A stretch of DNA of 42,397 nucleotides. Origin: Flammeovirgaceae bacterium. GTDB lineage: Bacteria; Bacteroidota; Bacteroidia; Cytophagales; Cyclobacteriaceae. The stretch is taken from assembly GCA_021300095.1 (NCBI GenBank), contig JAJTHV010000189.1, forward strand, positions 1-42,397, given 5' to 3'. Positions 1 to 42,397 of this stretch are shown here, in pieces. Positions within the stretch are counted from its first letter, which is position 1. Every line of letters starts with the position of its first letter. The position numbers were made by a program, and so were the translations under genes. The notes under the pieces are model-generated. The model was not told the DNA's origin and searched no databases. It saw only the letters and a program-made list of their open reading frames with translations.

Positions 1-2
1 AT

Positions 3-392
3 GTGTTGCGCGCGGTTAATACGTACGCACCCAATTATGGATTTAATGGCTATCAGGAAACAACGGCTGATCAGTTTATCCACGAGGGAGAGGTCATTTC
101 CTTCGGAGAAACCACGTGGGATGTTCTCTTTTTGCCAGGCCACGCGCCCGGGCATGTAGGCTTTTACGACAAAAAGGAAGGGGTCATTTTTAGTGGTGAT
201 GTTTTATTCGATGGAAGTATTGGTCGCACGGATTTACCTGGTGGCGATTATGATACGCTGATACAAAGTATACGCGAAAAGATGTTTGCCTTGCCCAACG
301 AAGTAATTGTTTATTGTGGTCATGGAGCCACCACCACCATTGGCAAAGAAAAACAGTCCAATCCCTACTGCGGGGTGCACGCAATGATGTAA
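3..392 (+). CDS. MBL-fold metallo-hydrolase, glyoxalase II-like (3' part)
   Basis: The frame is open at the left window edge, so the N-terminal half, including the HxHxDH zinc motif, lies outside. The visible 129 residues hold the second half of a metallo-beta-lactamase fold. They include LPGHAPGHVGF, with a metal-binding His, VIFSGDVLF, with the bridging Asp, and VYCGHG, with the last metal His. This spacing is typical of the small (about 210 aa) glyoxalase II-like hydrolases that are common in Bacteroidota. The family hydrolyses thioesters or related substrates using two metal ions in the cytoplasm, but the exact substrate cannot be inferred. The stop codon is followed 30 bp later by pssA on the same strand, so the two could be cotranscribed. 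Confidence 0.88.
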   Translation: MLRAVNTYAPNYGFNGYQETTADQFIHEGEVISFGETTWDVLFLPGHAPGHVGFYDKKEGVIFSGDVLFDGSIGRTDLPGGDYDTLIQSIREKMFALPNEVIVYCGHGATTTIGKEKQSNPYCGVHAMM

Positions 393-422
393 GTTTGTTG
401 TCGTCCCATTTTGATAGCTATC

Positions 423-1112
423 ATGAATTTAAAGAGACACGTTCCCAATTTTCTCACTTGCTGTAATCTGGTTTGCGGCTGTTTTGGAATTGTATTTTGC
501 CTGGAAGGAAGAGCCATGCCTGCCGCCTATTTTGTATGGGCTGCCGCAGTATTTGATTTTTTCGATGGCTTCGCGGCACGGATGCTGAAAGTAAGTTCTC
601 CGATTGGCAAAGAACTCGATTCATTGGCAGACATGGTCAGTTTCGGATTGTTACCCTCTCTTGTCATGTATAAGATGTTGATGGGTGTAAGCAACAGCAA
701 TTGGGTTCCATTTGTAGCCTTTTTAATTGCCGTTGGTGCGGCTCTTCGCCTAGCCATTTTTAATGTAGACGAAACTCAGAGCGATTCTTTCAAAGGACTA
801 AACACACCTTCCAATACATTATTTATCACCTCATTGCCCCTGTTAGGCAGCAGCCTGAGTACATGGGTACAAACCGAGTGGGTATTATTGGGAATTACCA
901 TTATTTTTTCTTGGTTGATGGTTTCACCCATTCGCTTTTTTGCATTTAAATTCAAGAACTTTAGCTGGGGAGATAACAAAATACGGTTTACCTTTCTTGC
1001 CGCATCTGTATTGTTGTTGGTGATCTTTCAGGTAAGCGCCATTCCCTTTATTATACTATTATACATCGCCTCATCGTTATTGGATGGCCTTGTTGGATTC
1101 GAAAAGAAATAA
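423..1112 (+). CDS. pssA: CDP-diacylglycerol-serine O-phosphatidyltransferase
   Basis: This is an integral membrane enzyme that joins CDP-diacylglycerol and L-serine to make phosphatidylserine, the precursor of phosphatidylethanolamine. The CDP-alcohol phosphotransferase signature is complete. DFFDGFAAR is followed after eight residues by G, then three residues and D, then three residues and D (about residues 45-70), giving all the metal-binding aspartates. Several hydrophobic helices follow. I use the ATG at 423 because MNLKRHVPNFLTCCN matches how the family begins. A TTG four codons upstream (411) is in frame but less likely. The 3' end overlaps the first possible start of porU, which suggests translational coupling. 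Confidence 0.9.
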   Translation: MNLKRHVPNFLTCCNLVCGCFGIVFCLEGRAMPAAYFVWAAAVFDFFDGFAARMLKVSSPIGKELDSLADMVSFGLLPSLVMYKMLMGVSNSNWVPFVAFLIAVGAALRLAIFNVDETQSDSFKGLNTPSNTLFITSLPLLGSSLSTWVQTEWVLLGITIIFSWLMVSPIRFFAFKFKNFSWGDNKIRFTFLAASVLLLVIFQVSAIPFIILLYIASSLLDGLVGFEKK

Positions 1113-4100
1113 CGTGAAAATCGGTAGTACAATATTTGGTTGCATGCTCATCTTTTGCCTGGGGATCAAAACCTTGGCCCAGAACAATTCTGTGCTATCC
1201 ACCGGCACATGGGCGAAAGTATCGGTTTCCGGAGACGGAGTCTACAAACTCAATACGGATTTTTTACGAAAAGCCGGATTCAATACGGATCAACTAGATC
1301 CTCGCAACATAAAAATTTTCAGTGGTTACAACAGTATGCTGCCACAGCCCAACAGCAAACCACGCCCACAAGATCTGGTCGAAACTGCGATCTTCATCTC
1401 CGGTGAAAGCGATGGAAAATGGAATGGCGAAGATTTTATTTTATTCTACGCACAAGGGCCCGATGCCTATTCTTTCAATCCCCAACGTGAAATTTTCAAG
1501 TACGAAAACAATTTATTCACCGATAAGAATTTTTATTACATCACTGTAGGTACTACCTCCGGCAAGCGTATTACTAACAGCGAAAATGTAAATGGCACTT
1601 TTCCGCTCATTCAGCAGTTTGATGATTTTTCTTTCTTTGAATCAGAGAAATACAATGTTTTAAAATCAGGACGCCAGTGGTTTGGCGAGCAGTTCGATAC
1701 CAATACGGAGGCCATTGTGCGATTTGAAATTTCCGGAATTGTGCCCAATACAAATGTGCGCTTGATCAGTCATGTCATGGCGCAATCCATCAGCGATTGT
1801 TCCTTTAAAGTTAGTTACAATGGCGTGGCCGCCATCGATCAGTCTATCAGCGCCATTCCAAATACACAGTATGGCATCAAAGGAAAAATAAAAGCGGATA
1901 CAGTGACTCTGAATTCAACTACCATAAAAGCTGCCCTGCAAAATACACAAGACATCAAGTATCAATTTACCCGGGGAACTACCCCAGGCCTATCCATTGG
2001 CTACCTTGACTTCTTACTTTTCAGTTATAAGCGCCAACTGCAATTGTATGGATCACAAACAGGATTCATTTCAGGCGAGAGTTTGAATCAGCCGACTTCC
2101 ACTTTTGTAATTTCATCAGCCGACTCAAAATCACTTGTTTGGGATGTAACCGATCCTGTATCCTCAAAAGTGCAAACGGCCTCGCTGACAGGTACCCAGC
2201 TTCGATTTTCAACAGCAACAGGTAATCTTAAAAAATTTATAGTATTCAATCCAGATAAGATTGAATTTCCAGCTTTAGAAGGAAATGTTGCCAACCAAAA
2301 TCTTCAGGCGCTGCCAACCACTTCGTTACTCATTATCACACATCCTCTATTTAAAAGCGAAGCCGATCGCCTAGCTGCGCACCGTCAATCACACACCGGA
2401 ATTACAGTTTCGGTCGTAACAACCGAACAAGTTTATAATGAGTTTTCAGCAGGCAAACCTGACTTTACAGCTCTGCGCGATTTCATTCGGTATCAATACA
2501 AAAAGTCAGGCTCCCAACTACAGAATGTGCTTTTGTTTGGGCGCGGATCATACGACTATCAAAATCGGGTGCTGGGCAATACGAACTATGTGCCCGTATA
2601 TGAATCCATGAACTCATTGAGTCCGCTGGAGACGTATTCATCCGATGATTATTTCGTACTCTTGGAAGATCACGAAGGTGCATGGGAAGAAAATCCGGCT
2701 GTGAATAGCACCATCGACATCGGCATTGGCCGTCTGCCGGTAAAAAAAGTGGAAGAAGCGAAAGTGGTTGTGGACAAATTGATTCAATACGACACCGACC
2801 CAAAAGCAAAAGGTGCCTGGAGAAAAAATATTTTGTTCGTTGCCGATGATGGTAATGGCGTGCTTCACCAATCGCAGGCCGATGCGTTAGCTACTACCAT
2901 TGATCAGATATATGGTTCTTTTGAAGCACGCAGGATGTTCCTCGGTTCTTATCAGCAGATCACCAATCCTTCCGGCCAATATAGCCCCGAGGCTACCAAA
3001 GCTTTGAATATGGCTATGCAAGACGGATACGGGATCGTTAACTATACAGGACATGGATCTGAAAAGATTTGGATGCAAGAACAAGTGCTAACGGAAAGCA
3101 CTGTTTTAGAATCAACCAACGGCCCGCGCTATCCGCTCTTCGTAACAGCTACTTGTGAGTTTGGAAGAAATGACGATCCGTTTATCACGTCTACAGCGGA
3201 ACGGATTTTAACGACACCCAAAGGAGGAGGCATTGGTTTGGTATCGACTGCACGCCCGGTAAATTCGTTCACCAATTTCAATCTTAATAATGCCTTTTAC
3301 AATGCATTGTTTAAGCAAGTAAATGGTCGCTACCGCGACTTGGGCAGTGTTTTCAAAGACACCAAAAACAACAGCATATTCGGAACGGCTAATCGCAATT
3401 TTGCATTGCTCGGAGATCCTTCACTCTCTCTATTTGGTGAGGTTCAAAATGTGGTGATTAAAAGTATTTCCACATCCAATAATGCAAGCAATCTCCAGCC
3501 GCTTACCGAGATTACATTGACGGGAGAAGTGCAAAAAAACGAAACTGTTTCTTCTTCCTTTACGGGAAATGTAAATGTGGTTTTACTCGATCAGCCTCAA
3601 AACCTTACAACGATTGACGATCCTGAAGAAAATGCAAATCCGCCCGCTCCGGCCTATGCTTATCAAGAAAGATCCAACAAACTTTTTGATGGCAATGCAA
3701 CAGTTACCAATGGCACTTTTCAAATAAAATTCACATTAACAAAAAATGTAAATGTGCTTCCCGGAAAAGGTAAGTTCAGTTTTTATGCGAAGTCCAACCA
3801 GGACGAAAACGCACTCGGCTATTCCACCACATTTAATGTGGGCGGACCTGAAGCACCGGCAGGAACGGATACCACACCTCCGGAAGTTCGCTTATTCCTT
3901 GGCGACACTACGTTTCTTGCCGGAGGTATCGCAGCTGCTAATACTAAATTAGTTGCCATACTAAATGATGTAAGTGGAATAAACATTTCATCCATTGATC
4001 CTCAACATTCAATGAAAGCAGTACTTGATGGAACGCAGGAGTTTATCGTTAATAATTACTATCAAACATTTAACGACAATACAACCAAAGGACTGGTTGT

Positions 4101-4527
4101 ATTCCCGATCAATGGTCTTGCAAAAGGCAAACACACATTGTCTTTGTCCGCCTCAGATAGTTATAATAACCGAACCGAAAAGCAAGTTGATTTTGTAGTG
4201 AGTGAGGGTAATGGCATTGAAGTGAATCAACTCGCCAACTATCCTAATCCGGTCGATTCTAAAACGAATTTCTGGTTTACGCACAATCGACCGGGAGAAG
4301 ATCTGGAGGCAACGCTTGTCATCTATAATCTGACCGGTCAGGTGGTGCTGAGTCAGAACTACACCATTTCTGAAAGTCAATATTTAGTTACATTGCCTGA
4401 ATGGGAGATCGATAATGCTGAAGGAAGAAAACCCGGCCCCGGATTATACATTGCACGCCTATTTGTTCGTTCCTTGCTGGATGGCTCAAATAATGAGAAA
4501 AATGCCAAGTTTATTTTAACGAATTAG
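1084..4527 (+). CDS. porU: Type IX secretion system sortase PorU (gingipain-like C25 protease)
   Basis: PorU is the cell-surface cysteine protease of the type IX secretion system. It cleaves the C-terminal signal from type A cargo and transfers the cargo to its surface anchor. The protein has 1147 residues, a normal length. A signal peptide is visible (MLIFCLGIKTLAQ, about residues 21-33). The peptidase C25 domain occupies roughly residues 410-770. The catalytic His is in TGHG (H657) and the catalytic Cys in TATCEFG (C691). The last 90 residues form a FlgD/CTD-like beta domain (NYPNPVDSKTNF). The ATG at 1084 overlaps pssA by 29 bp. A GTG at 1114, one base after the pssA stop, would begin MKIGSTIFG and is an attractive alternative start. 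porV follows 26 bp later. Confidence 0.93.
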   Translation: MALLDSKRNNVKIGSTIFGCMLIFCLGIKTLAQNNSVLSTGTWAKVSVSGDGVYKLNTDFLRKAGFNTDQLDPRNIKIFSGYNSMLPQPNSKPRPQDLVETAIFISGESDGKWNGEDFILFYAQGPDAYSFNPQREIFKYENNLFTDKNFYYITVGTTSGKRITNSENVNGTFPLIQQFDDFSFFESEKYNVLKSGRQWFGEQFDTNTEAIVRFEISGIVPNTNVRLISHVMAQSISDCSFKVSYNGVAAIDQSISAIPNTQYGIKGKIKADTVTLNSTTIKAALQNTQDIKYQFTRGTTPGLSIGYLDFLLFSYKRQLQLYGSQTGFISGESLNQPTSTFVISSADSKSLVWDVTDPVSSKVQTASLTGTQLRFSTATGNLKKFIVFNPDKIEFPALEGNVANQNLQALPTTSLLIITHPLFKSEADRLAAHRQSHTGITVSVVTTEQVYNEFSAGKPDFTALRDFIRYQYKKSGSQLQNVLLFGRGSYDYQNRVLGNTNYVPVYESMNSLSPLETYSSDDYFVLLEDHEGAWEENPAVNSTIDIGIGRLPVKKVEEAKVVVDKLIQYDTDPKAKGAWRKNILFVADDGNGVLHQSQADALATTIDQIYGSFEARRMFLGSYQQITNPSGQYSPEATKALNMAMQDGYGIVNYTGHGSEKIWMQEQVLTESTVLESTNGPRYPLFVTATCEFGRNDDPFITSTAERILTTPKGGGIGLVSTARPVNSFTNFNLNNAFYNALFKQVNGRYRDLGSVFKDTKNNSIFGTANRNFALLGDPSLSLFGEVQNVVIKSISTSNNASNLQPLTEITLTGEVQKNETVSSSFTGNVNVVLLDQPQNLTTIDDPEENANPPAPAYAYQERSNKLFDGNATVTNGTFQIKFTLTKNVNVLPGKGKFSFYAKSNQDENALGYSTTFNVGGPEAPAGTDTTPPEVRLFLGDTTFLAGGIAAANTKLVAILNDVSGINISSIDPQHSMKAVLDGTQEFIVNNYYQTFNDNTTKGLVVFPINGLAKGKHTLSLSASDSYNNRTEKQVDFVVSEGNGIEVNQLANYPNPVDSKTNFWFTHNRPGEDLEATLVIYNLTGQVVLSQNYTISESQYLVTLPEWEIDNAEGRKPGPGLYIARLFVRSLLDGSNNEKNAKFILTN

Positions 4528-4553
4528 TTACCTTTAAAGCGAGAATACTCAGT

Positions 4554-5720
4554 ATGAACAAGTTACGATTTTTGGTATTGATCTCTTCTGCTATCGGCAG
4601 TTTTGCAGCATATAGTCAACCCAGTGGTGGCGGTGGAGTCATCATTGGGCAAGATTTAAATAATAAAAGCATAACCACTGCAGTGCCCTTTTTGGGAATA
4701 ACTCCAGATTCGCGTGCTGCCGGTATGGGCGATGCAGGTGTAGCCACCTCGCCTGATGCTAATTCTGCCTATTGGAATGCCGCGAAACTGGCATTCATCG
4801 ATCAAGGTTATGGCGGATCGCTTTCCTACACTCCTTGGTTAGGAAAGATCATCAACGATATGCGTTTGGTTCACTTATCAGGATTCTACAAAATCAATCG
4901 CGAAGAAACGGTAGGAGCCAGCTTGAAGTATTTTGATTTGGGTGACATAGAATTGCGTGATGTGAATAACAATCCGAACGGTCGCTACAACCCACGTGAG
5001 ATGGCTTTTGACGTGACTTACTCCCGTCTATTGACCGATCACTTCAGCATTGGTGGATCATTGCGATACATCTATTCCAACTTGGTTGGTTCGTTTCAAG
5101 GTTCAGATGCCGGATCAGCACATTCCGTAGCTGTGGATTTGGGGGTATTCTATACAAAACCCTTCGAGTCAAAAAATGCCACTCTTTCATTAGGCGCAGC
5201 CATCAATAACATTGGAGCAAAAGTTTCTTACACAGATCCCAACAACTCAGATTTCATCCCTACCAACTTGCGCTTAGGAGCTGCTTATAAAATGGATCTC
5301 AATCCTTTGAACAGCTTAACCTTTGCGTTGGACTTCAATAAACTGATGGTGCCCAGCCCTTCGGGAGTGGTTGGCAGCAGTCGCAAAAAGCCATTATTGG
5401 AAGGAATCTTTGGTTCATTCTCTGATGCTCCAGGAGGCTTCAGCGAAGAACTTTCTGAGATTACTATTTCCAGCGGAATCGAATATTGGTATAACAACAC
5501 CTTCGCGGGGCGTTTAGGTTATTTTTATGAGGATCAATCGAAAGGAAACAGAAAATATCTAACTGCCGGTGTTGGTTTTAAGTATGACAAGTTTGTGCTC
5601 GATATAGCTTATTTGATTCCTACTAACAAGCGTGAAAATGCGTTAGCAGAGACCATCCGCTTTAGCATCATGTATGTCTTCCCTACCAAAGCCAAAGAGG
5701 AAGAATCTGTAACCGATTAA
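4554..5720 (+). CDS. porV: Type IX secretion outer-membrane protein PorV (LptO)
   Basis: PorV is a 14-stranded FadL-like outer-membrane barrel. It binds the C-terminal signal of T9SS cargo and shuttles it from the SprA (Sov) translocon to the PorU attachment complex. The sequence starts with a clear signal peptide ending near FAAYSQ (about residue 22). It then shows the family hallmark TAVPFLGITPDSRAAGMGD and the stretch TSPDANSAYWN. The rest is alternating amphipathic beta sequence ending in a hydrophobic strand (IRFSIMYVF). The length of 388 aa is normal. It lies directly behind porU, a common arrangement in Bacteroidota that supports both calls. Confidence 0.94.
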   Translation: MNKLRFLVLISSAIGSFAAYSQPSGGGGVIIGQDLNNKSITTAVPFLGITPDSRAAGMGDAGVATSPDANSAYWNAAKLAFIDQGYGGSLSYTPWLGKIINDMRLVHLSGFYKINREETVGASLKYFDLGDIELRDVNNNPNGRYNPREMAFDVTYSRLLTDHFSIGGSLRYIYSNLVGSFQGSDAGSAHSVAVDLGVFYTKPFESKNATLSLGAAINNIGAKVSYTDPNNSDFIPTNLRLGAAYKMDLNPLNSLTFALDFNKLMVPSPSGVVGSSRKKPLLEGIFGSFSDAPGGFSEELSEITISSGIEYWYNNTFAGRLGYFYEDQSKGNRKYLTAGVGFKYDKFVLDIAYLIPTNKRENALAETIRFSIMYVFPTKAKEEESVTD

Positions 5721-5723
5721 TTC

Positions 5724-6983
5724 GTGCTCGACAGAAAAAGCCCTCCACCTTTCGCAAAAGAATTTTCTTTTGACTTACCCTCACCTATTCGCCTGCAAGT
5801 AGGAAATGGAATTGATCTTCTTTGGGTAAAGGGATCCAAAGACATCATCAAACTCGATTTTATTTTTCAAGCCGGGAAATGGTACGAGCCCAAGCCGGGC
5901 ATTGCCTATTTCACGGCTCATATGTTAGAAAAGGGAACAGCTAATTATTCAGCCGCTCAAATTTCTGAAATCATCGATTACCACGGGGCGCAACTTGAAA
6001 TTTCTGCCGGTGCCGATTTCGTTTCGATCTCGCTATACAGCCTCTCGAAAAATTTGAGATTGATTCTTCCATTGTTGATGGAGCTTCTGCAATCGCCTGT
6101 TTTCCCGTCAGATGAATTGGAATTGCTCTTGTCCATCTATTCACAAAACCTGAAGGTCAATCACCAAAAGACGAGCTTTGTGGCAGGTAAGTTATTGGCC
6201 AAAAGTATTTTCGGAGCCCAACACCCATATGGAAAGTCGGCAGAAGAAAGCGATTTGAAGAATATCTCCCGCGAAGATTTAGTGCACTATCATACTGAGC
6301 GATTTGTTCCGTTCTCCATCTTCTTAACAGGAGATTTATCCAATGAAGAAATGGCCTGGCTTCAGCAATCGCTCGCGCCACTCAAATCTTCTTTCAGAAA
6401 TCAAGCGGTTTCCAAACCTGTAGAATCAGTCGAGACTAAAAAGGTCATTGCAAAAAAAGAAGGAAGTGTGCAGGCTTCACTACGAATGGGTAAAATGTCA
6501 ATTACCAGGGCTGACAATGATTATGCGGGTTTCTTGTTGCTAAATCACATCTTGGGCGGATACTTTGGTTCACGCCTGATGAAAAACATTCGTGAGGAAA
6601 AAGGGCTTACGTACGGAATTTATTCTTCGTTATCGCCTAATCTGCATCATTCATCATTTTCAATTGGTGCGGATGTCAACATTGACAAATGCGATGAGAC
6701 ACTTCGTGAAATTGGAAATGAACTGACACGGTTGCAAAAGGAATTGATTTCGGAAGAAGAATTAGTAGTAGCCAAGAATCATTTTTTAGGAAGCTTGCAA
6801 CTGGAAGTTTCGAATCCGTTCTCTGTAACAGAAAAGTTAAAGACAATTCACTTGTTTGATTTGCCGTCTGATTTTTATGTGCACCTTTTTAATCGTATCG
6901 GGAAAACGCAAGTCAACGATTTACAGATAATGGCTCAAAAGCACTTTGTCTTAGACGATTTTTTTACTGTGCAGGTAGGCTGA
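5724..6983 (+). CDS. M16-family (pitrilysin-like) protein, predicted inactive
   Basis: This 419-residue protein has the two-lobed M16 fold. The N-terminal lobe starts at about residue 20. The C-terminal lobe contains RxxxGLTYGIY, the Arg/Tyr substrate-binding motif, within MKNIREEKGLTYGIYSS. The zinc motif HxxEH, expected in the segment GIAYFTAHMLEKGT (about residues 60-73), reads YxxAH, so the first zinc His and the catalytic Glu are both absent. Known M16 systems often pair an active with an inactive subunit, but no active partner is present in this window. The GTG start lies 3 bp after the porV stop, so it is in the pssA-porU-porV operon. No signal peptide is visible. The fold call is firm and the lack of activity is inferred. 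Confidence 0.85.
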   Translation: MLDRKSPPPFAKEFSFDLPSPIRLQVGNGIDLLWVKGSKDIIKLDFIFQAGKWYEPKPGIAYFTAHMLEKGTANYSAAQISEIIDYHGAQLEISAGADFVSISLYSLSKNLRLILPLLMELLQSPVFPSDELELLLSIYSQNLKVNHQKTSFVAGKLLAKSIFGAQHPYGKSAEESDLKNISREDLVHYHTERFVPFSIFLTGDLSNEEMAWLQQSLAPLKSSFRNQAVSKPVESVETKKVIAKKEGSVQASLRMGKMSITRADNDYAGFLLLNHILGGYFGSRLMKNIREEKGLTYGIYSSLSPNLHHSSFSIGADVNIDKCDETLREIGNELTRLQKELISEEELVVAKNHFLGSLQLEVSNPFSVTEKLKTIHLFDLPSDFYVHLFNRIGKTQVNDLQIMAQKHFVLDDFFTVQVG

Positions 6984-6999
6984 AAAGGAAAGACTTTCG

Positions 7000-7245
7000 C
7001 TAGGATGCCCTCTTGAATACCTCGGTCTCCAACCGATGGATACGGTCACCAAAATCAGCCAACTTCATTACCGATAATCGTAATTCGTTAATACCCAAAT
7101 TAGTTTTTGTCTGCTCATTTTCCAATCGGCCTGTACGAGTATTGAAGTCATCTCGCATACCCTTGATTTCGAGGCGCATTTCATGTACTTCCGCCAGTAA
7201 CTCTGACATTACCTCTATTAACCTTTGTTCATTATTCATGTTCAT
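7000..7245 (-). CDS. Small coiled-coil protein of unknown function
   Basis: This is an 81-residue, highly charged, helical protein. Heptad-like spacing of L/I/M runs from EQRLIEVMSELLAEVHEMRL to the C-terminal RIHRLETEVFK, with no Gly/Pro breaks, which suggests a coiled coil. I start it at the ATG at 7245 (MNMNNEQR); the ATG at 7239 is equally possible. The frame is open 31 codons further upstream to 7338, but that part would overlap the preceding gene and does not look coiled-coil. It is the last gene of a three-gene leftward group behind the lipoprotein. Similar short coiled-coil proteins occur in many Cytophagales genomes, but I know no function. Confidence 0.6.
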   Translation of the reverse strand: MNMNNEQRLIEVMSELLAEVHEMRLEIKGMRDDFNTRTGRLENEQTKTNLGINELRLSVMKLADFGDRIHRLETEVFKRAS

Positions 7246-7303
7246 AAATTTAGTGATTTTTGCTAAAAAATTCACCTCTTCAAAGCCTAGAAGTTCATGT
7301 TGG

Positions 7304-8047
7304 CTAATTTTTCCTAACAACCAAGTTGGTGTTTTCAATTTTACTCAACTCTTTTAATGCATCGCTTTTATAGAGCGTTTCCATTTCAGCTATAGGCTTA
7401 GTTTCCTTTGGCGTATAATTGATGTAATCACTAAAACGCACGCCATCGACTACACGGGGATTTATCGATTTACGAAAACGACAATCGGCTTTGCCATCCT
7501 CTTGAAATGAGTAGGCCAAGTACCCAATCGTGTAGTCTGATTTGTCAATCCAATAGATAAAAGTATCCTCAAAATCTTCTCCGCCTCCATCTTGCTGAAA
7601 AGTAATCTCGATTTTATAGTAGGGATTACCTTGCAACTCTGTTTCGCCTAACCATTTTTTCTTGACCGATGGATCATTCAAACCATAAGGCAGCAAAGCG
7701 AAATACAATACCGAATTAACAGAAGCAGTGTATTTTACTTTCATCGTGTCAGGCACTTCTACCAATGTGTCGTTGATTGTTCTGCGAAAGCCTTCATTGT
7801 TGACAAAATCATGAATCAGTTGCGTAGAGTCTTTGTCGTTTTTGAAAATTCGTTCATACGAAAATTTTCCACCCTTGCGATTAGCAACATAATGTCTTCC
7901 CCTAAAATCAAATTCGATGGTAGAGTTCAAATACAATTCACCCCCTGCTGCTGCAATTGCCTTATCTACGATTTGCTGTGGGTTGTTTTGGTTACAACTG
8001 ATTAGCAGCAAGCAACTACCTATCACTACCAAAAGTGCTTTATTCAT
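7304..8047 (-). CDS. Putative lipoprotein, DUF6503-like
   Basis: This is a 247-residue predicted lipoprotein. The N-terminus MNKALLVVIGSCLLLISC ends in a lipobox, with the lipidated Cys at about residue 18. It is followed by QQIVDKAIAAAGGELYL, a motif seen at the start of LolA/LppX-like beta-shell outer-membrane lipoproteins. Many beta strands follow (GNPYYKIEITFQQ, DTFIYWIDKSDYTIGYLAY). The family resembles Bacteroidota proteins annotated as DUF6503. I start it at the ATG at 8047 because this places the signal peptide at the N-terminus and leaves one base after the upstream stop. An in-frame extension to 8107 lies inside the upstream gene and is rejected. Its role may be envelope lipid or lipoprotein handling, but this is a weak inference. 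Confidence 0.75.
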   Translation of the reverse strand: MNKALLVVIGSCLLLISCNQNNPQQIVDKAIAAAGGELYLNSTIEFDFRGRHYVANRKGGKFSYERIFKNDKDSTQLIHDFVNNEGFRRTINDTLVEVPDTMKVKYTASVNSVLYFALLPYGLNDPSVKKKWLGETELQGNPYYKIEITFQQDGGGEDFEDTFIYWIDKSDYTIGYLAYSFQEDGKADCRFRKSINPRVVDGVRFSDYINYTPKETKPIAEMETLYKSDALKELSKIENTNLVVRKN

Positions 8048-8048
8048 A

Positions 8049-9209
8049 TCAAATGATTTTTGCCAATGCGTTGATATATCGTTCCGGCAATTCGCCTTTA
8101 GATGCAATCAAATAATCGTTGTAACTACACGGCACCATAGTATTGCGTAAATAGCGCGCTCCCGGTTTGTGATGCGTAATCTCCATCCACCACTTTTCTG
8201 TCACCTTACTTTTGTAGAAGGTGATTGTCTCCGGCTCGGTGGGCATTGATACCACATATTTTAAAAAATCGTTACTCTTAAAACTGGATTCTCCCTTGCG
8301 GTGATAATAGCCTTCAATGAAATACCAGATCATAGTCGCAACAACCGATGCAGTTTTTTTATGTGCATCATCGAAAGCGGGATTGTATTCATAAAAACCA
8401 GCAGAGCTTAGCTTCTCATTCATGCCGGCATACCAGCAAAGCTGACACGCTTCTTCGCCTGTCAAACCAAACGGTTGGGCGTTGGCATTGCCGGGAGCAT
8501 CTGCAGATTTGATGGCTGTAATATCAAAAGAAAGTAAGTCTGCATTGCGAATGGCTGGCTCCATCTCCGTGAGGTTGGTTCGCATCTGCCCAATTCGAAA
8601 TGCCTCAAAATAGAGTTTTTCAAGAATAGCCGAAGCCAATGGATCGATCAGATAAGTTTGGTGTGCTAGGTGTGTGTAGCTGAGCAAATAATTGGGCTCA
8701 TGCAAAAGTATCTTATGAATATGTTGTTTGGCCGGTGGATTCTCTTTGGCATCTTCTAAATCTAAAAACGCATCGATGTTGAGCAAGCTGATTAACTTCT
8801 CCAATTCCTCGTAGCCACGGTATTGTCCGTAATCCAGATCGTGTGAACCACCCAATAAAATTGGCATAACATTATTCTCCAACAAAATCCGGCACACTTC
8901 GCTGATGCGGACGTAGGTCTCGTCTAAATCAATGCCGGTATTTAGATTGCCGAGGTCGATGATGCGATAGTTGCCGGTTCCTTTTTTAAGGCGATACAAT
9001 TTCTTGCGAATCTCATCGGGTGCTTGGGCGCAACCTTGATTGTTGAATGCGCCTCGTTCTTCCTGAATCCCAAATAGGGCAATATGTGCCCCTTTCAATT
9101 CAGGCATCTTCTCACCATACACTTTGATGTTTTTAAAGAAAGAATTAGAAGGATATGAATCGGAATAGATCGATTCAGCAACAGGAGAAAAGAGAATGGT
9201 TAGATCCAT
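8049..9209 (-). CDS. Arginase/ureohydrolase-fold protein with altered metal site
   Basis: This 386-residue protein carries the arginase/agmatinase/formimidoylglutamase fold. GGSHD stands for the usual GGDHS (first metal motif) and SFDITAIKSADAPG for the usual SxDxDxxDP. IDAFLDLED occupies the place of DAHxD, without the His. Bacteroidota homologues are often labelled formimidoylglutamase. At least two metal ligands differ from the classical set, so catalysis on guanidino substrates is uncertain. I chose the ATG at 9209 (MDLTILFSPVAES) because a strong promoter (9228-9258) places the transcript start about 12 bp upstream. A longer frame to 9287 would begin upstream of that promoter. It is the first gene of the leftward trio with the lipoprotein and the coiled-coil protein. 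Confidence 0.78.
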   Translation of the reverse strand: MDLTILFSPVAESIYSDSYPSNSFFKNIKVYGEKMPELKGAHIALFGIQEERGAFNNQGCAQAPDEIRKKLYRLKKGTGNYRIIDLGNLNTGIDLDETYVRISEVCRILLENNVMPILLGGSHDLDYGQYRGYEELEKLISLLNIDAFLDLEDAKENPPAKQHIHKILLHEPNYLLSYTHLAHQTYLIDPLASAILEKLYFEAFRIGQMRTNLTEMEPAIRNADLLSFDITAIKSADAPGNANAQPFGLTGEEACQLCWYAGMNEKLSSAGFYEYNPAFDDAHKKTASVVATMIWYFIEGYYHRKGESSFKSNDFLKYVVSMPTEPETITFYKSKVTEKWWMEITHHKPGARYLRNTMVPCSYNDYLIASKGELPERYINALAKII

Positions 9210-9227
9210 AAGTTTTGTTGGCCTGAA

Positions 9228-9258
9228 CAAAACTATCTTATAAAAAGGGAAATGCCAA
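9228..9258 (-). promoter_or_regulatory. Bacteroidota-type promoter of the arginase-fold gene
   Basis: On the minus strand, TTG (9256-9258), 20 bp and TAGTTTTG (9228-9235) match the Bacteroidota sigma consensus TTG-N(about 20)-TAnnTTTG exactly. The predicted start of transcription, about 9221, lies 12 bp before the ATG at 9209. Confidence 0.7.
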
Positions 9259-9286
9259 CCCTTTCTATGTGATGACATTTCGGTCA

Positions 9287-9318
9287 TAAAAAAAGCCCTC
9301 CAGATGAAGGGCTTTTAT
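9287..9318 (-). terminator. Intrinsic terminator after nqrF
   Basis: An AAAGCCCT/AGGGCTTT hairpin with a short loop is followed, on the minus strand, by a run of seven T. It lies just after the nqrF stop at 9337 and before the next leftward promoter. The reverse strand also carries some T, so it could act in both directions. Confidence 0.85.
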
Positions 9319-9336
9319 TGGAAAGCTTGAAATGTC

Positions 9337-10632
9337 TTAACCTCCGAAATCGTCAAAGCGAACGTTTTCTTTTGGAATACCCATGTCGTCCAGCATTTTC
9401 AGAACGGCTGCGTTCATCAATGGAGGTCCGCACAAGTAGTATTCAACATCTTCCGGTGCCGGGTGATTCGCCAAATAGTTATCAAATAAGCATTTATGGA
9501 TGAAGCCTACATAACCATCTGCCTCGCGATCAGCCAAACTCTTTTTCACTTTCCAGTTATCTTCCGGTAGTGGTTCTGACAAAGCGATGTGGAAATTGAA
9601 ATTCGGGAACTCCTTCTCGATTTTACGGAAATGATCTACGTAGAACAATTCTTTCTTCGAGCGTCCACCATACCAATAAGACACTTTTCGGTTCGTCTTT
9701 TCGGTATGAAATAAATGAAAGATTTGGGCACGCAATGGAGCCATACCGGCACCACCGCCTATGTACACCATCTCGCGCTGCGTTTTGTTAATATGGAATT
9801 CCCCGTAAGGGCCAGAGATTGTTACTTTATCGCCTGGCTTGCGTGAGAACACATACGAAGAACAGATACCCGGATTCACATCCATCCACTTGTTGTTGGC
9901 GCGATCCCAAGGTGGTGTAGCGATACGGATGTTCAACATTACAATATTTCCTTCGGCCGGGTGATTGGCCATCGAATATGCACGGAAGATGGGCTCGTCA
10001 TTTTTCATTTTCAAGTCCCAAAGCTTGAACTTATCCCAATCTGATTTAAATACATCTGGGTTGGTATGACCCAATTCAGGATGAGGTGTGATATCCATTT
10101 TGCTGAATTCCACTTTTAATGTCGGCACATCAATTTGGATATAGCCACCCGCTTCAAAGTTCAGCGTTTCACCGGGAGGAAGTTTTACCACAAACTCTTT
10201 AATAAATGTGGATACGTTCTTATTGGAAACCACTTCGCATTCCCACTTTTTGATTCCGAAGATTTCTTCCGGAATGCGAATGTTTAAGTCTTGCTTAACC
10301 TTTACCTGGCACCCTAGGCGCACATGCTCTTTTTGCTCGGCACGAGAAAGATGGCCTACCTCAGTTGGCAATACATCGCCTCCACCTGATTCGACCACGC
10401 ATTTGCACATGGCACAAGTGCCACCGCCACCACAGGCAGAAGGCAAAAATATTTTTTCGTTGGCCAACGTGCTTAAAAGAGAGCTTCCCGCAGAAACGGT
10501 GATGGTTTTCTCTCCATTTATGACAATTTTAACTGGGCCGGACTGAACCAACTGCTTTTGCGCAAAGATGAGAAGCGCTACTAGAAGAAGAATTATAGCG
10601 GTAAAGGCTACAATGGAGGTAATCGCTAACAT
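9337..10632 (-). CDS. nqrF: Na+-translocating NADH:quinone reductase subunit F
   Basis: NqrF is the NADH-oxidising subunit of the sodium-pumping respiratory complex. It passes electrons from NADH through FAD to a 2Fe-2S cluster. One N-terminal membrane helix (residues 4-24) anchors it. A ferredoxin domain follows, with cluster ligands C67, C73, C76 and C108, the same spacing as the family. Then come the FAD domain ([10 protein letters not shown]) and the NAD-binding domain ([25 protein letters not shown], terminal FDDFGG). The length of 431 aa is somewhat above the usual 407-410 because of an insertion in the FAD domain. Unusually, no nqrA-E genes are adjacent: hom lies upstream behind a terminator. 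It has its own promoter. Confidence 0.95.
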
Positions 10633-10651
10633 AGGCTGTATTTAAAGTCTA

Positions 10652-10684
10652 CAAATATAGGAATCGGGGGTAAAATCCATCAAA
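10652..10684 (-). promoter_or_regulatory. Promoter of nqrF
   Basis: On the minus strand, TTTG (10681-10684), 21 bp and TATATTTG (10652-10659) match the Bacteroidota promoter consensus. The expected transcript start is about 13 bp before the nqrF ATG. It shows that nqrF is transcribed on its own, separately from hom. Confidence 0.65.
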
Positions 10685-10714
10685 CCGTTCAAACTTAAAA
10701 TAGTCTTAAAAAGC

Positions 10715-10742
10715 AAAAAAGCAGTTCGAAAACTGCTTTTTA
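10715..10742 (-). terminator. Intrinsic terminator after hom
   Basis: A perfect AAAAAAGCAGTT/AACTGCTTTTTT-type inverted repeat with a CGAA loop and flanking A/T runs lies 22 bp after the hom stop. It ends the metY-metX-hom transcript and insulates nqrF. Confidence 0.88.
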
Positions 10743-10763
10743 CTCCAAGTTTGCCAATACTTT

Positions 10764-11990
10764 CTAGGCAATAGCCAGCTCTTTCTTAGACAATTGATTA
10801 ACTGCCTGTAAATTCAATTCCGGCGCCAAAATCACACTCACCTCCTCTTTCTTAGAAAGCTCTTGCAATTTCCTCAGCGAGATAGAGCCTGTCATGTACT
10901 GAAGGCCATTGCCCTGATACCCGCCTTTGAAGATTTCAAAATCTGCGGGTTTTACTACCGCTTTGTCTTGGAAACTTACTACTGCATCCACAACTGCATC
11001 GTTCGAAAATGTAAAATTCTCGCCTTGGGTAAACTTCTTGTATTCGTAGCGATAATCGAACGTTAATGCCGAAATATCTGAAAGAACAGCCGAACCGGTA
11101 GGGTAACTTCCAGCACCCTTACCAATAAACACCTGCTTTTCCGCGAAAGCGCCTTCGACCAACACTGCGTTGTACTCGTTGCGGACATTGGCTAGCATGT
11201 GATCGGCCGGAATAAATTGAGGGGCCACAAAACCAATGATTTTACCAGCTAGTTTGTACGCTCGCGCCACTAGTTTGATGGTCAGATTATTTTCGCGGGC
11301 ATATTTTAAATCAACAGCCGAAATTTTGTGAATACCCACATTGATAATTTCTTCAGGCTTCACAAATACACCAAAGGTATGCGCGATGGCGATGGTTAGC
11401 TTAAACTTCGGATCGAAGCCTTTTACATCCAATGACGGATCGCTTTCGGCAAAACCCAATTCCTGCGCTTGCTTCAACGCTTCGGCATATCCTTTCTTTT
11501 CTTCAAAAACTTTGGTTAGGATGAAATTGGTCGAGCCATTAAAAATACCTTCGATGCTGGTGATCAAATCATTGTCGTAATACTCTTCGAGGTTACGCAA
11601 GATCGGAATACTGCCGCACACCGCACCTTCATACAAAACCGAGCGGTCATACTTTTTCTGGAGTTCAAAAATTTCTTTCAGGTTTTCAGCCAGCATGCGT
11701 TTGTTGGCTGTTACCACGTGTTTGCCATTGCGCAAAGCAGCCTTCACAATTTCATACGCGGCCGGGGCATCGTCAATCAACTCTACGACAATATCGATTT
11801 CTTTGTCGGTGAGAATATCATTTTTGTCAAACGTAAAAATGGCCGAATCTAAAGAGCGTTGTTTCTCCCGATTCTTTACGCAGATTTTTTTTATCTCAGC
11901 CTTTACACCGTGAGTTTCGTTGAGCACGTGATACAAGCCTTGCCCCACTACGCCAAACCCAAACAATCCTATTTTTAACTTCTTCTTCAT
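10764..11990 (-). CDS. hom: Homoserine dehydrogenase
   Basis: The enzyme reduces L-aspartate-4-semialdehyde to L-homoserine, the branch point to methionine and threonine. The Rossmann motif is GLFGFGVVGQG (residues 8-18). VVTANKRML is followed by the homoserine dehydrogenase core GSIPILRNLEEY...GIFNGSTNFILT and the signature ELGFAESDPSLDVKGFD. The 408 residues suggest a monofunctional enzyme with a short C-terminal extension and no aspartokinase domain. There is no clear full ACT domain. It is the third gene of metY-metX-hom, with 7 bp between metX and its start. Its placement in a SAM-riboswitch operon ties homoserine supply to methionine demand. Confidence 0.95.
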   Translation of the reverse strand: MKKKLKIGLFGFGVVGQGLYHVLNETHGVKAEIKKICVKNREKQRSLDSAIFTFDKNDILTDKEIDIVVELIDDAPAAYEIVKAALRNGKHVVTANKRMLAENLKEIFELQKKYDRSVLYEGAVCGSIPILRNLEEYYDNDLITSIEGIFNGSTNFILTKVFEEKKGYAEALKQAQELGFAESDPSLDVKGFDPKFKLTIAIAHTFGVFVKPEEIINVGIHKISAVDLKYARENNLTIKLVARAYKLAGKIIGFVAPQFIPADHMLANVRNEYNAVLVEGAFAEKQVFIGKGAGSYPTGSAVLSDISALTFDYRYEYKKFTQGENFTFSNDAVVDAVVSFQDKAVVKPADFEIFKGGYQGNGLQYMTGSISLRKLQELSKKEEVSVILAPELNLQAVNQLSKKELAIA

Positions 11991-11997
11991 TTCAATT

Positions 11998-13095
11998 TTA
12001 CAAGTTTATGTCTTCCAGCGAATCAAAGTCGGTAGAAGACGCTTCGGTTAATACTACTTCTTGTTCTTTTTTAGGCGAGCGCAAAAACTGGTTCACCAGC
12101 TTTTTGAATTTCCCAAATTCCACTAAAAATCCATCGTGTCCATACAGCGACTCAATTACATTTAGTTGCGCACCCGGAATATGATGAGCCAAATATTTCT
12201 GCTCCCGCAGCGGAAACAATAAATCGCTATCAATGCCAACTACTAATGTACGCGCCTGAATTTGTTTCAACGCCTGCACCACACTGTTTCGATTTCTTCC
12301 TACCTGATGACTGTCCATCATTTTGGTGAGGAGCCAGTAGGAATAGGCATTGAATCGACTCGCTAACTTCTGCCCTTGGTAGCGTTGATACGAGCTGGCT
12401 CTGAAGTCATCTATTTTCTGATTTTCTTTTTCAGATTGTGTTTCTTCAAACGTTTCGTACGTGCGAAAAGAAATCATGCCCATCGCACGCGCTGCTTTCA
12501 TTCCCTCCACGCCTGCTCTCACATCATTTTCCTTCCAAGTGGAATCTGCTGCTATGGCCATGCGCTGCGCTTCATTGAAGGCAATACCCCAGGGTGAATG
12601 AAAAGCATTACAAGCAATGGCGATCAGGTTATGAAAAACAGTTGGCTGTTGAATCGCCCACTCAAGGGCTTGCTGACCGCCCAATGATCCTCCTATCAGC
12701 GTGTGTACTTTGTCAATCCCCAAAGATTCGCGAAGGAGATCGAATGCACGAACCACATCGCGATTGGTGACCAATGGAAAATCATGAAAGAAATTTTTTC
12801 CTGATTTCGGATTGATGGAAAGAGGTCCGGTTGACCCATAGCATCCGCCCAATGTATTGGCACAGATGATAAAATAATCACGTGGATCATACGGGCTTCC
12901 TTCGGTAAAAAAATCCTTCCACCAATCGGTAAAGTCTGAACTCCCCGTAAGGGCATGACAAACCCATACCACATTGGATTTATCTTTATTCAATTGCCCC
13001 AAAGTGGTGTACTTGAGTTGAAAGCCGGGGAGTTTGCTCCCCGACTCTAATTCAAATTCTTCCGAATGATGAAAAATGGATTCTGTTTTTACCAT
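11998..13095 (-). CDS. metX: Homoserine O-acetyltransferase
   Basis: MetX acetylates homoserine with acetyl-CoA, giving O-acetylhomoserine, the substrate of MetY. It is an alpha/beta-hydrolase: oxyanion region CHALTGSSDF, NTLGGCYGSTGP, nucleophile elbow GGSLGGQQ (about residue 140), acid GIDSDLLFP and catalytic His in YGHDGFLVE. These match MetX rather than the unrelated MetA. The length of 365 aa is normal, with a short acidic C-terminal tail. It starts 3 bp after the metY stop, so the two genes are tightly coupled. Confidence 0.95.
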   Translation of the reverse strand: MVKTESIFHHSEEFELESGSKLPGFQLKYTTLGQLNKDKSNVVWVCHALTGSSDFTDWWKDFFTEGSPYDPRDYFIICANTLGGCYGSTGPLSINPKSGKNFFHDFPLVTNRDVVRAFDLLRESLGIDKVHTLIGGSLGGQQALEWAIQQPTVFHNLIAIACNAFHSPWGIAFNEAQRMAIAADSTWKENDVRAGVEGMKAARAMGMISFRTYETFEETQSEKENQKIDDFRASSYQRYQGQKLASRFNAYSYWLLTKMMDSHQVGRNRNSVVQALKQIQARTLVVGIDSDLLFPLREQKYLAHHIPGAQLNVIESLYGHDGFLVEFGKFKKLVNQFLRSPKKEQEVVLTEASSTDFDSLEDINL

Positions 13096-13098
13096 GCT

Positions 13099-14433
<1,335 letters not shown>

Positions 14434-14462
14434 TTAAATTTTTGAATGATTTTATTATGATT

Positions 14463-14495
14463 AAAAAATGTATGTGGACATAATCGTAGCCATAC
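14463..14495 (-). terminator. Terminator-like hairpin before metY (possible attenuator)
   Basis: On the minus strand GTATGG (14490-14495) can pair with CCACATAC (14470-14477), with one bulged A. TTTTTT follows at once (14463-14468). It lies between the leader ORF and metY, so it could be the regulated terminator of the leader. GCCA upstream can instead pair with the TGGC overlapping the 5' arm. The stem is short and AT-rich, so this is tentative. Confidence 0.4.
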
Positions 14496-14523
14496 CTGTC
14501 ACCTGGCAGACCTTAGATTAGTT

Positions 14524-14588
14524 TGTTGCTGGAAGCGGTTCGCTATCGGTTAGCAGCAACAGCCACAACAACACATGTTGCAGCAACA
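14524..14588 (-). promoter_or_regulatory. Complementary segments around the Cys codons of the leader ORF
   Basis: On the minus strand the last Cys codons contain TGTTGCTG (14554-14561). This is exactly complementary to CAGCAACA (14524-14531) just past the stop codon. The intervening 22 bases hold a small AGCG/CGCT hairpin (14534-14544). The first Cys codons can form a TGTTG/CAACA hairpin (14576-14588). A ribosome paused in the Cys run would block these pairings, the layout expected for attenuation. The pairing is seen; the regulatory role is inferred. Confidence 0.45.
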
Positions 14589-14669
14589 ACAATTAAAAAT
14601 AAATTCGAATCTGGATTTGAGAATCTGCAATCGGAACGATTGCTCAATGGGACGGATGAATGTTTTCAT
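14550..14669 (-). CDS. Polycysteine leader peptide, 39 aa
   Basis: A 39-codon ORF starts at the ATG at 14669, 7 bases after the 3' end of the SAM riboswitch P1 helix. It begins MKTFIRPIEQSFRLQIL, has no signal peptide or membrane segment, and ends CCCCNMCCCGCCC before TAA: ten Cys, one Met, one Asn and one Gly in the last thirteen residues. It lies in the 5' leader of metY-metX-hom, whose products make homocysteine from sulfide. Polycysteine leader ORFs are known in mycobacteria as cysteine-responsive attenuators. I infer the same kind of role here. A Cys-rich metal-binding micropeptide, or chance translation of a GCA/ACA-rich stretch, are the alternatives. Confidence 0.65.
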   Translation of the reverse strand: MKTFIRPIEQSFRLQILKSRFEFIFNCCCCNMCCCGCCC

Positions 14670-14676
14670 TTTAACA

Positions 14677-14806
14677 CCGGTTTATAGTTCCCCAAAGACC
14701 TTCTTCGGGGCAGGACTTAGCACCTTTTTTCTTTCCGATTTGATCGGTTGGAAGGGGTTGCTAGCGTTTCATCGAGCCTGTCTCTCCACGCTTCTTTATA
14801 AATCGG
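14677..14806 (-). promoter_or_regulatory. SAM-I (S-box) riboswitch
   Basis: On the minus strand P1 is formed by CCGATTTATA (14797-14806) and TATAAACCGG (14677-14686), nine of ten pairs. Between them are the family landmarks in order: a GTGGAGAGACAGGCTCGATG kink-turn region, GAAAC, GCAAC, a P3 stem CCGAT/ATCGG, the near-invariant GGTGCTAAGTCCTGC, and a 9-bp P4 hairpin CCCCGAAGA/TCTTTGGGG. SAM-I aptamers bind S-adenosylmethionine and switch off methionine genes, and metY-metX-hom is a classical target set. There is no intrinsic terminator right after P1. Instead, the ATG of the polycysteine leader ORF follows at once, so the switch may act on that start or on elongation further on. Confidence 0.93.
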
Positions 14807-14838
14807 CTGGCAAAAAAGCCTTACCGACTATGATGACA

Positions 14839-14870
14839 CAAACGTATACCAACTTAGTAGAGTTTCCAAA
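14839..14870 (-). promoter_or_regulatory. Promoter of the met leader and metY-metX-hom
   Basis: On the minus strand, TTTG (14867-14870), 20 bp and TACGTTTG (14839-14846) match the Bacteroidota consensus. The predicted transcript start near 14832 lies about 25 bases before the riboswitch, so the whole riboswitch and leader ORF are transcribed. Confidence 0.72.
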
Positions 14871-14890
14871 TGCTTCGTAAAAAATTTGTT

Positions 14891-14922
14891 AAAAAAGTTA
14901 ACTCACAACCGTTTGGTTGAGT
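14891..14922 (-). terminator. Terminator after the TPR histidine kinase
   Basis: On the minus strand ACTCAACC (overlapping the kinase stop codon) pairs with GGTTG-TGAGT across an AAAC loop, with a small bulge. A TTAACTTTTTT run follows. It separates the kinase from the met promoter just downstream. Confidence 0.65.
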
Positions 14923-16592
14923 CAGGAGTTGAAAGGAATGCGTACCACAAAAGCCGATCCTTGATTGGGAACGCTCACAAAATCAATGTCTCCCTGTGTT
15001 CGCTCTACTGCTCTCTTTAATATATAGAGACCTAACCCGGAGCCATGATTTTTATCGGTGGCCCGGTAAAACATGTTAAATATATTGCTTTGATGCTCAG
15101 GCGGAATGCCTTGTCCATTGTCTTCCACGCGCATGATCACATGGTCGTCATCTTTAAATACAGAAATTTTGATGAACGACTCCACGTTGGTTCGAGAGTA
15201 CTTAATCGCATTTTCAATCAGGTTCTGTAAAATCGTATTAATGATGGCCCATTCCGATAAAAAATCATAGACACTGATCGACTTTTCAAACTTAACACGT
15301 GAAAAATTGGCGAGATAACGACATGAGTCGATACACTCGTTCACTAATTTCTCGAAGTTGATTTTGGTTTTGAGTTTTTCGGTGTTTTTGATTTCCGTCA
15401 GGTTAATCAGGCCGATCACAATATCATTCATTCTCACTGCTTGCGAATGATACATATCAAAAATGGCCAGCGACTTCGGGTCTTTGATGTCGAGCTTGAC
15501 TACATTGTACAAACCGAGCAATGAAGAAATAGGGCCTTTCAAATCGTGCGAAACACGATAAAAAAAAGAATCCAGCTCTGCATTTTTTTTATCTACAATT
15601 TCACTTTTCTCTTTCTGCGCTTTCGCCTCATGTTCCAGGGCTTCAATCTTAGAAAGTGCCTCGTAGCTTTTTATGATGTTGTAATTCTCGCTGTTAATCA
15701 CTTCCTCCTTTTGTAAGAAGTACTTTTCCAGATAGCCCAACGCCAACTGGGTATTCCCCTCCTTTTTCGCTAACGTGTACAAATTAAAGTTGGCTTTGAA
15801 CGACACCAATTGCACTTTGTACTTTTCGCCCAATTCCAACGCTAGGTTGAAATAGCGATGTGCCTGCTCTAAATTACCCAATCCATGATACGAGATACCC
15901 ATTTTGTTGTAGGCCATCCCCAAGCCAAGCATATCTTCGGCAGCCGAAAGTACTTCCGTTACCTGCTCCAGATCTGTGAGCGCCTCTTGAAACCGAAGTT
16001 GTCGAATAAAAAGTTTGGCGCGACCATATAAAGCATATGCGAGCCCGCGCGTATCGCCACTTTGCGTTTTTAATAAAATGCTTCGCCCGATCACATCATA
16101 CGCCAATTGCGTTTTGCCTTGCTTGCTGTAAATACCTGACAACGGATTAAGCGCATTGGACTCCAGACTAATATCATCTACCTGACGGCTCGCTTCAATG
16201 GAATTTTCATACGATTCAATGGCTTTTTCATGGTCATTGAAGTATTCGTAAATGGTGCCCATACTTTTCAGCGTTCGAGCCTGATTATGATAGTCACCCA
16301 ACTGGCGATAAGCTGCCAGACAGTGTGAAAGTTCAATTAATCCCTGATGGTATTTATTGGTTCGGTAGTAGATACCACCAATATTGTAACGGGCATCGGC
16401 AATGCCCTTGATGTTTTGCTTTTGTTCAAAGTACCGAAGTGCCTGCATAGAAAACTTTTCGGCAATTTCGAATTCGCCCCGAATGAGGTGGAATAGCCCT
16501 AATAAGTTTTCAGCTTTAGCAATACCCTCCTCGTATTTTAATTCCTGAAAGTTCTGTAGCGCTTTTTGCGCCATCTGTAGGCTTCGAACCAA
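14922..16592 (-). CDS. TPR-repeat sensor histidine kinase, N-terminus cut by an amber codon
   Basis: Residues 1-310 hold about seven tetratricopeptide repeats (ADARYNIGGIYYRTNKY, ALYGRAKLFIRQLRFQEAL). A coiled linker follows, then a HisKA domain with the phosphorylated His in RVSHDLKGP (H349). A complete HATPase_c domain has the N box (LQNLIENAIKYS), G1 (VEDNGQGIP) and G2 (GSGLGLYILK). There is no membrane segment, so it is a cytoplasmic sensor kinase. TTG at 16592 is the first start in the uninterrupted frame and ATG at 16574 the first ATG. The frame continues upstream through a single TAG (16626-16628) to an ATG at 16679. That ATG begins MHEVKAQSPTLILDLES and lies just behind a promoter-like TATGTTTG. 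The intact gene therefore probably began at 16679, with the TAG as codon 18. Confidence 0.85.
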   Translation of the reverse strand: MVRSLQMAQKALQNFQELKYEEGIAKAENLLGLFHLIRGEFEIAEKFSMQALRYFEQKQNIKGIADARYNIGGIYYRTNKYHQGLIELSHCLAAYRQLGDYHNQARTLKSMGTIYEYFNDHEKAIESYENSIEASRQVDDISLESNALNPLSGIYSKQGKTQLAYDVIGRSILLKTQSGDTRGLAYALYGRAKLFIRQLRFQEALTDLEQVTEVLSAAEDMLGLGMAYNKMGISYHGLGNLEQAHRYFNLALELGEKYKVQLVSFKANFNLYTLAKKEGNTQLALGYLEKYFLQKEEVINSENYNIIKSYEALSKIEALEHEAKAQKEKSEIVDKKNAELDSFFYRVSHDLKGPISSLLGLYNVVKLDIKDPKSLAIFDMYHSQAVRMNDIVIGLINLTEIKNTEKLKTKINFEKLVNECIDSCRYLANFSRVKFEKSISVYDFLSEWAIINTILQNLIENAIKYSRTNVESFIKISVFKDDDHVIMRVEDNGQGIPPEHQSNIFNMFYRATDKNHGSGLGLYILKRAVERTQGDIDFVSVPNQGSAFVVRIPFNS

Positions 16593-16688
16593 GTCTTGAC
16601 CACGTAGGTCGTATGCTTTTTTTAACTAGCTTTCCAAATCCAGTATAAGCGTAGGGGATTGCGCCTTAACTTCGTGCATAGTAAGCTG

Positions 16689-16696
16689 CAAACATA
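16689..16696 (-). promoter_or_regulatory. -7 element upstream of the TPR kinase
   Basis: TATGTTTG on the minus strand matches TAnnTTTG and lies 9 bp before the ATG at 16679. No convincing TTG -33 element is visible, so this is weaker than the other promoters. It supports 16679 as the original start. Confidence 0.35.
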
Positions 16697-16712
16697 ATTA
16701 AACTGAAGCAGA

Positions 16713-17177
16713 TTACATCCCCTTACTTTCGATTACCTTATTTAGTAAAGCAATTTGACCAAGATGGTAAATGTCGTGTTGAATAATGCCATGCAATAGC
16801 GTGTAGAAAGTGTAACGAAACCGATTACTCGGCACCGGTTCTTCTAATCTCTCCGAAGGGAACTGCCTAACCGCTCGCATCAACGCCTCCTGACTATGTT
16901 GCAACTTACTTAAAGTTTCTTGCCAGCTGGCCGATACCGGAAAATTAGTGCGGTCGTTAACATCAAATGCATCATCCCCGAGCAATCGTCTGGTAGCAAA
17001 TTCCCGCCAACTGATCATATGCTCTACCAACTCGTTGATTGCGTGTGCGTCTCCTACGCGTTGACTGGCCAACTCTGGCTTCACCGATTTCAGAATCTCC
17101 ATTATAGAAGATCCGTACCACGGCTGCTTTTCAAACGTTTTTTCCAGCAGCCGGGCAATGCGATCAACTTCTGTCAT
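16713..17177 (-). CDS. DinB-family putative metal-dependent hydrolase
   Basis: This is a 154-residue DinB/YfiT-like four-helix bundle. The expected His triad can be placed in NELVEHMISWREF (first helix pair) and in HGIIQHDIYHLGQIALL (the H-x3-H pair near the C-terminus). The family contains thiol S-transferases (bacillithiol or mycothiol type) and proteins of unknown activity, and the sequence does not decide between them. It starts 7 bp after the fabG stop, so it is probably cotranscribed with fabG. Confidence 0.85.
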   Translation of the reverse strand: MTEVDRIARLLEKTFEKQPWYGSSIMEILKSVKPELASQRVGDAHAINELVEHMISWREFATRRLLGDDAFDVNDRTNFPVSASWQETLSKLQHSQEALMRAVRQFPSERLEEPVPSNRFRYTFYTLLHGIIQHDIYHLGQIALLNKVIESKGM

Positions 17178-17184
17178 CGCATTT

Positions 17185-17931
17185 CTAGGTTAGCATTCCT
17201 CCATCAACTTGTATTACCTGACCGGTGATGTAAGTAGACATATCGGATGCTAAGAAGATACAAGCGTCCGCCACATCTTCTGGTTTGCCGCCTCGTTTCA
17301 GCGGAATGGCATCGCGCCAGCTCTGCACCGTCTTCTCATCCAATTTTCCAGTCATCTCCGTTTCGATAAATCCGGGAGCAATGGCATTGGAGCGGATACC
17401 TCTCGAGCCCAACTCCAGTGCGATGGCTTTCGTAAAGCCAATAATACCTGCTTTAGAAGCAGCATAATTCGATTGACCTGCATTGCCCTTTAAACCCACC
17501 ACCGAAGTCATGTTAATGATCGATCCGGATTTTTGCTTCATCATGGGTTTGCAAGCTGCCTTTACCGTGTTGAAGCACGATTTAAGATTGACCTGCATGA
17601 TTTTATCCCACGCCTCCTCTGTCATGCGCAGCAATAAATTATCCATGGTAATGCCCGCATTGTTCACCAGAATATCCAGCGATCCAAATTCGGCAACAAC
17701 ATCGTTAATCAATTTATCAGCCTGCGCAAAGTCTGAAGCATCCGAGCGGTATCCTTTGGCTTTGATTCCTTTGGCAGCGAGTTCCGCCTCCAGCGCCTGA
17801 CCTTGCTCTACACTAGAAAGGTATGTGAACGCCACATTGGCGCCCTGTTCGGCAAATTTAAGTGCGATGGATCGGCCAATGCCTTTGGATGCTCCGGTAA
17901 CGAGGGCGGTTTTACTCTGAAGTAGTTTCAT
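17185..17931 (-). CDS. fabG: 3-oxoacyl-[acyl-carrier-protein] reductase
   Basis: FabG is an NADPH-dependent short-chain dehydrogenase that reduces 3-oxoacyl-ACP in fatty-acid elongation. The 248 residues carry TGASKGIG (cofactor, residues 13-20), NNAGIT, the catalytic Ser in NMTSVVG and YAASK, the Tyr/Lys pair. LRMTEEAWDKIMQVNLKSCF and the C-terminal ITGQVIQVDGGM are typical of FabG rather than other SDRs. It heads a leftward pair with the dinB-like gene. It is not in a fatty-acid cluster here, so a role as an accessory FabG paralogue is possible. Confidence 0.9.
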   Translation of the reverse strand: MKLLQSKTALVTGASKGIGRSIALKFAEQGANVAFTYLSSVEQGQALEAELAAKGIKAKGYRSDASDFAQADKLINDVVAEFGSLDILVNNAGITMDNLLLRMTEEAWDKIMQVNLKSCFNTVKAACKPMMKQKSGSIINMTSVVGLKGNAGQSNYAASKAGIIGFTKAIALELGSRGIRSNAIAPGFIETEMTGKLDEKTVQSWRDAIPLKRGGKPEDVADACIFLASDMSTYITGQVIQVDGGMLT

Positions 17932-18150
17932 TTTTTGATCGGTATGTTTAAAAATAAAATTTACAAAATAGTGTATTCGTCAAGTAGATTTCTTTTCGTT
18001 AGCCAATGATTATACCAATTGGTAGCAATGCAGCCAGCATTTCTGCGGCCAATAATGCTCGTAACCAAATCATTTTCTTTCAAAACTTTCCGGTTAAATT
18101 GGCCCAATCGTCATGCGAAACTAATCTTTTTTCCGCATCAGATTTTGGGT

Positions 18151-18158
18151 TAATTTTG
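18151..18158 (+). promoter_or_regulatory. -7 element upstream of lpdA
   Basis: TAATTTTG matches TAnnTTTG and would start transcription about 25 bp before the lpdA ATG at 18190. The -33 region is only a T-run (around 18125-18132), so the promoter call is moderate. The 258-bp gap between fabG and lpdA shows nothing else I can name. Confidence 0.45.
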
Positions 18159-18189
18159 ATCTTTCTGAAATACTTAAATAAATATTTAT

Positions 18190-19581
18190 ATGGCGAGTTA
18201 TGATGTGATTGTAATCGGCTCCGGTCCTGGCGGATATGTGGCTGCAATTCGGGCTTCTCAATTGGGCATGAAAGTGGGAGTGGTAGAAAAAGCGGAGCTG
18301 GGTGGAATCTGTTTAAACTGGGGATGTATCCCAACGAAGGCGTTGCTGAAAAGCGCCAATGTGTTCGAATACATTCAACATGCTAAAGACTATGGTATCG
18401 ATGTAAAAGAAGCTTCGCCTGATATGGCTGCCATGGTGAAGCGTAGCCGCGATGTGGCTGCCGGCATGAGCAAAGGGGTGCAGTTTCTTTTCAAGAAAAA
18501 TAAGATCGAGCAAATTGCCGGTCATGGTAAGTTGAAAAAAGGCGGCAAGGTAGAAGTGACCGATGCTGCCGGTAAGAAAACCGATTACGATGCCAAGCAC
18601 ATTATCTTAGCCACCGGAGGCAGATCACGTGAATTACCCAACTTAAAATTGGATGGCAAAAAAATTATTGGCTATCGCGAAGCGATGGTTTTGCCGGAAC
18701 GTCCGCAAAAAATGTTGGTGGTAGGATCAGGTGCGATTGGTGTTGAGTTTGCTTATTTCTATAGCACCATCGGAACCGAGGTGACGATCGTAGAATTTTT
18801 GCCGCGCATTGTGCCGGTAGAAGACGAAGAAGTTTCTAAGCAATTGGAAAAATCATTTAAGAAAGCAGGCATCACCATTCACACGAATTCAGAAGTAACA
18901 AAAGTTGACACCAGCGGCAAAGGCTGTGTGGCTACGGTGAAAACTCCCAACGGAGAAATAAAAATTGAAACCGATATCGTGTTGTCGGCTGTGGGCGTTA
19001 CTACCAATCTTGAAAATTTAGGGTTGGAGGAAGTAGGCGTTAAAAATGAAAAAGGAAAAGTGCTGGTAGATGCGTACTACAAAACCAACGTGCCGGGTGT
19101 TTATGCTATTGGCGATATTACCAGCGGCCCTGCGTTGGCGCACGTAGCTTCCGCGGAAGGCATTATTTGTGTAGAGAAGATTGCAGGTCAAAATCCGGAG
19201 CCGTTGAATTATGGTAACATACCCGGTTGTACGTATTGCTCGCCTGAAATTGCTTCTGTAGGATACACCGAAGAGGCCGCTAAGAAAGCAGGCTACCAAA
19301 TAAAAGTGGGCAAGTTTCCATTTACTGCTTCAGGTAAGGCGAAAGCTGCCGGTGCGTCAGATGGATTTGTGAAGGTAATTTTTGATGCCAAGTATGGCGA
19401 ATGGTTAGGTGCTCACATGATTGGTGCGAATGTAACGGAGATGATTGCAGAAGTTGTTTCTGCACGCAAGTTGGAAACTACCGGCCACGATGTCATCAAA
19501 ACCGTGCATCCACACCCTACCATGAGCGAAGCGATAATGGAAGCGGCCGCTGCGGCTTATGGTGAAGTGATACACTTGTAA
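18190..19581 (+). CDS. lpdA: Dihydrolipoyl dehydrogenase (E3)
   Basis: E3 reoxidises dihydrolipoamide with NAD+ in the pyruvate, 2-oxoglutarate or branched-chain dehydrogenase complexes and in glycine cleavage. FAD motif VIGSGPGGYVAA lies at residues 8-19. The redox disulfide is C41/C46 in GGICLNWGCIPTK, and the NAD motif is VGSGAIGVEFAY. ATGGRSRELP and YAIGDITSGPALAHVA follow. The C-terminal interface motif VHPHPTMSEAIMEA holds the catalytic His/Glu. At 463 aa it is full length. It is monocistronic, with its own promoter and terminator and no E1/E2 gene nearby, so the partner complex is unknown. Confidence 0.95.
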   Translation: MASYDVIVIGSGPGGYVAAIRASQLGMKVGVVEKAELGGICLNWGCIPTKALLKSANVFEYIQHAKDYGIDVKEASPDMAAMVKRSRDVAAGMSKGVQFLFKKNKIEQIAGHGKLKKGGKVEVTDAAGKKTDYDAKHIILATGGRSRELPNLKLDGKKIIGYREAMVLPERPQKMLVVGSGAIGVEFAYFYSTIGTEVTIVEFLPRIVPVEDEEVSKQLEKSFKKAGITIHTNSEVTKVDTSGKGCVATVKTPNGEIKIETDIVLSAVGVTTNLENLGLEEVGVKNEKGKVLVDAYYKTNVPGVYAIGDITSGPALAHVASAEGIICVEKIAGQNPEPLNYGNIPGCTYCSPEIASVGYTEEAAKKAGYQIKVGKFPFTASGKAKAAGASDGFVKVIFDAKYGEWLGAHMIGANVTEMIAEVVSARKLETTGHDVIKTVHPHPTMSEAIMEAAAAAYGEVIHL

Positions 19582-19602
19582 CTTCTAAATAGTAAGATTT
19601 GC

Positions 19603-19634
19603 AAAAGGCCTTCTATCATGGAAGGCCTTTTCTT
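19603..19634 (+). terminator. Intrinsic terminator after lpdA
   Basis: AAAAGGCCTTC and GAAGGCCTTTT form an 11-bp perfect stem around a 7-base loop, 22 bp after the lpdA stop, followed by TCTTTTG. Confidence 0.9.
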
Positions 19635-19781
19635 TTGATCCCACCATTCGTAAAAAAATAAACTTAGCCCGTTCTTGCGTGTTATATTTAATGTTCCAAA
19701 AAACTGCTCACTATCAGCCAAAAAACTACCATACCGGAATCCGAGCTGATCAGCCGACTTAAAAAGAAAGATCGGCAGGCG

Positions 19782-20264
19782 TTGGAATATCTATATGATC
19801 ATTATTCAGGGGCAATCTATGGAGCGGTTCTCCGAATCCTTCGCACAGAAGAAATAGCCGAAGAGGTGTTACAGGATATTTTTCTGAAGGTTTGGGATAA
19901 AATCGAGCAATATGATGCCTCTAAGGGTAAACTCTTTACCTGGATGATTCAGATTGCCCGAAACTTGGCTATCGACAAAAGCCGATCCAAAGAAAATTCG
20001 AAAGCCAAAAAAACCGATGATATCGATTATCTCGTAGGTACTGTTGACCGACAAGAAAATACAGAAATGGAAGTGGATGCAATTGGCTTGAAAGAGGTTT
20101 TACAGAAACTTCCCGTTGAACAGCAGTTTATTGTCAATCAATTGTATTTGAAAGGGTACACGCAATCAGAAGTAGCTGAAGAGTTTAATATTCCGCTCGG
20201 CACCGTAAAAACACGGTTGCGGTTGGCCATGAGTGAATTACGATCTTTATTATCCATCGAGTGA
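19782..20264 (+). CDS. ECF-type RNA polymerase sigma factor
   Basis: The protein is a sigma-70 family ECF factor. Region 2 is EVLQDIFLKVWDKIEQYD with FTWMIQIARNLAIDKSR. Region 4 is LPVEQQFIVNQLYLKGYTQSEVAEEFNIPLGTVKTRLR, a helix-turn-helix. The TTG at 19782 is the first ordinary start in the open frame, but it is almost certainly too far in. The frame continues upstream to a TAA at 19689 with SELISRLKKKDRQA, the usual first helix of region 2, just before this TTG. That upstream part has no ATG, GTG or TTG, so a rare start (CTG at 19704 or 19746) or a small sequence error is likely. It overlaps the anti-sigma gene by 4 bp. Its regulon is unknown. Confidence 0.88.
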   Translation: MEYLYDHYSGAIYGAVLRILRTEEIAEEVLQDIFLKVWDKIEQYDASKGKLFTWMIQIARNLAIDKSRSKENSKAKKTDDIDYLVGTVDRQENTEMEVDAIGLKEVLQKLPVEQQFIVNQLYLKGYTQSEVAEEFNIPLGTVKTRLRLAMSELRSLLSIE

Positions 20265-21055
20265 ACGTAGAAGAATACATATCGTCCGGAATTTTAGAGG
20301 CTTACGTCTTAGGCGATCTTTCATTGGAAGAGATGCGCGATGTGGAAGCTAAATTAAAAGTATATCCGGAGCTGAAAGAAGAGCTGGCGAAGATTGAGGC
20401 GGCCTCAGAACAATTACTCCTGAAAGCAAGCATTGCACCAAGGGTTTCGGTAAAAACCGCTTTGTTTGAAAAAATAGAATCAGAAAAAGAAATTCGCGTT
20501 ATACCACTCCGTCAGGAATCTATGATTTGGCGCTATGCGGCTGCGGCTTCGATAGTATTTGGTCTGTTCAGTTCCTTTCTGGCATACACGTATTGGAGCC
20601 GCTGGCAGGAAAGTCAATCGAACCTCACTCAGTTACTCGCACAAAATCAACGCATCGCACAAGATTACTCTACGGTGCAAAATCGTTTGGAAGAAATTGA
20701 AACGGAAGTAAGAATCACCACCAACCCCGACTTTGAGCGGGTGGTGATGAAGGGAACTCCCAATGCCCCTCAATCAATTGCTTCGGTGTATTGGAATGCC
20801 CACACGAAAGAAGTGTATCTGCGCATTCAAAATATGAAAGCGCTTTCCAAAGAAAATCAATATCAACTGTGGGCCATAATTGATGGGAAGCCCGTTGATT
20901 GCGGTGTTTTTGATTCTAGTGTTGCCGGATTATTAAAAATGAAAGCGGCTATTCAATTTCCTACCACCTTTGCAGTCACCATCGAACCGCGTGGTGGAAA
21001 ATCTTCGCCTAGCCTGGAAACCATGCAAGTGGCTGGGAATGTGGCTAAAGTTTAA
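20261..21055 (+). CDS. Anti-sigma factor, RskA family
   Basis: This is a 264-residue partner of the preceding sigma factor. The N-terminal zinc-less anti-sigma domain (VEEYISSGILEAYVLGDLSLEE) would hold the sigma factor in the cytoplasm. A single membrane helix lies at about residues 91-111 (YAAAASIVFGLFSSFLAY). A short coiled coil follows (SQSNLTQLLAQNQRIAQDY). The periplasmic RskA C-terminal domain (QSIASVYWNAHTKEVYL, YQLWAIIDGKPVDCGVFD, FAVTIEPRGGK) completes it. The GTG start overlaps the sigma stop (GTGA), the usual coupling for such pairs. The signal that releases the sigma factor is not shown by the sequence. Confidence 0.9.
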   Translation: MNVEEYISSGILEAYVLGDLSLEEMRDVEAKLKVYPELKEELAKIEAASEQLLLKASIAPRVSVKTALFEKIESEKEIRVIPLRQESMIWRYAAAASIVFGLFSSFLAYTYWSRWQESQSNLTQLLAQNQRIAQDYSTVQNRLEEIETEVRITTNPDFERVVMKGTPNAPQSIASVYWNAHTKEVYLRIQNMKALSKENQYQLWAIIDGKPVDCGVFDSSVAGLLKMKAAIQFPTTFAVTIEPRGGKSSPSLETMQVAGNVAKV

Positions 21056-21153
21056 AAAAATTTCTACTCTGTACGAAATCCAACTCCTATACTCGCCTCG
21101 TAAGTAAAAGTGAACGCACCCGATTGGATGCGTGCCAGTAAGCCTTTAGAGAT

Positions 21154-22110
21154 ATGAAGTTGGTGAAGAAACAGTTTGAAGAATTATCGCAGGAGGCCAT
21201 TGGCCGAGAGTTGGCTATTTCGTCAACTAAATATCATGTGATCGCTGCCTGGGTAGCAATTCTATTCAATCCAATATTTGCCTATACGGATTATATCAAT
21301 CTGAATGGTTTGTGGCAACATATAGGCATTATCCGTCTGACCATTTCCCTGATTACATTGCTCACTCTTTTTTGGACAAAGAAAGAAACAGGCGCCTCCA
21401 ATCGAATGGTCATTGTACCGCTGCTGCTGATTTCATTGCAAAATGCGTATACATTTAGTCTAATCACCAACAGCGATGTGTTGGGCCACAACATAAATTA
21501 CATTGCGCTGCTCATTGGCGCCTCACTTTTTTTGGTAATTCCGATCCGAACATTGATCCTCATTACATTCATTTCAGCTTTAGTAACCACCTTTTCCATT
21601 ATCGTCAATCCCTTACTGGATGCACGTGTATTTTTAGTGCAAGGAGGGTTCCTTCTCTTGGCGGTGGGCATTTTCATGATCATTGCCATCCGCATGCGTT
21701 ACAATCTCATGCTCAAAGAAATCAAGGCACGGTTAGCGCTTCTGGCAAGTAATGAAGAGATCAAACGACAAGCCGAGGAAGTGAAGGCAACCAACGAAAA
21801 TCTTGAAATCATTGTGCGCACACGCACGCAAGACTTGCAACGAAAAAATCAGGCCTTAGAAGAATACGCTTGGATCAATGCCCATAAACTTAGAAGTCCA
21901 GTTGCGAGTATACTCGGATTAATGAGTTTGTTAAAGCGGGAAGAAGTAAAACCTGAGTCGAGGATTATTATGAATCATTTGCTGGCTTCCACCGAAAAAT
22001 TGGATGAAGTGGTAAGCTCCATTACTTCTGCCATTGAACGCGCAGACTATCCTTCCCATCAGAATCAGCCTGAACATCCTACTGAAAAATACTCCGTCTA
22101 CCATATCTAA
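21154..22110 (+). CDS. Membrane protein with a lone histidine-kinase DHp domain
   Basis: Residues about 28-185 form six membrane helices without a recognisable ligand domain. A coiled coil follows (EEIKRQAEEVKATNENLEI). Residues 240-300 are a HisKA-like helix pair with the phospho-acceptor position conserved in YAWINAHKLRSPVASILGL. The protein stops at residue 318, before any N, G1 or G2 box. No HATPase_c sequence lies between its stop and the next gene, so it is not a simple frameshift. It could be phosphorylated by another kinase, dimerise with one, or be a relic. The redoxin gene starts 23 bp downstream on the same strand. Confidence 0.78.
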   Translation: MKLVKKQFEELSQEAIGRELAISSTKYHVIAAWVAILFNPIFAYTDYINLNGLWQHIGIIRLTISLITLLTLFWTKKETGASNRMVIVPLLLISLQNAYTFSLITNSDVLGHNINYIALLIGASLFLVIPIRTLILITFISALVTTFSIIVNPLLDARVFLVQGGFLLLAVGIFMIIAIRMRYNLMLKEIKARLALLASNEEIKRQAEEVKATNENLEIIVRTRTQDLQRKNQALEEYAWINAHKLRSPVASILGLMSLLKREEVKPESRIIMNHLLASTEKLDEVVSSITSAIERADYPSHQNQPEHPTEKYSVYHI

Positions 22111-22133
22111 TTTATCTAATCTCTATTTTTAGC

Positions 22134-22706
22134 ATGACCTCCCCAAAAGAAAACATTCTGATTGATTTGAATGTAACAGCTCCCGATTTTAATCTGATCG
22201 ACATTTTCGATCGAAACATTCATTTAAAAAGCTATAAAGGCAAACGCGTTTTCATTGGCTTTTTCCGACATGCCGGTTGTCCATTCTGCAATCTCCGCGT
22301 ACACTCGTTGATGAACATTCGCGAAAAGCTATTGGCTAACAATATGGAAATGATTTTCTTTTTTGAATCAACACGCGAACTGCTTTTAAAAAGTATTTTT
22401 CACAAGGAAGTTTCTCCCGTGCCTCTGATTGCTGATCCAACCAAGACTCAGTACTCCATTTATGGAATTGAAAATTCTTTATTGAAGTCTTCCTTCAGTC
22501 ATCTTACTACCTTTATTCAAACGGCCATTAAAGCGAAGATGAAGCAACTTCCGCTCTATCCGATGGACGGCAACGAATCTTTCTCTACCATGCCCGCTGA
22601 ATTTCTGTTAGATGAAAATCTAATCATCCGTAAAATTCATTATTCAAAAACATTGAACGACCGGATCTCACTCGATACGATTATTGATTTCTCGATGAAG
22701 AAATAA
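22134..22706 (+). CDS. AhpC/TSA-family peroxiredoxin-like protein
   Basis: The 190 residues show a thioredoxin-fold redoxin: APDFNLIDIFDRNIHLKSYK is the AhpC/TSA entry strand and loop. HAGCPFCNLRV then gives a CxxC pair (C49, C52), which is more like thiol-disulfide redoxins than one-Cys peroxiredoxins. EFLLDENLIIRKIHYSK is the late beta strand before the C-terminus. There is no signal peptide, so it should be cytoplasmic. The inserted helical segment (ENSLLKSSFSHLTTFIQTAI) is characteristic of a subgroup I know only as AhpC/TSA-like. It is probably cotranscribed with the DHp membrane protein. Confidence 0.82.
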   Translation: MTSPKENILIDLNVTAPDFNLIDIFDRNIHLKSYKGKRVFIGFFRHAGCPFCNLRVHSLMNIREKLLANNMEMIFFFESTRELLLKSIFHKEVSPVPLIADPTKTQYSIYGIENSLLKSSFSHLTTFIQTAIKAKMKQLPLYPMDGNESFSTMPAEFLLDENLIIRKIHYSKTLNDRISLDTIIDFSMKK

Positions 22707-22720
22707 AATCAGAAAGAAAT

Positions 22721-23329
22721 TTAAATCAACCCTGCGCGCATCAATTCTTCGCGTGCTTGGGCGGCTGATTTAAAATGAATGGTGGGAAGGTTGACTGCCT
22801 CCGCTCCTAGTACGTTTTTGTGATTATCGTCAATGAAGATCGCTTGCTGCGGATTGATCTGGTAACGATCAAAAAGTATCTGGTAAAATTCCGGAAACGG
22901 CTTTCTGGTTTTTTCGATACCCGAAACTACGATGCCGTCAAACCAATGCAGGAAATCGAAATTATCCAGTGCCCACGGAAATGTTTCACCCGACCAGTTG
23001 GTGAGTGCGTATAGGCAATACTTTTTTGATTCCTTTATTTCTTTGAGCAAGTCAACCGTTTCATGAATGCGTCCGCCAATCGTTTCCTGCCAGCGTCCGT
23101 ACCAGGCACGGATGGCTTCTTCATGCTGCGGAAACTGAGTGATCAACTCAGTCGTTGCGTCTTCAAACGAGCGACCGGCATCTTGAAGATCATTCCACTC
23201 GGGTGTACAAACATTTTCCAGAAACCAAGTGATTTCCTCTTCCGTCTTAAAAATTTTGCGGTAGAGATAGCGTGGGTTCCAATCAATCAAAACTCCACCT
23301 AAATCGAAAATGATGGTATCTACTTTCAA
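22721..23329 (-). CDS. HAD-superfamily hydrolase, YihX-like
   Basis: The protein has 202 residues with the four HAD motifs. Motif I is IIFDLGGVLIDW, with the nucleophile Asp and Gly instead of the second Asp, as in YihX-like sugar phosphatases. Motif II is ALTNWS, and the Lys of motif III is in IEKTRKPFPEFY. Motif IV is AIFIDDNHKNVLGA. A helical cap lies between motifs I and II. Members remove phosphate from small metabolites, and the substrate here is not evident. It converges with the redoxin gene (14 bp between stops). The Uma2-like gene lies upstream on the same strand, 9 bp away. Confidence 0.88.
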   Translation of the reverse strand: MKVDTIIFDLGGVLIDWNPRYLYRKIFKTEEEITWFLENVCTPEWNDLQDAGRSFEDATTELITQFPQHEEAIRAWYGRWQETIGGRIHETVDLLKEIKESKKYCLYALTNWSGETFPWALDNFDFLHWFDGIVVSGIEKTRKPFPEFYQILFDRYQINPQQAIFIDDNHKNVLGAEAVNLPTIHFKSAAQAREELMRAGLI

Positions 23330-23338
23330 GATTAATTG

Positions 23339-23875
23339 TTAAAAATGAAACGTGTGGTTGAAGAGTGGTGAGGGAACAGTCGATTGTGTGGTGTCTATTA
23401 ATTCAAACTTTCCGCTGATCAATTTATAGAGAAGCACATCTTGTGAAGATGGGTCTACAATCCAATATTCAAGAACTCCGAATTGTTCATATAGATCCTT
23501 TTTTGTTTTGAGATCATGTTGATTGTTACCTGGAGAAAGAACTTCAATAATCAATTCGGGCACACCGTAATTCGGTTTGTCGTCCAAAATAATCATTGAA
23601 TTCTGATAACTTACAAAATACAAATCAGGTTGAACCGCATTTACACTCTTATCTAAGTAAAGATCAGAAGGTGAAATAAAAACTTCTCCGAGCTGATTTG
23701 CATCTACAAAACTGCTAATCACTTTAAACAATTTGATCAATACTCGCTGGTGTTGGTTGTTAGGCGCTGGTGACATATAGATTTTTCCGTTAATCAATTC
23801 AGCCAACGTTCCTTCAGGGAGTATTTTATAAACCTCCATAATGGTTCGGGGCGGTACCGGAATATCAGCAATCAT
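23339..23875 (-). CDS. Uma2-family PD-(D/E)XK nuclease-fold protein
   Basis: This is a 178-residue Uma2 (DUF820) protein. LAELINGKIYMSPAPNNQHQ gives the N-terminal Glu and His. QPDLYFV holds the conserved Asp and PELIIEVLSPGN the Glu of the nuclease core. DLKTKKDLYEQFGVLEYWIVDP is the C-terminal signature with the Lys. The active-site residues therefore appear intact. The family is abundant in cyanobacteria and Bacteroidota and its biological role is poorly known. It may be cotranscribed with the downstream HAD gene. Confidence 0.88.
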   Translation of the reverse strand: MIADIPVPPRTIMEVYKILPEGTLAELINGKIYMSPAPNNQHQRVLIKLFKVISSFVDANQLGEVFISPSDLYLDKSVNAVQPDLYFVSYQNSMIILDDKPNYGVPELIIEVLSPGNNQHDLKTKKDLYEQFGVLEYWIVDPSSQDVLLYKLISGKFELIDTTQSTVPSPLFNHTFHF

Positions 23876-23892
23876 GCAACGAATTTAGTAAA

Positions 23893-24720
23893 TTATTTCC
23901 CAAACGCCCATTTCAAAAAAACAGGCATGGCATCGGCCCATGTCTCTATGTTGTGCTGACCGTTTTCTATCTCGTGATAAACAATATCATGAAAAGGGCG
24001 ATATCCTTTTTTGGTTAACTCTGCAATTAAATCGAGTGTATCGTCAATCGAATCAATCACACCATTTTTATTTCGGTCACTTTGCTCATCAAGCGTACCT
24101 GTTTGCAACCAAAACTTAAGATTATCTTTTTTCTTGCCATGCTTAATTTCGTGATGCATGATGCGATCGCGATGATCTGAATAAAAAGGGCTACGACTAT
24201 CGCGTCTTCGCCACCAAAAAGATCCGCTAAAGGCGCCTACTTTTTCAAAATGTTTCGGATGATTCCAAACGATGTCTACTGCGCTGAGTCCACCCATCGA
24301 GCAACCGGCCATCACATGATGATTGGCCTCCAGCGCCACCGGATACTTATATTCCAGATACGGCAGCAACTCGGTGGTGATGTACTGAGTGTAGGCTTTC
24401 GCTCTACTTCCACGTTTCAGGTAATCTTTTTTGTTGGCCACGCCATACTCTTGTAAGCGGTCTCCGGCCACCACACCGGCAACAATAATGGGCTCAATAA
24501 CCTGCTCATTGACCAAATTCTCTACCTGCTCTTTCAGTCGCAGTGCAGACATATCTTGGCCATCATTTAATAAAAGTAGTGGGTATCTTCTGCCCTCTTC
24601 AAAATCTGGCAGCAACAAATTGACATCCACATCACGGTTGAGCAGTTTGGAATGTACACCGGCTATTTTTTCTTCACGGTAAGGTATTGGTAAAAGACTT
24701 TTCTCTTCTGTTGCTGGCAC
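23893..24720 (-). CDS. Alpha/beta-hydrolase esterase, esterase D/Fes-like
   Basis: A 275-residue esterase of the enterochelin-esterase/esterase D type. The N-terminal beta region is KLLNRDVDVNLLLPDFEEG. The oxyanion and strand region is RYPLLLLNDGQDM. The nucleophile Ser is in AGCSMGGLSA (about residue 143), and the catalytic His is in ENGQHNIETW near the C-terminus. There is no signal peptide, so it is probably cytoplasmic. GTG at 24720 is the start. It diverges from the second esterase across 72 bp and has its own promoter. Neighbouring ligase genes suggest that it acts on an ester or peptide-like product, which is inference. Confidence 0.82.
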   Translation of the reverse strand: MPATEEKSLLPIPYREEKIAGVHSKLLNRDVDVNLLLPDFEEGRRYPLLLLNDGQDMSALRLKEQVENLVNEQVIEPIIVAGVVAGDRLQEYGVANKKDYLKRGSRAKAYTQYITTELLPYLEYKYPVALEANHHVMAGCSMGGLSAVDIVWNHPKHFEKVGAFSGSFWWRRRDSRSPFYSDHRDRIMHHEIKHGKKKDNLKFWLQTGTLDEQSDRNKNGVIDSIDDTLDLIAELTKKGYRPFHDIVYHEIENGQHNIETWADAMPVFLKWAFGK

Positions 24721-24760
24721 GGTTTGTCTTTAGCTTTTTTTTGTTGACCTTTAAAAGACG

Positions 24761-24789
24761 CAAAAGTAAGAATTCTAAAACCAATACAA
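24761..24789 (-). promoter_or_regulatory. Promoter of the leftward esterase
   Basis: On the minus strand, TTG (24787-24789), 18 bp and TACTTTTG (24761-24768) fit the Bacteroidota consensus, with a slightly short spacer. The transcript would begin about 34 bp before the GTG at 24720. The opposite strand of this 72-bp gap must carry the start for the rightward cluster, but no clear consensus is visible there. Confidence 0.5.
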
Positions 24790-24792
24790 CCT

Positions 24793-25503
24793 ATGCCACA
24801 CGAACATCTGCACCGCTGGTATTCTCCACGCTTAAGTCAGGATATTGAAGTATTAGCATTTGGTCACCGCGGATACCCGGTTATTCTGTTCCCAACTTCG
24901 ATGGGGCGCTACTATGAAAACAAAGACTTTAAATTGATCGAAAGCGTCAATTGGTTTTTGGATGAAGGGCTCGTAAAAATTTATTGTGTCGATGGCATTG
25001 ATCGGCTGAGTTGGTACAACAGATCAATCCATCCGGCCGATCGCATCAAAAATCACATCTGGTATGATTTAATGTTATTGGAAGAACTCGTTCCCTTAGC
25101 ACAACGTGAAACGGGCGTGCATCGAGTGGCTACTGCGGGTTGCAGCTTTGGCGGCTATCATGCTTCTAATTTTGGATTTAAACATCCGGAAGTTGTAAAA
25201 TACATTTTCAATATGGGGGCCGCTTTCGACATCAAAGATCAGTTGGATGGTTACTACGATGACAATGCCTATTTCAACAATCCGCCCGATTTTCTTCCTA
25301 GCTCTAATAATTCCTTTTTGTGGGATACCTACACCGTGCTCGGCACCGGCACACAGGATATGTGCTGGGATGCCAATGAAAAAATGGCAGCTATCTTAAG
25401 GAACAAAGGCATGCACCATTGGCTGGATGTGCGCCCGGGTGCCAACCATGATTGGCCCGTTTGGCGGGACATGTTTCCACACTATTTATCCCTAATTAAA
25501 TGA
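24793..25503 (+). CDS. Alpha/beta-hydrolase, putative esterase
   Basis: A 236-residue esterase, compact and without a signal peptide. GHRGYPVILFPTSMGRYYE is the oxyanion strand and loop. TAGCSFGGYHASNFG carries the nucleophile Ser (about residue 118) and RPGANHDWPVWRDMF the catalytic His at the C-terminus. It is distantly related to the divergent esterase but much shorter and differently built around the active site (HIWYDLMLLEELVPL). It is the first gene of the rightward ligase cluster, 91 bp before the ATP-grasp gene. This conserved type usually carries only the name 'esterase'. A thioester or ester intermediate of the cluster is a plausible substrate. Confidence 0.82.
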   Translation: MPHEHLHRWYSPRLSQDIEVLAFGHRGYPVILFPTSMGRYYENKDFKLIESVNWFLDEGLVKIYCVDGIDRLSWYNRSIHPADRIKNHIWYDLMLLEELVPLAQRETGVHRVATAGCSFGGYHASNFGFKHPEVVKYIFNMGAAFDIKDQLDGYYDDNAYFNNPPDFLPSSNNSFLWDTYTVLGTGTQDMCWDANEKMAAILRNKGMHHWLDVRPGANHDWPVWRDMFPHYLSLIK

Positions 25504-25594
25504 GGTTGAGGTCATTTTATATTGCCAAATTGGTGTGTACCTTTAATTGACTTAAATCTAAATTTTTGATCTGCATAAATTAAAATCCATTTAT

Positions 25595-26626
25595 ATGAAA
25601 AAAATCGGAATACTACATGGCATGGAGCGCTCCTTTCCGGAGGCATTTGTAGAACGTGTCAACAAAATGGGATTGAAGGATATCAAAGCCGAGCCTGTGT
25701 TGATTGACATGGTGCAACAAGGTGTGGGCGATGACTATGCCGTAATCATCGATCGCATTTCGCAAGATGTTCCCTTCTACCGGGCTTATTTAAAAAATGC
25801 GGCTATCAGCGGAACCGCTGTGATCAACAACCCGTTTTGGTGGAGTGCAGATGAGAAATTTTTCAACAATGCACTTGCCGTAAAAATCGGGGTGCCCGTT
25901 CCTAAAACAGTGATCCTTCCCTCGCACGAGCGCCCCACTGATACCAGCGATTCTTCTTTCAGCAATCTAAAGTTCCCACTGAGCTGGGAGAAAATATTTG
26001 AACACATCGGTTTTCCAGCCTATATGAAACCACATGCCGGAGGCGGTTGGAAAAGTGTTTACAAACTAAACAACATGGATGATTTCTTTAAAGCCTACAG
26101 CGAAACCGGACAGTTGGTGATGATGCTGCAGGAAGAAATCATTTTCGAAGATTATTTTAGATGCTATTGTCTCGGTGGCAAGTATGTGCGCATTATGCAA
26201 TACGAACCTCGTAATCCGCACCATCTCCGCTACCAGAGTAACAATGGCCCGGCTTCGGCTAAATTATTGAAGCAGGTAAATGATTATGTATTGCAACTAT
26301 GCCATTCTCTGGGCTATGATTTTAATACCGTAGAGATGGCTGTGCGCAACGGCATTCCATACGCCATTGATTTTTGCAATCCGGCTCCCGATGCCGATAT
26401 CAAATCAGTAGGACAAGAAAATTTTGATTGGGTGGTTGAACATGCCAGCAAAATGGCAGTTGAACGCGCACAAGCTCAAAAGCCGGGGAAAGATAATTTG
26501 ACCTGGGGAACTTTTGTGAGAGATGGAGTGGCCAACTTTGAAAGCCATGAAACTTTGGTCACTAAAGTCGAATCAAAAGAAAAACCCAAATCAGAAAAGG
26601 CTGTTAAGCCAAAAACAAAAAAATAG
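25595..26626 (+). CDS. ATP-grasp ligase, RimK-like
   Basis: This 343-residue protein has an N-terminal preATP-grasp domain (MKKIGILHGMERSFPEAFVE). The ATP-grasp core starts at about residue 95: NNALAVKIGVPVPKTVILP, then GFPAYMKPHAGGGWKSVYK with the ATP-binding Lys and Gly-rich loop. MMLQEEIIFEDYFRCYCLGG and AIDFCNPAPDAD hold the Asp/Asn metal ligands. The family joins a carboxylate to an amine through an acyl phosphate. The C-terminal 30 residues are very rich in Lys, Glu and Pro, an odd tail. The partner substrates are unknown. The neighbours are the esterase upstream and the GCS2 and amidotransferase genes beyond the DUF1016 gene. Confidence 0.87.
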   Translation: MKKIGILHGMERSFPEAFVERVNKMGLKDIKAEPVLIDMVQQGVGDDYAVIIDRISQDVPFYRAYLKNAAISGTAVINNPFWWSADEKFFNNALAVKIGVPVPKTVILPSHERPTDTSDSSFSNLKFPLSWEKIFEHIGFPAYMKPHAGGGWKSVYKLNNMDDFFKAYSETGQLVMMLQEEIIFEDYFRCYCLGGKYVRIMQYEPRNPHHLRYQSNNGPASAKLLKQVNDYVLQLCHSLGYDFNTVEMAVRNGIPYAIDFCNPAPDADIKSVGQENFDWVVEHASKMAVERAQAQKPGKDNLTWGTFVRDGVANFESHETLVTKVESKEKPKSEKAVKPKTKK

Positions 26627-26664
26627 TTTAGTTAAAATCTTGACAGAGGTTTTGTGTTTTCAAA

Positions 26665-27810
26665 ATGAAAAAGCAGACATCAATCAAAAGAAAAGCTAAA
26701 CCAAGAAAGAGCAAGCATGCAAGTCTTATTGCCGAAATCAAACGTTTGGTAGAAGGCGCCAGGCAAAGCATCGTTCAAAAAATCAACACAGAACTACTTA
26801 TTACCTATTGGAATGTAGGTAAACTTATTGCCCTCAAAGAACAGGAAGAAAATATTGATGAAAAATCAAGCCGGCAATTGATACTAGAGCTTTCAAAGGA
26901 ATTGACTTTTCTTGTGGGGAAAGGATTTTCTCGCTCAAATTTATTTGCCATGAGGCGTTTCTATCAACTTTACAAAACTGTCCAGACAGTGTCTGGACAC
27001 GTACCCGTTGAGTTTGTCCAGACAGTGTCTGGACAAACTTCATCGATGCGAAAGAGGAAGATAAAACAAGCGAGCCTTACGCATCTTGGCAAAACTATAT
27101 CTTTTCAATTGGGATGGTCGCATTATTGCGAGCTCATTAAAGTTGACGATGACCTTGAGCGTAGTTTCTATTTTCATCAGTCTATTCATGAGAACTGGTC
27201 AGTAAGAGAACTGCAACGACAAATGGAGACCGCTCTATTCGAACGTATTGCTCTTAGTAAAAGCAAAAAAAGTGTTATGAAGCTAGCGCAGCGTGGGCAA
27301 CTAGTTACAACCGATGATGATCTGGTAAGAAATCCATATATCCTGGAATTTCTAAATATTCCGGAAAAGTACCATTACTCAGAAAAGCATTTCGAACAAA
27401 AGATAATCGATAACCTCCAAAATTTCATTCTCGAACTAGGTAAAGGATTTACTTTTGTAGGAAGACAATTCCGCATCACCATAGATAATACGCACTATCA
27501 CATAGACCTTGTGTTCTATCACCGTATCTTGAAATGTTTTGTATTGTTTGACTTAAAAGTAAGAGATGTAAAGCACCATGATATTGGTCAGATGAATCTC
27601 TATCTGAACTACTTTAAAGCAGAGCAAAATGCGGAAACCGACAACCCTCCTATTGGAATTATTTTAGCAAGACACAAAGGCGAAGTAATGGTAGAATATG
27701 CTACGGGAGGAATTTCCAACAAAATATTTGTTTCGAAATATCAACTCTACTTGCCCGATAAGAGAATTCTTCAAAGAAAAATGAGAGAGTTGCTACCCAA
27801 AAATGTTTAA
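26665..27810 (+). CDS. DUF1016 (YhcG-like) PD-(D/E)XK nuclease-domain protein
   Basis: The protein has 381 residues. The N-terminal DUF1016 winged-helix region includes INTELLITYWNVGKLI and LSKELTFLVGKGFSRSNLFAMRRFY. The C-terminal nuclease fold includes FVGRQFRI, HIDLVFYHRILKCFVLFDLK and GQMNLYLNYF. The usual Glu of the ELK motif is Asp (FDLK), while the rest of the active-site pattern is kept. Between the domains lie two 12-residue repeats (QTVSG), each encoded by a perfect 21-bp DNA palindrome. The Lys-rich N-terminus and AT-richer codons differ from the neighbours. It separates the ATP-grasp gene from the GCS2 gene and looks inserted into that cluster. Members occur near phage, restriction and defence genes, and the role here is unknown. 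Confidence 0.88.
   Translation: MKKQTSIKRKAKPRKSKHASLIAEIKRLVEGARQSIVQKINTELLITYWNVGKLIALKEQEENIDEKSSRQLILELSKELTFLVGKGFSRSNLFAMRRFYQLYKTVQTVSGHVPVEFVQTVSGQTSSMRKRKIKQASLTHLGKTISFQLGWSHYCELIKVDDDLERSFYFHQSIHENWSVRELQRQMETALFERIALSKSKKSVMKLAQRGQLVTTDDDLVRNPYILEFLNIPEKYHYSEKHFEQKIIDNLQNFILELGKGFTFVGRQFRITIDNTHYHIDLVFYHRILKCFVLFDLKVRDVKHHDIGQMNLYLNYFKAEQNAETDNPPIGIILARHKGEVMVEYATGGISNKIFVSKYQLYLPDKRILQRKMRELLPKNV
26979..27035 (+). repeat. Two in-frame 21-bp palindromes, 36 bp apart, in the DUF1016 gene
   Basis: Positions 26979-26999 and 27015-27035 are the same perfect palindrome: TGTCCAGACA, G, TGTCTGGACA. The period is 36 bp, so each copy adds exactly 12 codons (VQTVSGHVPVEF, then VQTVSGQTSS...). 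Both would form strong hairpins in DNA or mRNA while keeping the frame open. Confidence 0.95.
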
Positions 27811-27831
27811 CAAGAATACTTAAATTACCAC

Positions 27832-28929
27832 ATGGAAAAATTTACGCTGGGAGTAGAAGAAGAGTACATGGTGATTGATCCGCATACGCGGGAATTAAAA
27901 TCGCACGATCAAAAAATCGTAGAACGCTCCGCACTGGTCTTCAATGATCAGGTGAAAGCCGAAATGCACCAGGCGGTGGTGGAAGTTGGCACCGGCATTT
28001 GTCAGAATGTAGACGAGGCCATGGCCGACATCAAAAAGTTGCGCAAGCATGTAGCTCAAGTCGCGGCCGGACTCAATTTGAAAATTGGAGCTGCCGGCAC
28101 CCACCCGTTTTCGCATTGGAGCACGCAGCTGATCACACCCAATCCGCGCTACGATGCCATTGTGAATGAAATGCAGGAGGCCGCACGTTCCAATCTCATT
28201 TTTGGTTTGCATGTGCACGTGGGCATCAAAGACAAAGACATGGCGATTCACATTATGAACACGGTGCGCTACTTTTTGCCACACGTATATGCGCTATCTG
28301 CCAACTCGCCTTTTTGGGAAGGCCGCAACACCGGCTTCAAATCATTCCGCACGAAAGTTTTTGACAAGTTTCCGCGCACCGGCATTCCTGATCATTTTAG
28401 CAGCTGGGATGACTTCAAAAACTATGTCAACCTTTTGATTAAAACCAACTGCATCGACAACGCCAAGAAAATCTGGTGGGACGTGCGTGTGCATCCATTC
28501 TTCGATACCATCGAGTTTCGAATTTGCGATGTGCCCATGCGGGTAGAAGAAACCATCGCTATCACGGCCATCTTTCAAGCGTTGGTAGCGAAGTTGTATA
28601 AACTACGTATGCAAAACATGAGCTTCATTTTATACAATCGCGCATTGATCAACGAAAATAAATGGCGCGCCTCCCGCTATGGATTAGATGGCCGTCTGAT
28701 CGACTTCGGTATTCAACAAGAAAAAGATACACGGGCACTTATCCTTGAATTGCTGGAATTTGTGGATGATGTTGTTGATGATTTGGGCAGTCGGAATGCA
28801 TTGCAATATGTATACAAAATTTTGCAGGAAGGCACAGGTGCCGACCGGCAATTGGCGATCTTTCAACAGACCGGAAGCCTCGAAAAAGTGGTGGATTACA
28901 TCACCCACGAGACCATTCAGGGTATTTAA
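27832..28929 (+). CDS. GCS2-family carboxylate-amine ligase (YbdK-like)
   Basis: A 365-residue glutamine-synthetase-fold amidoligase of the GCS2 (YbdK) family. FTLGVEEEYMVIDP is the ATP/metal motif at the N-terminus. EMHQAVVEVGTGICQN and GLHVHVGI are the core motifs, and FDTIEFRICDVPM carries the conserved E/R of the active site. Characterised relatives make gamma-glutamyl or other amide bonds using ATP. No redox motif or thiol-metabolism gene nearby points to glutathione, so the product is open. It follows the DUF1016 gene by 21 bp and precedes the amidotransferase gene. Confidence 0.92.
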   Translation: MEKFTLGVEEEYMVIDPHTRELKSHDQKIVERSALVFNDQVKAEMHQAVVEVGTGICQNVDEAMADIKKLRKHVAQVAAGLNLKIGAAGTHPFSHWSTQLITPNPRYDAIVNEMQEAARSNLIFGLHVHVGIKDKDMAIHIMNTVRYFLPHVYALSANSPFWEGRNTGFKSFRTKVFDKFPRTGIPDHFSSWDDFKNYVNLLIKTNCIDNAKKIWWDVRVHPFFDTIEFRICDVPMRVEETIAITAIFQALVAKLYKLRMQNMSFILYNRALINENKWRASRYGLDGRLIDFGIQQEKDTRALILELLEFVDDVVDDLGSRNALQYVYKILQEGTGADRQLAIFQQTGSLEKVVDYITHETIQGI

Positions 28930-28983
28930 GAGCATATAAACTTCAAAAACTTACATGTTCTTTCTAACCAGTTCGCTTTCCAT

Positions 28984-28991
28984 TAAATTTG
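28984..28991 (+). promoter_or_regulatory. -7 element before the amidotransferase gene
   Basis: TAAATTTG matches TAnnTTTG. The -33 region reads TTC rather than TTG, so the strength is uncertain. The predicted transcript start near 28998 favours the TTG start at 29013 over the TTG at 28989, which lies inside the element. Confidence 0.4.
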
Positions 28992-29012
28992 TGTTCCCTA
29001 AAAACTAAATCG

Positions 29013-29852
29013 TTGAGCGCAACCTATCCATTACGAGTAGCCATTCTGGACCTCTACGAAGGAACAGCCAACGAAGGTATGCGTAGCATTCGTCAATTGA
29101 TTGAAGAACTGTCAGTCGACTTTCACAACCCATTGAAGTACGATATTTTCGAAACGCGCTTGACAGGCGAAGTGCCAGACTTATCCTATGATGCCTACAT
29201 TTCCAGTGGCGGACCCGGAAGCCCTCTGGATAGCGAAGGCTCGTATTGGGAAAAAAAATACTTTGGGTTGATGGACGCCATTCACGACTACAACCATCAC
29301 AACCCGGACCAAAAAAAGCATGTGTTGTTGATATGCCATTCGTTTCAGGTGTATTGCCGCTACTATGGATATGGCCATGTGTCTAAAAGAAAATCTACTT
29401 CGTTTGGCGTCATGCCCATACATAAAACTTCAGAAGGACATCACGATCCGCTCATTCGTTCACTGGGCGATCCCTTTTGGGCGGTAGATTCCCGCGACTA
29501 TCAGATCACGCAACCCAATGAAGAAAAAATAAGAGAACGTGGTGGCGCAGTATTGTGCATCGAAAAATACAGACCTACGGTGGAGCTAGAGCGTGCCGTG
29601 ATGGCCATTCGTTTTGATGAAGCCTTTGTTGGAACTCAATTCCATCCGGAGGCGGATGCAGTGGGTATGCGAAAATATTTGCTGCGCGAAGACAAAAAAG
29701 AATTGGTGATTGAAAAGCATGGAGAAAAGAAATATTGGGAAATGCTCGATCACCTCAATGATCCAGATAAAATCATGCAAACCAACCGTGCGGTGTTGCC
29801 CCGGTTTTTAATGATGGCCTTTCAACACCGCTTGAATTATATCTTAGTATGA
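29013..29852 (+). CDS. Class I glutamine amidotransferase
   Basis: This 279-residue (from TTG 29013) class I GATase-fold protein has its catalytic triad intact. The nucleophile Cys is in LLICHSFQ (C108; usual context GxCxGxQ, here CHSFQ) and QFHPE gives H211 and E213. SSGGPGSPLDSEG is the oxyanion loop. It is longer than simple GATases, with a helical C-terminus (VLPRFLMMAFQHRLNYIL). Classical members release ammonia from glutamine for a synthetase. Gamma-glutamyl hydrolases and peptidases share the fold. The next gene starts inside its stop (ATGA). The start at 29013 is inferred from the spacing to the -7 element. Confidence 0.87.
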   Translation: MSATYPLRVAILDLYEGTANEGMRSIRQLIEELSVDFHNPLKYDIFETRLTGEVPDLSYDAYISSGGPGSPLDSEGSYWEKKYFGLMDAIHDYNHHNPDQKKHVLLICHSFQVYCRYYGYGHVSKRKSTSFGVMPIHKTSEGHHDPLIRSLGDPFWAVDSRDYQITQPNEEKIRERGGAVLCIEKYRPTVELERAVMAIRFDEAFVGTQFHPEADAVGMRKYLLREDKKELVIEKHGEKKYWEMLDHLNDPDKIMQTNRAVLPRFLMMAFQHRLNYILV

Positions 29853-31042
29853 TAGCCTTGGTGCGCGAATCTTTCAATCAACAATTCAGCGAGCAGAAGT
29901 ACCAAGAATTTCTGAACGACCTCAACACTTCCTACAATTACAAAATTCCTTTTCGTGTAGCCGAGTCACCTGTTTTTATCAGCAAAGAGTTCAAGGCAAA
30001 ACTTTTGAAAGGTGCTAATGAGATTATTGATTTCATTGTGCAGCCCGATTTTAGCAGTAAAATGCAAGCTGCGTTACCTGCTAACTTGGCGGTACCCCTC
30101 GAAACGAATCACACCTTATTCCTAGCGCTTGATTTTGCTATTTGCTCGAACGAAAACGGTGAATTGGTTCCACAGCTTATTGAATTGCAAGGATTCCCTT
30201 CCTTATTTGGATATCAGGATTTTTTAGGAACGAAATTCAGAGAGCACTATCGAATCAGCGATACGTGGGAATTTCACTTTGGCAAAACTTCGGATGGCTA
30301 TTGGGCACGATTGAAGAAATCCATTTTAAATGGTCACAATCCAGAAAACGTAGTTCTACTTGAAATCAATCCGCTGCAACAAAACACTGCCATCGACTTT
30401 CTCATCACTCAAAAAGAATTAGGTATTCCGCTGGTTCATATCGGAGACGTAATCATTCGCGGTAAGCGATTATTTTATTTGAAGGATGGCGTAGAAGTAC
30501 CTATTAAACGAATCTACAATCGTGTGATTTTTGATGAGTTGCTGCAACAGAAAGACCTACAAACACAATTTCATCTAACCGAAGATGTAGATGTGGAATG
30601 GGCCGGGCACCCCAATTGGTTTTTTAAAATCAGCAAATACACCATGCCGTTTCTACAAAGCAGCGCGGTGCCGCAATCCTCTTTCTTAAGCGATGTAAAA
30701 GTCATTCCTGCCGATTTAGAAAATTATGTATTAAAGCCACTCTTCTCATTTTCCGGAAGCGGGGTGATCTTTCATGTGAAGAGAGAAGACATCGATGCCA
30801 TCCCATTGAGTGAACGAAAGAATTTTATGTTGCAGCGCAAGGTAAAATACGAGCCCGTTGTGCAAGCTGTAGATGGATTAGTGAAGGCAGAATTGCGTTT
30901 GCTTTATCTTTGGGATGAAGGACAAGCCCGTCCCGAGTTGATTACGAATCTGGCCCGGTTAAGTCGTGGAGAAATGATTGGCGTGAAATATAACAAAGAC
31001 AAAACCTGGGTAGGTGGATCTATTTCTTTCTTTGAGAAATAA
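29849..31042 (+). CDS. ATP-grasp-like ligase of an unassigned family
   Basis: This 397-residue protein starts within the stop of the amidotransferase (4-bp overlap), so the two are coupled. IELQGFPSLFGYQ, IKRIYNRVIFDEL, YVLKPLFSFSGSGVIF (nucleotide-loop-like, with Lys and Gly-rich turn), QRKVKYEPVV and ELRLLYLWDEG resemble divergent ATP-grasp or glutathionylspermidine-synthase-like enzymes. LITNLARLSRGEMIGVKYNKD closes the core. I infer an ATP-dependent amide ligase, but the family is not one I can name, and substrates are unknown. Translational coupling suggests that it uses ammonia or an amide from the amidotransferase or shares its substrate. Confidence 0.72.
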   Translation: MIALVRESFNQQFSEQKYQEFLNDLNTSYNYKIPFRVAESPVFISKEFKAKLLKGANEIIDFIVQPDFSSKMQAALPANLAVPLETNHTLFLALDFAICSNENGELVPQLIELQGFPSLFGYQDFLGTKFREHYRISDTWEFHFGKTSDGYWARLKKSILNGHNPENVVLLEINPLQQNTAIDFLITQKELGIPLVHIGDVIIRGKRLFYLKDGVEVPIKRIYNRVIFDELLQQKDLQTQFHLTEDVDVEWAGHPNWFFKISKYTMPFLQSSAVPQSSFLSDVKVIPADLENYVLKPLFSFSGSGVIFHVKREDIDAIPLSERKNFMLQRKVKYEPVVQAVDGLVKAELRLLYLWDEGQARPELITNLARLSRGEMIGVKYNKDKTWVGGSISFFEK

Positions 31043-31083
31043 AATATTCGCAAACCCTCTAAATCTTTAAATCCGAAATCTCA

Positions 31084-31668
31084 GTGTCTTCGCATCACAT
31101 CGTAAAAGAAGATCAAGAGCCCGCCTTATTCATTTTTTCTGCTGAAGCACTTTCATTTGAAAAAATTCAGGAACTGTTGGAATGGAGCCCTACCATTATC
31201 GTAGCCGAATGGGAAGTGCCCAAAGTGAAGGCGTGGGGAATTAAACTCGATGTGGTGTTGTGTGCAGAGGCTAACTTGGAAAAACTAAAAGAAGAATTAA
31301 TTGATCAGGCGCCTATCAAATTCATTACGTTTCATTCAACGGAAGATTGCCTCTCTACCGGCTTGTACTTTTTGTTGGCCGCGAAATACAAGGCCGTAAA
31401 TCTCTTAGCATCTTCTACGGATGCTATTCCTTTTCTTTCCAACCTTCGCGGCATCGAGATGGATGCATTTATTGACAATCGAAAATGGTCATTCATCCAA
31501 AAAATGAAATTTGAAAAATGGGTCGGTCCTGCCACTCAATTTCAGGTTTACCCAAATCAACTTCCTTTTTCAACCACAGGACTTTCCCCCACATTACTGA
31601 GCGAATCATCGGGAATGATTTCGATTACTGCTTCAACTCCCTTTTGGGTGGGAGAAGATTTATCCTAA
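31084..31668 (+). CDS. Thiamine-pyrophosphokinase-like protein, degenerate
   Basis: The 194 residues show a Rossmann-like pattern similar to thiamine pyrophosphokinase: an N-terminal strand, WGIKLDVVLCAE where PDxIIGDxDS is expected, and FHSTEDCLSTGLYFLL resembling the D/TD...KAL motif. AVNLLASSTDAIPFL follows in place of the GGRxDH motif. The kinase DGD/GDxDS aspartates are mostly missing, so the enzyme function is doubtful. The GTG start is 41 bp after the ligase gene. Its end overlaps the prmC end by 9 bp on the opposite strand. It may instead be a hypothetical of another Rossmann family. Confidence 0.55.
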   Translation: MSSHHIVKEDQEPALFIFSAEALSFEKIQELLEWSPTIIVAEWEVPKVKAWGIKLDVVLCAEANLEKLKEELIDQAPIKFITFHSTEDCLSTGLYFLLAAKYKAVNLLASSTDAIPFLSNLRGIEMDAFIDNRKWSFIQKMKFEKWVGPATQFQVYPNQLPFSTTGLSPTLLSESSGMISITASTPFWVGEDLS

Positions 31669-32496
31669 CCACGTAGCCGACACAAAACGGTTTTTGCCTT
31701 CCATGTCTTTGATCAATTGCACCGATTGATACCCCTCTTTCTCAAATAATAATTTCACTTCCGAGGAAAGCTGCGCATTAATCTCAGCCAAAATTTTACC
31801 TTCCATTTTTAAAATCACTTTTCCCTTTTCGGCCAGTGCCTGATAAAAAATAAGCGGGTTCGAATCTGAAACAAATAGGGCCAGATGCGGCTCAAATCGC
31901 AACACGTTGGGCTCCATCGAAGATTTTTCCAATTCGCGAATGTAGGGTGGATTACTCACGATGCAATCAAAGTTTTTGAGGGGCAACACGTCACGCAAAA
32001 AATCAGCTTGCAACCATGTGACGATTGCATTAAGCTCCGCTGCATTTTGTTGTGCTACCTTCAACGCATCCGCACTTACATCTAATGCAAATACTTGCGC
32101 ATCAGGCATTGCCAGCGCCAGCGAGATTGCAATGCATCCGCTGCCCGTGCCAACATCTAGCACCTTCGCATTAGGTGGAACGTGCCGTTTTACTTCCTCT
32201 ACCAATTGCTCTGTCTCGGGTCGCGGAATCAAAACACTGGCATTGACTTGAAAACGATGTCCGCAAAACCACGCTACCCCCGTTACGTATTGCACAGGCT
32301 CTTGCTCGTTGATTCGTTGAATAGCGCTTTCAATCCATCCATGATCCACTTCAACTTCACTATCGTTCCACACATCCTGTCGTGTGATTCCAAATCGGGC
32401 TTCGAGCAGATAATAAACAATGGCCTCCGCTTCTGGGCGATCGCTCAGCACAATTCTGTTCAACAGTTCATGAAATAGTAGCTTGGATTTGGTCAT
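31660..32496 (-). CDS. prmC: Peptide chain release factor N5-glutamine methyltransferase
   Basis: PrmC methylates the GGQ glutamine of release factors RF1 and RF2 using SAM. The 278 residues have the helical N-terminal domain (EAEAIVYYLLEARFGITRQDV), then the linker VQYVTGVAWFCGHRFQVN. Next come the RPETEQLVEEV entry to the MTase domain, VLDVGTGSGCIAISLA for SAM binding and the catalytic SNPPYI. The length is normal. It is divergent from ribD (36 bp apart) and convergent with the TPK-like gene. Confidence 0.94.
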   Translation of the reverse strand: MTKSKLLFHELLNRIVLSDRPEAEAIVYYLLEARFGITRQDVWNDSEVEVDHGWIESAIQRINEQEPVQYVTGVAWFCGHRFQVNASVLIPRPETEQLVEEVKRHVPPNAKVLDVGTGSGCIAISLALAMPDAQVFALDVSADALKVAQQNAAELNAIVTWLQADFLRDVLPLKNFDCIVSNPPYIRELEKSSMEPNVLRFEPHLALFVSDSNPLIFYQALAEKGKVILKMEGKILAEINAQLSSEVKLLFEKEGYQSVQLIKDMEGKNRFVSATWLG

Positions 32497-32532
32497 CGAC
32501 TCATTGATCTTTGCAATGATACTAAATTCCCG

Positions 32533-33555
32533 ATGACTCCCGATGAACTTTTCATGCAGCGCGCCCTTGAGCTAGCCCGGTTGGGTATAGGTCATGTAAG
32601 CCCCAATCCACAAGTGGGTTGTGTGATCGTGCATGATGGTAAAATCATTGGCGAAGGATGGCATGAAAAATATGGAGGCCCGCATGCGGAGGTCAACGCC
32701 ATTCGCAGTGTAAGCGATAAATCGCTGTTATCTCAGGCAACCGTGTATGTCAATCTGGAGCCGTGTTCGCATTTCGGAAAAACACCACCTTGCGCAGATT
32801 TGCTCATCGCTGAAGGTGTGCGAAAAGTAGTGGTGGCCAATGTTGATTCCAACCCGCTCGTAGGCGGAAAAGGCCTCGATAAATTGCAAGCAGCCGGAAT
32901 CGAAACGGTGGTAGGTGTTTTAGATCATCAGGCGCGTGAATTGAATAAGCGGTTTTTCACTTTCGTGGAAAAGCAGCGACCCTATATCATTTTAAAGTGG
33001 GCGCAAACAGCAGATGGCTTCATAGCCCGATCTAATTTTGATTCGAAGTGGATCAGCAATGAATACTCCCGCCAATTGGTGCATCGGTGGCGAAGTGAGG
33101 AAGATGCCATCCTTGTCGGCACGGGCACAGCCATGCACGACAATCCTTCTTTAACTGTGCGCGATTGGTCAGGGCGAAATCCGGTTCGGGTAGTTATCGA
33201 TCGGCACTTAAAACTTCCTAGCACACTCCATCTTTTCGATGGCAACACACCTACACTTTGCTATAATCTGGTTCAACAAAAAACAGAAAACAATACAAAG
33301 TGGATCAAGTTAGAGGAAGCTCACTTTATAGATAGCCTCGTCCGAGATCTACACACGCGAAATATTCAATCCATAGTAATTGAAGGAGGAGCCCAAACTC
33401 TTTCGGCTTTTTTTAATGAAAACCTGTGGGATGAAGCACGTGTATTTAAGGCGCGACAAAGTTTTGGCTCAGGAATCGCGGCTCCTATTTTTCGTGGAAC
33501 TTTGAAAGAGACCCTAGACGTGATGGATGACGAATTACAGATTTGGGGTCGCTAA
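32533..33555 (+). CDS. ribD: Bifunctional riboflavin biosynthesis protein RibD
   Basis: RibD performs two steps of riboflavin synthesis: deamination of the pyrimidine and reduction of its ribose side chain. The deaminase half (residues 1-145) has SPNPQVGCVIV, zinc ligands in GPHAEVNAI and EPCSHFGKTPPC. The reductase half starts near RPYIILKWAQTADGFIA. It has SEEDAILVGTGTAMHDNPSLTVR, then SIVIEGGAQTLSAFF. The reductase end (about residue 340) is slightly short but complete. It runs alone, convergent with the PorP gene. Confidence 0.95.
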   Translation: MTPDELFMQRALELARLGIGHVSPNPQVGCVIVHDGKIIGEGWHEKYGGPHAEVNAIRSVSDKSLLSQATVYVNLEPCSHFGKTPPCADLLIAEGVRKVVVANVDSNPLVGGKGLDKLQAAGIETVVGVLDHQARELNKRFFTFVEKQRPYIILKWAQTADGFIARSNFDSKWISNEYSRQLVHRWRSEEDAILVGTGTAMHDNPSLTVRDWSGRNPVRVVIDRHLKLPSTLHLFDGNTPTLCYNLVQQKTENNTKWIKLEEAHFIDSLVRDLHTRNIQSIVIEGGAQTLSAFFNENLWDEARVFKARQSFGSGIAAPIFRGTLKETLDVMDDELQIWGR

Positions 33556-33573
33556 TCACTTAGCTTCATCATT

Positions 33574-34728
33574 CTATCTTCTTCTCTTCTTTGGTTTGTA
33601 CGTCTTCTTCTTAGATGAAGATCGCTTCTTATTGTAGGTAGGGCGCTTGGTCGAGCTCTTCCTTCCCATCGAAAGTTTCTTCGTGTTCTGGTAGCGTGAG
33701 TTGGGTGAGAAAGCGGCTACTCTTTTCTGCGCGCGTGCTAATTGCTTCGGTGTACGTCCACCGGCTGTTTTGCGAACAGGTGAAGAGCTAATTGATTTTC
33801 TGCGATACGAAAGAGACTGTTTGTAATCCTGACGGAACTTCTTCTGATAATTCTGATCATTAAAGTCGTAGCGCAGGGTAAATTCGCTTGAAGAACCCAC
33901 AAATCCGCCCACAGGTGAAGTAATCATTTCTCTTGAATACCCAACCATCAAATATTTGTTGAAGCGATAGCCTAAGGTAAAGTTGAGCAAGTTGCCAGCT
34001 CTGATAGCACTACCTGCTGTGATCTTATTGTCGTAGGTATAGTAGAGTCCTATATCATAGTTGTAATTATTCTCAGAGAATTTTCTAAATGAGAAAAAAG
34101 GTTCTAGCACATCTTGCCCATCGCGGATAGGAATCTGGCCTTGTACAAAGCCGGTATAATAATTTGAAAGTACTTTTTTATCTGTTGGCTCCAGCCAAGC
34201 GGTAGATAAGCGGTTAGCAGCAACACCTACTTTAACAAATCGATTTTGAAACATTAAGCCAAAAGAAAAGTCTGGCTTTCCCTTGGTGTTATCATACCGG
34301 ATAAAGGTAGGATCCGTACTGATATAGGCTGCATCTGCGCCTGTTAATCCATTAAAGGTTAACATATTGTACTCAATACCAACTCCGGAAGAAAGAGAAC
34401 TGAATTTGTTGAAGTACAGGTGATACGCAAAGGCACCACCGATGTACGTGTTTTTCAAAATTGAAACCTCCTCCTGAAAAACATTTGCACCGACTCCAAA
34501 ACGGTGACCCGCTATAGGTGTGTGTACACTAATGAAATAGTTCTTGGGCGCATCTGCAACACCGGAATAGTTCATTCGATACGAGGTGGTAATCGATCCG
34601 AAAGTATGGCCAGCCAGAGCCGGATTATACATAAAAGAATTCGTAAGCTTTTGGCTGAACAAAGGAATATCCTGCCCGGTAACAGCAAAAGAACTAAAAA
34701 TGCATACAGCTAGTAAAATTCTTCTCAT
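33574..34728 (-). CDS. PorP/SprF-family type IX secretion membrane protein with a basic tail
   Basis: The protein starts with a signal peptide (MRRILLAVCIFSSFAVTGQ). The family signature follows: IPLFSQKLTNSFMYNPALAG, YRMNYSGVADAPKNYF and HRFGVGANVFQEEVSIL, then a beta-barrel of about 290 residues. After the barrel, residues about 305-384 form a tail very rich in Lys, Arg and Ser (GRKSSTKRP, SSSKKKTYKPKKRRR). This tail is not part of the family and is presumably exposed or periplasmic. SprF in Flavobacterium johnsoniae supports export of the adhesin SprB. It lies 6 bp behind a type B T9SS cargo gene, the expected pairing. Confidence 0.88.
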   Translation of the reverse strand: MRRILLAVCIFSSFAVTGQDIPLFSQKLTNSFMYNPALAGHTFGSITTSYRMNYSGVADAPKNYFISVHTPIAGHRFGVGANVFQEEVSILKNTYIGGAFAYHLYFNKFSSLSSGVGIEYNMLTFNGLTGADAAYISTDPTFIRYDNTKGKPDFSFGLMFQNRFVKVGVAANRLSTAWLEPTDKKVLSNYYTGFVQGQIPIRDGQDVLEPFFSFRKFSENNYNYDIGLYYTYDNKITAGSAIRAGNLLNFTLGYRFNKYLMVGYSREMITSPVGGFVGSSSEFTLRYDFNDQNYQKKFRQDYKQSLSYRRKSISSSPVRKTAGGRTPKQLARAQKRVAAFSPNSRYQNTKKLSMGRKSSTKRPTYNKKRSSSKKKTYKPKKRRR

Positions 34729-34734
34729 GCATTA

Positions 34735-35862
34735 CTATTTAAGAACCGCTATCATTTGGTTGATGGTTTCTTCTTTACCATTCCTTACAAATTTTACCAC
34801 ACAAATGTAATTGCCTATCTCCAATTTGCTGAAATCAAAATTTGCTTGCGTGGAGATAGCCGGTTGGGGGTAATTCTGAAAGGATTCCCATGATCTTATC
34901 TCTTTGCCCCAGCGATCCAGTAGGTAAACTTCATTCTCCGGGAAAGAATCAATGCCATCGATAAACAACACATCGTTTTTCTCGTCATTATCGGGTGTTA
35001 TTAATTTATGTACGATGACTGAGATTTTGTCTGATTTGGCCAATCCGAAAGTCTTTGCCTTTGAAGAGACGCCTTGCGTGCTGCTGTAGAATGTATTGTT
35101 CACAATTCCTCCAAGATTTGTTTGGACACCTGTAGAATTCGATTCTAATACAAGCGCATCTCCGTCTCCGGTAAAGAAGTTACTCGTTCCATTACTGCTT
35201 AATGAAATCGGATTTGAACTGTTCAAGGTTCCCGAAGTGCCAGCTGTTAACTCCCAAAAATGATCCGTAAAAATTTCTTTGATGCTTCCGGTAACAGGTG
35301 CAAAGCCGGGATTTGTTGTCACTATTTCCATGCCCACACCTGCAGCAGCATCGGCATCGTCAATCTTTAATGCAGCTGGATAAAAGCCGGTATTGTTGCC
35401 TATTGGAAAAATGTGGGGATTGCCTGCTGATAACATAAAAATCCTGCCATTCACATACGAATCATCATTGCCCACCAAAGGGGTTGTACCCTGATATCCC
35501 AATTTGCCGGGAATTGCCGGAGTTTTATCTACAAACAATTTTCCTTTTGTAAAGATGAGTTCATTTTTCACCAACCATTCGCCCGCCAATGCAAATGTAG
35601 CGTTGCTGTTGATGGTAATGCCTCCTACAGGCAAGGGACGCAAAGTGCCGTTTACTAAACCCTGTGCAGCAGTACCAGTAGCTGCTAAAATCAATTTAAG
35701 GTTGGTAAAATCCGTCTTTAGACTCTGGTTTTCAATTCTAGAAGTTGTCGCCATGGTAGTTCCGGTAGCAGCTACCACATCAGTTCCGGCTGAAATCACC
35801 ATCTGCGCCAAACCCATAAAAGGTGACATCAGCATGACTACGAATAGGTTGATTCTCTTCAT
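34735..35862 (-). CDS. T9SS type B (CHU_C) sorting-domain surface protein
   Basis: A 375-residue secreted protein. It has a signal peptide (MKRINLFVVMLMSPFMGLAQ), then a beta-rich region with GGITINSNATFALAGEWL repeats and an internal TSGTLNSSNPISLSSNG stretch. The gliding-motility-associated C-terminal domain is at residues about 290-375. HKLITPDNDEKNDVLFIDGI, VYLLDRWGKEIRSWE and the closing LEIGNYICVVKFVRN are visible. This domain directs type B cargo through the type IX system without PorU cleavage. Its operon partner is the PorP/SprF protein just downstream. The cargo's adhesive or matrix role is inferred. Confidence 0.87.
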   Translation of the reverse strand: MKRINLFVVMLMSPFMGLAQMVISAGTDVVAATGTTMATTSRIENQSLKTDFTNLKLILAATGTAAQGLVNGTLRPLPVGGITINSNATFALAGEWLVKNELIFTKGKLFVDKTPAIPGKLGYQGTTPLVGNDDSYVNGRIFMLSAGNPHIFPIGNNTGFYPAALKIDDADAAAGVGMEIVTTNPGFAPVTGSIKEIFTDHFWELTAGTSGTLNSSNPISLSSNGTSNFFTGDGDALVLESNSTGVQTNLGGIVNNTFYSSTQGVSSKAKTFGLAKSDKISVIVHKLITPDNDEKNDVLFIDGIDSFPENEVYLLDRWGKEIRSWESFQNYPQPAISTQANFDFSKLEIGNYICVVKFVRNGKEETINQMIAVLK

Positions 35863-36004
35863 ATTTAAACTGTATTTCCGTTCAGACCAGCTTTTCAGCT
35901 AATTTGAAGCGGTTTTCCTTTTATATCTCTTCTGGACATCTAAAGTAATCTCCTTACGGTGGATTGCCTATTTTTTATCCGTTTTTTAAGCGCACTAATT
36001 TGTA

Positions 36005-36050
36005 AGGCGTCTGACGGCTTATTGCTTGAACTTATAGCCGTCTGACGCCT
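36005..36050. repeat. Long inverted repeat between the adhesin and cargo genes
   Basis: AGGCGTCTGACGGCT (36005-36019) and AGCCGTCTGACGCCT (36036-36050) are inverted, pairing 14 of 15 bases around a 16-base loop. It lies just after the stop of the large leftward protein, so it may be a stem-type transcription terminator or mRNA stabiliser. There is no adjacent long T-run. The rest of the 195-bp gap (35,863-36,058) shows no gene. Confidence 0.6.
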
Positions 36051-36058
36051 ATAAATAC

Positions 36059-39000
36059 CTACTTTTTCTCTTCCTTTTTAGGTAACGCTGCATCTACAGT
36101 TAAGCCCAAAGCTGCTTTGATCTTCTCAATTTCTGATTTCAAAGAAGCCAATTCGCCTTCGCTGGTTGCTGCTTTGTTCAGGCTAGCCTCGAGCAGAGCA
36201 ATTTTTTTCTTGTTTTCAGCATCCTGTGATTGCAAGGAGTCGATTACCTTTTGCTGAGCATCCAGTTTTTTATTTAACTCCTGAATGGCACCAATACCAA
36301 TGGTATAGATGCGATCGTAGTCTACTGTATGCAAATCCTTCACTTCTTTACCATACACAAACAGATTCTCAGTGCTGATTGCCGCATTCTTAACCGTAAA
36401 CGTAGTTGGCGAAGAGATTTCTGTTACCGTTTCATTAAACTGGGTGCGATCATTAAACAAGCGAACTTGATCCCCTACTTTTAAATTATGCTCTTTGCTT
36501 AATTCAATCTTTACTACACCATCTGTTTTATTAGCTGCTTTAGCGGAGGAATAAATAGAAGGAATAAATTCACCGGTTGCCAGAATATTTACGGCTTCTG
36601 GAATTACTTCTTTCACCTCTTGTGCAATAAATCCTTTCTGAATTCTATTGCCTTGAGCTGCTCTATCTTTGTATTGATAATCCGTTACTTTCAGCGCCAT
36701 GATCTTCTCCAAGTCTTTTGAGGAATTGGAAGCAAATAAATTTTCTTTGATACGGCTATCTGAAGTAGCAAGGAAACCATTAGCGAGTATGTGATTATTT
36801 GCTCTTATGGAAACAGCGAAAACATTTCCTCCTCCAGTAACTCCACTACCACCGCTATTAGCCAGCCAATCAAAAGGGCCAAAAGGCGTTGTATAGCTTA
36901 CACCACCCGAAACATCTAATGGATAAGAAGGATTGGAATTATTAATACCTGTAAAACCGCCCGCTTTCATATACAATTGACCGGGGATCACCCCTGGCTG
37001 CATCAAGAATGGATTAACACCGCCTGCCGTCATATCTTGTATGACGTATTCTCCGCTACCGCCCAATACTATACCCCATTTTCGGGGAGTCGCATCGGTT
37101 TTCTCTAAGATATATCCTGTGTTACCTGTACCAGACAGATGGAGTATTTTTCCGGAAAAACCATTTGGGTTAGTAGTGCCAATACCCACATTTCCTGAAG
37201 CATCAATTCTCATGCTCTCTTGGAGGGAACCTGCCAATGCATTGGCAGTTGATGGACCAGCCGCCCGAAAAAATTGAATTGAATTACTTGCTGCGCTTGA
37301 GTTCAACCCAATGGCTGCGCCTCCCACGCTACCGTTTGTGTTGGCCCAGTACCAAAAATTGTTGGCATAACCCTGATAGAGGTTAGCTCCTAAATAGGCT
37401 GATCCGCTGGCAGTAGAACCTGCACCTAAATAGCTATTAAGTCTAATTCCATTGTTACTGAAAACATCTAATCCCGTTACAGGGTTGCTTACACCAATGC
37501 CTACGTTCCCTGCTGTGGTGATCCGTAATCTTTCAGCATTATTAGTGCCGAAGCGCATATCCATACCATCTTGATTCCAGAACTCTGAGATTCCATTGTC
37601 AAAATCAACACCAACAAAAACCGGATTTTGGAGGTTCGTTCCGTCTTGAGCAAATCGTATATAAGAATTAGTGTCGGTAAGGGTGGTATTTACGTCCAAT
37701 AATGTTCCGGCCGCACGACTGGCGACTGAAGTGGTTCCGGAAACATGTAGTTTAGAAGCCGGTGCGGTAGTGCCAATGCCCGTGTTGCCATTTCTAACTA
37801 TAAAATTTCCATAATTGGAAGCTGTAGTTTTGTCATTATTGATGATCACATTGTTCGTTCCGTTTTCAATTGTGAATGCATCCAAATAACCTCCTGCGGT
37901 ACTAAAAACTTTTGTCATTACCAGATCCGAGTTTCCTGAATTAGCAATAGCATCCATTTTGCGTGTGAATATTTCGTATTGCGTATTGATGGCACTTTGG
38001 AACATCTTGAAATGTATACCTGCCTTAGTCCCTAATGCCGAACCGGAGCTCTGTATTTCTAACATATTATCCGCGGCACCTTGGAAAGTAGTGGCTGTTG
38101 GCATGTTGGTGGCTCCTAAATCAAGATTACTTCCATTCAGCGTCAAGCCCAAACCTGCATTCAAACTGGCACCGCTAATCGGTGCCCAATTAGTTCCATT
38201 GTAAAAGTTAAATGCGTTGGTCGTTTGATTGAAAATCATTAATCCTGTTAACGGAGCAGTAATCGCATCACGATCTGCAGTGGTAACGGCTGGCATCATA
38301 AAACCGCGAGGTGTTCCACCACCCGCAGTGGTTTCTGACACCACATGTAACACTGCTGAGTTATCTGCAGCATCTTTATTGACGGAAAGACCCGTTTCGG
38401 TTAACACCATTCGGTTGGCAAGAGAGGTGCCAAAAGAAGCATTCGCTGCTGCCGTTGAATTGACATAAAGACCAGCTTTACTTGGCTCTAAGCCTAATAC
38501 ACTGGCACCGCCCGCTGTTGTATGCAAAAGATTGCCTCCACTTTCTCGTATGTTATGCGCAAACCCTGATCCAGACGGAAAATCAAACAAATGTGTAGCT
38601 GTTGTAATTTGTAGATCGGAAACAGGTTGAGTTGTTCCAATGCCTACGTTCACGGCATCTACACCCGTTCCTCCCAACACCATTGAATTGCTTGCCCCTA
38701 CTATGGCGTTTCTACCAATGGCGATCGAATTGACAAGGCCTGGAGAACTAACATCAGCAAAATTACCAATGGCGATATTCCCAGTGCCCGATGTATTTGT
38801 TTGTAGAGCTCCCGTACCCAATGCCACGTTGCCTGCACCGCTATTGTTCACTACAAGCGCATTGGTACCCAATGCCACATTTTGCCCGCCAGTGGTGACT
38901 TCACCCGCCCGATAGCCAAAGAATGCATTGGATGTAAGAGGATCAATAAGACCTGAATTGACATTATTTGTTTTGAATCGAAGAGCAACATTGTCGGTAG

Positions 39001-42000
39001 TTCCGATGAAATTAGTAGCGGAGTTGGTACCGGCTGTTCCCGTTAAGCCCCAACCTCCTGCAGCATTTTGCCAAGTGGCATTTCCACTGGCGTCAGACGT
39101 AAGCACGCGGCCCGCACTCAACGTGCCGCCTGTAATCTGCAGTTGACCCGCTACCAACTTGGCGGTAGTGCCGGTGCCTACATTTACGGTGGTAACGCCC
39201 GAATTGCCGAGTTGAATGGTATTGCTTGCTGTAACTATTGCTCCAGCCCCAAGAGCCGTTGCATTACTTAGATTATTCGATGCCACATCCGCGGAAGAAC
39301 CAATCACAGTATTATTACTTCCAGTTGTATTGGTAAGCAACGAATTATTACCATAGGCGGTATTATTTCCTCCTGTAGTGCTGTTGAACATGGAAGAGTA
39401 ACCAGAGGCCGTGTTGCCATTTCCAGTGGTATTATTTGAAAGTGTGCCCCAACCGGTAGCGGTATTATTGTTTCCTATCGTGTTATCGCTAAATGAAGAG
39501 CTACCAATCACAGTGTTAAAACTTCCGGTGGTGTTACCGACAAGAGCGCCAGAACCAAAAGCCGTATTGTCGCCTCCTGTGGTGTTAGATAAAAGTGAAC
39601 TCCACCCTTGGGCAGTATTGTTAGTTCCGGTGGTGTTATTAGAAAGTGCTTGGTAACCAATGCCTGTGTTGAACCATCCGGAAGTATTTACATTACCTGA
39701 TTGATATCCATAAAACGTATTGGCTGCAAGCCCTCCTATTGATCGCTCAATCCTGCCGGCCTTCTGGCCATTCATCAAAAAATTCACTGGCACATCATCC
39801 GTTGTTCCAATAAAATTAGTTCCATCTACTGTACCCGCATTTCCTGTTAGGCTCCAACCACTACCCCCAGAAGAAATATTCGTGCCATTCCAGAATAAAT
39901 CTCCACTTACGTTGTAAAGCCTGTCTGTAGTGGTGCTTGGTGCAGTAATTGGATTCAAATACGTAGCACCATTTACCTGAAATGTTTCGATTGGGTTATC
40001 TACCTGAATACCTACACCGGTTGGACGAACATTGAAGCGCATGGAGGGAGATGATGCAGCGCCTGCCGCAGCTCCAGCAGGAAACGTATACATGCCTGCT
40101 TTTCCATCACCTAATAAAATGGCACTATTTTCAGCAGTGCTGCGGTTGATGAAATTCGAGCCGTCAAAATAAATTCCGTGAGAAATGATGTCATCCCCAC
40201 TTGCATTGAAAAATCCTAAAGTACCTCCTATCTGAAGTAGAGTAAGAGGTGTGTCGGTGCCAATACCAATATTACCAGTTTTCTTTATGGTCATTTGTTT
40301 GGCAGCACCTGTATAGAAATCAAGGGTTTCCTGACCTGGCTGGCGGCTGGAGCCAATACCTTCGCCTGATCCGGTGCCAAATTGCAAAACTTGCGATTGA
40401 ACAAAGATACCATTGTTACTTCCTGCGTGATCAACAATAATACCTCCGCTCACAGAAAGTGCTTGCGATGGACCATTGGTGCCAATACCAACATTGCCAG
40501 TGGCTCCATCTACAAATAATCTATCCGTACCTGGTGGTCCAGTACGCACTCCAAAATTTCCTGATCCGATAATATTGAAGTCGTTGCCCGCTCTGTTAAT
40601 AACGGTTTGTCCCGTCAACGTGCCGCCTAATGTAAAGTCATTTCCTGTTTTAGTGATACCATTGCTGGCGGTAAAAACTGAACCCGCAGAGAGGTTCGTT
40701 CCATTCCAAAATAGATCACCCCCTACGTTGTAGAGTTTATCCGTTAATATAGCTGGTGCTGCCAACGGCTCAAGGCGCAAATCGCCATTCACATCAAGTC
40801 GAGCAGTTGGTAATGATTGATTAATACCGACATTGTTAGCAACTGTTATGGCTATACCCGGGGGTGACGAGCTATTATTTGTGTAAAGCCAAAGCGGATG
40901 ATTAGAGTTCGTACCAAACCATCCTGCGGTTCCATCGACAAATGTGCCCATCTCAGTAGTGCCGTCTGTATGGATAAGCCCAATTTGGCCACTTACAATG
41001 CGCAGTCTTCCTGCCAGGTGCAATCGCTCAGTAGGTGTGGTTGTGCCGATACCCACATTACCATTTACGTCAATCGCCATTCGGTCTGCGCCACTAGTTA
41101 TTAATGTGAGTGGGGTAGCATTGGTTGAACCTATTTTTTCGCCTCCTGCTAACGCATTTCCGCTTAAGCTCCAACCACTGCCGGTTGCCCAAGTTAAATT
41201 ACCAGCACCGTCATTGGTTAATACCGAATTGGCTGCGCCCTGATTGGTTGGAAAAGAAGTGGTAATGTTATTGATTTTGGTGATGTTTCCGGAAGCGTCA
41301 ACCACAAACTGACCGGCTGTTCCGGTAGTTAATGTACTGGTGGTTGATACAGCTTGTGCGCCAAAAGCAGGATTGATTTTTGCGCCATTGATATTGGCTG
41401 TTCCATTAATATCTGCATCGACAATAGTACCGTCTGTAATATCGGCAGAGGTTACAGTTGTAAGGGTAGTGATATCACCAGCACCCAGTATAGAAGTGCC
41501 GTTGATTGTTTTAATATTCGTTCCACTTACTAAAGGCGCTTGATAATCAGTCCCCGCAGTTGCCGCGCTAATGGTTGTTCCATTTGATTTAACCAAGCCA
41601 TTAATTGCCTTTACGGCAGGATCAGTTTCAGTGGCTACATAATCTGTTCCCGGAGTGGCAGCGCTAATGGTTGTACCATTGGATTTTACTAATCCATTGA
41701 TAGCTTTTACCGTTGGATCGGTTTCTGTTCCTGCAGGAAGGTTGATTAATTGAGAGCCGTCTATTGCCGGTAGTTTGCCGGTGCCATCTAATTGAACAAT
41801 TTTATTCGCGGTGGTACCAACATCAATTCGAGCTGTAGGAACCGTACCAGAAGCTAAGTTGCTGGCATTTAGATTTGTGAGAGCTGAACCGTTACCATTC
41901 GGAGCCAAATAATCTGTGCCTGCTGTTGCTGCACTAATTATTGTTCCATTGGATTTTACAATACCATTAATGGCCGTTACGGTTGGATCGGTTTCTGTTC

Positions 42001-42397
42001 CCGCAGGAAGATTGAGTAATTGAGATCCGTCAATAGCCGGAAGCTTGCCGGTGCCATCCAACTGTACAATTTTATTAGCAGTTGTTCCAACATCCACGGC
42101 AAGTGAACCACTTGTTGTAATAGGGCCGCCTACCAAACCAGTACCTGCACCCACACTTGTAACGGTACCTGTACCTGAAACAGCTTCCCAGGTTGGAGCT
42201 ACGCCTGGTCCACCGGAAGTAAGCACTTGCCCGGCAGTACCAGCCGTGTTGTTTGGCATTAATGCACCGGAGAATTTAAGGTTGCCTGTTATGTCTAGTT
42301 TTTCGGAAGGGTTTACGTTGCCAATACCACGGTTGCCGTTTTTTAAGACGGTAAGGGCGTTGCTTCTGGTAGTAAAGTCATTGCCATTGCCGATGAC
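36059..42397 (-). CDS. Giant adhesin-like protein with YadA-type head repeats and S74 chaperone (5' end outside)
   Basis: The frame is open from the right edge to 36059: at least 2112 residues, N-terminus missing. The visible part starts with VLKNGNRGIGNVNPSEKLDI. It has many collagen-free fibre modules (GNVGIGTTTP, LTSGGPGVAPTWE, TATHLFDFPSG) and YadA/Hep_Hag head repeats, a 17-residue period (NTTGNGNTA) at 39285-39650 and a short second set at about 38700-38880. The C-terminus has a peptidase S74 intramolecular chaperone: SDSRIKENL, with the Ser and the Lys five residues later, GFIAQEVKEVIP, and a final coiled coil ending in KKEEKK. S74 domains trimerise fibres and cut themselves off. I see no CHU_C or type A T9SS signal at the C-terminus. 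Confidence 0.88.
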   Translation of the reverse strand, partial: VIGNGNDFTTRSNALTVLKNGNRGIGNVNPSEKLDITGNLKFSGALMPNNTAGTAGQVLTSGGPGVAPTWEAVSGTGTVTSVGAGTGLVGGPITTSGSLAVDVGTTANKIVQLDGTGKLPAIDGSQLLNLPAGTETDPTVTAINGIVKSNGTIISAATAGTDYLAPNGNGSALTNLNASNLASGTVPTARIDVGTTANKIVQLDGTGKLPAIDGSQLINLPAGTETDPTVKAINGLVKSNGTTISAATPGTDYVATETDPAVKAINGLVKSNGTTISAATAGTDYQAPLVSGTNIKTINGTSILGAGDITTLTTVTSADITDGTIVDADINGTANINGAKINPAFGAQAVSTTSTLTTGTAGQFVVDASGNITKINNITTSFPTNQGAANSVLTNDGAGNLTWATGSGWSLSGNALAGGEKIGSTNATPLTLITSGADRMAIDVNGNVGIGTTTPTERLHLAGRLRIVSGQIGLIHTDGTTEMGTFVDGTAGWFGTNSNHPLWLYTNNSSSPPGIAITVANNVGINQSLPTARLDVNGDLRLEPLAAPAILTDKLYNVGGDLFWNGTNLSAGSVFTASNGITKTGNDFTLGGTLTGQTVINRAGNDFNIIGSGNFGVRTGPPGTDRLFVDGATGNVGIGTNGPSQALSVSGGIIVDHAGSNNGIFVQSQVLQFGTGSGEGIGSSRQPGQETLDFYTGAAKQMTIKKTGNIGIGTDTPLTLLQIGGTLGFFNASGDDIISHGIYFDGSNFINRSTAENSAILLGDGKAGMYTFPAGAAAGAASSPSMRFNVRPTGVGIQVDNPIETFQVNGATYLNPITAPSTTTDRLYNVSGDLFWNGTNISSGGSGWSLTGNAGTVDGTNFIGTTDDVPVNFLMNGQKAGRIERSIGGLAANTFYGYQSGNVNTSGWFNTGIGYQALSNNTTGTNNTAQGWSSLLSNTTGGDNTAFGSGALVGNTTGSFNTVIGSSSFSDNTIGNNNTATGWGTLSNNTTGNGNTASGYSSMFNSTTGGNNTAYGNNSLLTNTTGSNNTVIGSSADVASNNLSNATALGAGAIVTASNTIQLGNSGVTTVNVGTGTTAKLVAGQLQITGGTLSAGRVLTSDASGNATWQNAAGGWGLTGTAGTNSATNFIGTTDNVALRFKTNNVNSGLIDPLTSNAFFGYRAGEVTTGGQNVALGTNALVVNNSGAGNVALGTGALQTNTSGTGNIAIGNFADVSSPGLVNSIAIGRNAIVGASNSMVLGGTGVDAVNVGIGTTQPVSDLQITTATHLFDFPSGSGFAHNIRESGGNLLHTTAGGASVLGLEPSKAGLYVNSTAAANASFGTSLANRMVLTETGLSVNKDAADNSAVLHVVSETTAGGGTPRGFMMPAVTTADRDAITAPLTGLMIFNQTTNAFNFYNGTNWAPISGASLNAGLGLTLNGSNLDLGATNMPTATTFQGAADNMLEIQSSGSALGTKAGIHFKMFQSAINTQYEIFTRKMDAIANSGNSDLVMTKVFSTAGGYLDAFTIENGTNNVIINNDKTTASNYGNFIVRNGNTGIGTTAPASKLHVSGTTSVASRAAGTLLDVNTTLTDTNSYIRFAQDGTNLQNPVFVGVDFDNGISEFWNQDGMDMRFGTNNAERLRITTAGNVGIGVSNPVTGLDVFSNNGIRLNSYLGAGSTASGSAYLGANLYQGYANNFWYWANTNGSVGGAAIGLNSSAASNSIQFFRAAGPSTANALAGSLQESMRIDASGNVGIGTTNPNGFSGKILHLSGTGNTGYILEKTDATPRKWGIVLGGSGEYVIQDMTAGGVNPFLMQPGVIPGQLYMKAGGFTGINNSNPSYPLDVSGGVSYTTPFGPFDWLANSGGSGVTGGGNVFAVSIRANNHILANGFLATSDSRIKENLFASNSSKDLEKIMALKVTDYQYKDRAAQGNRIQKGFIAQEVKEVIPEAVNILATGEFIPSIYSSAKAANKTDGVVKIELSKEHNLKVGDQVRLFNDRTQFNETVTEISSPTTFTVKNAAISTENLFVYGKEVKDLHTVDYDRIYTIGIGAIQELNKKLDAQQKVIDSLQSQDAENKKKIALLEASLNKAATSEGELASLKSEIEKIKAALGLTVDAALPKKEEKK
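39285..39650 (-). repeat. 51-bp tandem repeats encoding YadA-head coils
   Basis: About seven degenerate 51-bp units on the minus strand encode 17-residue coils (NTTGGDNTAFGSGALVG, NTTGSFNTVIGSSSFSD and similar). The Asn/Thr/Gly corners and small residues match the left-handed parallel beta-roll of YadA-type heads. Seven adjacent similar units make copy-number change by recombination possible. Confidence 0.8.
41543..42100 (-). repeat. Duplicated fibre-module DNA in the adhesin gene
   Basis: Two near-identical stretches of about 170 bp (roughly 41654-41826 and 41925-42097) encode repeated modules with TETDPTV, AINGLVKSNGTTISAAT and TANKIVQLDGTGKLPAIDGS. A third partial copy lies at about 41560-41650. 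The nucleotide identity suggests recent duplication within the gene. Confidence 0.75.

Follow-up and report, generated by a model that had tools for sequence, protein, structure and literature searches.

A SAM-I riboswitch beside a leader ORF ending in cysteine and methionine codons upstream of metY in Bacteroidia: a putative composite attenuator

Upstream of the metY-metX-hom operon, within the 42,397-nucleotide stretch of DNA analyzed here (the window), a SAM-I riboswitch is followed almost at once by a short open reading frame (ORF) that ends in a cluster of cysteine and methionine codons. Because the same pairing recurs in many relatives, the Cys codons are probably not there by chance but belong to a device that senses sulfur supply in two steps. 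We consider it likely that the whole constitutes a composite leader, in which the SAM-I riboswitch gates a ribosome-mediated attenuator responsive to cysteine and methionine. What is observed is the anatomy of the leader, its conservation, and its covariation; that the ORF is translated, that ribosomes stall on it, that SAM gates it, and the direction and output of the response are inferred. The parts of this reading differ in strength. That the leader ORF is a conserved and selected part of the leader is almost certain. It probably senses the supply of cysteine (and probably of methionine) through ribosome stalling. As for SAM gating its translation, which the closeness of the ORF's start to the aptamer suggests, we judge the chances to be about even.

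The metY leader in the window

All of the features described here lie on the minus strand. The riboswitch (14679-14804) matches the Rfam family RF00162 over its full length (model positions 1-108) and scores 71.9 bits, where the gathering score is 44.4; the 3' end of its P1 helix is of the TATAAACC type. By the Rfam model, P1 ends at 14679, 9 nt before the ATG of the leader ORF, but two further G's (found by eye) can extend it to 14677, 7 nt before the ATG. The leader ORF (14550-14669) has 39 codons and the translation MKTFIRPIEQSFRLQILKSRFEFIFNCCCCNMCCCGCCC (39 amino acids), and its Cys/Met control codons, CCCCNMCCCGCCC, stand immediately 5' of the stop (14553-14591). The start of metY (13099-14421), encoding O-acetylhomoserine sulfhydrylase (TIGR01326, 674 bits, cut-off 495), lies 128 nt 3' of the leader ORF. 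It is followed by metX (11998-13095), encoding homoserine O-acetyltransferase (NF001209, 334 bits, cut-off 331; TIGR01392, 356 bits, below its cut-off of 500), and hom (10764-11990), encoding homoserine dehydrogenase (NF004976, 336 bits, cut-off 205). The riboswitch thus precedes, on one strand, genes of the Met/SAM pathway, and the control codons precede genes of the same amino-acid metabolism, as MetY makes homocysteine. The initial annotation, made from the sequence alone, had drawn the same picture: a complete SAM-I aptamer with P1 ending 7 bases from the ATG, a 39-codon ORF with a Cys tail, metY-metX-hom downstream, and promoter, riboswitch, ORF, and operon on one strand. All of this is borne out.

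Promoters of the Bacteroidota type have a TTTG at -33, and a candidate for this box is found at 14867-14870. It forms one end of the layout TTTG-N20-TACGTTTG (14839-14870) 5' of the aptamer, the other end of which, TACGTTTG (14839-14846, 35-42 nt 5' of the aptamer), fits TAnnTTTG. This sequence is given as the consensus of the Bacteroidota -7 box in passages of PMC9723704. Among the 51 Cys-leader riboswitches with enough upstream sequence, 37 have TAnnTTTG no more than 110 nt upstream, compared to 3.25 in shuffled sequences, and 31 of 38 such sites begin 38-44 nt upstream of the riboswitch. The pattern TTG-N18-23-TAnnTT is found in 44 of the 51, compared to 4.8 in shuffles. Since the box is enriched at a set distance upstream, the aptamer, leader ORF, and operon probably share a single transcript.

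The ending of P1 goes along with the leader ORF. Over all 180 SAM-I riboswitches that were classified, a Cys ORF accompanies 49 of 64 with the ending TATAA, 4 of 67 with GATAA, and 0 of 33 with GATGA, so that TATAA, rather than GATAA or GATGA, is the ending of most Cys-leader riboswitches. A point against the proposed mechanism is that P1 is missing when the aptamer region is folded with neither constraints nor ligand. This fold pairs the aptamer with early codons of the ORF, which, judging by the peptides of relatives, are not kept. The window's genome has a second SAM-I riboswitch with the same P1 type (L001, G000:C279:3686-3797, minus strand), before a gene we take to be YceI-like, and its short ORF ends SCKGC. 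The short ORF of L032 ends LCCKG. In both loci the end of the ORF can form a hairpin before a run of T's, with the Cys codons of L032 in the loop.

Conservation of the arrangement

A single rule was applied to all loci: an ATG no more than 16 nt from P1, a short ORF, and clustered Cys codons within its last 16 codons. The 180 SAM-I loci classified consist of 111 listed from 58 genomes (the window's own included) and 69 from a search of the phylum. The 69 are made up of 60 listed places, mostly of the window's class, plus 9 of 30 automatic loci, the remaining 21 and some further matches of that search being left out. The window's class appears from named relatives to be Bacteroidia. A metY was called close if its product is at least 55% identical to the window's MetY.

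By this rule, a Cys-tailed ORF lies behind 43 of the 49 same-class SAM-I riboswitches that precede a close metY, or 44 of 49 if one counts L096, where the ORF is present and the rule chose the wrong ATG. Before other genes, it lies behind 13 of 110 (one of them, L248, probably false), and before metY outside the window's class, behind 0 of 13. The comparison of metY with other genes gives a Fisher p of 9e-21 for the uncorrected counts (43/49 vs 13/110), with loci treated as unrelated. The lack of a conserved polycysteine ORF behind the riboswitch in relatives was one of the findings that, according to the initial annotation, would refute its proposal, and in 44 of the 49 same-class metY leaders the ORF is there. 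The five exceptions are varied. L062, of the window's genus, has a 9-codon ORF without Cys; L111 has a CCCC run in a frame that starts elsewhere; L236 has a tail rich in Met and Cys that falls outside the rule; and L241 and L255 have a short ORF without Cys, its ATG 9 nt after P1.

A second set, of 80 named metY loci, overlaps the 58-genome set and includes in part the same genomes. An automatic filter found the ORF in 64 of these, and the addition by eye of L126, L135, L159, and L174 brings the count to 68. Hosts include Chryseolinea, Chryseosolibacter, Cesiribacter, Marivirga, Hymenobacter, Solitalea, and many Mucilaginibacter. Nine of the 12 loci without the ORF are of the Algoriphagus/Aquiflexum type. 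All nine have SAM-I, and the four that were read have a short ORF without a Cys run. The other three are L157, with only a weak Cys run; L190, with SAM-I and then what by eye appears to be an ordinary terminator; and L171. A search with the Rfam model found no SAM-I beside the Cys ORF in L151, L159, L174, and L189, and in L186 SAM-I lies far upstream of the Cys ORF. The failure to find SAM-I carries less weight in L171 (a short contig) and L174, because only 397 and 357 nt, respectively, are available upstream. In leaders of the Algoriphagus type the Cys run is absent although SAM-I and a short ORF remain, so control by cysteine is dispensable. SAM-I with a short ORF beside P1 and no Cys run was seen in L149, L152, L154, L178, L241, and L255.

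Several groups of the class have the arrangement, and in a few cases the gene behind it is not metY. In L047, SAM-I and the Cys ORF stand before genes that we take to be cysH- and cysD-like. They were also seen before genes that are presumably SusC/TonB-type receptors (L053, L072, L078), ATP-grasp proteins (L034, L066, L080), and YceI-like proteins (L040, L045). In seven genomes of the window's genus (L021, L050, L064, L083, L088, L092, L102), the leader is separated from metY by an extra ORF, presumably OsmC-like, whose frame is interrupted at some points.

The distance from P1 to metY ranges widely (202-898 nt in 42 loci), but the ATG of the leader ORF follows P1 by a median of 9 nt and in 52 of the 56 rule hits by 7-14 nt. 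This spacing bears on how the two elements are related. Both sensors might be real yet independent, SAM-I having an output of its own and the Cys/Met leader another, with no gating. In keeping with this, the Cys leaders of L151, L159, and L174, in which no riboswitch was detected, look complete, and there are SAM-I riboswitches with no leader ORF, several of which have their own intrinsic terminators. However, an ATG 7-14 nt after P1 leaves little room for a separate expression platform in between, and the position of the ATG is kept even where the Cys run is lost (at 9 nt in L241 and L255, and by eye in those of the Algoriphagus type). We regard independence as unlikely, although it is the most credible of the rivals considered here. 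In the window, no terminator was found that might serve as the platform of the riboswitch, P1 ending 9 nt before the leader ATG, and we infer that the riboswitch probably acts on the start of the leader ORF and not through its own terminator. A SAM-I riboswitch with the ribosome site inside P1 is a mechanism described in passages of PMC2258182.

The leader ORF as coding sequence

Cysteine accounts for 39.6% of the last 15 codons but only 1.4% of the body in 89 distinct leaders, a few of which have mis-called starts. The last 16 codons of 86 distinct leaders contain 520 Cys and 125 Met codons out of 1376, compared to 28 Cys and 17 Met out of 2154 in the bodies. Met is present in 78 of the 86 tails and in 61 of 69 diverged representatives (less than 40% end-anchored identity). 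The enrichment belongs to the frame of the ORF: the other two frames of the same tail DNA have 7 and 15 Met codons out of 1290, 120 and 32 Cys codons, and 19 and 38 stops. Within hand-picked groups of leaders, close pairs keep Cys in 124 of 139 Cys columns, in 14 cases by way of a synonymous change, whereas 461 of the 692 other columns are identical. Because Cys is kept through synonymous changes, and beyond what is seen in other columns, selection probably acts on the Cys codons as codons, and by their frequency and frame the Met codons seem to belong to the signal. The leader ORF shares with known attenuators the conserved clustering of control codons near the end of a short ORF, and with the polycysteine ORFs of mycobacteria a run of Cys near the stop.

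The pattern of three Cys codons followed by a stop has 36 matches in the window's genome, compared to 9 for a reversed control pattern. Twenty of the 36 were read. Besides the window's, three have frames with an ATG (13, 14, and 4 residues), and none of the 19 others read stands before a sulfur gene, as judged by eye and with no family search. No convincing second Cys leader came to light among these 20 matches.

A chance origin of the Cys string, which the initial annotation had thought hard to credit, is ruled out by the enrichment in the tail relative to the body, the behavior of close pairs, the association with metY (44/49 vs 13/110), the enrichment of Met in the frame of the ORF, and the matches of the pattern that were read in the genome. 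The two-input reading offered there, SAM first and then cysteine, remains the best explanation of the comparative evidence, with some amendments: the tail appears to carry methionine as a signal as well, the riboswitch probably acts on the start of the leader ORF, the arrangement reaches beyond one group and one gene, and the window yielded no intrinsic terminator.

Other uses of a Cys-rich tail can be imagined. Perhaps the nascent peptide senses metals (copper, zinc) or redox state and stalls or releases the ribosome itself, with no part played by charged tRNA. A copper-responsive upstream ORF is described in PMC9426467. This seems quite improbable, however, for the number and order of Cys residues vary with no fixed spacing (by eye), Met codons are enriched along with them, and the gene downstream is in most cases (43 of 56 rule hits) the homocysteine-forming metY. 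More improbable still is that the ORF produces a functional small Cys-rich protein whose position in the leader is incidental. The conserved ATG, frame, and stop make translation plausible, but by eye the body differs freely between groups while the Cys/Met tail is kept, a search of NCBIfam with the leader ORF gave no match, and in the window the tail overlaps one strand of an RNA helix, taken up next.

RNA structure following the ORF

What is called here stem A is a pairing possible throughout the window's genus, in which a conserved GCAACA-like strand downstream is joined to the last Cys codons or, for part of the genus, to bases just past the stop. In the window, the 5' strand is UGUUGCUG (14554-14561), the last Cys codons, and the 3' strand is CAGCAACA (14524-14531). 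Over 29 relatives, strands from the same leader score a mean of 18.3, compared to 15.8 for swapped strands, a value reached in 0 of 5000 permutations. Shuffle tests on single sequences are weak, with p≤0.05 in 12 of 89 and a p of 0.21 for the window. By the permutation, then, a helix overlaps or adjoins the control codons, as in an attenuator.

It might be supposed from this that the TGY repeat is kept as an RNA element rather than as codons, since TGY repeats can pair with the downstream GCAACA strand. Against this, ATG, frame, and stop are conserved, Cys is maintained through changes in the third base, the enrichment of Met is confined to the frame of the ORF, and the 5' strand of stem A may fall after the stop, as in L064 and L088 among others, while the Cys run remains. 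We give this possibility very little credence and return to the view of the tail as a set of codons.

Stem B, UAAUC...UGCC-AGGUGACA-GGUA...GAUUA (14481-14520), consists of three helices with 13 pairs in all. In the alignment, 93.6% of cells are paired, and 35 cells show a double change. The covariation score is reached in 0 of 500 shuffles, nor is it reached with slid partners. Two of five measures are weaker: the number of pairs with a double change is reached in 10 of 500 shuffles and the number of further pair types in 52 of 500. Alignment A1 omits two of 31 sequences (L059 and L060) as divergent. RNAalifold, run on 31 relatives, gave only part of stem B. A free fold of the region after the Cys codons of the window draws both stem A and stem B, with a stability no better than that of shuffles (z -0.59).

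In 24 of 36 genomes of the same genus, the covariance model (R1), which matches the window at 14473-14565, has a single match, located at the metY leader. Of the 24, 21 (the window's included) are in the model's own alignment, and G007, G032, and G034 are outside it. The model matched none of 22 genomes from other genera and found no credible match in 29 other chosen loci (best E 0.81). Stem B is confined to one genus. The core of its loop, GUGAC, is invariant, and the element contains AGGUGA, which to our eye resembles a Shine-Dalgarno sequence; no start codon was seen by eye at a constant distance from it. No credible known Rfam RNA turned up in the region after the ORF, the next best candidate being RT-9 (16.7 bits, where the gathering score is 46.1).

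Terminators and the output step

A scan for intrinsic terminators gave no match in the leader of the window, so the leader has not been filed as a classical attenuator of the terminator type, and Rho or another route is the likely output. Terminators are not absent from such leaders as a class, an idea that failed when scanner matches were counted: 12 of 60 leader-type SAM-I loci (chosen by hand, five of them added) have one, compared to 10 of 300 shuffles, and 17 of 99 other SAM-I loci, compared to 5 of 495 shuffles. Both classes thus exceed their shuffles, and with a p of 0.68 terminators do not separate the one from the other. Of the strongest matches (≤-13 kcal/mol), 15 of 17 are in SAM-I loci without the leader. 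Strong intrinsic terminators were seen in L005-L009, L016, L082, L224, L231, L234, L261, and L267, where SAM-I precedes genes for distant MetB/MetY-like proteins (28-37% identity to the window's MetY).

Three of the leaders in which Rfam found no SAM-I are informative with respect to output. In L151, L159, and L174, the Cys/Met ORF is followed by a strong terminator (-19 to -31 kcal/mol), which supports the idea that such ORFs serve to attenuate transcription, and by eye the control codons can pair with a strand 5' of the terminator. The scanner found no terminator in L189, another locus with a Cys ORF and no SAM-I detected. In the 330 nt upstream of metY in L151, two modules of Cys/Met ORF and terminator can be made out by eye in tandem, with no riboswitch detected.

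The first 120 nt after the ORF contain 23.5% C and 15.3% G, and C exceeds G in 83 of 89 leaders; where SAM-I has no such leader, it does so in 64 of the 124 stretches that follow. This rut-like composition is suggestive only, because the complements of TGY codons are themselves CA-rich. The window's genome encodes Rho, and with a C-rich, G-poor stretch at hand, Rho-dependent output is possible.

A proposed mechanism

Taken together, these features suggest a composite leader on the mRNA, in which two sensors act one after the other, SAM-I first and the Cys/Met leader ORF second. The binding of SAM would close P1, which lies 7-9 nt before the AUG, and keep ribosomes from starting on the leader ORF. 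At low SAM they would enter it, and if charged Cys-tRNA (and probably Met-tRNA) were in short supply, they would stall in the Cys/Met tail. A stalled ribosome would cover the 5' strand of stem A, and the transcript would continue into metY-metX-hom. If the leader were untranslated (high SAM) or fully translated (ample cysteine), stems A and B would fold and the operon would be down-regulated, most likely by Rho-dependent termination or through loss of translation or of mRNA. Expression would thus require both low SAM and low Cys/Met. The most detailed version of the proposal is more tentative, its chances falling somewhat short of even: an AND gate with three signals, namely low SAM, low Cys, and low Met, in several groups of Bacteroidia, where the output of the riboswitch is translation of the attenuator peptide and that of the whole is of the Rho type, with the 40-nt stem B added in one genus.

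Such logic would suit the position of the enzyme. The cystathionine beta-synthase route leads from homocysteine towards cysteine, and the window's genome has a cystathionine beta-synthase, with a score just above the cut-off (513.5 bits vs 510.25), so homocysteine can be a source of cysteine in addition to methionine. MetY therefore sits where the demands for SAM, Met, and Cys come together.

Comparison with known systems

The arrangement works like two known devices joined. Classical attenuators (trp, his, ilv) have control codons in a leader ORF beside an RNA hairpin, as found here, and L151, L159, and L174 have the intrinsic terminator as well. The window's leader differs from them in having a riboswitch in front and in that no intrinsic terminator was found in it. 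The mgtCBR and mgtA leaders of Salmonella are also structured, nutrient-sensing leaders with codon-sensing short ORFs, and the present leader would similarly combine structure and codon sensing in one transcript, although the signals, the genes, the phylum, and the RNA are all different in what is described of them. Short ORFs in such a leader are described in PMC3641672. For the Bacteroidota, attenuation by leader peptides is mentioned for amino-acid operons of Flavobacterium in passages of PMC9723704.

A closer parallel is the tandem of SAM-I and Met T-box before metX/metY, described as a logic gate in passages of PMC9481103. As outlined there, that tandem too places a sensor of tRNA charging behind SAM-I, serves genes of homocysteine synthesis, and obeys the logic of NOT-SAM AND starvation. 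The second sensor here, however, would be a Cys/Met ORF, its start adjoins P1, and the host is one of the Bacteroidota. No T-box lies 3' of SAM-I as far as can be detected: the window has no match at the gathering score, and 14400-14900 has none with E values of up to 10.

The polycysteine ORFs of mycobacteria are said, in work by Canestrari et al. from 2020, to be leaderless. Unlike an ORF of that description, the present one starts about 160 nt after the predicted start of the transcript, with the aptamer between the predicted promoter box (14839-14846) and the ATG (14669). Leader ORFs with Cys runs are described for cys operons of mycobacteria and other actinobacteria in passages of PMC1262725, where Rho is proposed with caution. 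Those ORFs resemble this one in being short, with a Cys run near the stop, a sulfur gene downstream, and no conserved terminator, and differ in that, in those passages, no riboswitch is mentioned in front of them; the present ORF has Met codons mixed in, and the gene is another. Searches of open-licence PMC papers (bioRxiv not included) brought up none recognized as describing a SAM riboswitch joined to a Cys leader ORF.

Gene finders easily miss short leader ORFs of this kind. The relatives offer natural comparisons: SAM together with Cys/Met (Chryseolinea, Mucilaginibacter), SAM without the Cys run (Algoriphagus), and Cys/Met plus a terminator with no detected riboswitch (L151, L159, L174). 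If the proposal is true, it would show a riboswitch controlling entry into an attenuator, and the Bacteroidota would have a ribosome-based counterpart of the tandem of SAM-I and T-box. A common class of bacteria would then be running homocysteine synthesis by way of a composite RNA leader, in which a riboswitch is coupled to a leader peptide.
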